Source of the DNA: Phycisphaera sp. | Lineage (GTDB): Bacteria; Planctomycetota; Phycisphaerae; Phycisphaerales; Phycisphaeraceae | DNA length: 55,757 nt | Assembly: GCA_016125215.1 (NCBI GenBank) | Contig: WGMF01000018.1 | Span: 1 to 55,757, forward strand | Direction: 5' to 3' | Shown here: piece by piece, positions 1 through 55,757 of the stretch | Layout of the letters: the number at the start of each line of letters is the position of its first letter | How positions within the stretch are numbered: position 1 is the stretch's first letter | Notes under the pieces: model-generated | What the model was told of the DNA's origin: nothing | Database searches by the model: none | Seen by the model: only the letters and a program-made list of their open reading frames with translations | Made by a program: the position numbers and the translations under genes

Positions 1-129
1 CTGCGGTCGTTGGCCTGCCGCACCCGACAGGCCTTGTGGGAAGCAATGCAATCCGTGCTCGATCAAGTGACCTCCAACGACGCCGCACACTGCTACCGAC
101 ACTGTGGGTACACGCTACAAACGGAATAG
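1..129 (+). pseudogene. C-terminal remnant of a transposase (possibly IS630-like)
   Basis: Frame 1 is open from the window edge to a TAG at 127-129 and encodes about 42 residues ending in the pattern SNDAAHCYRHCGYTLQTE. A C-terminal RHCGY-type tail is reminiscent of IS630-like transposases, but the match rests on memory of a short tail only. It overlaps, in another frame, the start of the recombinase remnant that follows, which suggests an insertion that truncated the recombinase. The catalytic region, if present, lies left of the window. Confidence 0.35.
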
Positions 130-601
130 GTTTGCTCTAAGGAGAACGAACTTCGAGGCCGCTGGCATCGTGCACCGTGACGACCGTGGGCTGGTCAGGG
201 ACTTTCACGCACTGCGTCACACCTTCGCGACCATGTGCCAGCAGTCCAACATACCTCGTCGAGAGACCGCCCGCCTCGGTTGCTGGAGCGACACTAAGCT
301 GCTCGACAAGGTGTATACTGACGAAGACATGCTCTCAAAAAACGACCACATCAACCGCCTGCCGTCGCTACTGCCCGCCGAAGCTGCGACGGCTGTGGTT
401 GATGAGAAAAGTGGGACCGCTGTAGGGACCGCTGAGCCGGTCGCAGTGGGTCAAAATCCGTCCGATTGTGTCTCACCGAGTGCAACGGCAGTTTTGAACG
501 CAAGGGGCTACCGAGTAACAACTTGTCACACGTTGTCAGACTCTGACGTAACCCCCCGAAGTAATGCGGCTGATAGGAGTCGAACCTACACGGGGTGTTG
601 A
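104..601 (+). pseudogene. Tyrosine recombinase/integrase, C-terminal catalytic remnant
   Basis: The reading frame contains the site-specific recombinase box HALRHTFATM (catalytic His and Arg), a GCW segment, and DKVYTDED, which supplies the probable nucleophilic Tyr. The first catalytic Arg and the whole N-terminal DNA-binding half are missing: the frame is closed by a TGA at 68-70, and the first start-like codon is GTG at 104. About 165 codons remain against a usual 300-400. The end of the frame runs into the tRNA-Leu gene, so its last residues (SRTYTGC) are encoded by the antisense of the tRNA 3' half, an arrangement typical of an integrase next to its attachment site. It is probably a dead relic of an island that lies to the left. 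Confidence 0.75.
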
Positions 602-651
602 GCCCCACTAGGACCTGAACCTAGCGCGTCTGCCAATTCCGCCACAGCCGC
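565..651 (-). tRNA. tRNA-Leu (anticodon CAG)
   Basis: Read on the minus strand, the segment folds as a class II tRNA. It has a 7-bp acceptor stem (GCGGCTG with CAGCCGC), a D-arm with GGCAGACGC, an anticodon stem CTAGG/CCTAG around loop TTCAGGT (anticodon CAG), a long variable arm (GTGGGGCTCAACACCCC), a T-arm with GGTTCGACTCC, and discriminator A. The CCA end is not encoded. It lies just downstream of rplI on the same strand, and its 3' half overlaps the end of the recombinase remnant, so it is the likely integration site. Confidence 0.93.
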
Positions 652-712
652 AGCGAAGCAAACAGTTTAGTGCGACACACGGTCAAAGCAAGTGTTTGCG
701 AGTCGATCGGGC

Positions 713-1252
713 TTACTCCGTCTCGGCCGCTTCGTCTTCGACGACCTGGGCTTCGACTTCGCCTTCCTGGGCCTCGCCCTCTTCACCCTCGCCGATGGGC
801 TTGTCGCTGACGACCCAGAGCTTGATCTCGGTCTTGAGGTCACTGGCCAGCACGACGGGGATGGTGTACGAATCGAGGCGCTTGATCTGTTCGCCGATGC
901 GGACAGCCCGGTCCTCGACGGCAAAGCCCTCGGCCCGAAGCGCCTCGGCGATGTCGTGTTGCGAGACGCCGCCGAAGAGGATGCCCTGGTCGTTGGCGGA
1001 GCGCTGGATGGTCAGCTCGAATTCGTGGAGCTTTTCGAGCAGGTTTTCCAGGCCCTGACGCTTGAGCTTGAGCTCGGCTTCGACCTGCTTGCGTCGTTCG
1101 GCGAGGCGCTTGATGTTGCCCTCGGTCGGGTCGGTGGCGTATCCGCGCGGGAGGAGGTAGTTGCGGGCGTAGCCGGGACGGACCTTGACGACGTCGCCGA
1201 CGATCCCGAGGTTGTCGATGTTTTCGGTCAGGAGCAGTTGGATGAGTTTCAT
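713..1252 (-). CDS. rplI: 50S ribosomal protein L9
   Basis: Structural protein of the large ribosomal subunit that binds 23S rRNA. The N-terminus shows the L9 signature (MKLIQLLLTENIDNLGIVGDVVKVRPGYARNYLLPRGYA), followed by the long connecting helix rich in Lys/Glu (about residues 45-80) and the C-terminal rRNA-binding domain. At 179 residues it is longer than the usual ~150 because of a C-terminal tail rich in Glu, Asp and Ala. AAGGA precedes the ATG closely. It is the last protein gene of the rpsF-ssb-rplI cluster, 97 bp after ssb. Confidence 0.96.
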   Translation of the reverse strand: MKLIQLLLTENIDNLGIVGDVVKVRPGYARNYLLPRGYATDPTEGNIKRLAERRKQVEAELKLKRQGLENLLEKLHEFELTIQRSANDQGILFGGVSQHDIAEALRAEGFAVEDRAVRIGEQIKRLDSYTIPVVLASDLKTEIKLWVVSDKPIGEGEEGEAQEGEVEAQVVEDEAAETE

Positions 1253-1349
1253 GGTGTCCTTGCCTTTCTATTGGCCAGTTAGGTCCCCGTGGTGCGGCTA
1301 CGTTGCCGACACGGAGGCCAGCGTGTGAGTGAGGAGAGTAATCAGGAGA

Positions 1350-1826
1350 TCAGAACGGGATGTGATCTTCCTCGACGGGTTCGTGTGCGGGGGGTTCGTC
1401 GGGATGGGGGCGGGACGGGGGGGCAGAACGCGGGGCGCTGCGCGGGGCAGAGGCGTAACCCCCACCGCCACCGGGGTTGGCGTCGTCGCCCTGGGGCTTG
1501 GAGTCGACGAACTGGAAGTTCTCGATCACCACGCCGAGCTTCGAGCGGTTGTGGCCCTCTTTGTCCTGCCACTGGTCCAGACGCAGTCGGCCCTCGATGA
1601 AGATCGGTCGGCCCTTGCGCAGGTACTGGTTAATCATCTCGGCGGTCTTGCCGAAGGCGTCGCAGTCGACGAACGTGGTCTCTTCCTGTGTCTCGCCCTG
1701 CTGGTTGCGCCATCGGCGGTTGATGGCCAGCCCGAGCTTGCAGATTGCCAGGTTGTTGTTGGTGTAACGCATCTCCGGGTCACGGGTGAGGTTGCCCATG
1801 AGCATGACTTTGTTGAGGTTGGGCAT
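1350..1826 (-). CDS. ssb: Single-stranded DNA-binding protein
   Basis: Binds single-stranded DNA in replication, repair and recombination. The OB fold occupies about residues 1-110 (MPNLNKVMLMGNLTRDPEMRYT at the start, then a FVDCDAFGKTAEMINQYLRKG segment and IFIEGRLRLDQWQDK). A Gly/Pro/Ser/Arg-rich flexible linker follows, and the protein ends with the acidic tip EEDHIPF that recruits partner proteins. The length, 158 residues, is typical. A GGAG lies ahead of the ATG. The gene sits between rpsF and rplI, an order common in bacteria, but rpsR is missing here. Confidence 0.96.
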   Translation of the reverse strand: MPNLNKVMLMGNLTRDPEMRYTNNNLAICKLGLAINRRWRNQQGETQEETTFVDCDAFGKTAEMINQYLRKGRPIFIEGRLRLDQWQDKEGHNRSKLGVVIENFQFVDSKPQGDDANPGGGGGYASAPRSAPRSAPPSRPHPDEPPAHEPVEEDHIPF

Positions 1827-1844
1827 GGTGAGGCTCCGGAGGGT

Positions 1845-2047
1845 TAGCCGCAGATGAACGCAGATGGACGCGGATCAGTGAAAAGGAAACCTGTAATCGG
1901 GATCAATGAATCATTCCAATTTCAATTTGACGTCGCGCCGAGCATTGCAACATGACTACAAGGATTCGATTGAACTCAATTGAACTCATCTGTTCTTATC
2001 TGCGTTCATCTGCGTTCATCTGCGTTCATCGGCGTTCATCGGCGGCT
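1845..2047. repeat. Inverted element A with 10-bp-period tandem arms
   Basis: The left arm (1846-1876) reads AGCCGCAGATGAACGCAGAT and onward. The right arm (about 1988-2047) is its inverse, made of five imperfect decamers of the type ATCTGCGTTC and ending GGCGGCTA. The element fills nearly the whole rpsF-ssb spacer and starts just after the rpsF stop. Its outer ends share the sequence TAGCCGC in inverted orientation with elements B and C. Transcribed, it could form a long hairpin. Confidence 0.8.
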
Positions 2048-2053
2048 ATGTCT

Positions 2054-2509
2054 TTACTCCGCGTCGGCTGTGGCGGTTTCGCTCGATTCCTCGCTGGGCT
2101 CTTCGGTCTGGTCCTCTTCGCCTTCCTTGCGGAGGCTGGCTTCGGCGGCGGTGTTCTTGACGCCCTCTTCAGCGAGCTTGAGTTCGACCTCGCCGATGTG
2201 GGGGGCGGCCAGGATGAGGCTGCGGACGATGTTTTCGGAGAGGTTGCAGTCTCGGTCGATGTTGGCAATCTGCGTCGGGCGGGCACGGAAGTAGGCCAGG
2301 ATATACAGGCCACGCTTCTGGCCCTTGATGGGGTAGGCCAGCTTGCGCTCGTCCCACTTGGTGAGCACGAGCACCTGGGCCTCGGCGCGGTCGAGGATTT
2401 CCTTGACGAGTGCCAGGGACTGTTCGATATCCGCGCCGGCGGTGGCGGACATGAGGAAGAGGCCTTCGTAAAGGGGCAGTTGGGCGGTGGCGGTCGATGC
2501 GTCGGACAT
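2054..2509 (-). CDS. rpsF: 30S ribosomal protein S6
   Basis: Small-subunit ribosomal protein that pairs with S18 on 16S rRNA. The core has the S6 fold (LPLYEGLFLMSATAGADIEQSLALVKEIL, then KWDERKLAYPIKGQKRGLYILAYF, which is the conserved K-R-LAY-I-----G-Y pattern). The C-terminus carries a long acidic tail (EEDQTEEPSEESSE). The start at 2509 is preferred over an in-frame ATG ten codons upstream because AAGGAG lies 8 nt before it. It heads the rpsF-ssb-rplI cluster; no S18 gene is present in either spacer. Confidence 0.95.
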   Translation of the reverse strand: MSDASTATAQLPLYEGLFLMSATAGADIEQSLALVKEILDRAEAQVLVLTKWDERKLAYPIKGQKRGLYILAYFRARPTQIANIDRDCNLSENIVRSLILAAPHIGEVELKLAEEGVKNTAAEASLRKEGEEDQTEEPSEESSETATADAE

Positions 2510-2543
2510 GGGAAAGACTCCTTGGTCACTCGGTAACACACGG

Positions 2544-2563
2544 GCGGTCGGACACCCGACCGC
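2544..2563 (-). promoter_or_regulatory. Perfect hairpin in the rpsF leader
   Basis: GCGGTCGG and CCGACCGC flank ACAC, giving an 8-bp perfect stem about 35 nt upstream of the rpsF start. Ribosomal protein leaders often carry autoregulatory folds, and an S6:S18-binding leader is known from other bacteria, but I cannot match its conserved bases here. The same leader also contains a GGTAGGGCGGG stretch like one in the cimA leader, so it may instead be dispersed-repeat material. Confidence 0.4.
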
Positions 2564-2666
2564 AAGGCACCCGCGTGCGTGGGACCCGCCCTACCGGGGG
2601 GGCCGAGCGAGGCTGGGGCGAATGGGGAAGTCTACCACAGGCCGCACAACGAGGCAAAGCGGGGAA

Positions 2667-2831
2667 TAGCCGCAGATGGACGCAGATGGACGCAGATCAA
2701 GACAGATGGGAATCCATAATGAGGAATCCAAACGCGTCTGCATCGTGAAAGTGTATTCAGCCAAAGGCTGTTCAAATTCACCTTTGTGCGCCAGTCATCT
2801 ATCTGCGTTCATCTGCGTCCATCTGCGGCTA
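2667..2831. repeat. Inverted element B, supplying the cimA stop codon
   Basis: The left arm (2667-2710) begins TAGCCGCAGATGGACGCAG. The right arm (about 2797-2831) is its inverse, with decamers ATCTGCGTTC / ATCTGCGTCC and the terminal GGCTA. The terminal CTA at 2829-2831 is the TAG stop codon of cimA on the minus strand, so the element ends exactly at the coding end. The interior (2711-2796) shows no gene. It occupies most of the 319-bp rpsF-cimA spacer. Confidence 0.8.
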
Positions 2832-4490
2832 CTTCCCCGCCCCGGTTTCGATCAGGTAATAGACGAACGCATCGGTGAGGGCCTGCCAGGCGGCGTCGAC
2901 GATGTTTTCACTGACGCCGATCGTGGCAAAGTGGGAGACGGGGGTCTGGGCGTCGCCGTCGCGGCCGCGGGAGAACTCGATGACGACGCGGACCTTGGCG
3001 GCGGTCTCAGCGGTGGCGTTGACGACACGGACCTTAAAGTCGCGCAGGTGGACGGTGGCCAGTTGGGGGTAGTGGTGCGTCAGGCACTTGCGCAGCGCCC
3101 CGTCGAGCGCGTTGACCGGGCCGTCGCCCTCTGCGACTTCGAGTTCCTCGACGTTGCCCACGCGGAGCTTGACGCTCGCTTCGGTGATGGGCTGTCCGTG
3201 GTTGAGCTTGGTGATGATGCAGCGGTAGTGGTCGAGTTCCCAGAAGTTCGGTCGTGTGCCTTTGACTTCGTGCAGGAGCAGCTCGAAGCTGGCCGAGGCT
3301 GATTCGAACTGGTAGCCCTGGTGTTCGAGGTCCTGCACGCGTTCGAGCACCTTGCGCTGGAGTTGTTTATCGGTGGTGATGTTGAACTTCTGACCGAGCG
3401 TCGCGGAGATGTTGCTCGCTCCGCTGAGTTCACTGACCAGGACCTTGCGTGAGTTGCCCACCACTTCCGGGGGGACGTGTTCGTAGGACCGTGCCAGCTT
3501 CTGCACCGCGTGGACGTGCATGCCGCCCTTGTGCGCAAAGGCCCCTTGCCCGACGAACGGCTGACCCGCGACGAGGTTCATATTCGCAAGCTCATACACA
3601 AATCGGCTGACTTCGGTCAGGCGTGCCAGGGAATCCTCGTGCAGACAACTCATGCCCATCTTGAGGCGCAGGTTGGCAATCACGGTGGTCAGGTCGACAT
3701 TGCCGCAGCGTTCGCCGATGCCGTTGATCGTGCCCTGCACCTGCACGCAGCCGGCCTCGACCGCAGCCAAGGCATTCGCAACAGCCACGCCCGAGTCGTT
3801 GTGCGGGTGGATGCCGAGCATGGGCAAGGAGGTGTTTGATTGAGGGGATCCCGTGGCTTGGAAGCCACGGGCTTTGCAGTGGGCGCTGACATCGGTGACG
3901 ACCTGAGCGACCCAACCCGGTAGTGATCCGCCGTTCGTATCGCACAGGACCAGCCTCGACGCCCCGCCCTCGAGCGCCGCTTGCAGGGTCTTGAGCGCAT
4001 ACTCCTTGTTGGCACGGTAGCCGTCGAAAAAATGTTCCGCGTCGTAAAAAACCTCGCCGCTGCCGTGGTCTTTGCAGTAAGCCAGCGACTCGCGGACCAT
4101 GGCCAGGTTTTCTTCGAGCGAGACGCCCAGAACGTGTTCGACATGCAGGTCCCAGGTCTTGCCGACGATGGTGATGACGGGGGCTTGCGCTTCGACGAGC
4201 GCCTGCATACCGGGGTCCGCTCCCGGGGCAATGCCCTTGCGACGGGTCATGCCGAAGGCACAGATCCTGGCGTGCTGGAGGTTGAGTTTCTTGACCTCGG
4301 CAAAGTAGGCCACGTCCTTGGGGTTGGAGAGCGGGTAGCCGCCCTCGACGTAGTCCACGCCCAGCTCATCGAGTTGGCGTGTGATCTTGAGCTTGTCCAC
4401 GAGCGAGAGGGAGACGCCCAGGCCCTGCGTGCCGTCGCGCAGGGTGGTGTCGTAGATTTCGACGCGGCGTTGTCCTGATTTTTCGGGCAT
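2829..4490 (-). CDS. cimA: (R)-citramalate synthase
   Basis: Condenses pyruvate and acetyl-CoA to citramalate, the threonine-independent entry to isoleucine. It belongs to the DRE-TIM HMGL family: VEIYDTTLRDGTQG holds the catalytic Arg-Asp motif, LCDTNGGSLP follows, and LGIHPHNDSGVAVANALAAVEAG holds the metal-binding His pair. GTINGIGERCGNVDL and the C-terminal allosteric domain (about residues 400-553) complete a full-length 553-residue enzyme. It is closer to the citramalate/isopropylmalate-like CimA group than to LeuA. An extra stretch of about 15-18 residues (near KARGFQATGSPQSN) precedes LGIHPHNDS and coincides with a perfect palindrome in the DNA. AAGGA lies 8-9 nt before the ATG. An attenuator-like leader lies directly upstream. 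Confidence 0.92.
   Translation of the reverse strand: MPEKSGQRRVEIYDTTLRDGTQGLGVSLSLVDKLKITRQLDELGVDYVEGGYPLSNPKDVAYFAEVKKLNLQHARICAFGMTRRKGIAPGADPGMQALVEAQAPVITIVGKTWDLHVEHVLGVSLEENLAMVRESLAYCKDHGSGEVFYDAEHFFDGYRANKEYALKTLQAALEGGASRLVLCDTNGGSLPGWVAQVVTDVSAHCKARGFQATGSPQSNTSLPMLGIHPHNDSGVAVANALAAVEAGCVQVQGTINGIGERCGNVDLTTVIANLRLKMGMSCLHEDSLARLTEVSRFVYELANMNLVAGQPFVGQGAFAHKGGMHVHAVQKLARSYEHVPPEVVGNSRKVLVSELSGASNISATLGQKFNITTDKQLQRKVLERVQDLEHQGYQFESASASFELLLHEVKGTRPNFWELDHYRCIITKLNHGQPITEASVKLRVGNVEELEVAEGDGPVNALDGALRKCLTHHYPQLATVHLRDFKVRVVNATAETAAKVRVVIEFSRGRDGDAQTPVSHFATIGVSENIVDAAWQALTDAFVYYLIETGAGK
3850..3871. repeat. REP-like palindrome inside the cimA coding sequence
   Basis: CCCGTGGCTT, a 2-nt loop GG, then AAGCCACGGG: a perfect 10-bp inverted repeat. 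It lies in frame in cimA, in a segment that family members lack. A hairpin with nearly the same arms (CCCGTCGC/GCGACGGG) occurs at 18454-18478 upstream of coxC, suggesting a dispersed palindromic family. Confidence 0.75.
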
Positions 4491-4522
4491 GGCCTGAATC
4501 CTTAGCTGGTCTTGAATCCCAC

Positions 4523-4549
4523 AAAAAAACCCCGCCGATCGGCAGGGTT
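4523..4549 (-). terminator. Intrinsic terminator in the cimA leader (attenuator)
   Basis: On the minus strand AACCCTGCCG, a 2-nt turn, CGGCGGGGTT and a run of seven T form a strong GC-rich terminator only about 33 nt before the cimA start codon. It sits between the leader promoter and cimA, so it can only act as a conditional terminator of the cimA transcript or of something upstream; nothing upstream on this strand is a gene other than the leader peptide. Confidence 0.8.
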
Positions 4550-4583
4550 GGCTTGGTCGTGTGTCGGTGCGACGGGGCCTGCC

Positions 4584-4649
4584 CTACCGGGTGGGTGACT
4601 CGGTCATGATGATCGCAATGATCGGGCTGGCGTGTGTCGTCGGGAGCAT
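4584..4649 (-). CDS. Putative Ile-rich leader peptide of cimA
   Basis: A 21-codon frame whose centre reads PIIAIIM: four Ile codons (ATC ATT GCG ATC ATC) in five. The stop TAG is followed at once by GGGCAGG. The last six of those bases, GGCAGG, can pair with CCTGCC in the 5' arm of the downstream terminator, competing with terminator formation. There is no Shine-Dalgarno; a TATACT box ends 6 nt before the ATG, predicting a leaderless transcript starting at the A of ATG. The arrangement fits translation-coupled attenuation by isoleucine of an isoleucine-pathway gene. It is a prediction from sequence only. Confidence 0.6.
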   Translation of the reverse strand: MLPTTHASPIIAIIMTESPTR

Positions 4650-4655
4650 GACAGG

Positions 4656-4683
4656 AGTATATCGGCAACCGGCCGATGGGCAA
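4656..4683 (-). promoter_or_regulatory. Promoter of the cimA leader
   Basis: On the minus strand TTGCCC (4683-4678), a 16-nt spacer, and TATACT (4661-4656). The last base of the -10 box lies 7 nt before the ATG of the leader peptide, so initiation is predicted on or next to that A. It abuts repeat element C. Confidence 0.6.
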
Positions 4684-4690
4684 GTGAGGA

Positions 4691-4885
4691 TTAGCCGCGA
4701 ATGAACGCAAATGAACGCGAATGGGAGTGGGATTGATGTCGGGGTTAAGCACGTGGGTGTGAAAAATATCCCTGTCCATGTTGGGGGCAGTTTTCATGGA
4801 GCATCACTGCGGTCGCTGGCGACCTTATTAAATAAGGTATCGATTGACACCCCACTTGCGTTCATTTGCGTTCATTTACGGCTAA
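4691..4885. repeat. Inverted element C between cimA leader and cytochrome gene
   Basis: Left arm 4691-4723 begins TTAGCCGCGAATGAACGCAA; right arm 4851-4885 is its inverse and ends TTTACGGCTAA. The interior holds two further perfect hairpins: GGTCGC-TG-GCGACC (4811-4824) and the palindrome ACCTTATT-A-AATAAGGT (4822-4838). It separates two divergent promoters and encodes nothing recognisable. Confidence 0.8.
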
Positions 4886-4897
4886 ACTCCTGCCGCG

Positions 4898-4927
4898 TTG
4901 CCCCCTGACCCCGTGACCCGCTAGAAT
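4898..4927 (+). promoter_or_regulatory. Promoter of the respiratory block
   Basis: TTGCCC (4898-4903), an 18-nt spacer and TAGAAT (4922-4927), giving a start near 4934 and a short leader to the ATG at 4962. GAGG lies 10 nt before that ATG. Confidence 0.5.
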
Positions 4928-4961
4928 GCCCAGCCTATCCCCTACCCGAGGCTTTTGACGC

Positions 4962-7900
4962 ATGCCCGTACCTACGCAGACGTTCTACAACATCAAAAAG
5001 CTCAACGTCATTTTTGCCCTCAGCGCGGTAGCGCTGTTGCTCTGTTCGTTCTGGCTCATCATGGCGGACTACAACCGCCCCTGGCGCGGGTATCAGCAGC
5101 AGGCCAAGGCCTGGAACGTGGCCATGACCGAGGACGCACTCCGCCGAACACGGACGATCGCTTTTGAAAAAGAACTCGACGCGGTGAACCAGGACATCGT
5201 CCGGATCGAGCAGGGTCTGGACCAGAAGAAGATCGCTGAGCTTGAAGCGCAGGTCCAGGAAAAGCAGATGCAGAACAAGGAAAATGACCTGCCCCGGGCG
5301 GCGCTCAAGGGGCAGATCGGACCGCTCACGCAGCAGATCGAACGTGCCAGCCTCGAATTCGGCGATGACTCGGACGAAGTCAAAAAGCTCCGCAACGAAC
5401 TGGCCGACGTGACGACCCAGTACAACGAGAAAGACAGGCAATACACCGACAACGCCCTGGCCATCGCCGACCTCGGCTCGCGGCTCAACGCCCTCCGTGC
5501 CAAGCTCGCCGACGCCCAGAAGGAGAAGACCAGCCTCACCCGTAAACGCGACGCGCTCGTCGAACAACTCAATAAGCTCAACCCCGACAGCGCCCTGACC
5601 AGGCTGGCCGGCGTCCTCCGCGACGCGCCGATGCTCAACTGGTTCAACCCCGCTGAGGGCGTCAAACAGGTTGTTGTACCCGACGTGCGGATGGACCTGA
5701 ACTTCCTCACCATCGAGACGACCGACCGCTGCCAGACCTGCCACGTCAACATCGACGACCCCGCGTTCGACCGTGACAACATCATTGACTTCCTCGAACG
5801 CCAGATCGCTCGTGAAGAAGAGCAGGACGTCGACTCGATCGACCACCCCGTGGCAGGCATCGATTTCTGGACCAACGCGGTCAACGCCGCTGTCGCGTCG
5901 GGGAGCCTCAAAGAGTCAGCCGTCCAGACCATCCGCAACAACACGGCCGACGCGCTGACCCGTCTCCACGAAGCCGCCGGCGACAAGAAGCAGATCACCG
6001 CGGACGGTCTCGACGGCGAGCTTTACGCGATCCTCACCCGGGGCGACACCGGCGACAAGGTCACCCGCGCGCAGTGGTACGCCGTGCTCAACAACTACCT
6101 CGACGACCTGTCGAACCTGGTCAGGCAAGACCTCGGCGAGGAGTCCTACAAACAGTTCCGTGAGCTTTACCGTGTGGCCCTGACCGAGCGTTACAACACA
6201 CACCGCCTTGAGTCGGGCGACAAGCCGCTGACCATCAGCCCGATCCAACTGGCCCACCCGGACCTGGCACGTTACGTCCACCCCGACTCGACCCACCCGA
6301 TGAAGACGATGGGCTGCACCGTCTGCCACGAGGGCTCGGGGCAGGAAACCGAATTCGAGCACACCGCGCACGAGCCGCGCGAAATCTGGGTCGATGCGCA
6401 GACCGGCTCGCCCATCCCCGAAACACTCATCCGGGAAGTCGGCAAGCGTGGCGATATCGAACGCACGCTGCGCTCAAGTGGCACCGTTGCCAAGGCTCAG
6501 CCGGTCAACCCCGATGCCGCCTCGATCATTCTGGCCAAGCTCGAAACACCGGCTCAAGCGGATGAAGCCCACGAAGAGCACAACGGTCGCCAAGCGTCCT
6601 CTGCTTCGCACAACGCCATCGGTTACACGCAGGACGACATCAACCTCAACTCCCCTGGCGAGCCTGCGCCCTTTGCCCCCGAGCACCCCCCGCACGGCGA
6701 CAGTGCCCTCTACTTCAACCCCGCCACCGGCAAGTTGCAACTCGCTGTCCGACAGGAAAAACGCTGGGAAAAAGAGTTCGGCTGGTCCCCGGTCCACTTC
6801 ATGCACTGGGAAAAGCCCATGCACCGGCTGCCCTATGTCGAGTCGAGCTGCAACAAGTGTCACACCGAGGTCTTCGACATCCGTGACGAGGCCCCCACGC
6901 TCTTCGAGGGTCGGCGGCTATTTGCCCAACTCGGCTGCGTCAACTGCCACTCGGTCGACGACCTGACCAACGACGCCGACATCAAGAAGGTCGGCCCGAG
7001 CCTCGTGCATGTGAAAGACAAACTCTCGCCGCAGATGGTCGCCAACTGGGTCTGGGCGCCCAAGGCCTTCCGCCCGACGACGAAGATGCCCCATTACTTC
7101 ATGCTCGAGAACAACTCCTCGCCGGTCGACATCCTCCGCACGCGCACCGAAGTCACCGCGATGGCGTACTACCTCGAACACTCGACGCCCGCCGAGGGCA
7201 CCCCGGCGTTCGAGCCCGAAACCCCGCCCGAAACACTGGGCGACCCCGCGCGTGGGCGCGCCTTGTTTACACAGGTCGGCTGCCAGGCCTGCCACGTCAA
7301 CCTCGAAGAGTCCGGCCAGAAGTGGATCACCGACGACCTCGTCGAACGCACCGGGGTGACGACAGCCGAAGCGCTGGATGAATACAAGAAGATGTCCTAC
7401 AACCAGCGCGGCATGTACGCCAAGCAGTATCTTGAAGACAAACTCGAGATGACCGGCCCTGAACTCTCGGGCGTCGGCACCAAGCTCCTGGCGCACCGCA
7501 CACCCGAGCAGGCCCGCACGTGGCTCTACTCCTGGCTGCGCCACCCGCGCCACTACTCCTCCTACACCATCATGCCCAGCTTCCGCCTCGACGAGCGCGA
7601 CGCGTCGGACATGGCGGCTTACCTGCTCTCCATGCAACGCCCCACCGGCGAGGGCGATTACACCGTCGAGCCCTTCGGCTTTGACGACGAGGGCAACCCC
7701 GCGCTCGACGAAGCCTCCAACGTCATGCTCGACAAGCTCCTGGTCATCCTCAAGGCCCCGCAATCCTCCGAGGACATGGCCACTGAAGAAGTCAAGGGCA
7801 TGCAGACCGATGAGAAGCTCGACTTCCTCGGCAGGAAGATGATTGCCAACTACGGATGCAACGGCTGCCACCTCATCAATGGTTTCGAGAACGCCTCGAG

Positions 7901-10559
7901 CGCCTGCACCAACCTCGACGACTGGGGCCTGAAGGACCCGCACAAGCTCGACTTCGGTTACTTCGACCACGCCTTCGACACCGAGCGTGAAAAGCCCTAC
8001 ACCGTGTGGAAGGTCGCGCACGAGGGCCTCGACGCCGACGCCACCAAAGTCACCGCCGCCCCCGGAAAGGTCGCGCCCGAGATCGCCCAGCGCGAGGTCG
8101 AATGGGAGCACATGGACCTCGAACGCAGGCCGTGGCTCTACAACAAGCTGCACAACACCCGCGTCTACGACCGGGGCAAGACCAGCATCGAAGGCAAGAT
8201 GACCGACAGCCTCCAGACCATGGACCCCGGTCGGCCCTACGACAAGCTCAAGATGCCCAAGTTCTTCCTCACGGACGAACAGGTCCGCGCTCTGGTGACC
8301 TTTGTCACCAGCATCCGCAAGCCGCTCGTTTCGCCGACCATGCAGGCCGACACGGTCAGCCAAACCAAGATGAAGCTCATCCGCGGCAGGCAGATGGCCA
8401 CGATGTACAACTGCTACGGCTGCCACAACATCGAGGGCAACAACCCGCGCATCTGGCAGTATTCCGATGTCTTCAACGCCGACGGGTCGTTCAACTTCGA
8501 CGTGCTCAACAACGAGCCGCCGCGCCTTGTCGGCCAGGGCGCCAAGACCCAGCCCGACTGGCTGACCTACTTCTTCCAGAACGTCCACCCCATCCGACCC
8601 TGGCTCAAGGTCCGCATGCCCAGCTTCTTTGAGAATGACGAAGAGGCGGTCAAGCACACCACCGCGCTGGCGGATTATTTTGCCTCCTGGTCCCAGCTCC
8701 ACGCCAAGCCCATGAACAAGTGGGTCGGCAAGGTCGAGGATTACCGCAAGTCCGTCCCGCCCGACGCGGCGTGGTGGGCCGCGCCAAACATCGCCACCGA
8801 GATCGGGCACCTGCACGATTTTGCCGTCAGGTTCGCGCTGGCCAAGGCCTCCGAACTCGACCCGCGCCAGACGCCCAGCATCGAAGAGCAGCGCACCAAG
8901 TGGGAACGTGTGCTCAAGGACGTGAGCTTCCTGGCCAAGGATTACGACATCCAATACCCCTTCGCGGGCAACCCCCGGCCCGACCCGTCGCCCGAACGCT
9001 TTGCCCGTGGTGAAGCCCTCTTCAACGAGCTGCGCTGCTACCAGTGCCACGCCTTCGGCGACGAAGAGGTCCTCAAGAAACTCTGGCTACTCGACAACCC
9101 CCCCGGAAACCCCGCCCCCGGAAGTGAGCCGGGACAAACGGCCCCTTCGGATGATTACGGTTACGACGACGCCGGCGCTACCCCCGCACCGGCAACTCCC
9201 GCACAGGCCCCGGCAGCCTCGGCGGATGACTACGGCTACGGCGACGAACCCGCCAAGCCCGCCGCCGCGTCGAGCGATGACTCGGGCTACGGCGACGATT
9301 CGGGTTACGGAGACCAAACCCCCACCGAGACGAAGCCCACCGCCCCGATGGTCGAGCTCGACCCGCAGATCAACCACCCCGCGCTGCGCAATTACTCCGC
9401 GCCTAACTTGTTGTTAGCCTCCCAACGCCTGCAGTGGAACTGGGTCAACGACTGGCTGCAGGAGCCCAACACCATGCAGCCGGGCACGAAGATGCCGCAG
9501 TGGTTTGCCGACGGCAACTCGGCGTTCCAGAAATACCCCGAAGCCCTCAAGGACGAACGCCACGCGATGTTCGGGTACACCGGCCTCGAACAGCGCAAGG
9601 TGCTGATGGACTTCATCTACGCCTCGGGCCTGCGTCACTACACGCCGGGCGAGGAACGCCTCTGGGGCCAGGAAAAGACCGCGATCGAACTCAAGCCCCT
9701 CGAAAAGCCCAAGGGTCTGGATCAACCCGGTACCGCCGGCCAGACCGGGACGGGTGAAACCGCAACCGCCGCGTCGTCTGGCGAGTCCAAACCCGCCGAG
9801 GTCAAGAAGCCCGAGCCTGTCAAGAAACACGAAGAGCCGACCGTCTCCTCGATCGAACTGCCCGAGGGCACGAGCGCCGCATACGACGGCCCCGCGCTCA
9901 ACGGTCACAAGACGCGCGTCGTCGGCGTGGTGAAATGGGCCGGCCCGCCGCAGCGCCGCACGCCCATCAACATGGCTGCGGACAAGTATTGCCTGAGCCA
10001 GCACAAGACCGCCCCTCCGATGGAAGAGAAGTTTGTCAGTGGCCCGGACAACACGGTCCGCAACGTGCTGGTTCATGTTGTGGCCGGCCTGCCCGACGGC
10101 GGGTCGTACGACATCCCCGAGGCGTTGAAGAATCCTGAGATCGACCAGCAGGGCTGCGTCTACACACCGCACGTGCTGGGCATGGTGGCCGGCCAGGAGC
10201 TGGTCATCAAGAACGGCGACAGCACGCTTCACAACGTGAACATGAAGAGCCAGAACAACGGCGCGATGAACGAGGGCATGCCGGTGGCGGGCATGGTCAT
10301 CAACCGTGTGCTTTCCAAGCCCGAGATCGGCGTGACGTTCAAGTGCGATGTCCACCCGTGGATGGGCGGGTATGTCCATGTCATGCCCAACCCGTTCTTC
10401 GCGGTCAGCGACGTGGAGGGTCGCTTTGAGATTGTCGGCCTCCCGCCGGGCAAGTACACGCTCCAAGCCCTGCAGGAGCAGGCGTCGATCAAGCCTGTGA
10501 CGTTTGATGTCGAGGTCGTCGAGGGCCAGACGGTCCGTGGCGACGTGGCGTTGAAGTAG
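4962..10559 (+). CDS. Giant membrane-anchored octahaem cytochrome c fused to a cupredoxin
   Basis: The protein has 1865 residues. An N-terminal membrane anchor (about 14-36) is followed by a long charged coiled coil (about 60-210). Eight CxxCH haem c motifs start at residues 257, 452, 630, 659, 774, 966, 1151 and 1359. A linker of Asp-Tyr-Gly and Ala-Pro repeats (about 1390-1465) is followed by a cytochrome-like tail with a possible Met ligand (GTKMPQW). The C-terminus (about 1650-1865) is a cupredoxin with a plausible type 1 copper set His1757, Cys1795, His1798, Met1801 (motif CDVHPWM) and a carboxypeptidase-regulatory-like beta end. Segments such as GCVNCHSV and FRPTTKMPHYF resemble membrane-bound monohaem c subunits repeated in tandem. 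It is likely an extracytoplasmic electron conduit to the oxidase encoded just downstream; substrate and partner are inferred, not shown. Confidence 0.85.
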   Translation: MPVPTQTFYNIKKLNVIFALSAVALLLCSFWLIMADYNRPWRGYQQQAKAWNVAMTEDALRRTRTIAFEKELDAVNQDIVRIEQGLDQKKIAELEAQVQEKQMQNKENDLPRAALKGQIGPLTQQIERASLEFGDDSDEVKKLRNELADVTTQYNEKDRQYTDNALAIADLGSRLNALRAKLADAQKEKTSLTRKRDALVEQLNKLNPDSALTRLAGVLRDAPMLNWFNPAEGVKQVVVPDVRMDLNFLTIETTDRCQTCHVNIDDPAFDRDNIIDFLERQIAREEEQDVDSIDHPVAGIDFWTNAVNAAVASGSLKESAVQTIRNNTADALTRLHEAAGDKKQITADGLDGELYAILTRGDTGDKVTRAQWYAVLNNYLDDLSNLVRQDLGEESYKQFRELYRVALTERYNTHRLESGDKPLTISPIQLAHPDLARYVHPDSTHPMKTMGCTVCHEGSGQETEFEHTAHEPREIWVDAQTGSPIPETLIREVGKRGDIERTLRSSGTVAKAQPVNPDAASIILAKLETPAQADEAHEEHNGRQASSASHNAIGYTQDDINLNSPGEPAPFAPEHPPHGDSALYFNPATGKLQLAVRQEKRWEKEFGWSPVHFMHWEKPMHRLPYVESSCNKCHTEVFDIRDEAPTLFEGRRLFAQLGCVNCHSVDDLTNDADIKKVGPSLVHVKDKLSPQMVANWVWAPKAFRPTTKMPHYFMLENNSSPVDILRTRTEVTAMAYYLEHSTPAEGTPAFEPETPPETLGDPARGRALFTQVGCQACHVNLEESGQKWITDDLVERTGVTTAEALDEYKKMSYNQRGMYAKQYLEDKLEMTGPELSGVGTKLLAHRTPEQARTWLYSWLRHPRHYSSYTIMPSFRLDERDASDMAAYLLSMQRPTGEGDYTVEPFGFDDEGNPALDEASNVMLDKLLVILKAPQSSEDMATEEVKGMQTDEKLDFLGRKMIANYGCNGCHLINGFENASSACTNLDDWGLKDPHKLDFGYFDHAFDTEREKPYTVWKVAHEGLDADATKVTAAPGKVAPEIAQREVEWEHMDLERRPWLYNKLHNTRVYDRGKTSIEGKMTDSLQTMDPGRPYDKLKMPKFFLTDEQVRALVTFVTSIRKPLVSPTMQADTVSQTKMKLIRGRQMATMYNCYGCHNIEGNNPRIWQYSDVFNADGSFNFDVLNNEPPRLVGQGAKTQPDWLTYFFQNVHPIRPWLKVRMPSFFENDEEAVKHTTALADYFASWSQLHAKPMNKWVGKVEDYRKSVPPDAAWWAAPNIATEIGHLHDFAVRFALAKASELDPRQTPSIEEQRTKWERVLKDVSFLAKDYDIQYPFAGNPRPDPSPERFARGEALFNELRCYQCHAFGDEEVLKKLWLLDNPPGNPAPGSEPGQTAPSDDYGYDDAGATPAPATPAQAPAASADDYGYGDEPAKPAAASSDDSGYGDDSGYGDQTPTETKPTAPMVELDPQINHPALRNYSAPNLLLASQRLQWNWVNDWLQEPNTMQPGTKMPQWFADGNSAFQKYPEALKDERHAMFGYTGLEQRKVLMDFIYASGLRHYTPGEERLWGQEKTAIELKPLEKPKGLDQPGTAGQTGTGETATAASSGESKPAEVKKPEPVKKHEEPTVSSIELPEGTSAAYDGPALNGHKTRVVGVVKWAGPPQRRTPINMAADKYCLSQHKTAPPMEEKFVSGPDNTVRNVLVHVVAGLPDGGSYDIPEALKNPEIDQQGCVYTPHVLGMVAGQELVIKNGDSTLHNVNMKSQNNGAMNEGMPVAGMVINRVLSKPEIGVTFKCDVHPWMGGYVHVMPNPFFAVSDVEGRFEIVGLPPGKYTLQALQEQASIKPVTFDVEVVEGQTVRGDVALK

Positions 10560-10576
10560 AAGAAACGGGCAATCCC

Positions 10577-11077
10577 ATGGCGCAGTCCCTGAAAAACCTT
10601 CACCCGAAAAGGTGGGATATCCCCGTCCTGGTGGTTTTGTCCCTGGCGGCGTTGTCGGTCTCCCTTTACCTGCCGTTCATCCGCGTGGACAAGCTGATTT
10701 TCTTCAAAGACGAATACACCCTGCCACACAGCATCGCGGTGATGTGGTCGTCCAGGAATTACTTTCTGGCGATCGTGATCCTGCTCTTTTCGATCCTGTT
10801 CCCGTATGCCAAGCTCGTCACGCTGGGCGTGGTGTGGTTCTGGCGGATGGAAGAACAAGACCGCGACAAGGCGCTGCACTGGCTGGCGGTGCTGGGCAAG
10901 TGGTCGATGCTCGATGTGTTTGTCGTGGCGCTGGTGATTGTGCTCACGCAGTCCAAGGGCGGCGTGGAGGCCAGACCGCGGCCGGGCATCTACGTCTTTG
11001 CCGGTGCGATCATGGTGTCGATGGTTGTCACGATGATGATCCAGCGGATCGCGGGCTCGATCCACAAGTGTTCGTAA
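10577..11077 (+). CDS. PqiA-family integral membrane protein
   Basis: 166 residues with four predicted membrane helices (near 17-37, 59-83, 98-120 and 133-155). The pattern of SLYLPFIRVDKLIFFKDEYTL, then SSRNYFLAIVILLFSILFPYAKL and GKWSMLDVFVVALVIVL is that of the paraquat-inducible protein A family (compare the conserved G-WSM-DVF segment). Family members are membrane proteins linked to lipid transport or envelope stress; a role here is unknown. It begins 17 bp after the octahaem gene and is probably cotranscribed with it. A small hairpin at 11090-11105 follows. Confidence 0.8.
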   Translation: MAQSLKNLHPKRWDIPVLVVLSLAALSVSLYLPFIRVDKLIFFKDEYTLPHSIAVMWSSRNYFLAIVILLFSILFPYAKLVTLGVVWFWRMEEQDRDKALHWLAVLGKWSMLDVFVVALVIVLTQSKGGVEARPRPGIYVFAGAIMVSMVVTMMIQRIAGSIHKCS

Positions 11078-11089
11078 AGCCGCGATCAG

Positions 11090-11110
11090 AGTGTCACAAG
11101 ACACTTTAAT
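11090..11110 (+). terminator. Short hairpin after the PqiA-like gene
   Basis: AGTGTC-ACAA-GACACT followed by TTAAT: a 6-bp stem with a weak T tract. It may be a leaky terminator separating the first two genes from the cupredoxin gene. Confidence 0.4.
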
Positions 11111-11122
11111 CGTAACTTCCCC

Positions 11123-11144
11123 CGTGAAAACATCACGATAGAAT
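11123..11144 (+). promoter_or_regulatory. Possible promoter with overlapping inverted repeat, cupredoxin gene
   Basis: TAGAAT at 11139-11144 is a good -10 box, with no clear -35. Just upstream CGTGA-AAACA-TCACG (11123-11137) is an inverted repeat of operator type. A start near 11151 would give an 88-nt leader. Confidence 0.35.
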
Positions 11145-11238
11145 GTCGCATCCCGTTGGGCGGGATGGACCTTGCGACGCACGGTGTGTCACAAGGTGGA
11201 CGCGAACCCGTTCTGTGATGAAAACAGGAGTACATGCG

Positions 11239-12036
11239 ATGGCGTTTCATGGAAGTCGTTTGGCCACGGTCGGCGTGATGGGTCTGGCAATCGTGATGGG
11301 TTGGAACCTGCAAAGCCCGACCGCGCGAGCGGAAGAGGGCAAGACATTTGAAACAAACGTCGGCGGCGTCGAGGGCGCGGGCGGTTCGATCACAGGCAAG
11401 GTCACGTTCAACGGTGAACAGAAGCCCCGCCGACCGATCAACATGGCCGCGGACAAATACTGCCTCGGTGCCCACACCTCTCCGCCGCAGGAAGAAAAAT
11501 ACGTCTTCGGCAAGGACAACGCGCTGGTCAATGTCTTCGTCTGGGTCAGCAAGGGTGCCCCGACAGGCGGCACACCCATCCACGAAGCCGAGGTCGACCA
11601 GCAGGGCTGCGTCTATGTCCCGCACGTGGTCGGCGTGGTGACCGACCGTGAGTTCAAGATCCTCAACGGCGACTCGACGCTGCACAACGTCAACTTCAAG
11701 AGCAACGACAACGGCACGATGAACGAGGGCATGCCGGTCAAGGGCATGGAGATCACCAAGAAGTTTTCCAAGGAAGAGATCGGCGGGACCGCGACGCTCA
11801 AGTGCGACGTCCACCCGTGGATGCAGGCCTACCTGCAGGTCGTCTCGCATCCTTACTTTGCCGTGACGCAGGAAGACGGCACCTTCACCATCAAGGGCCT
11901 GCCGCCCGGTGATTACGAGGTTTCCGTGTGGCACGAGCTCAAGGTCTTCAAGCCCGACCAGAACGCGGTCAAAGTCACCGTTGAAGAGGGCAAGGCCGCC
12001 GAGGTCAACTTCGTCTTCAGCCCGCCCGGCAAGTGA
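11239..12036 (+). CDS. Exported cupredoxin (type 1 copper protein)
   Basis: 265 residues: a signal peptide (MAFHGSRLATVGVMGLAIVMG, cleavage probably after the TARA segment) and a cupredoxin with probable copper ligands His149, Cys189, His192 and Met195 (CDVHPWM). A short carboxypeptidase-regulatory-like C-terminal domain (FAVTQEDGTFTIKGLPPGDYEVSVWHE) follows. It closely parallels the C-terminal domain of the octahaem protein, sharing the RRPINMAADKYC, DQQGC and NDNGTMNEGMPV segments. The start is set by AGGAG 8 nt before ATG 11239. It is likely a soluble or anchored electron carrier between the octahaem protein and CoxB. Confidence 0.8.
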   Translation: MAFHGSRLATVGVMGLAIVMGWNLQSPTARAEEGKTFETNVGGVEGAGGSITGKVTFNGEQKPRRPINMAADKYCLGAHTSPPQEEKYVFGKDNALVNVFVWVSKGAPTGGTPIHEAEVDQQGCVYVPHVVGVVTDREFKILNGDSTLHNVNFKSNDNGTMNEGMPVKGMEITKKFSKEEIGGTATLKCDVHPWMQAYLQVVSHPYFAVTQEDGTFTIKGLPPGDYEVSVWHELKVFKPDQNAVKVTVEEGKAAEVNFVFSPPGK

Positions 12037-12054
12037 AATCCAAACCGCACATCC

Positions 12055-12088
12055 CGGGAGGGTGGCCCGTCGCCCTCCCGATTTTTCT
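12055..12088 (+). terminator. Intrinsic terminator between cupredoxin gene and coxB
   Basis: CGGGAGGG (12055-12062), a 10-nt loop, CCCTCCCG (12073-12080), then ATTTTTCTT. This should end or attenuate transcription before coxB and set a higher level of the cupredoxin than of the oxidase subunits. Confidence 0.75.
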
Positions 12089-12116
12089 TCCCGTCTGAAT
12101 CCCAAGGAGACCGATC

Positions 12117-13133
12117 TTGAAAGGTCGACGGCTTATCTCTATCCCCCCGGTTGTCTGGTCGCTGGCGTGTGCAGTGGTGCTGGGCCTCTCCACCGTGGCC
12201 TGGGCACAGGGCACGGGCGACGCGGTCGAAACATTCCCCAAGACCACGTACTGGCTGCCCCCGGCCGTGTCCGAATCCGCCAGGCAGGTCGATACGCTCT
12301 TTGACGGCGTGCTCATCCTCACGACCGTCGTGTGCGTCGGCGTCTTCGTGCTGCTGCTGCTCTTTGCTTTCCGTTACCGTTTCCAGGCCGACCGAAGGGC
12401 AACATTCATCCACGGCAACAACAAGCTCGAAACCGTCTGGACGCTCATCCCCGCGTTCATCCTCGTCGGCATCACCTCGCTGAGCCAATCGACGTGGTCG
12501 AGCATCAAGACCCCCTTCACGCCCCCCTCGACCAAGCAGGTCCAGGACGGTGAGGTCGCGGAGCTGCGCGTCGTCGGCAGGCAGTTCAAGTGGTACTTCC
12601 AATACCCCGGCAAAGACGGAAAGCTCGGCCCGATCGACCCGAACATCGTCAAGGCCAGCGGGTCGCCCGAAGAGCAGATCGGCCTGGACCGCTCCAACCC
12701 CGACGCCAAGGACGACTTTGTCAGTGTCCAGATGGTCGTGCCTGTTCATCGCATGATCTACATCCACCTCCAGAGCGTCGACGTGCTGCACAGCTTCTAC
12801 CTGCCCGATTTCCGCATCAAGCAGGACGCCGTGCCGGGGTTGATCGGCAAGGTCTGGCTCAAGTCTGACAAGACCAGCGGCCAGGTCATGGGCGTCGCAC
12901 CCGATAGCCCGTTGCAGTCGATCGACAACGCCACGTTCCAGTTTGTCACGATCTCCGAAGCCAAGCCCTTCGACATCGTCTGTGCCGAGCTTTGTGGGCA
13001 GGGCCACTACACGATGCGCGGCGCGATGTACGTCGTCACGGACGAGGAGTACCGCAAGTTCCTCGACATCGAAGAAAAGAACGTCACGCCCCAGACGGGC
13101 ACCGACACCCAAACGGATGACGCGGGGTACTGA
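12117..13133 (+). CDS. coxB: Cytochrome c oxidase subunit II (CuA-bearing)
   Basis: Carries the binuclear CuA centre that takes electrons from cytochrome or copper donors. There is an N-terminal signal-like segment, two membrane helices (about 62-86 and 101-122), then the cupredoxin domain with VVGRQFKWYFQYPG, HSFYLPDFRIKQDAVPG and the CuA loop CAELCGQGHYTM (two Cys, His, Met). It carries no fused cytochrome c domain. An extra acidic stretch precedes the CuA loop (KTSGQVMGVAPDSPLQ). TTG is used as start, with AGGAG 7 nt upstream. Length is 338 residues. Confidence 0.93.
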   Translation: MKGRRLISIPPVVWSLACAVVLGLSTVAWAQGTGDAVETFPKTTYWLPPAVSESARQVDTLFDGVLILTTVVCVGVFVLLLLFAFRYRFQADRRATFIHGNNKLETVWTLIPAFILVGITSLSQSTWSSIKTPFTPPSTKQVQDGEVAELRVVGRQFKWYFQYPGKDGKLGPIDPNIVKASGSPEEQIGLDRSNPDAKDDFVSVQMVVPVHRMIYIHLQSVDVLHSFYLPDFRIKQDAVPGLIGKVWLKSDKTSGQVMGVAPDSPLQSIDNATFQFVTISEAKPFDIVCAELCGQGHYTMRGAMYVVTDEEYRKFLDIEEKNVTPQTGTDTQTDDAGY

Positions 13134-13159
13134 TCCCCCGATCTCTCATAAGAAGAACA

Positions 13160-13321
13160 TCCGCAGATGACGCAGATCAATCGCAATAAGATTAACCACC
13201 GAGACACCGAGGACACCGAGTAAGACAGGTTAAACCCAAAAAACTCTTCTCGGTGGCCCCGGTGTCTCGGTGGTTTGAATATGAATCGGCATCTGTGAAA
13301 TCTGCGAAATCTGCGGTTACG
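13160..13321. repeat. Nested inverted element D between coxB and coxA
   Basis: Outer arms: CCGCAGATGACGCAGATC (about 13161) and its inverse ATCTGCGAAATCTGCGG (about 13299-13316). Inside them lies a second pair of a different family: ACCACCGAGACACCGAGGAC (13195-13220) and its inverse ending CGGTGTCTCGGTGGT (13249-13275). It fills most of the 243-bp coxB-coxA spacer, which contains no gene. Confidence 0.8.
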
Positions 13322-13376
13322 GATCGTTAGCCCCGAAGATGCACACGCGCAACACTCGACCCAGGATTTACGAAAT

Positions 13377-16343
13377 ATGAGCGACCACGACCACGCAAGC
13401 CATGACCACGCTGACCACGGCGCCCACCACGGGCCAACCTCGTTCTGGACGAAGTACGTCTTCTCCACCGACCACAAGGTCATCGGTTTGCAGTTCATGT
13501 TCACCAGCCTGCTGTTCGTCCTGCTCGGCGGGCTGCTGGCACTTGGCGTGCGGTACCAGATCGCCTGGCCCAATCAGAACGTCCCCTACCACCTCATCCT
13601 CCCCGGCAAGATGACCAACCTCGCGCCAGAAGCCAACCTTGCCGCGTGGAAGGTCGGCGGTGAGGTCGTGCTCAACAGCGTACTCAAAACCGAAGATGGC
13701 CAAACCTTTCCCAAGGGTGCCGTCGCACAGATCACCGGCTTCCCCGGGGGCATCGCGGTGACGCTGCCCGTGGGCCTCGAAGTCCGCAAGGGTGACGGCG
13801 AACCGACCACGCGCCTGAGCGAACCGGTCGACGCCTTCATCGAACCCGCCGCGGTCATGGCGGATTACAACTACTCCAAGACCGAGGCCCTCACGAGCGT
13901 CGGCGCGAACGTCACCGTGCCCGACCGGGGCCAGTGGTCGATCCGCGGCCTGTCTGTCCCCGCGGTCGGCGGCGGCCTGCTCGAAAAAGCCATCACGCTC
14001 CCCATCCGCAGCGCCGCGACCAAGGTCGCCCTCAAACTCCGCAACCAGACCCTTGAAGCCGACGGGAAAAACATCGAAGTCAAGGGCGGGTCGGTCACCG
14101 CTGAGGCCGCCCCTCTGGCCACGTCGCTGACCTACTACAAGCACTCGCTCACCACCAACGCCTACCTCTCGCTCTTCACCATGCACGCGTCGATCATGAT
14201 CTTCTTTGTCATCATCCCGATGCTCGTGGGCACGTTCGGGAACTTCCTCGTGCCGCTGATGATCGGGGCACGCGACATGGCCTTCCCCAAACTCAACGCG
14301 CTGTCGTTCTGGCTCAGCGTGCCGGCCGGTCTGGTCATGATCGCCAGCTTCTGGACACCCGAAGGCTCGGCCGGTGGCGGCTGGACCATGTACCCCACCC
14401 TCTCGACCTTCCAATACTCCCCGCAGCTCGGCACGACACTCTGGGTCGTCGCGGTCGGCCTCGTCGGGTTCTCCTCCGTCGTCGGCGCGCTCAACTACAT
14501 CACCACCACCATCAACATGCGCGCCCCCGGCATGACCATGTTCCGCATGCCCCTGACCGTCTGGGCCATCCTCATCACCGCCACCCTCGCGCTCTTCTCG
14601 ACGCCCGTGCTCACCGCCGCGATGATCCTGCTCACCTTCGACCGACTCCTGGGCACGATGTTTTTCATCCCCAAGAGCGGCGGCCAACCGATCATGTGGC
14701 AGCACCTCTTCTGGTTCTACTCCCACCCGGCGGTCTACATCATGATCCTCCCCGCCATGGGCGTGGTCAGTGATATCCTCGCCACCTTCTCCCGCAAGCC
14801 CATCTTCGGGTACAAGCCGATGGTCTTTGCTATCTGCGCGATCGCCGGCCTGGGCTTCATCGTCTGGGGACACCACATGTTCCAGTCGGGTATGAACCCC
14901 GTGCTCGGCACGACCTTCATGGCCTCCACCGTCATGATCGCCCTGCCCTCGGCCATCAAGACCTTCAACTGGCTGGGCACCATCTGGGGCGGCAACATCA
15001 AGTTCACACCGCCCATGCTCTTTGCACTCGGCTTCGTTTCCATGTTCGTCATCGGCGGCTTGTCGGGCATCTTCATGGCCTCGGCACCCATCGACATCCA
15101 CATCCACGACACCTACTTCATCGTCGCCCACATCCACTACGTGCTCTTCGGCGGGTCGATCTTCGGCATCTTTGCTGGCGTCTACTACTGGTACCCCAAG
15201 ATGTTCGGTCGCCAGATGAACCAGACCTGGGGCACCATCCACTTCTGGATGACGATCATCGCCTTCAACGGCACCTTCTTCCTCATGCACGTGCTGGGCA
15301 TCGGCGGGCACCCGCGCCGCTACGCCTCCATCATGGAGTACCCCTCGCTCCAGCACCTCCAGCCGCTCAACGTCGTCATGACGATCTTCGCCATGATGCT
15401 CGGCATGGCGCAGCTGCCGTTCATGTACAACTTCTTCGTGAGCCTGCCCCGCAGACTCGGCCGGGCGATTATCGCGCTCTTTGCCTGCATGCTCATCGTC
15501 CCGGCTGTCATCGGGCTGCTCATGTGGGCCAGCTTCGACGGGACCGGGCCCTTCTCGCTCATCAACAGCTTTGTCACGCACGGCCAGACGGTCGGGTTCA
15601 CCTCCACGGCAACGATCCTGGGCAACCTCACGCTTATCGTGGTGATGGTCGGCCTGACCATCTCGATGGCCATGGGCCTCAAAGGCGGGTCGCGCGTGGC
15701 CAGCGTCCTTGTCAACGTCCCGCTGACGATCTACTTCCTCGCAATCATGGCCAAGGGTTCATCGCTTGCGTGGCCCGAACAGACCACGGCCGACAGCCCG
15801 CTCTACATGCACACCGTCATGCTGCTCAAACAGGGCTTCTGGTCGCCCTTCACGGCCCACTTCATCGTGGCGCTGGGGCTGGGCCTGCTCGCGGCGGCGG
15901 TCATCACGGCGGCGGTCTTTGTGATCTGGGCGATCGGCGGCGCGCTGAAGTTGCCCGCGCTGCTGCAGCGCGTGCTGTGGCTGGTCTTCCTGCCGGCTTT
16001 CCTCGCGCCCATGGTGCTCAAGCACGACACTTACATCCTGCTGCACTTGCCCACGCTCTTTGAGTCCCGATGGATCATCCTTGCGGCCCTGGCCATCCCC
16101 GGGTTGCTCCACCTTGTGGTCCGTCGCCCGAAGGACCTGTTCGGTTACGCGGTGGACGCCAACCCCTGGCACGCCAACAGCCTCGAGTGGGCCACCACCT
16201 CGCCTCCGCCGTTCACCAACTTCGACGCCATCCCCGTCGTCTACCGCGGCCCCTATGAGTTCTCCTCACCGGTCGTGGAAGAAGACTACCTCCCGCAGCC
16301 GAAGGTTTTGCCCGCGGGCGTGGTCGAGCCGAGCGGGCACTGA
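13377..16343 (+). CDS. coxA: Cytochrome c oxidase subunit I, A2-type, with large insertion
   Basis: Catalytic subunit of a haem-copper oxygen reductase. Ligands are visible: low-spin haem His270 (TMHASIMIFF), CuB His450 and crosslinked Tyr454 (YSHPAVY), His499-His500 (WGHHMF), and His585/His587 (VAHIHYVLFGG). The usual Glu of the D channel is replaced; Tyr-Ser precedes the His, which is the YSHPxVY signature of A2-type oxidases such as that of Rhodothermus. The protein has 988 residues against about 550-600 usual. About 195 residues (near 64-260) are inserted in the extracytoplasmic loop between helices I and II, and the C-terminus carries extra helices. The His-rich N-terminus (HDHASHDHADHGAHH) may bind metal. 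It follows coxB. Confidence 0.93.
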   Translation: MSDHDHASHDHADHGAHHGPTSFWTKYVFSTDHKVIGLQFMFTSLLFVLLGGLLALGVRYQIAWPNQNVPYHLILPGKMTNLAPEANLAAWKVGGEVVLNSVLKTEDGQTFPKGAVAQITGFPGGIAVTLPVGLEVRKGDGEPTTRLSEPVDAFIEPAAVMADYNYSKTEALTSVGANVTVPDRGQWSIRGLSVPAVGGGLLEKAITLPIRSAATKVALKLRNQTLEADGKNIEVKGGSVTAEAAPLATSLTYYKHSLTTNAYLSLFTMHASIMIFFVIIPMLVGTFGNFLVPLMIGARDMAFPKLNALSFWLSVPAGLVMIASFWTPEGSAGGGWTMYPTLSTFQYSPQLGTTLWVVAVGLVGFSSVVGALNYITTTINMRAPGMTMFRMPLTVWAILITATLALFSTPVLTAAMILLTFDRLLGTMFFIPKSGGQPIMWQHLFWFYSHPAVYIMILPAMGVVSDILATFSRKPIFGYKPMVFAICAIAGLGFIVWGHHMFQSGMNPVLGTTFMASTVMIALPSAIKTFNWLGTIWGGNIKFTPPMLFALGFVSMFVIGGLSGIFMASAPIDIHIHDTYFIVAHIHYVLFGGSIFGIFAGVYYWYPKMFGRQMNQTWGTIHFWMTIIAFNGTFFLMHVLGIGGHPRRYASIMEYPSLQHLQPLNVVMTIFAMMLGMAQLPFMYNFFVSLPRRLGRAIIALFACMLIVPAVIGLLMWASFDGTGPFSLINSFVTHGQTVGFTSTATILGNLTLIVVMVGLTISMAMGLKGGSRVASVLVNVPLTIYFLAIMAKGSSLAWPEQTTADSPLYMHTVMLLKQGFWSPFTAHFIVALGLGLLAAAVITAAVFVIWAIGGALKLPALLQRVLWLVFLPAFLAPMVLKHDTYILLHLPTLFESRWIILAALAIPGLLHLVVRRPKDLFGYAVDANPWHANSLEWATTSPPPFTNFDAIPVVYRGPYEFSSPVVEEDYLPQPKVLPAGVVEPSGH

Positions 16344-16350
16344 AATCCAA

Positions 16351-16468
16351 TGATGATTGATGATTGATAATTGATGATCTCAGAGAGTCACCTTCAATCA
16401 CACACCCCATGACGGTCAAGCAAGTGTAATGTCTCAAAAATCATCAATCATCAATCATCAATCATCGA
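16351..16468. repeat. Inverted ATGATTG-type repeat pair F between coxA and ctaA
   Basis: The left arm (16351-16378) repeats TGATGATTGATGATTGA. The right arm (16438-16468) is its inverse, ATCATCAATCATCAATC, with a 7-bp period. The right arm lies inside the annotated start of ctaA and encodes its first residues. A single-sided relative occurs at 35230-35261. Confidence 0.75.
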
Positions 16469-17526
16469 TCTGTGTCTACCGCCCCCGGTTGCACGTGTTG
16501 TCGATTGCGCTGGTGGTCTGCACGTTTGTCCTCGTAGCGCTGGGCGGGAACGTGACGAGCCGGGACGCGGGGCTTTCCGTGCCCGATGGGTTCACGGTGT
16601 TCGGGCACTTCCTCTGGTCGTTCCCCGTGAGCCAGTGGGTGGGCAACATCTTTCACGAACACATCCACCGGCTCATGGGCAGCGCGGTCGGGTTGCTCAC
16701 GCTGGCGGTCTGCCTCTGGGTGATGGTTGTCGAAAAGCGCAGGTGGATGCGGTGGCTGGCGATCGGGCTGTTTGCCGGCGTCGTGACCCAGGGCATCCTC
16801 GGCGGGCTGCGCGTTTCCGAAATCTCCACGACCCTTGCGATCCTCCACGGGATCACGGGGCAACTGGTCTTCACGCTCACCGTGGTCACCGCGGCGGCGC
16901 TGGGCCGGCACTGGTTCAACGCCACGACACAGGACCGACCACCGCAAGACAACTTTGCCTTCAACGGCAAGCTCTCGCTCGCTCTGCTCGCGGTTATCTT
17001 CGTGCAACTGGCCCTCGGCGCCACCGTGCGCCACACGCACTCGGCGCTGGCCATCCCCGACTTCCCTACCGCCTACGGGCAGGTGATCCCGCCTTTCAAC
17101 CCCGACGTGATCCGACACAAGCTCGACAAGGTCCCCTACGAATCCTTCATCGCCTACTACCAGCCCTGGCAGGTCGCCTTGCATTTTGCACACCGCGTCT
17201 GGGCGCTGGTCGTCGTGGGCACGGCCGTGTGGCTCGTCGGACGCATCGGACCCAGCGGCGCTTCCCGCAAGCTCACCTTCCCCCTGGCGATGCTCGGCTT
17301 GATGCTCATGGCCCAGGTCGCGCTCGGGGCGATGGTCATCTGGACGCAATGCACGCCCGACATCGCCACCGCTCACCAGTCGCTCGGGGCGATCATCCTC
17401 GCCACCGCGACGCTCATCGCCATCCGGTCGCACCTGCCCCCCCTGCCCACGCCGACGGCGGTAGACATTGACAAAGCCACAGCCAAGGTACAGAACTCCA
17501 CTTCGTGGAAGGCGGTGAAGGCATGA
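16429..17526 (+). CDS. ctaA: Haem A synthase
   Basis: Oxidises haem O to haem A for the oxidase. It is a COX15/CtaA-type eight-helix membrane protein: GNVTSRDAGLSVPD, FHEHIHRLMGSAVG (first haem His pair), LHGITGQLVF, VRHTHSALAIPDFPTAYG, and LHFAHRVWALVV / TAHQSLGAIILA in the second half. It has 365 residues if started at 16429. The first 14 or so residues (MSQKSSIINHQSS) are a translation of an intergenic repeat and there is no ribosome-binding site, so the true start may be later, near the VYRPRLHVL segment. It overlaps ctaB by 4 nt (ATGA). Confidence 0.9.
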   Translation: MSQKSSIINHQSSICVYRPRLHVLSIALVVCTFVLVALGGNVTSRDAGLSVPDGFTVFGHFLWSFPVSQWVGNIFHEHIHRLMGSAVGLLTLAVCLWVMVVEKRRWMRWLAIGLFAGVVTQGILGGLRVSEISTTLAILHGITGQLVFTLTVVTAAALGRHWFNATTQDRPPQDNFAFNGKLSLALLAVIFVQLALGATVRHTHSALAIPDFPTAYGQVIPPFNPDVIRHKLDKVPYESFIAYYQPWQVALHFAHRVWALVVVGTAVWLVGRIGPSGASRKLTFPLAMLGLMLMAQVALGAMVIWTQCTPDIATAHQSLGAIILATATLIAIRSHLPPLPTPTAVDIDKATAKVQNSTSWKAVKA

Positions 17527-18434
17527 CCCAGCTCACCACCACCCCGCAGTCAGCCGTCGGTGTCGAGCACGCCGCAAAACGCAACTCGCTCCTGCGTGAC
17601 TATATCGAGATGAGCAAGCTGCGCATCACGACGATGGTCGTCATCACCGCGTGGATCGGTTACGCAATAGTGGACGCCGGTTCGTCTTGGTTAAGGCTGG
17701 CGGCGATGTTCATCGGGACCGCGCTGTCGTGTATCGGCGCGGGGATCGTCAACCAGGCTTACGAAAAGCAGACCGACGCGCTCATGCCGCGCACGCGCAA
17801 CCGCCCGATCGCTTCGGGGCGGGTGAACAGGACGCAGGCGGCGGTGGTCGGCGTCGCGGTGGCGGCGCTGGGCGTGGCGGTGCTGTGGGTGGGTTGCAAC
17901 GCACTGACGGCCTGCGTAGCTATCACGAGTTTTGCGGTCTACACGTTCATCTACACGCCGATGAAGCGGATGAGCAGTGCCTCGACGATCGTGGGCGCGG
18001 TGCCGGGGGCGCTGCCGCCGGTGATCGGCGTCGCGGCGGCGGCGGGTTCGCTGACCATCGAGGCGTGGCTGATGTTTGCGATCATGTTCCTGTGGCAGTT
18101 GCCGCACTTCCTGGCGATTGCCTACGTCTACCGTGAAGATTATGCCCGCGCGGGCATGCCCATGCTGCCCGTCAAAGACCCCACCGGATCGACGACGTTT
18201 ACACAGGTGCTTTTAGGTTGCCTGGCGCTCTTGCCGTTGGGTCTGCTGCCGACGATGATGGGCGTGAGCGGGATGGTTTACTTCACGGGGGCGCTGGTGT
18301 GCGGGCTGGTGTTTCTGGCGTTCGGCGTGGTGCTGGTGCTCAGGCCGAGCGTGAAAGCGGCCAGGCGGTTGTTCTTTGCGTCCCTGGTGTACCTGCCGGT
18401 GGTGCTGATGTTGTTGCTGGTGGATCGGGTTTAG
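17523..18434 (+). CDS. ctaB: Haem O synthase (protohaem IX farnesyltransferase)
   Basis: Transfers a farnesyl group to haem B to make haem O, the substrate of CtaA. A UbiA-family polytopic membrane protein of 303 residues. The first Asp-rich prenyl diphosphate site is NQAYEKQTDALMPRTRNRPIASGRV, and the second conserved region is YVYREDYARAGMPMLPV. The ATG at 17523 overlaps the ctaA stop, with GGCGGTGAAGG just upstream; translational coupling is likely. Followed by coxC. Confidence 0.94.
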   Translation: MTQLTTTPQSAVGVEHAAKRNSLLRDYIEMSKLRITTMVVITAWIGYAIVDAGSSWLRLAAMFIGTALSCIGAGIVNQAYEKQTDALMPRTRNRPIASGRVNRTQAAVVGVAVAALGVAVLWVGCNALTACVAITSFAVYTFIYTPMKRMSSASTIVGAVPGALPPVIGVAAAAGSLTIEAWLMFAIMFLWQLPHFLAIAYVYREDYARAGMPMLPVKDPTGSTTFTQVLLGCLALLPLGLLPTMMGVSGMVYFTGALVCGLVFLAFGVVLVLRPSVKAARRLFFASLVYLPVVLMLLLVDRV

Positions 18435-18453
18435 TGGATTGAAGGTTCATCCA

Positions 18454-18478
18454 CCCGTCGCCCCCGGAAAGCGACGGG
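18454..18478. repeat. REP-like hairpin upstream of coxC
   Basis: CCCGTCGC, a 9-nt loop, GCGACGGG, followed by GCT. The arms differ from the cimA palindrome (3850-3871) only by a swapped central base pair, which keeps pairing. It sits in the ctaB-coxC spacer about 24 nt before the coxC start codon. Confidence 0.65.
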
Positions 18479-18501
18479 GCTCAATGTTTGAGGAAAAAAT
18501 T

Positions 18502-19137
18502 ATGTCACACGCGATTTCAACGCACGACGCCGACGGGCCTCTGATGGCACACGGGTCGGTGCTCCAGACGGGCATCACCAACGGCAAGATTGCCACGTGG
18601 CTCTTCCTCGGGTCGGAGGTGATGTTCTTCACGGGGCTGATCGGGGCTTACATCGTGCTGCGCTTCGGGCAGACGACGTGGGTCGACCCTTCCAGCCACG
18701 AGTTCCCCCTTGCGATCCCGCTCACCGCGGCCAACACCTTCCTGCTCATCTGCTCGTCGGTCACGCTCGTGTGGGGGCTGCAATCGATCCAGCAGGGCAA
18801 ACGTGCCAAGGGCAACCTCGGCCTGCTGCTCACGACCCTCTTCGGGGCGTGCTTCGTCGGCGTGCAGGCGTTTGAGTATTACTCGCTGTGGAACGGCATG
18901 CACCACCCGCCCTTCCGTCCCAACTCCGACCTCTTCGGAAGCTGTTTCTACGTGATGACCGGCTTCCACGGGTTCCACGTGCTCGTGGGTGTCATCGCGC
19001 TGGCGGTGCTCACGGTCATGGGCTACCGTGGCCACTTCAACGAAAAGAAATACGCCCCCGTCGAACTCACCGGCCTCTACTGGCACTTTGTCGACCTGGT
19101 GTGGATCATCCTCTTCGCAATCGTTTACCTGATGTGA
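18502..19137 (+). CDS. coxC: Cytochrome c oxidase subunit III
   Basis: Seven-helix-family core subunit that stabilises subunit I and its proton uptake. The sequence shows TWLFLGSEVMFFTGLIGAYIVLR, a conserved Glu in VGVQAFEYYSLW, SCFYVMTGFHGFHVLVG and LTGLYWHFVDLVWIILFAIVYL, all diagnostic. 211 residues, lacking the first two helices as is usual in short bacterial forms. The ATG at 18502 is chosen over an upstream in-frame ATG because a GAGGA box precedes it and the extension would read through a hairpin repeat. Confidence 0.95.
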   Translation: MSHAISTHDADGPLMAHGSVLQTGITNGKIATWLFLGSEVMFFTGLIGAYIVLRFGQTTWVDPSSHEFPLAIPLTAANTFLLICSSVTLVWGLQSIQQGKRAKGNLGLLLTTLFGACFVGVQAFEYYSLWNGMHHPPFRPNSDLFGSCFYVMTGFHGFHVLVGVIALAVLTVMGYRGHFNEKKYAPVELTGLYWHFVDLVWIILFAIVYLM

Positions 19138-19145
19138 GACAACCC

Positions 19146-19616
19146 ATGGCACACAAACACGAACACGCTGTCCCGCTTTGGACGCTTTTTCTCCTGCTGT
19201 TGGCTTTCACCGCGGCGGAGGTGGGGTTCTATGAAATCTGGGTCCACTCCAACCAGCACGCGATGGAGACCGGCGGGGTGCCGTTCATGCCCAAGGTCGC
19301 CATGGTGCTGGTGCTGCTGTTTGTGCTCACGCTGCCCAAGGCGCTGATCGTGCTGGTTTACTTCATGCACCTGAAGTTCGAAAAACTACTGATCGTGGGC
19401 CTGGCGGTGCTGCCGTTTGTGATGGTCGGGATTGCGATCCTGCCGAACCTCTCGGACACGCTCGCGCTTAAGAGTCGCGCGTACAATCACCCGACGGTGG
19501 CCATCGGCGACTACGCCCACGCCCCGACGGCCGGTGACGGCTCGGGTGAACACGGCCACTCCGATGCGCACGAAGCCACGCCCGCACAGACGCAAGAAAG
19601 CACGGATAGTTATTGA
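19146..19616 (+). CDS. Cytochrome c oxidase subunit IV-like protein
   Basis: 156 residues with three membrane helices (about 12-32, 52-75 and 80-102). The pattern PKALIVLVYFMHLKFEKLLIV is that of the prokaryotic COX4/CyoD-like small subunit, a structural part of the oxidase. The C-terminal tail is His/Glu/Ser-rich and soluble (GEHGHSDAHEATPAQ). It starts 8 nt after coxC and its stop overlaps the next start (TGATG), so the end of the cox operon is translationally coupled to the ABC ATPase. Confidence 0.85.
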   Translation: MAHKHEHAVPLWTLFLLLLAFTAAEVGFYEIWVHSNQHAMETGGVPFMPKVAMVLVLLFVLTLPKALIVLVYFMHLKFEKLLIVGLAVLPFVMVGIAILPNLSDTLALKSRAYNHPTVAIGDYAHAPTAGDGSGEHGHSDAHEATPAQTQESTDSY

Positions 19617-20695
19617 TGTCCACCCCGACCACCACAGCCGATGCGGAACCCGAGCCGGCCAGTGGCACCGACGCGACGCCGGCGATCGATGTCCGTGAAC
19701 TGACCCACCAATACCCATCCGCCAAGAAGCGATCACGCAACGGGGCCGGGACGGACAAGGGCGAGGCCGCATCAGCCGCACTGGCGCTGGACCATGTTTC
19801 GTTCAGTGTGGCACCGGGTGAGGTCTTCGGATTCCTCGGGCCCAACGGCAGCGGCAAGACCACGCTCTTCCGCACGCTGGCCACCATGCTCAGGCCGACC
19901 TCGGGCAAGGCGATGATCGTGGGTGATGACGTGCTGGCCACACCCGACCTCGTCAGGCGGCACCTGGGCGTGGTCTTCCAGTCACCGAGCCTCGATGGGA
20001 AACTCACCGCGCGTGAGAACATGGTCCACCAGGGCCACCTCTACGGTCTGTCCGGGGCGGACCTGAACAAGCGCATCGACCGGTTGCTGGCGGTGTTTTC
20101 GCTCGACGCGCGCAGCCACGATTTTGCAGAGCGTTTCAGCGGCGGGATGAAACGCAGGCTCGAACTGGCCAAGGCGCTCCTGCACGAGCCGCGCGTGCTG
20201 CTGCTGGACGAGCCCTCGACGGGCCTGGACGCCGGCGCTCGCGCCGACCTGTGGAAACACCTCGAAAACCTGCGCCAGGAACGCGGCATTACCATCGCGC
20301 TGACGACGCACATGATGGACGAGGCTGAGCGTTGCGACCGCCTCGCGGTCATGCACCACGGCAAGATCGCAGCCATCCAGACGCCGCACGCGCTCAAGAG
20401 CATGATCGGCAAACAGGTTGTCTGGGTCGACGCCAACGGGTCCATCACCCACTCGTCCACGCGGATCAGTGTGCACGTGCTGGCGGATCGACTCAAGAGC
20501 CGTTTCGGCCCGTGGCCGGTGGGCGGCGAACCGACGGTGATCCGTGGCCGCATCCGGTTCGAGAAGGACGATGCCCCCGCGATGGTTTCCAGGGTCTACG
20601 AAGAGATGCGCGACCAGATCGACACCCTGTCGATCGGCACGCCGACGCTGGAAGATGCCTACCTGCACCTCACCGGCCACACGCTCTACGAATAA
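19616..20695 (+). CDS. ABC-2-type transporter ATPase subunit
   Basis: Nucleotide-binding subunit of the DrrA/CcmA/NatA type. Walker A GPNGSGKTT, Q-loop VVFQSPSLDG, signature FSGGMKRR, Walker B VLLLDEPSTGLD and switch His in LTTHMMDEAERCD are all present. There is a 17-residue insertion rich in Lys/Arg/Gly near the N-terminus (SAKKRSRNGAGTDKG) and a C-terminal accessory domain, for 359 residues in all. Its ATG overlaps the coxD stop. A membrane permease would be expected next, but the next gene is on the other strand, so the partner must be elsewhere or lost. A role in oxidase assembly or copper handling is inferred from position. Confidence 0.85.
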   Translation: MSTPTTTADAEPEPASGTDATPAIDVRELTHQYPSAKKRSRNGAGTDKGEAASAALALDHVSFSVAPGEVFGFLGPNGSGKTTLFRTLATMLRPTSGKAMIVGDDVLATPDLVRRHLGVVFQSPSLDGKLTARENMVHQGHLYGLSGADLNKRIDRLLAVFSLDARSHDFAERFSGGMKRRLELAKALLHEPRVLLLDEPSTGLDAGARADLWKHLENLRQERGITIALTTHMMDEAERCDRLAVMHHGKIAAIQTPHALKSMIGKQVVWVDANGSITHSSTRISVHVLADRLKSRFGPWPVGGEPTVIRGRIRFEKDDAPAMVSRVYEEMRDQIDTLSIGTPTLEDAYLHLTGHTLYE

Positions 20696-20708
20696 CCGAA
20701 GATGTGTT

Positions 20709-21344
20709 CTACCGAGCGGCCATCGCTTCGTGCCCGTGCTGGGGCGAGAGTTGGAGGATGGTTCGGCGGATGGCGTCGGGGTCGAGCGAGGCGCTGGAGA
20801 TGCCCGCCTCGTCGCAGGCCTTGGGCATGCCGTAGACCACGCAGGTTTTTGCGGATTGCGTGACCACGACGCCCCCGACCGCGTGGACAGCCGACGCGCC
20901 CGCCAGCCCGTCCTGTCCGATGCCGGTCATCACAACGGCTAAAACTGCGCGGCCATACACCGTGGCACACGAGCGGAAGAGTTCATCGGCGCTTGGCCGA
21001 TATCGCAGCGCGGTCGGCTCGGGGCTGATCTCGATGAGGCGCTGCGTCCGCGTGGGCGCGATGACGCGCATGTGCTGGTGACCTACGCCGACGTAAGCGA
21101 CGCCGGGGTGGATGGGCATCCGATCCTCGGCATGTACGACGGCGAGCGGACTGACGGTGGCCAGGCGCTGCGCGAACAAGGGTGTGAAGGTCGGCGGGAG
21201 GTGCTGGGCAATAAGGACGGGGACGGGCAAGTCCGCGGGCAGGCCGGCCATGATCTGTTCTACCAGGCCCGGACCGCCTGTGCTCGACGCGATGGCGACA
21301 ACCTGGAACCGACCGGGATCGAACTGTGGGATGGCTGAGGGCAT
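20709..21344 (-). CDS. CheB-type methylesterase domain protein without receiver
   Basis: Resembles the catalytic domain of CheB, which removes methyl (or amide) groups from chemoreceptors. The Ser-His-Asp triad is visible: IASSTGG (Ser), AQHLPPTFTPLFAQRL (His) and VVMTGIGQDG (Asp). At 211 residues it consists only of the esterase domain, with no receiver domain. It converges on the ABC ATPase gene and lies downstream of the hybrid kinase on the same strand. No chemoreceptor or CheR is in view, so the substrate is unknown. Confidence 0.85.
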   Translation of the reverse strand: MPSAIPQFDPGRFQVVAIASSTGGPGLVEQIMAGLPADLPVPVLIAQHLPPTFTPLFAQRLATVSPLAVVHAEDRMPIHPGVAYVGVGHQHMRVIAPTRTQRLIEISPEPTALRYRPSADELFRSCATVYGRAVLAVVMTGIGQDGLAGASAVHAVGGVVVTQSAKTCVVYGMPKACDEAGISSASLDPDAIRRTILQLSPQHGHEAMAAR

Positions 21345-21440
21345 CGTGTAGGCCCGTGAATATTCGGAACCGCCCCACGATTAATCATCGGCTTGATCGC
21401 ATGTCGCCTTGGCGATTCGACGTGAAGGGATTGGCTTGGT

Positions 21441-24400
21441 TCAGGCGGCGTGTGCGGTTTTGATCGTGACGGACTGGATGATTTTGGCCAAACGGTTCGG
21501 CTGGATCGGCTTGGTTAAAAACCCGTCACAGCCGGCCTGGATACAGGCGTTTTCCGCTTCGGGGCCCGTGTTGGCGGTCAGGGCGTGGATCGGTGTGGTG
21601 ACGCCCAATTCACGCAGCTTCGTCGCTGCGCCGTAACCGTCCAGAATGGGCATCTGCATGTCCAACAGGACCAGGTCGAAGGGCTGGCCGTCTTCCCGGG
21701 CTTTGATGAAAGCGTCGACCGCGAGTTGGCCGTTCTCGACCGCAAGGACCGATACCCCCAGGCTCTTGAGAAGAACCGAGACGAGCATCCGGTTGTCCGC
21801 GCCATCGTCGGCCAGCAGCACACGGCAGGTGTTGTCGGGTGTTTGAACCGCGGGCTTGGATGCGCTGGTGGGCACGGGTGAGCCGGTGTCGGCGTCCGCG
21901 TGTTCAGCCGGGGCCTCGGTGTCATCGGGTGTTGTGGCGGTGGGGATGTGGTGCTGGTAGTTGTCGACCTGGATCGGTTCGGAGAGAGACACGAGGGGGA
22001 GGTTGAGGATAAACGAGCTGCCGATGTCGGGTGTGCTCTGCACGGTGATGTCCCCGCCGAGCATCTGGGCCAGGCGTTTGGAGATCGACAGGCCCAGGCC
22101 GGTGCCGCCGAAGCGTCTTGTCGTCGAGCTATCTGCTTGCGTGAAGGGCTTGAAGAGTTTGGCAATCTGTTCGGGCGTCATGCCGATGCCGGTGTCCGCG
22201 ACCTCGAAGCGTACGTTCACGCTCTGGCCGACGTGGGCTTCGTCAGCACGGATGACCAATCGGACACCGCCGACCGACGTGAACTTGACCGCGTTGCTCA
22301 GGAGGTTGGTGAGGACCTGCTTGAGCCTTGTGGGGTCGGTGCGGACCGTCTTGGGCACGGCGGACATGAACTCCACGCCCAGCGAGATGTCCTTTCTCGT
22401 CGCGCTGACCGACGCCAGCGCCGCGGCGTCGTCGACGACCTCGACCAGGTCGCACTCGATGGATTCAATGGTCAACTGACCCGCTTCGATCTTGGAGATG
22501 TCGAGGATGTCGTTGACCAGCGAGAGCAGGTGCTGGCTGTTGCGTTGGATCGTCCTGGCAAAATTATGCCGGTCACTCTGACCGAACCCGGGCTTGAGCA
22601 GCAGGTCGGCAAACCCCATGATGGCGGTCATGGGTGTGCGGATCTCGTGGCTCATGTTGGCCAAAAAGGCGCTCTTGAAATGGTTGGCGGACTCGGCGGC
22701 CTTGTGGGCCTCTTCGAGTTCCTTGCGCTGTCTTGCGAGTTCTTCGGTGCGGACGCGCAGGCTCTCCATTGTGGCCATGAGTTCGGACATGAGCGCAGCG
22801 GCGCGGGCGTCGGCGCGCTTCTTGGCCACCGCCTCGCCCAGGGCCGTCGCCATCGATCGCAGCGCATCGACCTCGCTGGGGCGCCACTGGCGCGGCGCGT
22901 AGTGTACGTCAAATCCCAGCACGCCCCAGAGCTTGTTCCCCACCATGATCGGTACGACAAGGTACGACAGCACCAGGCGGTCGGCCCAGATCGTCATCGG
23001 GGGGCTGTGGGTATCATCGACCGTGCCATACAATGGCCGACCCTCACGCAACCGGGCGTACCACGACGCCGTCGGCCCGGACCACGGAACCTGCGTCTCG
23101 TCCTCGCGCCCAAGACGGGCCTGGATGTCGGGCTGGCACCATTCGTTCACGAGCGTGACCACTTCCTGCCCGTTGTGGTCCGACTGTTCGCACTCCATGG
23201 TGTAAGCCCGGCAGACCCCCAACGACCGCGCCAAAATGCCCAGCGCCGTCGTGACCGAGCGCTCGAAGTCTGTGGTGTTGAGCAACGCCTGCGTCGCCTG
23301 CGCCACGCCCGTCAGCAGCGCGTCCCTGGCCTGGACCTCCGCCGCGGCGGACTTTTCCTGCGTCAGGTCGCGGATCACCACCAGATAGAGCTGGCCGTGC
23401 TCCACGGGCACGGGGTTGATGAACATCCTGCATGGCACGGCGCGTCCGGCAAAATCCGTCAGCGTGCGTTCAACAACACGCTCGCCGCGTTGGACGGCTT
23501 GATCGAGGGGTTCGGTGGCCGAGTCACTTGACGGGCCCGCCTCAAGCCGACCGACGGGCAGAACCCGTTGAGGCATGAGGTCGTTGAGGGATTTGGCGAG
23601 CAGTTGCGTCTTGTCCCCGGCTTTGAGCAGCGCCAGCGCAGCCGCGTTACAGTCCAGCACCCTCTGGCCGTCCCATGTGAGGTAGGCATCGCTCGAAGCC
23701 TCGAAGAGTTGCCGCAGGCGTTGCTCCGCGCCGCGGCGCTGCTTTTCGTTTTCATCACGGATGTCGAGCAGCGCGTTGATCCGACGGGCCATGACCGAAA
23801 GCTCATCCTGGCCCTCGACCCGCACGCGCGCCAGGCCGTCCGTGATATCGCTGATCCTGCGGATATCCCCGGTGTAACGGTGGACCCTGCGGATGATCCG
23901 TAACTCCAGGACCGCCAGCACGCAGACCAACGCCGCGACGCAGACGATCCCGCTGACCACCATGACAAAACGCCTCGCCGCATTGCCCTGCATCCAGATA
24001 TCGCGCGGTGCCACCACGCGAAGCAACAACACGGGGTTGCCCTCGATATCGGGCACAAGGGTGTATCCCGCGATCGTGTCGGGCGAGAGGATGCTTTGCA
24101 CTTGCGACTTTCCCCCAGCCAGTTCCTTCAACGCGGAGGCGATGTCCCGCTTGGGATCCAATTGGAGCGGGTCACGCACGTCGAGCGAGAGCTTGATGCG
24201 TGATTCAAGCGAAGCGACCTGGGCCTGATCGACCATGCGACCGAACGCCAGCATTCCCAGGGGTTCGCCCGAGCCGTCGGTGTGGTGGACGGGCCTGACC
24301 ACGATGGACATGACGCCGCGCCGGGTCCGGATCAGGCCTGTGGTGACCTTGCCGCCGTCGCGGACATCGAGCATCTCCTTGCCCAGGGTATCGGGCGTGA

Positions 24401-24794
24401 GCGACTGTACCGGGATTTCACGGGCAATCACGCCCAGCCGCTGGACCTCGATGCCCTTCCACTGCCCCGTTCGGCCGTTGTAGAAGAGCATCGCGTCGAT
24501 GCGGATATTGTTGAGCGAGTCCACCGACACATTGGACTGGATGAACTGCGGGTTGAAGTCCTGGATGAACTGGTAGCAGTCGTCCCAGTCGCCCCAGTCG
24601 GAGGACTTGACGCTCAGTTGGTTGATGTCTTCCAACAGCGCCATGCGGGCGCGGTCGATGTGCTGATCCATGTCGTGTTGTTCGAGGTCGGCAAAACTGC
24701 GGTCCAGCCGATTGGCCACAAGCATGTTCAGCGAAAACAAGACCACGAGCAGGGCCGCGGTGACGGGGACGAGGATTTTAGAACGCAGTCGCAT
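21441..24794 (-). CDS. Hybrid sensor histidine kinase (CHASE4-HAMP-PAS-GAF-HK-REC)
   Basis: 1117 residues. An N-terminal helix (about 8-28) and a second (about 275-298) bracket an extracytoplasmic CHASE4-like sensor with [16 protein letters not shown]. Then come HAMP (about 300-350), PAS (about 360-480), GAF (about 490-660), a coiled segment, HisKA with phosphoacceptor His716 ([11 protein letters not shown]), and HATPase with N, G1 (ADTGIGM) and G2 ([10 protein letters not shown]) boxes. A C-terminal receiver (about 985-1105) has [15 protein letters not shown] and the conserved Lys in FLTKPIQ. Signals and partners are unknown. No clear ribosome-binding site is seen. It follows the receiver gene by 24 bp. 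Confidence 0.92.
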
Positions 24795-24818
24795 CGTGGT
24801 GGTCTACAGGCCGCGGGT

Positions 24819-25949
24819 CTAATGGAGTGTTTGCGATTGTTTGCCCCGCCGGCGGAGGAAGGCGACGAGCTTCTCGGTGTTGACGGGCTTGGTGAAGTAA
24901 TCGTCGCAGCCGGCGTCGAGGCAGCGTTGCCTGTCGCTGGCCATCGCGTGTGCGGTCAGCGCGGCAATGACGCCCGTGTAACCTTGTTCCCGCAGGCTGC
25001 GCGTCGCCGTGTAGCCGTCCATGATCGGCATCTGCATGTCCATCAACACCGTGCCGAAGGGTTTGCCCGAGGCCAGCGCTTCGAGCGTTTTCTCCACCGC
25101 TTCCCGGCCGTTCTCCGCGGTCTGGACCGTGAAACCCTCGGCCTTGAGCAGCATCTGCATAAGCATCCTGCTGTCGGCGACATCCTCGACAAGAAGGACA
25201 CGTGAGAGTTCTTCACCCGAAGCCTGCGGGGTTGTGTGGGATGGGGTCGGCGGGTTTGCCGACTCGTGTGGAGGGGGGTTCTGGACCGCCGGCCCGGAGT
25301 GGGAGGGTTCACGGTGGGCCGGTTCACCGTGTGCTGTTGCGGCCAGGATGTCGGCTGTGCGCGACTGCACCTCGTCTTCAATTCTGGATGCGACCGACTG
25401 CTGCTGCTTGAGCCACGCCTCCCGCTCTTCGAGCATGGCTTCGAGGACCTCCATGCGCGAGCTCTCCGCGGCGCGTCGCTCGGACTCGATCTGTTGCAGA
25501 CGGATGTGGTGGTAACGGTCGTTGTCTTTGAGAGCGATGCAGGCCGAGACAAGCTGCGCCAAGCCGATCAGCGAGGCCTGGGTCTGAGCCGGGGTGGCTT
25601 GCCCGGGCTCTTCACCCATCACGCCGAGGACCGCCTCGCCATCGGGCAGGTCGCAGGCAACGCCCCAGAGTTGTCGGCCGTCCCCCGTCGAGAGTGTTTC
25701 ACGCTTGCACTCACGACCCAGCGACCCGGCAAGTGTCCTGGCATGAGAAGAGAGGTCCGGCAAAGGTCCATCGTTCGAGGCAACGTATTGCCGGAGGAGT
25801 TCGCCCGTCGGTGTGCTGATCCAGACCGCGGCGGGGCGCAACCACGCCACGACCTGCGACACGAGCGCCAACCACCCGTCGGGGTCGCCCACCGCCGCGT
25901 CGTGAGATTCAAGCGATCTCAACAGCGATTGGATATTGATCTCACTCAT
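24819..25949 (-). CDS. Receiver-domain protein with GAF-like and coiled-coil N-terminus
   Basis: 376 residues. Residues about 1-170 look like a GAF-type sensor (GDPDGWLALVSQVVAWLRPAAVWISTPTGELLRQYV). Residues about 175-230 form a coiled coil (ERRAAESSRMEVLEAMLEEREAW), then a Pro/His/Ser-rich linker and a complete receiver domain (VLLVEDVADSRMLMQMLL, VLMDMQMPIMDGYTA, FTKPVNTEKL). Its receiver resembles that of the adjacent kinase. The start at 25949 overlaps the HDOD gene stop by 8 nt; a longer upstream frame has the composition of an antisense shadow and is rejected. Confidence 0.85.
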   Translation of the reverse strand: MSEINIQSLLRSLESHDAAVGDPDGWLALVSQVVAWLRPAAVWISTPTGELLRQYVASNDGPLPDLSSHARTLAGSLGRECKRETLSTGDGRQLWGVACDLPDGEAVLGVMGEEPGQATPAQTQASLIGLAQLVSACIALKDNDRYHHIRLQQIESERRAAESSRMEVLEAMLEEREAWLKQQQSVASRIEDEVQSRTADILAATAHGEPAHREPSHSGPAVQNPPPHESANPPTPSHTTPQASGEELSRVLLVEDVADSRMLMQMLLKAEGFTVQTAENGREAVEKTLEALASGKPFGTVLMDMQMPIMDGYTATRSLREQGYTGVIAALTAHAMASDRQRCLDAGCDDYFTKPVNTEKLVAFLRRRGKQSQTLH

Positions 25950-26835
25950 CGCCGGCCACCACCTCGAAGAGTTCGTCCTGCTTGGCCAATTCCACCACAA
26001 GGTCTTCCGCGATGACCCGAACGTCCGCCACCTCAAGACCCAGCGACCCGATCAACTCGGGGTCCAGTGTGAGCAGATTGATGCCCACGGAGGCCCTGCC
26101 CATCGCGCTGCAGAGGGTGTTGGCCAGCGCCACACACGCCACCATGCGTTGATGCGCCCCTCGGTAGGTCATGGCTCCGTGGTGGTGACGGATCACCGCG
26201 ACGATGTGCTCGGGGAACTTCCAGCCCTCGGCCAGCCGGGCACCGTAGACCGCGTGGTCAAAGCCGATCACCTGTTGTTCGATTTCCAGAAGCGCCGAGC
26301 CTTCACGCAATGAGCGCATCACGTGGAGGAAGTGCTCGTGGCAATACTGGTCTTCGACGATCAGGCCCACGTCGTGCAACAGGCCCGCGAGGAAGACCTC
26401 CTCGAAATCGCTCCATCCCAGCCGCGCCGCGATGAACTTGCCCGCAACCGCGACGCTGACCATGTGTCGCCAGAGCCCGATGCGACGGTAGGGTCCGACC
26501 TGAATGTCTTTCTTGAAGACCTCGGCCACGGTGGAGGTGATGGCCAGGTTGCGCACCGCGTTGAAACCCAGGTACGCCACGGCGCGTTGCACGCTGGTGA
26601 TCTTGGTACGCAGGCCGTAGGCCGCGGAGTTCACCCGGCGGAGCAGCCGCGTGCCCAGCGCCGGGTCGTTCTCGACGATGCGCGTCAGTCGGGAGAGGTT
26701 CACCGCCGGGTCGTCGGCCGCCTGGATCAACTGCAGCGCCACCGTCGGGATCGTCGAGACCTCGCGCACCCTGCCCAGCGCCCGGTCCAGCGTCATCGGC
26801 TGCAGCGGGTCTTTGATGATGACATAATCACTCAC
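25942..26835 (-). CDS. HDOD domain protein
   Basis: 297 residues dominated by an HDOD domain (about 20-220): IPTVALQLIQAADDPAVNLSRLTRIVENDPALGTRLLRRVNSAAYGLRTKITSVQRAVAYLGFNAVRNLAI, then an HD-type segment FLAGLLHDVGLI and GFDHAVYGARLAEGWKFPEHIVAVIRHHH. HDOD proteins are signal-output or scaffold proteins, often catalytically inert, in motility and stress networks. It is stop-overlapped with the receiver gene downstream and follows the HDOD-GGDEF gene by 22 bp, so the three are probably one transcription unit. Confidence 0.9.
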   Translation of the reverse strand: MSDYVIIKDPLQPMTLDRALGRVREVSTIPTVALQLIQAADDPAVNLSRLTRIVENDPALGTRLLRRVNSAAYGLRTKITSVQRAVAYLGFNAVRNLAITSTVAEVFKKDIQVGPYRRIGLWRHMVSVAVAGKFIAARLGWSDFEEVFLAGLLHDVGLIVEDQYCHEHFLHVMRSLREGSALLEIEQQVIGFDHAVYGARLAEGWKFPEHIVAVIRHHHGAMTYRGAHQRMVACVALANTLCSAMGRASVGINLLTLDPELIGSLGLEVADVRVIAEDLVVELAKQDELFEVVAGDE

Positions 26836-26857
26836 AGCGTTCTCCCCTCAGTTCAAG

Positions 26858-28384
26858 TCAGTAACCGATCACCTCCGTGTTGCGTCCCGCGGCCTTGGCC
26901 TCGTACAAACGGCGGTCGGCCGTGTTCAGGCACTTTTCCCACTGCGCACAGAGCGTCTGCGACTCGACCAGCAGACCTCCGATGCTGACCCCCACCGACT
27001 GCTCACCCAATCGGACGCGGAGCGTGTTGGCCAGGCTGGTCACCACGTCCCTGAAATACTCGAGTGAACTAGCGGCAAACACCGCGACAAACTCGTCCCC
27101 GCCGTGACGCGCACAAAGCAGCGGCGCGGGAGTGTGGGCACGCAGCGCATCGGACACAAGCTTGAGCACGCCGTCGCCTGCCGCGTGACCCCGGCTGTCG
27201 TTGATCTGTTTGAAGTGATCGATGTCCAAAACAATCAGGCCCACCATCGAGGGGGCTTCTTCCTTTAATGAGGACAATCGGTTCATCAGGCCCCGCCGAT
27301 TAAGCAGGCCCGTGAGGACGTCCCGGTCCGCGCCGCGGATGGCCATCTCCTGGGCGATCTCACGGACCGCGTCGTGGTGCTGGTTCATGCTCATCGTTCG
27401 GCTCATGAGCAGGTGGTCCGTTAACAACGCGCCCACGGCCACGCCGGCGTCGCAGGTGAGCGACCGACGGGTCTCGGGTGTGATCGGCGCAGAGGCCTCA
27501 AAATCAAAAACGCTTTCGAGGACACGGATGCGCTGGGCCAGCGCTTCGAGGTCGTCCGCGAGCAAGCCCTCGGGGTTGACGCCCAGGCGGGGCAACGCAT
27601 CGAACAAAAATGCCTCGGCCTCGGCGGCGTCGCCACCGGTACACATCGACGCGATGACCTCGATGCTCCGGCTGCACAATTCGCCCTGGCCCGAACCCAT
27701 GTCCGATGCGATCCACTTCACAAGCGTAACCGGGCACGCCATCGCCTCGAGCGCCCAGAGGCAGACCTGGTTTCGCTGGACCCCCAGCAACGCGTTTTCC
27801 CGCGCGTTCAATCCGACGATACGGACCGGGGACCCCAAAATGCCCGCATAGAAATTGTCCAACCCCGACAGCAAAACCAGAGGACCCAGGCCGAGCATCA
27901 ACCCGCCCAGCAGGTAACGCTCCTTACGGTCGTCGTCCGCGACAAGGTCGCTCCCGAGTCTCTGGCCGACCCACTCGCCGGCCGCGCCTAATGCCAGAAC
28001 AAATTTACGGACATCGGGCCAACGCTTGACCGTGTTGTTTTCGAGCATCGCCGCCGAGAGCAGGACGCTCATCACCAGCATGTGCGTGTGCCGTGTGCCC
28101 AGAACGGACAGCGCCCGGGGGATTGACAAGATCGGGGCGTGCGCGTCACCTTGGATGGCGTTGGCCAGCGCGACAAGACAGGCGGAAAGAAATGCGTCAC
28201 CCTGGATCACCCGTGCGATGGCGTCGAATCCCGCGTTGTCCCGGCCAAGCTCCTCCAACACGCGCATACAGACCGTCGGGCTGAGGAGTTTTTCAACCTC
28301 ACCTTTGATCTGTCTGGCGGTCCAGTTGGCGTCGATGACGGGCATGTCAGCGCACTCAAGGTTGAATCCGAGGACGGTCAACAT
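26858..28384 (-). CDS. HDOD-GGDEF protein (probable diguanylate cyclase)
   Basis: 508 residues. The N-terminal half (about 25-240) is HDOD-like (LLSPTVCMRVLEELGRDNAGFDAIARVIQGDAFLSACLVALANA). The C-terminal GGDEF domain (about 350-508) has DVLTGLLNRRGL, LDIDHFKQINDSRGHAAGDGVL and an intact ARHGGDEFVAVF site, so synthesis of cyclic di-GMP is expected. The RxxD product-inhibition site is absent (TPAP instead). The start at 28384 overlaps the HD-GYP gene by 29 nt and has AGGTGA nearby; an internal ATG at 28345 is an alternative. It sits beside an HD-GYP gene. Confidence 0.88.
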   Translation of the reverse strand: MLTVLGFNLECADMPVIDANWTARQIKGEVEKLLSPTVCMRVLEELGRDNAGFDAIARVIQGDAFLSACLVALANAIQGDAHAPILSIPRALSVLGTRHTHMLVMSVLLSAAMLENNTVKRWPDVRKFVLALGAAGEWVGQRLGSDLVADDDRKERYLLGGLMLGLGPLVLLSGLDNFYAGILGSPVRIVGLNARENALLGVQRNQVCLWALEAMACPVTLVKWIASDMGSGQGELCSRSIEVIASMCTGGDAAEAEAFLFDALPRLGVNPEGLLADDLEALAQRIRVLESVFDFEASAPITPETRRSLTCDAGVAVGALLTDHLLMSRTMSMNQHHDAVREIAQEMAIRGADRDVLTGLLNRRGLMNRLSSLKEEAPSMVGLIVLDIDHFKQINDSRGHAAGDGVLKLVSDALRAHTPAPLLCARHGGDEFVAVFAASSLEYFRDVVTSLANTLRVRLGEQSVGVSIGGLLVESQTLCAQWEKCLNTADRRLYEAKAAGRNTEVIGY

Positions 28385-29651
28385 CGATCACCTGGAGCAG
28401 GTTGGCCACCGCGTCGCCGTGGTCGCCGCTCATCCAGGCCTGCATCTTCTCGACGGCGTCTGACAATTCGTCGGGCGAAAGGCCCGCATAAACCGCCGCC
28501 ATGTCGGGGTCGAACTGGGTGCCCGCGTGCTTGCGGACCTCGGCCATGGCAATCTCATAAGACAGGCCCTTGCGGTACGGGCGGTCGGAGGTCATGGCGT
28601 CGTAGGTGTCCGCGATGGCCGCCACACGCGCCAGATCGCAGATATTTTCGCCCGCGATGTGGTCGGGGTAGCCCCGGCCGTCGTAACGCTCGTGGTGGTG
28701 GCGGATGATCGGCCCGACGCTGGCAAGCTGCGGGATGTTGCTGATGATCTGGTGCCCAACCGCGGCGTGGGACTTCATGACCTCGAACTCAGCGTCATCG
28801 AGCTTGCCGGGCTTGCGCAGGATCGCGTCGGGGACGGCGATCTTGCCGATGTCGTGCAGCAGACCACCCAGACGCAAACGCGAGAGCGATCGGCTGTCCA
28901 GACCGAGCTTCTCACCCAGCCGATACGCATAGGCCGTGACACGCATGACGTGTCCGCCGGTGTAGGGGTCACGCGATTCGACCGCCATGGCCATGGCGAT
29001 CACGGTGTTGACGATCAGCCTGCTGACGGTCTCGAAGAGACGTGTGTTCTCACACGCGATGGCCGCCTGCTGCGCGACGGTCTCGAGGAGCCTGCGGCGC
29101 TGGGAGTCGGTGCCGATGGCGATGTCGGTGTGCTTGACCACCAACAGCCCCATGAAGTGTCCCGGCGTCACGAGGGGCAGGCCGGTGAAGATCGCGTCGG
29201 GGGCTGTGGGGTCGTAGCTGGGTAGCGTGACCGCCTCGGCGTTTCGATACTCGAGCGCTCGTGCAAAGAGGTCCACCACTTCAAGCGGGGGGTCGACATC
29301 ACACAAACGCCCGTGATTCAGGCAACACGCGCGGACCAGTGCGCCGCCGCTGTCTGGTTCAACAAACCACGTCCCGTCCGCGGCCCCGACGTTCGAGGCT
29401 TCCGTCAGAAGTTGCTCGATGATCTGGGGGTAGGTCCGGTTGAGTCGCAGTGAATCACTCGCACGGTTGAGCACGGCCACCTCGCGCAGGTGGTCGATCT
29501 GCGCAAGCACGAACTGCGATTGTTCGTTTTCAAGGGCGTGGACTTCCCGCGTGAGCGCTTCGACCCGGCCCAGCGCATCAAGAGCCGACGCCTCTGCGCA
29601 CACCCCGGTCGGGCCGCGTTCAGATTCGGGCAACAATGCTCCCTCCGACAT
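28356..29651 (-). CDS. GAF/HD-GYP protein (probable cyclic-di-GMP phosphodiesterase)
   Basis: 431 residues. A coiled segment (about 25-60) leads to a GAF-like domain (about 65-205) and an HD-GYP domain (about 215-400). HD-GYP residues are intact: GGLLHDIGKIAVPDAIL, SHAAVGHQII, RHHHERYDGRGYPDHIAGE and ADTYDAMTSDRPYRKG. This predicts hydrolysis of cyclic di-GMP. AGGGAG lies 7 nt before the ATG. It heads the minus-strand run HD-GYP, HDOD-GGDEF, HDOD, receiver, hybrid kinase, CheB-like. Confidence 0.9.
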   Translation of the reverse strand: MSEGALLPESERGPTGVCAEASALDALGRVEALTREVHALENEQSQFVLAQIDHLREVAVLNRASDSLRLNRTYPQIIEQLLTEASNVGAADGTWFVEPDSGGALVRACCLNHGRLCDVDPPLEVVDLFARALEYRNAEAVTLPSYDPTAPDAIFTGLPLVTPGHFMGLLVVKHTDIAIGTDSQRRRLLETVAQQAAIACENTRLFETVSRLIVNTVIAMAMAVESRDPYTGGHVMRVTAYAYRLGEKLGLDSRSLSRLRLGGLLHDIGKIAVPDAILRKPGKLDDAEFEVMKSHAAVGHQIISNIPQLASVGPIIRHHHERYDGRGYPDHIAGENICDLARVAAIADTYDAMTSDRPYRKGLSYEIAMAEVRKHAGTQFDPDMAAVYAGLSPDELSDAVEKMQAWMSGDHGDAVANLLQVIDVDRPRIQP

Positions 29652-29883
29652 GATTCAACTCCCTGGATCGCCACAGTCGCGGGTGGTCCGTGCCACCCGA
29701 TAACAGGCAAAAAACACCGCGTTATCCAGTCCGGTATCGTCACGATGCAATACGGACTTGATGATTCCCTTTATGCCGACTTACACCCAAACAGGCCGGT
29801 GGGGTTAAAGCGTGGATGAGGGGTATCCGACTTATATGCAGAGAATCCGAGATAGAGAACCGCTCACTCGCGCGAGGCCAAAC

Positions 29884-30276
29884 ATGTCCGAGAACATCAC
29901 GATCCTCATCGTGGACGACCAGCCGCAGATCAGGCTGCCCCTGCAGTACCTGGTTTCCTCGTTGCCCAACGTCACGGTGGTGACCGGCGACAACGGCCGC
30001 CAGGCCATCGAACTGGCCAAGACCCACCGGCCGGCATTGACGTTGCTCGACGTGATGATGCCGGAGGTCGACGGTTACACGGCTTGTAAGGAGATCCGAC
30101 AGGCGCTGGGTGAATCGTCGGTCGAGGTGTGGTTCATCACGGCCAGGGGTTCGAGCGTGGACGAAGACCAGGCCAAAGAAGTCGGCGCCAAGCGCACGAT
30201 CAACAAACCCTTCGACCCCGACGCGGTGATCCGTGACGTGAGGGCGTTCATCGAACAGCACCGAAAGGCCGCCTGA
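29884..30276 (+). CDS. Single-domain response regulator
   Basis: 130 residues, one receiver domain only: ILIVDDQPQIRLPLQYLV (acidic pair), LTLLDVMMPEVDGYTACKEI (phosphoacceptor Asp), WFITARGS (Thr) and TINKPFDP (Lys). GAGG lies 6 nt before the ATG at 29884, which is chosen over a frame extending 24 codons upstream. It diverges from the HD-GYP gene across a 232-bp spacer and precedes the REC-HDOD gene. CheY- or Spo0F-like shuttling to the ChpT-like protein is possible. Confidence 0.9.
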   Translation: MSENITILIVDDQPQIRLPLQYLVSSLPNVTVVTGDNGRQAIELAKTHRPALTLLDVMMPEVDGYTACKEIRQALGESSVEVWFITARGSSVDEDQAKEVGAKRTINKPFDPDAVIRDVRAFIEQHRKAA

Positions 30277-30325
30277 CACGACGAAGATTTTCCCGCGACC
30301 TCCTCGGGGGAGAGAAGGTTGGCCG

Positions 30326-32143
30326 ATGGTCTCACAGACAGGCGAGATTCCCAAGCCACCGTTAGACGCAGACGCCCAGACACCCGGCCAGGACAAACCG
30401 CTGCGCGTGCTGGTGGTCGAAGACGACGACGCGACGCGCATCGCGATGTCCTACATCCTCAACCAATCGGGCATCGAAACAACCCAGGCACGCAACGGCG
30501 TCGAGGCGGTCTCGGCGTTCAAGAGCCAGCCCTTCGAGGCGGTGCTGATGGACATCGAGATGCCGGTGATGGACGGCTTCCGCGCGATGTCGATCATCCG
30601 GCGCGAACCCCGGGCCGGCTGCACGCCTATCCTGATGCTCTCGCAGCTTTCATCGAACAACCACGTGCGACAGGCGGTCTCCCTCGGCGCGGTGGACTTC
30701 GTGGTCAAACAGAACCTCAAGCCCGAAGTCCTCGTGAACAAGCTGCGTAAACACGCCGCCGCAGCCAAGAGCAAAAGCCAGGATTCCGTCAAGGCCAGCA
30801 ACACAGAACGATCCATCGGGTCCACCCCGAACCCCGAAGCCGAGCAAACCGTCGACCAGACCCAGTGGCGCAAGCTCGCGCAGGAACTTGGCCGAACCGA
30901 CCGTGAAGCGATGCGCACCACCATGGCCGAGGTCTTGCCGCCGCTGGTGATCCCCGATGCGATCAAGCAGATCAAAGACCTGGCAACAGACAGCCGAAAG
31001 TCCGACCAACTTGGTGCGATGATCGAGCAGGTCCCCGTGGCGCTGGCCAAGATCATCGGTCACGCCAACCACTCACAGGAAACATCCAACAGCAAAGCGC
31101 TGGACATCCCCACCGCCATGAACTGGATCGGCAAAGCGGGTCTTGACGTGGCGCTGAGTGAGATCAAGCATTTCCCGACACAACTGCTCAAACCCCTCGA
31201 CGACTGGGTCCTGCACTGGTGGCGGCACTCGATCGCCGTCTCGCGCGTGGCGGGTGAACTGGCCGTCGCACTGGAAGAAGACCCGAACCTGGCGCGCGTC
31301 GCCGGGGCGCTGCACGACATCGGCCGACTGCTGATGCTGGCTTCGCCGATGCCCAACAAGGTGCTCAAGTGTTACGACTCGGCCCGGAACATGATCTTCC
31401 CCACCTCCCTGGCTGAGCAGGTGCTCTTTGGCATCAACCACCGGACCATCGGCGTCGAGTTCTGTGAACGCATGGGCCTGCCCGCGATCCTCTCGAGCGT
31501 GTGTGACGTCCACGAACTCGACGACGCGCAACGCGCCAGGCTGCGACCCGAGGAGGCCCGGCTCTCCGCGGTGATCTGCGCCGCGGACCAGGCCGCCAAG
31601 TCCAGCGGCTTTGGCTCGTTACCCAATGACGACCTGCTCCCCCTGCCGGCGGACCTGGCCACCGCCATGACCGAACTCGAACTGCAGATCAACCAGGCCC
31701 TCGAAGAAGCCGACGCGCTGACCCAGTTCCAGATGGGCAAGAAGTCGCCCGCGCCCACGGCGGAGGCCGCGCAGCTCGCGGGGATCGTGGTCGGGTTCCT
31801 CTCGCCCGTGGCCGGCCCGTACAACCCCTACCAGCGCACACTCAAACTCGGCGGCGCATCGCTCACCGCGTTCACCGACGCCAAGGCCCTGATGGACAAT
31901 CCCCCGCTCGTCGACGTGCTCGTGATAGACCAGATGTCAGCGACGCTCACCACCTTCCTCCCGATGCTCCGGAGGATGGCCCAGATCGACACCCTGCGTA
32001 ACACGCCGACGCTATTGCTGGCCCGGCGCAGCGACGAACCCGAAACGATCATCAACCAATCCGGGCTCAGCGCCCATGTCTACGCCAGCCCCATCAGGAG
32101 GATGACCCTCCTGCAGACCGTACGCCGATTGGCCGGCACCTGA
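30326..32143 (+). CDS. Receiver-HDOD protein with degenerate C-terminal receiver
   Basis: 605 residues. An N-terminal receiver (about 25-145: VLVVEDDDATRIAMSYIL, VLMDIEMPVMDGF, DFVVKQNLKPE) is followed by a linker and an HDOD domain (about 215-430) with the HD-like signature HWWRHSIAVSRVAG and ALHDIGRLLMLASPMPNKVL, plus NHRTIGVEFCERMGLP. The last 130 residues (VVGFLSPVAGPYNPYQRTLKL onward) look like a second, degenerate receiver: the position of the acidic pair is not conserved, but DVLVIDQMSATLTTFLPMLRRM resembles the phosphoacceptor strand. GAGAAGG lies 7 nt before the start. Confidence 0.85.
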   Translation: MVSQTGEIPKPPLDADAQTPGQDKPLRVLVVEDDDATRIAMSYILNQSGIETTQARNGVEAVSAFKSQPFEAVLMDIEMPVMDGFRAMSIIRREPRAGCTPILMLSQLSSNNHVRQAVSLGAVDFVVKQNLKPEVLVNKLRKHAAAAKSKSQDSVKASNTERSIGSTPNPEAEQTVDQTQWRKLAQELGRTDREAMRTTMAEVLPPLVIPDAIKQIKDLATDSRKSDQLGAMIEQVPVALAKIIGHANHSQETSNSKALDIPTAMNWIGKAGLDVALSEIKHFPTQLLKPLDDWVLHWWRHSIAVSRVAGELAVALEEDPNLARVAGALHDIGRLLMLASPMPNKVLKCYDSARNMIFPTSLAEQVLFGINHRTIGVEFCERMGLPAILSSVCDVHELDDAQRARLRPEEARLSAVICAADQAAKSSGFGSLPNDDLLPLPADLATAMTELELQINQALEEADALTQFQMGKKSPAPTAEAAQLAGIVVGFLSPVAGPYNPYQRTLKLGGASLTAFTDAKALMDNPPLVDVLVIDQMSATLTTFLPMLRRMAQIDTLRNTPTLLLARRSDEPETIINQSGLSAHVYASPIRRMTLLQTVRRLAGT

Positions 32144-32154
32144 GGAGAATCGAG

Positions 32155-32955
32155 ATGACCATGACCTCTCTCACACAACAGACCGCCGGCCCAGCCCCCA
32201 TGGGGCCCCCCTCGCTCAAAAACCACTCGGAGGTCCAGTGGCACCTGCACGGCGACCTGGCCTACATGTTTGCCCGTCACGTCAGGCACGACCTGGTCAA
32301 CCTCCACTGCTCGATCCAAATGATGGAGACGGTCGAAAAAATCCGCAAGGTCGCCGGCGACGCGGGCATCCCCCCCGAACTCGCGCCCGACCAGGTGGCC
32401 CTGCGCGTCAAGGATGCGCTTCGCAAAGTCGTGAGCATGTCCAACGACATGACCCTGCTCGCCCAGGCCGCCAACCCCGCGAGCTACAAAAACACCCGCA
32501 CCGAATCGATCAACGACCTGCTCACCGGCGCGATCCTCAATAAAACCACCGACGAAATCCCTACGCCCGACAACCTCGTCAACCTCCCCGAACGCCTGAT
32601 CGTGTGCATGGGCGACTCGCTGATCCACGCCCTGTCGAGCTTCTATTTCCAGTGGACGCCGTGGAACACCCCGCACACCCGCGCCGCCAAAGCGACCGCC
32701 AAGACCCTCGACAACGCCGTCAGAATCACCATCCCCTCGGACGACACCGAACACGTCGCGTCTTTCGCCCGCAACATCAAGGCCCTCAAGGCCGACGCAA
32801 CCCGGTCGATGGTGGAAAGCCCCCTGACCGTCTCGACCACCGAGCTGGCCCTGTGGTTGGCCAGGTTCATCGTTGAACTGCACGGCGGCGAGGTGAACAT
32901 CGACCCCAACGACCCCGAGCTGGCGTTCACGATCTACCTGCCCACGACGAGGTGA
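32155..32955 (+). CDS. ChpT-like histidine phosphotransferase (degenerate kinase fold)
   Basis: 266 residues. Residues about 33-115 form a DHp-like pair of helices with candidate phosphoacceptor His45 (FARHVRHDLVNLHCSIQMME), comparable to the CHDLISPVGAI motif of ChpT. The C-terminal half resembles the end of a kinase ATPase domain (LWLARFIVELHGGEVNIDPND), but the N, G1 and G2 ATP-binding boxes are missing. This is the layout of ChpT/Spo0B-type phosphotransferases, which relay phosphate without binding ATP. GAGGAG precedes the start. It follows the REC-HDOD gene by 11 bp, so the three plus-strand genes probably form a relay operon. Confidence 0.6.
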   Translation: MTMTSLTQQTAGPAPMGPPSLKNHSEVQWHLHGDLAYMFARHVRHDLVNLHCSIQMMETVEKIRKVAGDAGIPPELAPDQVALRVKDALRKVVSMSNDMTLLAQAANPASYKNTRTESINDLLTGAILNKTTDEIPTPDNLVNLPERLIVCMGDSLIHALSSFYFQWTPWNTPHTRAAKATAKTLDNAVRITIPSDDTEHVASFARNIKALKADATRSMVESPLTVSTTELALWLARFIVELHGGEVNIDPNDPELAFTIYLPTTR

Positions 32956-32971
32956 TGGGTCTAACAAAGTG

Positions 32972-33922
32972 TTATAAACCCGCCAGGGCCGCGGTCTGCG
33001 TGTAGCCCCGGGTCCCCGCACTGCCGCCCAGCGCGGTCACGCAGCACGCCCCCGCCGCGGAACCGAGCCTGCCCGCGTCGCTCACGCTCAGCCCCTTGAG
33101 CATCCCTGTCAGCAGCCCCGCATAAAAACAGTCCCCTGCGCCGGTCGTGTCCACCACTTCGCCCGGCGGTTGAACCATCGGGACCTGGATAAAGTCTCCC
33201 GCCTTGGGGCTCAGCAGCACACCCTTCTTCCCGAGCTTGACCCCGAGCAGGCCCGGCCCGCCCGCCGCCCGGTACATCTCGATAATCTTTCGAGGGTCGT
33301 CGTGGCCCGTCTGGTGCATCGCCTCGGAAAGCGACGGCACGTAGACATCCACCACCGGCAAAATATGCTCCAGAGGCTCAAACCCCCCGCCCGAACCCGC
33401 CGCGTCGAGCGCCGTCTTGCAACCCCTTTCACGCACCGCCTTGAAGACCTCCGCAAGGTCCGCTTCAAGATTGGGCATCAGGCTGTAATACCCCAACAGC
33501 AGAACCTGACTGCTCGCGATCGTGTCCATCCGCTCGTGAAACATCTGGGCGTCCATCAGGCGCGGCGCGCCCGCGCTATGCAAAAAGCTGCGCTCGCACG
33601 ATTCATCGATCACCACCACCGTCGTGCTTGTGGCCGCTTCGGATCGCTCCTGCAAGAGCGAAACATCCAAGCCCTCACGTTCAAACAAGTCCCGGACGAT
33701 CTTGCCCCACGCGTCCTGGCCCACGCACGTCATCGCGCAGACTTTCATACCCATGCGTGCCATCGCCACGCCCGCGTTGGCCACGATCCCCCCCGCCATC
33801 ACCCCGAAAGGCTCCACGTCGATGAGCGACCCGCGACCGATGGGCTTGTCCAACGGCACGGAACGCACAAGCACGTCCACCACGCACGAGCCGGCCACGA
33901 TGCAGTCGATCGTTTTATCCAT
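32972..33922 (-). CDS. PfkB-family carbohydrate/nucleoside kinase
   Basis: 316 residues. N-terminal VAGSCVVDVLVR and GGIVANAGVAMARMGMKVCAMTCVG bind the sugar, and DTTGAGDCFYAGLLTGML holds the catalytic Asp and anion hole. These are the two PfkB signatures of the ribokinase superfamily. The substrate cannot be told from sequence. No Shine-Dalgarno is seen; TATCTT ends 7 nt before the ATG, so the mRNA is probably leaderless. It converges on the ChpT-like gene with a 16-bp gap. Confidence 0.88.
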   Translation of the reverse strand: MDKTIDCIVAGSCVVDVLVRSVPLDKPIGRGSLIDVEPFGVMAGGIVANAGVAMARMGMKVCAMTCVGQDAWGKIVRDLFEREGLDVSLLQERSEAATSTTVVVIDESCERSFLHSAGAPRLMDAQMFHERMDTIASSQVLLLGYYSLMPNLEADLAEVFKAVRERGCKTALDAAGSGGGFEPLEHILPVVDVYVPSLSEAMHQTGHDDPRKIIEMYRAAGGPGLLGVKLGKKGVLLSPKAGDFIQVPMVQPPGEVVDTTGAGDCFYAGLLTGMLKGLSVSDAGRLGSAAGACCVTALGGSAGTRGYTQTAALAGL

Positions 33923-33954
33923 GACAAAGAAGATAGCAGGTCGGAGACGAAGGG

Positions 33955-34080
33955 TTCTCGCGAAGGCGCGAAGGGCGCGAAGTGAAGCATAAAAGAAAAC
34001 GATGAAGATGTACTCGACCGGGCTGCGGCCAGGATTCTCAACAGTTTTCCGACTTCGCGTCTTCGCGGTCTTCGCGGGAA
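33955..34080. repeat. Inverted GCGAAG-type repeat pair E
   Basis: Left arm 33955-33985 (TTCTCGCGAAGGCGCGAAGG and onward, 9-bp period) and right arm 34051-34080 in inverse (GACTTCGCGTCTTCGCGG and onward). It fills the 166-bp spacer between asd and the PfkB gene. Same architecture as elements A-D but a different unit sequence. Confidence 0.75.
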
Positions 34081-34088
34081 ATTGGCTG

Positions 34089-35159
34089 TTATTTCAGCAG
34101 CAGCTCCGCGATCTGCACCGCATTGAGCGCCGCGCCCTTGCGCAACTGGTCGCCGCACACGAACAGGCTCAGGCCCCGGCCGTCGTCCTGGCTGATGTCT
34201 TGGCGGATGCGTCCGACGTAGACATCGTCCTTGCCCGATGCATCGATCGGCGTCGGGAAGCGGTTGTGGGCACGGTCGTCGATGATCGATACGCCCGGGG
34301 CCTTGGCAAGAATCTCGCGGGCCTCGTCTTCGCCCAGCGCCTTACCGAGTGTGAGTGTGATGCTCTCGGCGTGGGCACGCATCACCGGCACACGCACACA
34401 CGTCGCGGCGATCTTCACCGTCGCGTCGCCCCACATCTTGTGCGTCTCCTTGACCAGCTTCATCTCTTCCTCGTTGTAACCGTTCTCGAGCATCGAAGAG
34501 TTGTGGCTGAAGAGATTGAACGCATACTGCTGCTTGAAAATCTTGCAGGTCGGGGCCTGGCCGCGCAGGACCTCGTGGGACTGCTGTTCGAGTTCCATCA
34601 TCGCGGCGTAACCCGCGCCGCTGGCGGCCTGGTAGGTGCTCACCACCATCCGCTTCACGCCCGCGGCGCGGTGCAACGGCGTCACCGCCACCAGCGCGAT
34701 GATGGTCGAGCAGTTGGGGTTGGCCACGATGCCGCCCTTGCCCAGTTCGATGCCCTTGAGGTCGCCGGGATTCACTTCCGGCACCACGAGGGGGATTCCC
34801 GGGGTCATGCGGAAAGCCGAGCTGTTGTCCACCACCGTCGCGCCGGCCTGCGAGGCGATCGGGGCAAACTTCTTGCTGATCGACCCGCCCGCGCTGAACA
34901 GCGCCAGGTCGATCCCCTTGAAGCTCTCTTCCGTCAGCTCACGGATGGTGTGCGTCTTGCCCGCAAACTCCACGCTCTTGCCCGCGCTCCGAGCCGAGGC
35001 CAGCAAACGCACCTCGCTCATGGGGAAGTTGCGCTGAGCCAGCACGTCAAGAAACTCCTGCCCCACCGCGCCCGTCGCCCCCACCACCGCCACACGCGGC
35101 GATGAAGTCGATCGGCTGGTTGACGAAGACGCGGAAACGCTGGACTGGGCTGTGGACAT
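34089..35159 (-). CDS. asd: Aspartate-semialdehyde dehydrogenase
   Basis: Reduces aspartyl phosphate to aspartate semialdehyde for lysine, threonine, methionine and diaminopimelate synthesis. It shows VAVVGATGAVGQEFLDVL (NADP-binding), SAGGSISKKFAP, NSSAFRM, GGIVANPNCSTI (catalytic Cys) and TYQAASGAGYAAMMEL. About 356 residues with a Ser-rich N-terminal extension of about 20 residues. The second of two adjacent ATG codons (35159) is favoured, 8 nt after AGGAG. TATAAT at 35195-35190 is a good -10 box. ATCAGG-TCT-CCTGAT forms an inverted repeat around the ribosome-binding site. Confidence 0.95.
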   Translation of the reverse strand: MSTAQSSVSASSSTSRSTSSPRVAVVGATGAVGQEFLDVLAQRNFPMSEVRLLASARSAGKSVEFAGKTHTIRELTEESFKGIDLALFSAGGSISKKFAPIASQAGATVVDNSSAFRMTPGIPLVVPEVNPGDLKGIELGKGGIVANPNCSTIIALVAVTPLHRAAGVKRMVVSTYQAASGAGYAAMMELEQQSHEVLRGQAPTCKIFKQQYAFNLFSHNSSMLENGYNEEEMKLVKETHKMWGDATVKIAATCVRVPVMRAHAESITLTLGKALGEDEAREILAKAPGVSIIDDRAHNRFPTPIDASGKDDVYVGRIRQDISQDDGRGLSLFVCGDQLRKGAALNAVQIAELLLK

Positions 35160-35189
35160 CATCAGGTCTCCTGATTAACCGAGCCAAGC

Positions 35190-35195
35190 ATTATA
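35190..35195 (-). promoter_or_regulatory. -10 box of asd
   Basis: A perfect TATAAT on the minus strand about 30 nt before the asd start, without a recognisable -35 at 16-18 nt. Confidence 0.45.
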
Positions 35196-35317
35196 TCCTA
35201 TCCCCGCCAATCCTCCCGCCCGACTCTGAGATCATCAATCATCATTCAGCAATCAGCAATGGTTTTCTCCCCTCCCATACGCCTCCCCGGTCCATCCGAC
35301 CAACCGCTTGACGCAAT

Positions 35318-35346
35318 TTGACATCTCCCACCCGCTCGCGGAAAAT
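35318..35346 (+). promoter_or_regulatory. Strong promoter upstream of nusA leader/ncRNA
   Basis: TTGACA (35318-35323, perfect -35), a 17-nt spacer and GAAAAT (35341-35346, four of six). The predicted start is near 35353, almost 390 bp ahead of nusA. Confidence 0.65.
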
Positions 35347-35352
35347 AATGGG

Positions 35353-35669
35353 CTGCGTTTTGGTCGGTCGCTCGGAGCGGTCGGCCACGGCCCAAGGGAA
35401 CGACCGGCATGGCAGAGCCTGTTGGACATTCGGGCGACGAGAGAACGGCTTGATGGAAGCGCTAAGCCCCCATCATCGCCGCGACCTCACGGACGGACGC
35501 AACGCCAAAGCCCATCGGATGGGACGAGGCTTTGCGTCAACGGAGGGAACGTCCATGGCCTAATGCACACAGGTGCATCCCGGTCGGCGAGGCTCGGCTT
35601 TTTGGCCCACGCCTCTGCCAAGGCCCCTGGGCCACGAACGCACAACGCGCCTCGTGGCCTTTGTTTTTT
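35353..35669 (+). ncRNA. Putative structured RNA or long nusA leader
   Basis: A span of about 315 nt between a TTGACA promoter and an intrinsic terminator, with no convincing protein (the overlapping frames have no recognisable fold or ribosome-binding site). Internal stems include GACGCAA/AAGCC with GGCTTTGCGTC (35496-35538) enclosing CCCATC-G-GATGGG (35511-35523), and ATGCAC-ACAG-GTGCAT (35563-35578). I see none of the signature sequences of RNase P RNA, tmRNA, SRP RNA or common riboswitches. It could be a stand-alone small RNA or an attenuated leader controlling nusA-infB. Confidence 0.5.
35630..35669 (+). terminator. Intrinsic terminator ahead of nusA
   Basis: GGCCACGA (35630-35637), a 14-nt loop, TCGTGGCC (35652-35659) and TTTGTTTTTT. 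No promoter is obvious between it and nusA (35738), so read-through may set nusA expression. Confidence 0.8.
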
Positions 35670-35737
35670 AACCCCGTACCCCAACAACACCCCGCGCTCG
35701 GACAACTGAATAACAACTTAATAGCAAGGACCTACCC

Positions 35738-37204
<1,467 letters not shown>

Positions 37205-37313
37205 CCCCGGGGTGTCTGATTATCTAACACTTTGTTTGATTGCGCATTGTTTTGGTAACTTGACTCGATTGGATCGAACGACGGGGACTTGAAGCAGAGC
37301 AAAGGAGCTGACA

Positions 37314-40118
37314 TTGGCCAAGGCAAAACGGGTATTCGAGATCGCCAAAGAGCTGAACGTGGACAGCAAGGCGATTGTGGCCAAGTGCCAGGCCGAGGGC
37401 GTGCCGGGCATCACGAACCACATGTCCGTGGTCAAGCTCGGTTTGATCGAGACGATCCGTCAGTGGTTCCATTCCGACAAGGCCCACGCGGCGACCGCCA
37501 TCGAGACGGCGGAGGAAGTGGACCTGGCCAAGGTCAAGCGTCCGCGCCGGCGCAAGGCCGCCAAAGCGGTGGATGCCCATTCCGACAACGAGCAGGATGA
37601 CTCATCGACCGCCACCGCCACCGCGGAAGATGAAGCCCACGAAGAACAGGCCACGGAAGACGAGCAGACCCATACCGAGGCCCAGGTCGTACAAACAGAC
37701 CAGCCGCAGGCCGCCGCGCAGGAAGAGACCACCGCCACGGTTGAAAGCCCATCGCCCCCCGCCGTCGAAGCGGCACCCGCACACAAGCCCGTCAAGCCCC
37801 CTGTCGTCCCGAAGGTCATCACCCCTGTGGGTCGACCGAACGTGCCCGACCGCCCGACCGTGGTCAAACCCGCAGGTAAACAACTGGAAAAACCCAAGGA
37901 AGCGGTGCTGCGTGGCCCGAAGGTCATCCGCATCGAGAAGCCTGACGAGGTTGCCCCCCCACGCCCCCGACGCTCCGGCCCGGGCGGCGGTCAGGGTGGC
38001 CCCAACTTCGGCGGCGGTCCCGGTGGTCGCAACACCGGCGGCGACACCGGCGGTATCACTCGCTCGCGCGGCCCGGCGCGGGGGCGCGGCGTCGGCGGTC
38101 CCTCGACCGACGAGAGCGACTCGTCTCCCGCACGCAACAAGCGTCGCAGCACCAACGTCCGACGTGGCCGATCCGCCGAGGGCCTGCCCTCCGGCCCGAC
38201 CCAATTCTCCGAAGCCGACCTCATCGAACTCGACGCTAGGCTCAAGGGTGCGCCGGGCTTCCTCAAGCAGCGCCGCCGTGACCTGCGCAAACGCGGGGAC
38301 CTGAGTTCCCCCACCGCCGCGCCCGTGGTGACCGGCGGCAAGGTCGAGATCGCCGAACCTATTTTCATCAAGGACCTCTCCTCGGTCACAGGCATCAAAG
38401 CCGGCGACATCATCAAGTACCTCTTCAAGAAGGGGATCATGGCGACCATCAACTCCGCCATCGGCGCGGAGGCCGCGATGGAAGTCTGCATGGAATACAA
38501 CATCGAGTTGGTGGTCAAGGAGCAACAGACCGCCGAGCAGAAGGTCCTTGCGGAATTCGAGCAGCGTGAGCAGATCGATGTCCGCCCGCGGCCGGCGATC
38601 GTGACGGTGCTCGGCCACGTCGACCACGGCAAGACGAGCCTGCTCGACCGCATCCGCAAGTCGGACGTCGCGGCGCATGAGGCCGGCGGCATCACCCAGC
38701 ACGTCGGTGCGTACCGCATCACGATCCAGGGCCACGACAACCAGGACAAGACGGCGGTCTTCCTCGACACGCCGGGCCACGAGGCGTTTACCTCGATGCG
38801 TGCCCGCGGCGCGAAGATGACGGACCTCGTCGTGCTCGTCGTCGCGGCGGACGACGGCGTGATGCCTCAGACCATCGAATCGATCAACCACGCCAAGGCC
38901 GCCGGCGTGCCCATCGTCGTCGCGCTCAACAAGATCGACAAGCAAGAGGCCACCGAGGCGAACATCCGCAAGATCTTCGGCCAACTCGCGGAGCACGGCC
39001 TGAACCCCGTCGAGTGGGGCGGGCAAACCGAGGTCCTCAAGACCAGCGCCACGTCCGGCAAGGGCGTGACCGAGTTGCTCGAAATCCTCGACTACCAGGC
39101 GGAACTGCTCGACCTCAAGGCCGACTACGGCGGAGCGGCGCGTGGCAGCGTGATCGAATCGGAGATGCAGCCCGGGCGTGGCCCGGTCGCACGGGTGCTC
39201 GTGCAGGAAGGCCAGCTCAAGGTCGGCGACTTTATCGTGATCGGCCGCGCGTTCGGGCGTGTGCGTGACATGACGGACGACCGGGGCCAGACGGTGAAGG
39301 TGGCCGGCCCCGCGACGCCGTTGGAGCTTTCGGGCATCGACATGATCCCCGACGCCGGCGACAAGTTTTACATCACCGACACGCTCCAGAAAGCCGAGCA
39401 GGTTGCCAAGCAGTTCCGTGAGGCGGAGCGCACCGCGCAACTGGCGCAGAAGACCAAGGTCACGCTGGAGAACCTGGCTGACCAGCTCAAGGCCGGCAAG
39501 ACGCAGGAACTCCGCGTCGTGCTCAAGGCCGACGTGCAAGGCTCGATCGACGTGCTCCGCAAGAGCCTCGAAGAGCTGGGCAACGAGGAGGTCGGCGTGC
39601 GTGTGCTGCACGCGGCGGTCGGCGGTATCACCGAGAGCGACGTGCTTCTGGCTGACGCTTCCGATGCGGTCATCATCGGTTTCCACGTGATCGCGGTGCC
39701 GGCGGTGCGCGAGATCGCCGAGCAGCGCGACATCGACATCCGTCTCTACCGCGTGATCTACGAATGCACCGACGAGGTCAAGAAGGCGCTCGAGGGCATG
39801 TTGACGCCCGAGAGCAAAGAGGTCGAGCTTGGCCGGGCCGAGGTCCGCGAGGTCTTCAGGATCAGCAAGCTCGGCGTCGTGGCGGGCTGTCTGGTGACCG
39901 ATGGCACGATGCAGCGTTCGGGCAGGGTCCGTGTCGAGCGAGACGGCGTCATCGTGACGGCCAACCGTGAACTCGAATCGCTGCGTCGCGTCAAAGAAGA
40001 CGCCAAGGAGGTCCGTGCGGGCACCGAGTGCGGCATCCGCCTCGCCGGGTTTGAAGACGTGAAGATCGGCGACAACATCGTGTGCTACAAGGTCGAGACC
40101 GTCAAGCGCACGCTTTGA
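37314..40118 (+). CDS. infB: Translation initiation factor IF-2
   Basis: GTPase that brings initiator tRNA to the 30S subunit. 934 residues: an N-terminal IF2-N-like segment ([22 protein letters not shown]), a very long low-complexity stretch rich in Ala, Glu, Pro, Lys and Gly/Arg (about 70-350), a second IF2-N fold (about 350-420), the G domain from residue 434 ([20 protein letters not shown]), then beta-barrel and C-terminal tRNA-binding domains. TTG is the start codon, supported by AAAGGAG 6 nt upstream. Downstream of nusA by 109 bp. Confidence 0.97.
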
Positions 40119-40145
40119 TCGGGGACGAGTCCATCGGGAGGCTGT

Positions 40146-40628
40146 GTGGGTCAAGGTTACACCGTCAAGATCGAGAACATCGACAGCCGACCGCTCGCGG
40201 TGGTGCGACGCCGGGCGGCACGTGATGAGTTGTCAAAGGTGGTCCCGCAGGCCTGCGGTCAAGTGTGGGATGTGGTGCGCTCGGACAAAATCCCCGGTGC
40301 GGGCAGGCACGTCGCGGTGTACCTCGATGAAGAGATCCGCCTCGAAGTGGGCGTGGAGTTGGAATCACCGCTCCAAGGCGAGCACGGCGAGGTGGTCGCT
40401 TCCGCCACACCGAAAGGGACCGTGGCGACGACCAGGCACCTCGGGCCTTACCCGGAGCTCCACCGTGCCCACGAGGCGGTCCGGTCGTGGTGCGACGCGA
40501 AAGGCCACACCCCGGCCGGCAAAAACTGGGAGTTCTACGGCCACTGGAAAAACGAGTGGAACAACAACCCGTCCCTGATCGAGACCGACGTGTTTTACCT
40601 GCTCAAGAACGATGCGCTGCCCGACTAA
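40146..40628 (+). CDS. GyrI-like effector-binding domain protein
   Basis: 160 residues matching the general pattern of the GyrI/AraC effector-binding fold: VKIENIDSRPLAVVRRRA, VAVYLDEEIRLEVGVELESPL, VVASATPKGTVATTRHLGPYPELHRAHEAVRSWC and a C-terminal ETDVFYLL. Proteins of this fold bind small hydrophobic ligands or act as gyrase inhibitors. GTG start with GGGAGG upstream. It is 27 bp after infB. It is not a usual member of this operon, and its role is unknown. Confidence 0.65.
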   Translation: MGQGYTVKIENIDSRPLAVVRRRAARDELSKVVPQACGQVWDVVRSDKIPGAGRHVAVYLDEEIRLEVGVELESPLQGEHGEVVASATPKGTVATTRHLGPYPELHRAHEAVRSWCDAKGHTPAGKNWEFYGHWKNEWNNNPSLIETDVFYLLKNDALPD

Positions 40629-40722
40629 GCCACCCTCAAAAAAACACCGCGCCAGCCGTGCCTACGCCCCGCACGCAAACCAACACACCGGGCGGAACGA
40701 GTCAACCGAACCCCACGCGATT

Positions 40723-41013
40723 ATGGTCGTCGGCATCCTCCAGTTTGAGATCGGCATCGAGTACGCCCAGTCCCTCAAGGACAAGCGTCGTGTCGTGTCC
40801 AGCCTCAAGGACCGCCTGCACCACGACCACATGGTCGCGGTGGCGGAGGTCGGCTCACTCGACGACCCCCGGAAGGCGCTCATGGGGATATCGATGGTTT
40901 CCAACGACGTGTCCCACTGCCAGAGCGTGCTCGACCGGATTGTCGACAAGCTCCGCCTGCACCGGGACTGTGTGCTCAACGATTTTGCCAAGGAGATCCT
41001 GACCGGGAGATAA
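40723..41013 (+). CDS. YlxP-like protein (DUF503)
   Basis: 96 residues: MVVGILQFEIGIEYAQSLKDKRRVVSSLKDRLHHDHMVAVAEVGSLDDPRKALMGISMVSNDVSHCQSVLDRIVDKL matches the DUF503/YlxP family, a small ferredoxin-like fold commonly encoded between infB and rbfA. Its molecular role is uncertain; a link to ribosome maturation is inferred from the conserved position. The start is set by the family N-terminus; no ribosome-binding site is seen. Confidence 0.88.
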   Translation: MVVGILQFEIGIEYAQSLKDKRRVVSSLKDRLHHDHMVAVAEVGSLDDPRKALMGISMVSNDVSHCQSVLDRIVDKLRLHRDCVLNDFAKEILTGR

Positions 41014-41050
41014 CTTCGGCTTTTGGCCCTGTTCCACCCCGTCTGAGTTG

Positions 41051-41485
41051 ATGAGCCACCGCATCGAACAAATCGAGTCCCTCCTCAAGCGCGAGCTGAG
41101 CACCATCCTCGCGCACAAGCTCTCCGACCCGCGCATCGAGGGCATGGTCAGCATCACGAGGCTCAGTGTCAGCCCCGACCTGCACGACGCGTATGTCTAT
41201 GTCTCCGTCATGCCCGACAAGTTCGAGAAGAAGACGCTCTACGGCCTGCGTCACGCCACGGGTCACATCCACTCGTTGCTGCGTAAGGCCGTGGCGATGC
41301 GGAGCGTCCCGCAGCTCGAGTTCCGCCTCGACCAGGCCCTCAAGAAACAGGCCAAGGTCTTCGAGGCGATCCAGCGCGGCGTCGACAAGGAACGTGCCGA
41401 CCCGCCACGGAGCACCCCTGACCCGGAAGAAATCCCCTACGACCCCGACAACCCGCAACCGCCCACCCCGCACCAGGACGCCTAA
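41051..41485 (+). CDS. rbfA: Ribosome-binding factor A
   Basis: Late 30S maturation factor, a KH-fold protein. The sequence SHRIEQIESLLKRELSTILAHKLSDPRIEGMVSITRLSVSPDLHDAYVYVSVM and ALRH-like TGHIHSLLRKAVAMRSVPQLEFRLDQ are diagnostic. 144 residues with a Pro/Asp-rich C-terminal tail. ATG 41051 is preferred over the adjacent TTG at 41048. It follows ylxP by 37 bp and precedes the HhH gene by 3 bp. Confidence 0.94.
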   Translation: MSHRIEQIESLLKRELSTILAHKLSDPRIEGMVSITRLSVSPDLHDAYVYVSVMPDKFEKKTLYGLRHATGHIHSLLRKAVAMRSVPQLEFRLDQALKKQAKVFEAIQRGVDKERADPPRSTPDPEEIPYDPDNPQPPTPHQDA

Positions 41486-41488
41486 ACC

Positions 41489-42190
41489 GTGAAGAACTCA
41501 GCCGAATACACCAAGAAACTCAATAGCCTGCTGCGGACGCTCTCCAAGTCGCAGAAGCCCGCGCCCCTGCCCGATGAGGACGTGGACCCCGTGACGCGGC
41601 TGGTCATCAGCTTCCTGCAGTGGAACGCGCGTCGCCCAGACGCCATGGCGGCGCACAAGCGCATCATGAGCGTCATGGTCGACAACAACGACCTGCGCGT
41701 GAGCCACGTCAACGAGGTCGTGTCATTCCTAGGGGACAACTACCCCCGTGCCGAGGAACGTGTCGCGCGGATGCTCGAAGCGCTGCAGGAAATCTTCGTG
41801 CGAGAACACGCCGTGACACTCGACCACCTGAGCGACAAGCCCAAGAAAGACGTGCGGGCCTACCTCGAATCGCTGCCGGGCATGCCCTCGTATGTTGCGG
41901 CGAGGGTAACGCTCCTGGGCTTCGGCGGCCACGCGATCCCGGTGGACGATCGGTTGAGCGAAGCCCTCAAGGGGGCCGGTGCCGTCGATCCCGAAGCGAG
42001 CATCGAAGAGGTGCAGGGCTTCCTCGAACGCCACATCAAGGCGACCGACGGCCTGGACATGTACCTGCTGCTCGACGCCTGGTCCGACACCCGTGCCGGC
42101 TCACGACGCAGCGCCGCGGCCAAGACCGTCGAGGCCGGCAAAAAGACTACGAAGAAGAGAACCTCCAAGAAACCCGCTCGCAAGAAATAG
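41489..42190 (+). CDS. HhH-GPD-like (endonuclease III-related) protein, probably non-catalytic
   Basis: 233 residues. Residues about 45-205 look like the endonuclease III/HhH-GPD fold: VTRLVISFLQWNARRPDAM, then the helix-hairpin-helix LESLPGMPSYVAARVTLLGFGGHAIPVDDRLSEAL. The usual catalytic Lys in the hairpin (LPGVGRKTA) is replaced by Ser-Tyr, although an Asp at the VDT-H position is kept. There is no four-Cys iron-sulfur loop. The C-terminal 30 residues are Lys/Arg-rich (TTKKRTSKKPARKK), suited to nucleic acid binding. GTG start, 3 bp after rbfA, so translation is probably coupled. DNA or rRNA binding without cleavage is plausible. Confidence 0.6.
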   Translation: MKNSAEYTKKLNSLLRTLSKSQKPAPLPDEDVDPVTRLVISFLQWNARRPDAMAAHKRIMSVMVDNNDLRVSHVNEVVSFLGDNYPRAEERVARMLEALQEIFVREHAVTLDHLSDKPKKDVRAYLESLPGMPSYVAARVTLLGFGGHAIPVDDRLSEALKGAGAVDPEASIEEVQGFLERHIKATDGLDMYLLLDAWSDTRAGSRRSAAAKTVEAGKKTTKKRTSKKPARKK

Positions 42191-42394
42191 CGCCGACGCT
42201 CCCGGCCGATGACAGGCATATCCGGCAAGATAGGTAAACCCCCGGCGGTGTTATACGGTGTCAATGCAAGTTTTTGATGAGTTTGCCTGTGTTTTCTAGA
42301 CAGCACATGAACCGTTATATACGATGGTTACTAATGTAGACGAGCGTAGCCTCGCTGCATGCGTGTCACACAATTAAACAAAGGGAGAAGACTC

Positions 42395-43009
42395 ATGCAC
42401 CGTCATATCAAGTATGCCGTGGTGGTATTGTGTTTTGTGCTGGTTTACTCGGTGGGGTCTCGAAACGCCCGTGCGAACCTCTCGATGTCCAACGTGCTCA
42501 TCACCGTGGACATCACCAACCCTAACGCGGTGGTTTTCTCGGCTACCGGCAATGCCCCGATCATCAACGACAGCTCGACCAACACGCTTGAGGGTGTCAC
42601 ACTCCTCTCGTTGTTCGAGTTCGATGCACTCATCAACACCAGCACGTTCGACAGCAGCACACTGCTCCCCAACGGGGGGGGATCGTTTTTCTATACCAAC
42701 TTTGGAAGCGCCTTCGACGCTGTCGACCTGCTAATCTTTCGCAATGAGAGCGCCCCGCCGACGCAGGATTTCATGACGAACGCCCCCGCATTCACAGGCT
42801 CTGCCACAGCCGATCTCAATGGCTTTACGTTCTCGTCCATGGGGTACGGCGACATCATCGCCGGACTGGGCACCAGCGAATCGGGGCAAGTCATCGGCCA
42901 ATGGCAGATCGTGACCGACTCCGTCGTCCCCGAACCGACCACCGCCCTGCTGGGATTGATGGGATTGGCCGCGTGCGGGCAGGTGATGCTCCGCCGGCGC
43001 AAAGCCTGA
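42395..43009 (+). CDS. PEP-CTERM sorting domain protein
   Basis: 204 residues: a signal peptide (IKYAVVVLCFVLVYSVGSRNARA), an Asn/Ser/Thr-rich mature region of unknown fold (about 28-170), and the C-terminal sorting tripartite VPEPTTALLGLMGLAACGQVMLRRRKA. Such tails are cleaved by exosortase and mark envelope or matrix proteins. GGGAGAAG lies just upstream of ATG 42395, so this start is preferred over one 12 codons earlier. No exosortase is encoded nearby. Confidence 0.85.
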   Translation: MHRHIKYAVVVLCFVLVYSVGSRNARANLSMSNVLITVDITNPNAVVFSATGNAPIINDSSTNTLEGVTLLSLFEFDALINTSTFDSSTLLPNGGGSFFYTNFGSAFDAVDLLIFRNESAPPTQDFMTNAPAFTGSATADLNGFTFSSMGYGDIIAGLGTSESGQVIGQWQIVTDSVVPEPTTALLGLMGLAACGQVMLRRRKA

Positions 43010-43061
43010 TCTTCTATCGCGTCACGGCTTCGCGCAATCAGACGCACATCGGCAAGTCGGC

Positions 43062-43067
43062 TATCAT
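43062..43067 (+). promoter_or_regulatory. -10 box of hisG, near-leaderless start
   Basis: TATCAT ends 9 nt before the hisG ATG, predicting a 5' leader of only about 3 nt. No Shine-Dalgarno and no good -35 are visible. Confidence 0.4.
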
Positions 43068-43076
43068 GGCTCGCCC

Positions 43077-43970
43077 ATGAACGCTCAATCCACCCACTCC
43101 CCCCTTCTCCGCATCGGCGTGCCCAAGGGCAGCCTGCAGGACTCCACCGTCGACCTCTTCACCCGCGCGGGCTTCAAGCTCGACATCCGTGAGCGGTCCT
43201 ACTTCCCCCAGATCGACGACCCCGAACTCTCGGCGGTCATGTTCCGCGCACAGGAGATGTCTCGATATGTCGAGGACAATGTCATCGACATGGGCATCAC
43301 CGGGCACGACTGGGTCGTCGAGAACCACTCCAACGTCCACGAAGTCTGCGAGTTGACCTACTCCAAGGCCACGTCCCACCCGGTGCGCTGGGTGCTCGCC
43401 GTGCCGGAGGAGGCGAAGGTGCAGTCGGCCAAGGACCTGGCCGGCGGGATCATTGCCACCGAACTGGTCCACACCACGAAAGCCTATTTCGAGAAGCTGG
43501 GCGTCAAGGTCCGCAAGGTCGAGTTCAGTTGGGGCGCAACCGAGGTCAAAGCCCGCCTTGTCAACGCCATCGTCGACGTGACGGAGACCGGCTCGTCGCT
43601 GCGTGCCAACAAGCTGCGCATCGTGGACACGATCCTCACGAGCACGACGCGCCTGATCTGCTCGCACGAGGCCTGGGCCGACCCCCGCAAGAGGGAAAAG
43701 ATCGAGGATATCGCGCTGCTTTTGCGTGGCGCGATCGCGGCCAAGGCCAAGGTCGGGTTGAAGATGAACGTGCCCAGGGAAAAGCTCGACGCGATATTGG
43801 CCACGCTCCCCGCTGAAAAGTCGCCTACGGTGAGCCACCTTGCGGACGAAGCCTGGGTTGCGATCGAGGTCATCGTCGAGGAAAAAACCGAGCGCCAGCT
43901 TGTCCCCAGGCTCCTCCGCGCCGGGGCAACAGGCATTATCAGTTACCCGTTGAACAAGGTCGTCCCCTGA
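43077..43970 (+). CDS. hisG: ATP phosphoribosyltransferase (long form)
   Basis: First step of histidine synthesis. 297 residues with the HisG pattern: LRIGVPKGSLQDSTVDLFTRAGF, MSRYVEDNVIDMGITGHDWV, LAGGIIATELVHTTKAYFEKLGVKV, VDVTETGSSLRANKLRIVDTI, and a C-terminal ACT-like regulatory domain (about 225-297: LKMNVPREKLDAILATLPAEKSPTVSHL). Being the long form, it needs no HisZ and should be feedback-inhibited by histidine. No other his gene is next to it. Confidence 0.95.
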   Translation: MNAQSTHSPLLRIGVPKGSLQDSTVDLFTRAGFKLDIRERSYFPQIDDPELSAVMFRAQEMSRYVEDNVIDMGITGHDWVVENHSNVHEVCELTYSKATSHPVRWVLAVPEEAKVQSAKDLAGGIIATELVHTTKAYFEKLGVKVRKVEFSWGATEVKARLVNAIVDVTETGSSLRANKLRIVDTILTSTTRLICSHEAWADPRKREKIEDIALLLRGAIAAKAKVGLKMNVPREKLDAILATLPAEKSPTVSHLADEAWVAIEVIVEEKTERQLVPRLLRAGATGIISYPLNKVVP

Positions 43971-44024
43971 GCCTACCATTGCATTCGTCAACCCGATGCG
44001 ATTGGGCGATCCAAGGTCGTGGAC

Positions 44025-46991
44025 ATGAAAAAATGGGCGTTGATCTGTGGGGTGGTCTGTGTCGCACTGATGCTGGGCGCGTGCGCGACGGGTGACAAAG
44101 GCACGACCCCGCGCAGCCGGGCCCAGGCGGACAAAAATTCGCTCACGCCGCCGGCGATCGTGGACGCCGACCGCATCGAGCCACGCACCGGCGATGCCCT
44201 GCAAAAAGCGCTTAAGCCACTGGACCTCGCGCTGGCGGACATCCCCAGACCCGACTTCCTCACATCGTCGCCCGCCCCGTCGCCATCCAGCGACACCGAG
44301 CCGCCCCTCGCGGCGCAACTGGCCTACCTCGCCGGGCGCGAAGCCTGGTTGAACCGACAGTTCCCCGAAGCCGTCCGACAGCTTGACCGGGCCCTCGCGC
44401 TGGACCCCGAGAGCGCCGACATCCTCCGGATGCTCGGCCACCTCTACGCACGCTGGGGCAACAGCGTCCGCGCTGCGCTCTATCTCAAGCGGGCTGTCTT
44501 GGCCAACCCCAACGACCTCGAAAGCGTCTACCTCCTGGCTCGCTACAGCTTTGCCCAGCAGGATTGGCCGACCACCGTCGCCATGCTCGCGCACACCCTC
44601 TCGCTCTACAGCAAGGACACCGACCCCGTCCTCTGGCCCATGGTCCACTACATGCTCGGCAGCGCACTGGAGCAGGTCGGGTACGACAGCGCCTCGGTCG
44701 AGCAGTATCGGCTGTACCTCGACTCTCCCCTTCGGACCGACCGCTCGACGACGATGCCGCGCGAACTGGGGCTGCTTCTGAGGCAGCGTGGCCCGACGTG
44801 GGAAGCGGTCGGCGATGCGGCCATGCGCCTCAACGACCCCGGACAGGCCGCGGACGCTTACCAACTCGCATCGGACAACAACCCGACCGACCCGCCTGTT
44901 GTCGCGGCCAAGCTGGCTTACGTCCTGTTACGCATGGGCAAAGGCAACCGGGCAACGGACGTGGTGATCCAAGCCATCCGGGCCGCGCCGGATGACGAAC
45001 GCGCCCTGGGTTTGGCGGTCTACCTGAAGGGTCAAGGGGTCGATCCCGAGGGCCTGGTGCGTGAACTGACCGACATCTACAACAAAAACGACCACCCCGG
45101 CGCAATAGCGTTGACACTGGCCTCGCTCCTGCCCGCCGACCGTGTCCTGGCATTCCTTACAGACCACCTGCGTGAACACCCGGGCGATACCGTGACGTTT
45201 AGTGAGATACTCTCCCGTGTGCTGGAGAGGCAAGGGGACTCGGCCCTGACCGCGTCACACGTTGGCCGGGCGCTGCAGATTGCCATCCGTGCCGCCGACG
45301 CCGACCCGCCCCACGCCGAGGCCTACATCACCATCGCCCTGCGCCAGATCAACGACCCCGTGATGGTCGAGGAGGCCTGTGCCAAATTCGACTCCAAGAC
45401 CGCGGCGCTGGCCGGTGCGTCTTATCTTCGGGGTGTGAATCTCATCGCGCTGCAGCGTCTGGATGAGGCCAAAGCCTCGCTTCAATCCGCCACGGATTTG
45501 GGCCTGTTGCCCGCGAGACTGGCGCTTGTGCGGTTGCTGACCATGAGTAAGGAATACGACCGGGCGGATCAGGCGCTCAAGACCATCGAAGACGACGCCT
45601 CGACGCAGGTGGTGATCGTGCGGGCTGCGCTGCTTCGGGCCGAGGGCAAGACCCACGATGCGCTCGACGCCCTGGACAACGCGCTGGCCACGCGACCGGG
45701 AGACGTGGATCTGTCGCTGGAAAAGGCGGACATCCTCACGGAACTCGGCCGGGCGCTCGAAGCCGAGCAGGTGCTCAACAACGCGCTGGACCAGTACCCC
45801 GACGCCGAGAGGGTCTATGCCGCACTTTTCAACCTGTACCGCCCACCCGGTCAGACCGCTTCGCTCATCCCCAACGCCACGCAGCTCTGGGTCAACCTCC
45901 TGCAGAAGGCGATCAAGGCCATTCCCGACAGCCGACTCACACGCAGGCTCCGCGCACAGGTCCTGGCGCAGACCGGCGAGATGCGCCGCGCGGAAGAAGC
46001 GCTGCGCGAACTGGTGAACGAAGACGACAGCGACGCCCAGACGCTCAACCTGCTGCTGGAAGTCCTGCGCATCAACGGCAAGCTCGACGAAGCGACCGCC
46101 ATCATGGACAAGGCCATCGAACACTGGCCGCGTGACCCGGCGGTCCTGATGGTCGGTGAGGCGCATTACGCCCAGCGCGTCGGCGACACCCAGCGCGCCC
46201 TCGAACTCACCGAGAGGCGTTTGATGCTCGAACCCCCCTCGCCCGAGCGGGACCTTCGGCTGAGCATCGTCTACCTCTCCACAAAGCGGAACAAACTTGC
46301 GTTTGAGACGTTCCTGCGCGGCCTCGACTCCCCCGAAGCCGAACCCCGTTGGGCGGCGCTCTTTGCGCGACGCTGCCTTACCCGACTCAACGACCCCGAT
46401 GCGTTCATCCCCGTGATGAACCGACTCATCAAAGAGCACCCCGACTCGGAAGACGAGGTCAGGATCGAGTGGGCGGTGCTCCTGGGTGCCACGGGCCATC
46501 GGGACAAGGCGGATGAAGTCCTGCTGGGCCTGCTCAAGAAACCCATGACCGACCCGCTGCTCGTCGCGATGGTCAACAACCAGCTCGGCTACACCTGGGC
46601 CTTTGAAGGTCGAAGGCTCGACGAAGCGCAGCGGATGATCCAGACCGCGCTGGACCTCGACCCACAGAGCGCCGCTTTTCTCGACTCGATGGGTTGGGTG
46701 CTCTACAAGAAGGGGCAATTCGGCGAGGCGGTGGGCTTCCTCGAAAAGGCTGTGGCAGCGGACGATCCGCCCCACTCGGTGATCCTCGAACACCTCGGTG
46801 ATGCGTATTACCGTCTCAATCGCAAGCCCGACGCCGTCGCCAAATGGAAGCAGGCGCTAGACCATTTCGATCCTGATGACGTGGACAGCGACACCGAGCT
46901 GCGTGGCCTGGACGAGCGCGTTCGCCGGAAGATCGACGCGGTGGACAACAACACCCCCGCCCCCGTCGCCGACGTGCCGAATGCCCATTGA
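44025..46991 (+). CDS. Large TPR lipoprotein
   Basis: 988 residues. A lipoprotein signal peptide ends at the lipobox LGAC (about residue 20), so the protein is anchored to a membrane. The rest is a long array of tetratricopeptide-type helices (for example AVRQLDRALALDPESADILRMLGHLYARWGN, ALDALDNALATRPGDVDLSLEKADILTELG, and GEAVGFLEKAVAADDPPHSVILEHLGDAYYRLNR). This is a scaffold architecture as in outer-membrane or exopolysaccharide/protein-sorting systems. ATG 44025 has AAGG 8 nt upstream and is preferred over GTG 44019. Specific partners are unknown. Confidence 0.85.
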   Translation: MKKWALICGVVCVALMLGACATGDKGTTPRSRAQADKNSLTPPAIVDADRIEPRTGDALQKALKPLDLALADIPRPDFLTSSPAPSPSSDTEPPLAAQLAYLAGREAWLNRQFPEAVRQLDRALALDPESADILRMLGHLYARWGNSVRAALYLKRAVLANPNDLESVYLLARYSFAQQDWPTTVAMLAHTLSLYSKDTDPVLWPMVHYMLGSALEQVGYDSASVEQYRLYLDSPLRTDRSTTMPRELGLLLRQRGPTWEAVGDAAMRLNDPGQAADAYQLASDNNPTDPPVVAAKLAYVLLRMGKGNRATDVVIQAIRAAPDDERALGLAVYLKGQGVDPEGLVRELTDIYNKNDHPGAIALTLASLLPADRVLAFLTDHLREHPGDTVTFSEILSRVLERQGDSALTASHVGRALQIAIRAADADPPHAEAYITIALRQINDPVMVEEACAKFDSKTAALAGASYLRGVNLIALQRLDEAKASLQSATDLGLLPARLALVRLLTMSKEYDRADQALKTIEDDASTQVVIVRAALLRAEGKTHDALDALDNALATRPGDVDLSLEKADILTELGRALEAEQVLNNALDQYPDAERVYAALFNLYRPPGQTASLIPNATQLWVNLLQKAIKAIPDSRLTRRLRAQVLAQTGEMRRAEEALRELVNEDDSDAQTLNLLLEVLRINGKLDEATAIMDKAIEHWPRDPAVLMVGEAHYAQRVGDTQRALELTERRLMLEPPSPERDLRLSIVYLSTKRNKLAFETFLRGLDSPEAEPRWAALFARRCLTRLNDPDAFIPVMNRLIKEHPDSEDEVRIEWAVLLGATGHRDKADEVLLGLLKKPMTDPLLVAMVNNQLGYTWAFEGRRLDEAQRMIQTALDLDPQSAAFLDSMGWVLYKKGQFGEAVGFLEKAVAADDPPHSVILEHLGDAYYRLNRKPDAVAKWKQALDHFDPDDVDSDTELRGLDERVRRKIDAVDNNTPAPVADVPNAH

Positions 46992-47049
46992 AATCCAAGG
47001 CGCCCCCGCTCCGAACCCCCCGGTTTTATGGCGTTTTTCAAGCCCTTGA

Positions 47050-49764
<2,715 letters not shown>

Positions 49765-49818
49765 GCCCGGGGCCAGCCGGCACAGACGTTACAGACCCCC
49801 GTCCCCGACAGAGGATTC

Positions 49819-49836
49819 ACACCGCGGGTGTTTTTT
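49819..49836 (+). terminator. Short intrinsic terminator after gyrB
   Basis: ACACC-GCG-GGTGT directly followed by TTTTT (six T in all). A 5-bp stem with a 3-nt loop, about 55 nt after the gyrB stop. Confidence 0.55.
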
Positions 49837-49838
49837 GC

Positions 49839-49866
49839 TTGACAGAGCCCGGTCGTGAGGTATCTC
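49839..49866 (+). promoter_or_regulatory. Possible promoter of small membrane protein
   Basis: Perfect TTGACA (49839-49844), a 16-nt spacer and a poor TATCTC. It would give a leader of about 60 nt to the ATG at 49932. Confidence 0.35.
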
Positions 49867-49931
49867 CCATGTACAGCCACGATGTCACGCAGGGGTGCGG
49901 CACGCGGGCTGGGCATAAAGGGGAGAACTCG

Positions 49932-50117
49932 ATGTCGACACTCGCACTGACCTTCGTCTCGATCGGCCTGTTTGGTTTTGTGCTCACAGCCATGATCTTG
50001 TGGCGAGACGCCCGGATCGATAAGGCCCGCCGGCGGGTGATCCGCACACACGACATGCGCTGGTTCGAGAAGCAGGCCCGTTACCTCGAATCGCAGCGTC
50101 AACGCCGCGTGGCGTGA
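49932..50117 (+). CDS. Small single-helix membrane protein
   Basis: 61 residues: a membrane helix (ALTFVSIGLFGFVLTAMILW, about 4-23) followed by a strongly basic cytoplasmic tail (RRRVIRTHDMRWFEKQARYLESQRQRR). GGGAGA lies 7 nt before the ATG. I do not recognise a family. It has its own candidate promoter and is bounded by the gyrB terminator and a perfect hairpin (50131-50154). Confidence 0.6.
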   Translation: MSTLALTFVSIGLFGFVLTAMILWRDARIDKARRRVIRTHDMRWFEKQARYLESQRQRRVA

Positions 50118-50130
50118 TCGCGTCAATGAA

Positions 50131-50154
50131 AACCGCGGGTATCCACCCGCGGTT
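50131..50154. terminator. Perfect hairpin between convergent genes
   Basis: AACCGCGGGT-ATCC-ACCCGCGGTT, a perfect 10-bp stem. On the minus strand it is followed by TTTTC and may end the PilZ transcript; on the plus strand no T tract follows. Confidence 0.5.
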
Positions 50155-50193
50155 GTAAACAAGACATATTCAATTCGAGGTCGCGTTGACCGA

Positions 50194-50820
50194 TCAGGCC
50201 CGTGCGAGGCGATTGAGTTGTTCGCGCTGCACGGCGGAGCTGATGGTGGCCAGGCCCTTGGTGAGGTCGGCGTTTTTCTTGCCGAAGCGTCGCTCCTCGA
50301 CCGCGTGCAGGCCGTAGCGGTACTGGGTTGGGCTGTAGTCCTTGACGCACTGGACCCGGGCCGGCCCTGTGTAGCTCTGGCCGTTGTAGGAGAGGGTGGC
50401 TTCGAGCATCTGACCGACCTTGAGTTTCTCGGATGAGACTACGCCGAAGCCCGTGGCACTGACGTCCAGCAGTCTTGCCGACTTGTCGTCAGCCACCACC
50501 GCGGTGAGGTTGGCCGCCGCCACGCTCACGCGGAAGGCGTTTCGGCTCTCGGCGGAGATGGGCTCGCCCACACGGTTGAACACAATGGTCAGGTTGTTGG
50601 GGTCTTCGAGCAGCGCCGTGACCGTGGCGCCCTGCTGCATGAACCTGCGATTGACCTCGGCGTGGGCCAGCACGCTCTGGCCGACTTGCAGCGCAAGCGT
50701 CTCCGTGAACTGCGCGGTGAACGACTCGTCGTTGCACTCGATCACCACACCCTGCCGGAGGATCCGCTGGGATGAGTCGCTTTCGAGCAGGATGAAAACG
50801 TTCTGGTCCTTGACGAGCAT
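50194..50820 (-). CDS. PilZ domain protein (first of a pair)
   Basis: 208 residues. An N-terminal beta-rich domain (about 1-85) like the YcgR/flagellar-brake N-terminal fold precedes a PilZ domain (about 88-190). The cyclic-di-GMP-binding motifs are present: RNAFRV (RxxxR) and LDVSATGFGV (D/NxSxxG). The protein probably acts as a cyclic-di-GMP sensor. It is followed upstream by a second paralogue on the same strand at 50953. Confidence 0.82.
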   Translation of the reverse strand: MLVKDQNVFILLESDSSQRILRQGVVIECNDESFTAQFTETLALQVGQSVLAHAEVNRRFMQQGATVTALLEDPNNLTIVFNRVGEPISAESRNAFRVSVAAANLTAVVADDKSARLLDVSATGFGVVSSEKLKVGQMLEATLSYNGQSYTGPARVQCVKDYSPTQYRYGLHAVEERRFGKKNADLTKGLATISSAVQREQLNRLARA

Positions 50821-50952
50821 GTCTCTGCCCCTCTTAAAGTGGGATCGATTCCTCCGGTATCATCGACCGACCACGACGAGATGTTGATCGGGGCGGGTAA
50901 ATCACAAGATCGCAGCAGCCCGATAACCGGTCAAAGACATGGGATTCCGTGC

Positions 50953-51576
50953 TCAACCCGATGCGGACATCCGCCGCAGCCGTTCGAGCTTGAGTTGCTG
51001 CTCGCGCTGGATCAGGTCGCAGACCTCAGACAGGCTGGCGTTGTTCGCGTCGGCGTCGATGGAGAGGAGTCCCGCGCGGACCCGGCCGTCCCCCTGACGG
51101 AAGCAGTACTGCACACGCCCCTGGCCGAGGTGGACCCTGCCCCCGTGGGAAAGCCGGAGCGTCGGTGTCGAACCCACGCGCAGAGGCCGGGGCGAGATGA
51201 CACCGATGCCCGTGCCGCTGACATCGAAGAGCCTGCACGCATCCTGGCCGATGCGGGTGATGATCCCCGCCGCGGCGACACACACCCGCACGTTCGAGCG
51301 TGACTCGGCCTCCTGCACGCCCCCCACCGTGGCCAAGACCACCTGCGTGACCTCGCCCCCCTTCATCACGCGCACCACCTCGGCGTCCTGTCGGTGGAAC
51401 GCATCCTGCTCATTGAAATACACCGTGGCGCGGTTGCTGCTGCCGGGGTGGACCTGACCGAGGAACTCGACGACGATCCGCCGATCATCACTGTCCACCA
51501 CCGCGCCGCTTTGCAGGACGCGCGTGTCGCTCTCGCCGCTGAACTGGATGAGCACCGTCGGGGCGTGGAGCACCAT
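50953..51576 (-). CDS. PilZ domain protein (second of a pair)
   Basis: 207 residues, same architecture as its neighbour at 50194: N-terminal beta domain with VLIQFSGESDTRVLQSGAVVDSDDRRIVVEF and a PilZ domain with RSNVRV (RxxxR) and LFDVSGTGIGV. The two proteins are diverged tandem duplicates separated by 132 bp. Both end in an IQREQQLKLERLRR / VQREQLNRLARA helix. Confidence 0.8.
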   Translation of the reverse strand: MVLHAPTVLIQFSGESDTRVLQSGAVVDSDDRRIVVEFLGQVHPGSSNRATVYFNEQDAFHRQDAEVVRVMKGGEVTQVVLATVGGVQEAESRSNVRVCVAAAGIITRIGQDACRLFDVSGTGIGVISPRPLRVGSTPTLRLSHGGRVHLGQGRVQYCFRQGDGRVRAGLLSIDADANNASLSEVCDLIQREQQLKLERLRRMSASG

Positions 51577-51767
51577 TCATGACACCTCGGAGAGCTGTTT
51601 ACGCTGCCGGTCGTTTATCGGGCAAACTCCGCTGTGGCCTGCGCGGTGTCGAGACGCAACACGCCGTCTCGGCGACATCCCGGTCCGTCTGGTTCGGTTG
51701 TGTCGTGTGTGCGACCCGTGCCCGGCCCAACACGCTGGGCCCCCGAACCGCCCAGCCGGGGTTGGGA

Positions 51768-51773
51768 TAAAAT
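51768..51773 (+). promoter_or_regulatory. -10 box giving a leaderless dus transcript
   Basis: TAAAAT is followed by 6 nt and the ATG at 51780, so initiation is predicted at the A of the start codon. There is no Shine-Dalgarno. No -35 is evident. Confidence 0.45.
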
Positions 51774-51779
51774 GGGCAC

Positions 51780-52796
51780 ATGCTCCGCATCGGTAACGTC
51801 ACGCTCAAGACCAACCTCCTGCTTGCCCCGATTGCGGGGTACTGCGACCTGGCGTTTCGCCTGGTCGTGCGCAGCGTGCCCGAGGCGCTGCCGGGCGTGG
51901 GGAGCGTGGGGCTGGCGTGTACCGACCTGCTCTGCCCGCAGGCGGTGCTGAGTGAAAACGAAAAATCACTCTGGCTGGCGGCCACGTGCCCGGAAGACCA
52001 GCCGATCTGCATGCAGCTCTATGGGGCGGACGCTTTGATCATGGCCGAGGCGGCGCGCTGGGCCGAGGCACACGGCGCGACGACGATCGACATCAACATG
52101 GGGTGCCCGGTCGACAAAGTGACCAAGAAGAACGGCGGGTCCAAACTCCTGTGCGACCCCAGGTTGGCCCTCGACATCGCGCAGAGCGTCGTGCGGGCTG
52201 TGAATCTTCCCGTGACAGCGAAGATCAGGCTTGGCTGGGACGACGGGAGTTTCATCACAGACACCCTTCCGGGAGCGCTGGCGGACGTGGGCATCTCCGC
52301 GGTGACGGTGCACGGTCGAACCACCGAACAAAAGTTCCGTGGCAGCGTGCGCCTCGGGGGCATCGCTCGCGTTGTGCAGTCAATGAATAGACACCACCCC
52401 GGCGTGCCAGTCATCGGCAACGGCGACGTGAAAAGCCCGATGGACGCCAAACGCATGATCGACGTGACGGGCTGCGCGGGGGTGATGATCGGTCGTGGGG
52501 CGTTGGGTCAGCCGTGGATTTTCCGAGACTGCGCAGCCTATCTTGCGACCGGCCAGCTTCCCCCGCCGCTGTCGCGTGAAGAAAAAGCCCGCTGTGTCCT
52601 GGCGCACTTCGAGAACCTCCTGCGTCTGCGTGACGAGCGGATCGCGCTCAACACGATCCGCACACGGATGAGCTGGTACTCGGCCCACCTCCAGCCCTGG
52701 TCGGGCCTGCGTCACCGTGTGCAGTCGATCAAGACCGCCGCCGAGTTCCGCGACTTCATGCACGAGGGCATCGCGGCCGAGCCTCTGGGCGTGTGA
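51780..52796 (+). CDS. dus: tRNA-dihydrouridine synthase
   Basis: FMN enzyme reducing uridines in tRNA D-loops. 338 residues: LLLAPIAGYCDLAFRLVVR, QLYGADALIMAEAARW, ATTIDINMGCPVDKVTKKNGGSKLLCDP (catalytic Cys in the conserved NMGCP context is the usual position), VTAKIRLGWDD, VTVHGRTTEQKF, VIGNGDVKSPMDAKRM and GVMIGRGALGQPWIF. Closest to the DusB/bacterial Dus group. It reads toward amtB. Confidence 0.93.
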   Translation: MLRIGNVTLKTNLLLAPIAGYCDLAFRLVVRSVPEALPGVGSVGLACTDLLCPQAVLSENEKSLWLAATCPEDQPICMQLYGADALIMAEAARWAEAHGATTIDINMGCPVDKVTKKNGGSKLLCDPRLALDIAQSVVRAVNLPVTAKIRLGWDDGSFITDTLPGALADVGISAVTVHGRTTEQKFRGSVRLGGIARVVQSMNRHHPGVPVIGNGDVKSPMDAKRMIDVTGCAGVMIGRGALGQPWIFRDCAAYLATGQLPPPLSREEKARCVLAHFENLLRLRDERIALNTIRTRMSWYSAHLQPWSGLRHRVQSIKTAAEFRDFMHEGIAAEPLGV

Positions 52797-52816
52797 CGAA
52801 CGTGTTGTGTCCGTGC

Positions 52817-52850
52817 AAAAAAAAGACAGCCCCGCGTGAACTGGGCTGCC
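52817..52850 (-). terminator. Intrinsic terminator of the glnK-amtB transcript
   Basis: On the minus strand GGCAGCCC, a 9-10-nt loop, GGGGCTGTC and eight T. It lies about 200 nt past the amtB stop and just beyond the dus stop on the other strand. Confidence 0.75.
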
Positions 52851-52926
52851 GGGTGGGAATATCACAGTTTGTAAGTCCCGGTGACTGCCGGAACCACCAC
52901 ATGGAGAGTGAGAGCGTGTGACCCAC

Positions 52927-53037
52927 TTATTCTCCCCTCCCTCTTCAGAGGGAGGGGTCGGGGGAGGGTGTGTTTCCTTGTGTGACCAAGAAGACATCCC
53001 CTCCCCCAGCCCCTCCCCTTGAAAGGGGAGGGGAGTT
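52927..53037. repeat. Nested GC-rich hairpins (CCCCTCCC type)
   Basis: Left: CCCTCCCTCTTCAGAGGGAGGG; right: CCCCTCCCCTTGAAAGGGGAGG. The stretches between them (GGTCGGGGGAGGG and CCCTCCCCCAGCCCC) also pair, giving a nested inverted structure like elements A-F. It fills the spacer between the convergent dus and amtB genes. Confidence 0.7.
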
Positions 53038-53054
53038 GATCTCGGTCAGTCGCG

Positions 53055-54602
53055 TTAGATTTCCCGGACGTGGTAGCTCTTGATGTTGGTCGTCTGGAAG
53101 TCGGGGTAGGCGGCCTGGTCGTGTTCGCCCAGGTCCAGGCCCTCGATCTGCTCGGCATCGGTGACGCGTAAGCCAATCGCAATCTTGATGGCGTACCAGA
53201 AGACGAGGCTGAGCACGAAGGTGATCGCCCCCGCGACGACGATGCCCTTGAGCTGGGGCATGAGTTGCGTGGTCCCGCCGCCGAAGAACAAGCCGTCCTC
53301 AGCCACCGCGGCGGAGCAGATGTCCTTCTGGGCAAAAAGACCGACGCACAACGTGCCGAAGATGCCGTTGACGAGGTGGACCGAGAGCGCGCCGACGGGG
53401 TCGTCGAGCTTGCACTTGTCGAAAGACATGACGGCAAAGACCACAATAACACCCGCGATCGCACCGATGATGAGTGAGCTTGTTGCGCTGACGTATGCAC
53501 ACGGCGCGGTGATGGCCACCAGGCCCGCCAGCGTGCCGTTGACGATCATGGTGAAGTCGGGCTTGCCCTGGAGGAGCCAGGAGGTAATGGCGGCGGTGAT
53601 GGTGGCCATGGCGGCGGCGAGCGTCGTGGTGACGGCGATGTGGGCAATGGCGTCGGCGTAACCGACGGCGGCCATCGTCGAACCGGGGTTGAAGCCGTAC
53701 CACCCGAACCAGAGGATCAGACCGCCCGCCATGACGGAGGTCATGTTGTGGCCGGGGATCGCGTTGCTCGACCCGTCCTTGTTGTACTTACCCAAACGAG
53801 GCCCGAGCACGATGACGCCGGCCAGCGCCGCCCAACCACCGACGCTGTGCACAACCGTTGAGCCGGCAAAGTCGAACATGTGATGGTCGCCCACACCCAG
53901 GTAGCCGCCGCCCCAGATCATGTGGCCGACGATGGGGTAGATGACGCCGGTCAGCAGCAGGCTGAAAACAAGGAAGGAGTGAAACTTGATGCGCTCAGCC
54001 ACAGCACCCGAGACGATCGTCGCCGCGGTGCCGCAGAAAACGAGCTGGAAGAGAAACTTGGCCCAGAGCGGCACGCCGGCCCACGAGATGGCGCCGTAGA
54101 CGCCCGAGTAGGCGTCGATGGAGGGGCTGTTGTCCAGACCGCTGACAAACCAGACGCCCTTGAGCCCGATGAAGGCGTTGCCGTCACCAAACATCAGGCC
54201 CCAGCCCGCGATGTAAAAGCCCAGCGTCGAAATGGCAAAGACGATGAAGTTCTTGGTCAGGATGTTCACCGTGTTCTTGGCTCGACAGAGGCCCGACTCG
54301 ACCATCCCGAAGCCGAGGTTCATGAAGAAAACCAGAAACGCGGTGAAGAGCACCCAGATGGTGTCGACCGCGACCGTCACCTTGCCCGTGAGTTCCGTGA
54401 CGTCGGCCAGCGCCTTGTCCGGGGGAGTCTCAACGGCCTGAGCAGTCTCGACCACCGGCAGGGTGTTGACAGTGGAATCCACATCCGCAACCACAGCATC
54501 GGCCACGCTGCCGGTGTCCTGTGCCAGCGCATGAGAACCCGTCAGAATCAACGATCCCGACAACATGAGAGCAAGAGCGAGGAACTTGAGGTGTTGTAAC
54601 AT
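53055..54602 (-). CDS. amtB: Ammonium transporter
   Basis: 515 residues. A signal peptide (MLQHLKFLALALMLSGSLILTGSHALAQ) and a 60-residue acidic extracytoplasmic segment precede the eleven-helix Amt core. Core motifs: FLVFFMNLGFGMVESGLCRAKN, FAGSTVVHSVGGWAALAG (first pore His), GGLILWFGWYGFNPGST and DPVGALSVHLVNGIFGTL (second pore His). The cytoplasmic tail ends SYHVREI. The start at 54602 has AGGA 8 nt upstream; a longer frame is unsupported. It lies 200 bp downstream of glnK, the usual regulator-transporter pair. Confidence 0.95.
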   Translation of the reverse strand: MLQHLKFLALALMLSGSLILTGSHALAQDTGSVADAVVADVDSTVNTLPVVETAQAVETPPDKALADVTELTGKVTVAVDTIWVLFTAFLVFFMNLGFGMVESGLCRAKNTVNILTKNFIVFAISTLGFYIAGWGLMFGDGNAFIGLKGVWFVSGLDNSPSIDAYSGVYGAISWAGVPLWAKFLFQLVFCGTAATIVSGAVAERIKFHSFLVFSLLLTGVIYPIVGHMIWGGGYLGVGDHHMFDFAGSTVVHSVGGWAALAGVIVLGPRLGKYNKDGSSNAIPGHNMTSVMAGGLILWFGWYGFNPGSTMAAVGYADAIAHIAVTTTLAAAMATITAAITSWLLQGKPDFTMIVNGTLAGLVAITAPCAYVSATSSLIIGAIAGVIVVFAVMSFDKCKLDDPVGALSVHLVNGIFGTLCVGLFAQKDICSAAVAEDGLFFGGGTTQLMPQLKGIVVAGAITFVLSLVFWYAIKIAIGLRVTDAEQIEGLDLGEHDQAAYPDFQTTNIKSYHVREI

Positions 54603-54802
54603 TTGAATTTTCCTGTAGACCTTGGTGTGTGAGCAAAACGCCCGGCTGACCAGCGCGGGCGTGATACCTTGACTGTGGAGAAACAAAATGTGAGCTTGTA
54701 ATGGAAGCTTCAGAACAACCGGAGACTGACCCCAATCAAGCGTGCCCCCGTGACCTGCGGGGAGCGCAACGCCTTGAGCGTTGTAACGGACCAGAGTGCG
54801 AC

Positions 54803-55141
54803 TCAGAGTGCGTCGTTGTCCTTCTCACCGGTGCGGATGCGCACGACGTTGGCCAGGGGATAGACAAACATCTTGCCATCGCCGACCTGACCGGTCCGGG
54901 CAGCCGAGGTGATGGCGTCGATCGCCTTGGTCAGGTCATCACTCTTGACCGCGACCTTGAGCAACACCTTGGGCACAAAGCCCACGTCCATCCGTGCGCC
55001 TCGGTAGCGTTCGGTGTGCCCCTTCTGTCGGCCGAAGCCCTTGCATTCCAGAGCGGTGCAGCCAAGGATCCCCATCTCGGCGAGCTTGGACTTCACGAGC
55101 CCAACCGCGTGGGGCTTGATGACACATTCGATCATGTGCAT
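54803..55141 (-). CDS. glnK: P-II nitrogen regulatory protein
   Basis: 112 residues. MHMIECVIKPHAVGLVKSKLAEMGILGCTALECKGFGRQKGHTERYRGA is the P-II N-terminal half and T-loop; ATP-binding TGQVGDGKMFVYPL and the end VVRIRTGEKDNDAL complete it. P-II proteins sense ATP/ADP and 2-oxoglutarate and block Amt channels. Position 51 of the T-loop, Tyr in uridylylated forms, is Met here (GARMDVGF), so control by uridylylation at that site is excluded. AAGGA lies 9 nt before ATG 55141. It is upstream of amtB on the same strand. Confidence 0.95.
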   Translation of the reverse strand: MHMIECVIKPHAVGLVKSKLAEMGILGCTALECKGFGRQKGHTERYRGARMDVGFVPKVLLKVAVKSDDLTKAIDAITSAARTGQVGDGKMFVYPLANVVRIRTGEKDNDAL

Positions 55142-55373
55142 GGTTTGTGTTCCTTCGTGACCGGCGAGGATGCCTCCATCGCTCGGTCTGGGTGAGTGTG
55201 AGGGGCCCTGAATCCTGAACTCCGACAGCGCCGGCTTAGACCAGAAGACGCACGCCGCGGGTTCACGCTGACCGGTGTGGACCCTTGAATCACAGCGGAA
55301 CCACTCCGCTGGGTTTGAAACAGCATCATACAAGGGCAATGCCAGACAGACGCCCGAACAACGTCTTTCCGAT

Positions 55374-55387
55374 GCAATGTTATTGCC
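55374..55387 (-). promoter_or_regulatory. Sigma-54-like promoter of glnK-amtB
   Basis: On the minus strand AGGCAATAACATTGCA has the invariant GG (-24) and GC (-12) separated by 10 nt, with the TTGCA half intact. It would start near 55362, leaving a leader of about 220 nt to glnK. Use of sigma-54 is usual for glnK-amtB in many bacteria. Confidence 0.4.
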
Positions 55388-55452
55388 TATAGCGTTTTAT
55401 AGATAATTCAAATACATCCGACGCTGAAAGATCAGCCAACGATCTAAGCATA

Positions 55453-55478
55453 ACCCGAGCCGGCTGCCTATTTATTAG
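55453..55478. other. Hairpin in the glnK upstream region
   Basis: CGGC-T-GCCTA-TTTA-TTAGGC-GT-GCCG forms an interrupted hairpin. No T tract follows on either strand and no gene is seen between 55142 and 55520. Confidence 0.4.
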
Positions 55479-55520
55479 GCGTGCCGGGGTGCCTGTCCTG
55501 ACCCCGAACAGGGATGATCG

Positions 55521-55616
55521 CTATTCCTTGAGCACCATGTCAATACACATCACCGCCCCGAGAATCAGCAATCGCAGGGGGTGATCCGTCGGCACGTCGT
55601 CCGCGATCTCGAGCAT
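55521..55616 (-). CDS. Very short uncertain frame (31 codons)
   Basis: Encodes MLEIADDVPTDHPLRLLILG and 11 more residues, amphipathic and protein-like in composition, and the frame stays open upstream without a start. No ribosome-binding site is seen. It may be the end of a decayed gene. Not recognised. Confidence 0.2.
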   Translation of the reverse strand: MLEIADDVPTDHPLRLLILGAVMCIDMVLKE

Positions 55617-55691
55617 GTAATACCAATCCCGTAAAAAACTCGTGCGCGTTAGGCGCTTGTTAGGTTGCGCTCCCGCGTGGGGTCTGGGATA

Positions 55692-55757
55692 GTGGGCTCT
55701 TTTGGAAAGGAGTCCACCATCGACATCTCACTTCACAGCCCCGACGACGCGGCCGAA
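55692..55757 (+). CDS. Possible 5' end of a gene running out of the window
   Basis: A TTGCGC-17-GATAGT promoter-like pair (55665-55693) and AAAGGAG (55706-55712) lead into an open frame with codons for STIDISLHSPDDAAE. The only standard in-frame start is GTG at 55692, upstream of the AAAGGAG; a codon properly spaced from that box (55719) is ATC. The start is therefore unresolved. Confidence 0.2.
   Translation, partial: MGSFGKESTIDISLHSPDDAAE

Follow-up and report, generated by a model that had tools for sequence, protein, structure and literature searches.

The window analyzed here, the whole 55,757-nucleotide stretch of a Phycisphaera sp. contig (WGMF01000018.1), encodes a protein that joins a membrane helix, a coiled-coil region, eight haem c sites and a predicted type 1 copper domain, followed on the same strand by the genes of a CuA oxidase (Table 1). 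The frame of the fused protein contains no internal stop codons. The original prediction had described one chain with a coiled coil, eight haem c sites and a copper domain, and the frame, the CxxCH positions, the copper ligands and structural models all uphold that description. We modeled the anatomy of the octahaem subunit, an N-terminal membrane helix followed by long helices, on a compact relative of 976 aa (L083), in which long helices at residues 43-209 back the coiled coil. In a separate predicted model of residues 1250-1865 of the fused protein, the copper domain has high confidence, and the linker before it and the insertion in the haem 8 domain have low confidence.

Table 1. Features of the fused protein and the downstream oxidase operon (positions in the window), with fusions of the same cupredoxin family to CoxB in other loci
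Feature	Position	Strand	Basis
Octahaem c-type cytochrome (very probably of complex III type)–cupredoxin fusion, 1865 aa	4962..10559	+	Frame, domain search, relatives' gene order
Single N-terminal membrane helix, ~aa 14-36	5001..5069	+	Hydropathy scan; helix 14-40 in compact relative's model (L083)
Coiled-coil region, ~aa 60-210	5139..5591	+	Weak coiled-coil matches under cut-off; long helices in relative's model
Haem 1 CxxCH, aa 257	5730..5744	+	Motif; kept in 55/55 relatives
Haem 2 CxxCH, aa 452	6315..6329	+	Motif, conservation
Haem 3 CxxCH, aa 630	6849..6863	+	Motif, conservation
Haem 4 CxxCH, aa 659; Met 709 a probable ligand	6936..6950	+	Motif, conservation
Haem 5 CxxCH, aa 774; Met 871 a probable ligand	7281..7295	+	Motif, conservation
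Haem 6 CxxCH, aa 966; Met 1098 a probable ligand	7857..7871	+	Motif, conservation
Haem 7 CxxCH, aa 1151; Met 1219 a probable ligand	8412..8426	+	Motif, conservation
Haem 8 CxxCH, aa 1359; Met 1511 a probable ligand	9036..9050	+	Motif, conservation
Insertion in haem 8 domain, predicted disordered, aa 1394-1475	9141..9386	+	pLDDT mostly <50
Linker between haem 8 domain and cupredoxin, predicted flexible, aa 1590-1615	9729..9806	+	pLDDT <50; Pro/Ala/Glu-rich stretches in fused set
Plastocyanin-like domain with predicted type 1 copper site, aa 1640-1812; ligands H1757, C1795, H1798, M1801	9879..10397	+	Sequence, conservation, model
C-terminal carboxypeptidase-regulatory-like domain, aa 1814-1865	10401..10556	+	Pfam PF13620 under cut-off; model match to carboxypeptidase N C-terminal part
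PqiA-like membrane protein, between fused protein and separate cupredoxin	10577..11077	+	Domain search
Separate cupredoxin, same family as fused domain; probable start codon 26 with signal peptide (by eye)	11143..12036	+	54% identity
CoxB with CuA motif CAELCGQGHYTM	12117..13133	+	Domain search, motif
CoxA, sole PF00115 match found in genome	13377..16343	+	Domain search
CtaA haem a synthase	16429..17526	+	Domain search
CtaB haem o synthase	17505..18434	+	Domain search
CoxC	18439..19137	+	Domain search
Omnitrophota cupredoxin-CoxB fusions	L023:13429-15024; L024, L026, L027, L029, L036, L041		

The eight haem sites stand far above chance: 2000 residue shuffles of the fused protein gave a mean of 0.0035 CxxCH motifs and a maximum of 1, and the motif is absent from every other frame of at least 80 aa in the window. 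We aligned 55 octahaem proteins chosen from 79 related loci (from the best 80 of 586 relatives). Throughout this alignment, both cysteines of every site are unchanged, as are five methionines in "MP" contexts after haems 4 to 8 (Table 1) and three histidines in the region of haems 1 to 3 (His 432, 445, and 470 of the fused protein). By analogy with class I cytochromes, these methionines and histidines are probably the distal haem ligands, with haems 1-3 probably His/His and haems 4-8 His/Met. One fused relative has CX4CH in place of CxxCH at haem 8. Family searches match the haem domains to ordinary class I cytochromes, and neither Pfam nor NCBIfam lists the HAO family for the fused protein at E 0.01. 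A sequence search of the haem alignment against the PDB matched 97 chains, with short matches among the 60 listed; they include class I cytochromes, the cytochrome c subunits of oxidases, alternative complex III and a bc complex, and also c7-like proteins and coiled coils. Searched alone, sequence P0001 gave one weak chain match, 1h31_B, named cytochrome c. A structure search with the compact L083 model returned no match at E ≤0.001 and a list of unrelated coiled coils, so that the haem part was barely probed and the search says nothing on its fold.

The copper ligands H1757, C1795, H1798, and M1801 are all kept in 10 of 10 haem-fused homologs. The same positions are occupied by the ligand residues in 97, 97, 97, and 96, respectively, of 97 other cupredoxin rows, a set that includes seven cupredoxins fused to CoxB and two duplicate records. 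The best structural matches of the predicted domain are plastocyanins (7pcy; Z 12.6, rmsd 1.6 over 84). From sequence and model, the predicted cupredoxin fold together with its His, Cys, His, and Met set marks the site as type 1, and the predicted ligand set is complete.

Downstream, the CuA oxidase genes lie where the original prediction had placed them; it had passed over the PqiA-like gene and the separate cupredoxin, which is 54% identical to the fused copper domain. The PqiA-like gene has no BLAST match in the other 79 loci (best 80 of 586 relatives). A COX4-like frame is also found in the oxidase cluster. CoxA was the one match in a PF00115 search of the genome, which is 98.25% complete, and it carries YSHPAVY, which we take to mark the A2 type. 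At 988 aa, CoxA has a COX1 match at 250-674 and thus long extra parts at both ends; it is of similar length in L005 and L019. The CuA motif is present in 52 of 52 CoxB frames across the loci from the best 80 of 586 relatives.

Those loci were collected by scanning named species genomes with six patterns, one of them a copper-domain peptide, and the 79 loci retained (best 80 of 586 relatives, with the window) span Planctomycetota, Omnitrophota, Neomarinimicrobiota, Acidobacteriota, Gemmatimonadota, and others. Several features of this set bear on the partner of the fused protein. First, subunit IV of a Rieske/b6/subunit IV complex is the next labeled gene upstream of the octahaem gene, less than 250 bases away, in 70 of the 79 loci, which supplies a name for the missing quinol-oxidizing partner of the original prediction. 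Upstream b6 and Rieske genes are present in 66 and 62 of the 79, respectively, some contigs being cut. The nine loci without an adjacent subunit IV are the fused L005, L006, L019, and L072, plus L008, L014, L027, L034, and L049; four of them (L006, L027, L034, and L049) begin at a contig edge. Second, the original prediction had looked to homologs with separately encoded domains and no link to oxidases as evidence against it: the domains are separate in most relatives, and at least one oxidase or haem-a-synthesis gene lies in 67 of the 79 loci, the other 12 having none within the stretch examined. CoxA itself is present in 53 of 79, in keeping with the proposed linkage to coxA. That linkage is not universal among the fused proteins, however, as two fused genomes of f5 (L125 and L126) have no oxidase gene in the stretch examined. 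Third, a separate cupredoxin of the same family occurs in 80 of 80 loci, window included, a count that is biased by the copper-domain peptide among the scan patterns and by keeping the best 80 of 586 relatives.

The original prediction had also stated that no bc1 genes occur in the window. This agrees with what was found in the window, but the same genome encodes Rieske, b6, and subunit IV on another contig (C1). The best PDB matches of this b6 are b6 chains, and it has a cysteine that aligns with that of 1q90 chain B; the b6 cysteine binds haem cn. No CxxCH frame of at least 80 aa is found within 19 kb around these complex III genes, and subunit IV is followed by a gene that, by eye, resembles a sugar-nucleotide enzyme. 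The same arrangement recurs: in 12 of 12 genomes examined whose octahaem gene lies apart from the complex III genes (ten fused and two not), a b6 of at least 78% identity is encoded elsewhere, with no CxxCH frame of more than 120 aa around it in the stretches fetched. These stretches extend 350 bases past subunit IV in L164 and less than 2 kb in L157, and the b6 of G127 is split over two short contigs (L165 and L166); the stretch fetched around b6 shows no Rieske match in three f5 genomes (L160-L162). Across 397 genomes of the class, 56 have both octahaem and b6, 3 octahaem only, 7 b6 only, and 331 neither (Fisher p 2e-56). This count was made among the matches listed, with thresholds that we set (b6 at ≥60% identity and a haem-region match), and two of the b6 matches are fragments. 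The adjacency of subunit IV in 70 of 79 loci (best 80 of 586 relatives), together with the lack of a CxxCH frame by the genome's own complex III genes, makes a complex III c subunit the most likely identity of the fused protein. From gene order and co-occurrence, we consider it very likely that the protein belongs to complex III.

Other respiratory genes of this genome are recorded here as separate observations. The Rieske protein on contig C1 (L084:8121-9194) has an N-terminal single-cluster ferredoxin domain, with PF13370 over the cut-off. The same domain was found at E 0.01 in 15 of 17 chosen Rieske proteins (16 of them planctomycete; the L031 row was left out), the short ones of L083 and L066 being without it. 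It precedes the presumed membrane helix and so perhaps lies on the cytoplasmic side, a hint of another electron route at the inner face of the membrane. On contig C14, an 1153-aa frame with 22 CxxCH motifs overlaps an FeS-NrfD fusion by four bases (L085:4820-8281 and 8278-10659, minus strand), and the pair looks like another quinone-linked multihaem system. Alternative complex III was considered as the partner and rejected: the genome shows a single PF03916 match, this FeS-NrfD fusion, which is of another kind and lies away from the fused protein. As to soluble carriers, the only PF00034 match listed for the genome lies inside the fused protein, and a PF13442 search listed one match. This match (L169:1321-2790, contig C23) is a membrane protein of 489 aa that has its cytochrome c domain at the C-terminus and by eye resembles a cytochrome bd-type subunit I. 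The PF13442 search of the genome did not list the fused protein, which matches PF13442 in the search of the window. Small cytochromes may therefore be overlooked and another carrier is possible, since multihaem proteins of other kinds are also present.

A search for the domain order in other genomes had been suggested with the original prediction. It yielded single frames with both haem sites and the copper domain in ten genomes (the window, L005, L006, L019, L072, and L124-L128), that of L006 being cut at its 5' end. Several other long-looking candidates proved to be two genes. In L020, the two genes lie in the same frame, a few bases apart. The cupredoxin family has matches in 216 of 392 genomes of the phylum, and among the matches listed, 0 of 12 long copper frames contained CxxCH (three of 537 to 707 aa were left out), the two genes being separate in L180. 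An octahaem tree of 87 rows, built by a quick method and without L006 and L049 because of contig-end cuts, calls for two changes, since eight fused rows group together whereas L128 sits with the unfused L008. The copper tree forces at least two changes, with the fused domains beside separate cupredoxins of the same lineages. Taken together, the two trees indicate that duplication plus fusion occurred at least twice. The linkers of the fused proteins are unlike in sequence, and the separate cupredoxin adjoins the fused gene in seven of the ten fused genomes; the other three, those of f5, encode one elsewhere.

The same cupredoxin family is also fused to the other side of the presumed electron path. 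In seven Omnitrophota loci (best 80 of 586 relatives; Table 1), it forms the N-terminus of CoxB, and these seven domains make up a clade of their own in the copper tree, with support 100/96. This fusion supports a path from octahaem to copper to CuA. Fusions of one copper family with both the complex III arm and the CuA subunit would be expected if that family carries electrons between them.

We propose, with a probability of about 0.8, that the fused protein is the c-type subunit of a Rieske/b6/subunit IV complex III, now encoded with the oxidase and joined to a duplicated cupredoxin. In this lineage, the octahaem gene would have left the complex III operon and would now head the sole haem-copper oxidase operon found. 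The N-terminal helix may anchor the chain while the coiled coil docks on complex III, and the Rieske cluster would then reduce the eight-haem array. The tethered copper domain could swing between the last haem or haems and the CuA of CoxB, and the separate cupredoxin might do the same job by diffusion or couple neighboring complexes. The original prediction had drawn electrons from a quinol-oxidizing partner through a haem wire and copper to CuA. Comparative genomics favors that route. The haem part is of a type already known. On this comparative evidence, we favor with some reserve the copper domain as a tethered carrier to CuA. We advance more tentatively, at somewhat less than even odds, a broader scheme of an obligate complex III-IV unit. 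In it, a plastocyanin-like domain permanently tethered to an eight-haem arm would shuttle to CuA; the same copper protein would have become attached at least twice on the complex III side, in Phycisphaerae, and on the CuA side in Omnitrophota.

The octahaem chain could also sit in complex III with its fused copper domain serving as a docking module or spare copy, while the separate cupredoxin feeds CuA. The separate gene adjoins the fused one in most fused genomes, and most surveyed relatives manage unfused, as this reading would have it; yet all four copper ligands are kept in every fused domain and the fusion arose at least twice, and we consider such a role less likely than that of a carrier. 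An independent multihaem conduit that is not a complex III subunit, for example one taking up electrons from outside the cell, is much less probable still. Multihaem cytochromes often act in this way, the octahaem gene is detached from the complex III genes here, and the genome holds the 22-CxxCH frame as well. Against this stand the adjacency to subunit IV (70 of 79 loci, best 80 of 586 relatives) and the co-occurrence with b6, the absence of a CxxCH frame beside the b6 genes in the stretches fetched, the lone membrane helix at the N-terminus of the chain, and the match of its haem domains to ordinary class I cytochromes. Copper delivery to CuA during assembly, as by Sco or PCuAC, would suit the proximity of CoxB and assembly genes and the fusion to CoxB in Omnitrophota. 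The ligand set and fold instead agree with those of cupredoxins that transfer electrons, plastocyanin and amicyanin among them, and fusion to a haem array would make little sense for a chaperone, so we regard this role, too, as highly improbable. The fused frame is real: many relatives are metagenome assemblies and the L020 genes lie a few bases apart in one frame, but an uninterrupted frame in each of ten genomes, at least two independent origins and unlike linkers leave an assembly or annotation artefact with a negligible chance.

The proposed complex III c subunit with a copper carrier names a partner and a likely path for a giant cytochrome without specific annotation, and points to a respiratory design that many uncultured phyla would have in common. 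One copper family fused to opposite sides of the gap between complex III and the oxidase makes the question of the carrier directly testable. A tethered copper shuttle would lend itself naturally to studying how the length and flexibility of a linker govern rates of electron transfer. Under the scheme of an obligate complex III-IV unit, the octahaem/cupredoxin/CuA chain would add a third widespread way of linking complex III to the oxidase, alongside soluble carriers and supercomplexes of the QcrC type.

Searches of the open-licence PubMed Central literature yielded no description of an octahaem complex III subunit with a cupredoxin attached, or of relocation of such a subunit to an oxidase operon, which agrees with the earlier statement that no characterized protein is known to have this domain order. 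Octahaem complex III subunits are already known; its place in the oxidase operon and its putative tethered copper carrier set the present protein apart from those described there. The account of the operon in the Nitrospina gracilis paper places octahaem cytochromes beside Rieske/b6/subunit IV genes and reports a like arrangement of the operon for Kuenenia and Methylomirabilis oxyfera (PMC3578206). As far as gene order and that description go, the likeness is close: a split b6-type cytochrome b, a Rieske protein and an octahaem c gene are adjacent. Here, by contrast, the gene of the putative c subunit lies in the oxidase operon and encodes a copper domain as well. For two Kuenenia complexes, the predicted models as presented in a structural account show multihaem cytochromes with membrane helices, and the long helices of Kustd1485 wrap half round the complex (PMC12954380). 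That anatomy, as described there, fits the layout of the fused protein, with its membrane helix and long helices. Two Kuenenia complexes also carry NAD(P) oxidoreductase parts.

Other systems resemble the proposed path in part. The Caldithrix genome paper proposed plastocyanin as a carrier linking alternative complex III and a multihaem protein, on the ground that it found no soluble monohaem cytochrome c (PMC5317091). Actinobacteria without free cytochrome c are described, in the treatment of their bcc-aa3 supercomplex, as passing electrons through the dihaem QcrC (PMC8361435). To the extent of that description, the fused protein is alike in being a membrane-bound c-type complex III subunit that would carry electrons to the oxidase. 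QcrC presumably differs in having two haems rather than eight and no copper domain. With plastocyanin and other type 1 cupredoxins, the copper domain shares the predicted fold (Z about 12) and the His-Cys-His-Met ligands. Photosynthetic plastocyanin takes electrons from a b6-type complex; the domain described here differs in being tethered to a putative complex III subunit, in having an extra C-terminal beta domain and in its acceptor, which would be a CuA oxidase. In caa3 oxidases, a cytochrome c fused to CoxB is a built-in donor to CuA. The fused donor proposed here would instead lie on the complex III side, and the Omnitrophota cupredoxin-CoxB fusion is the copper counterpart of the caa3 arrangement.
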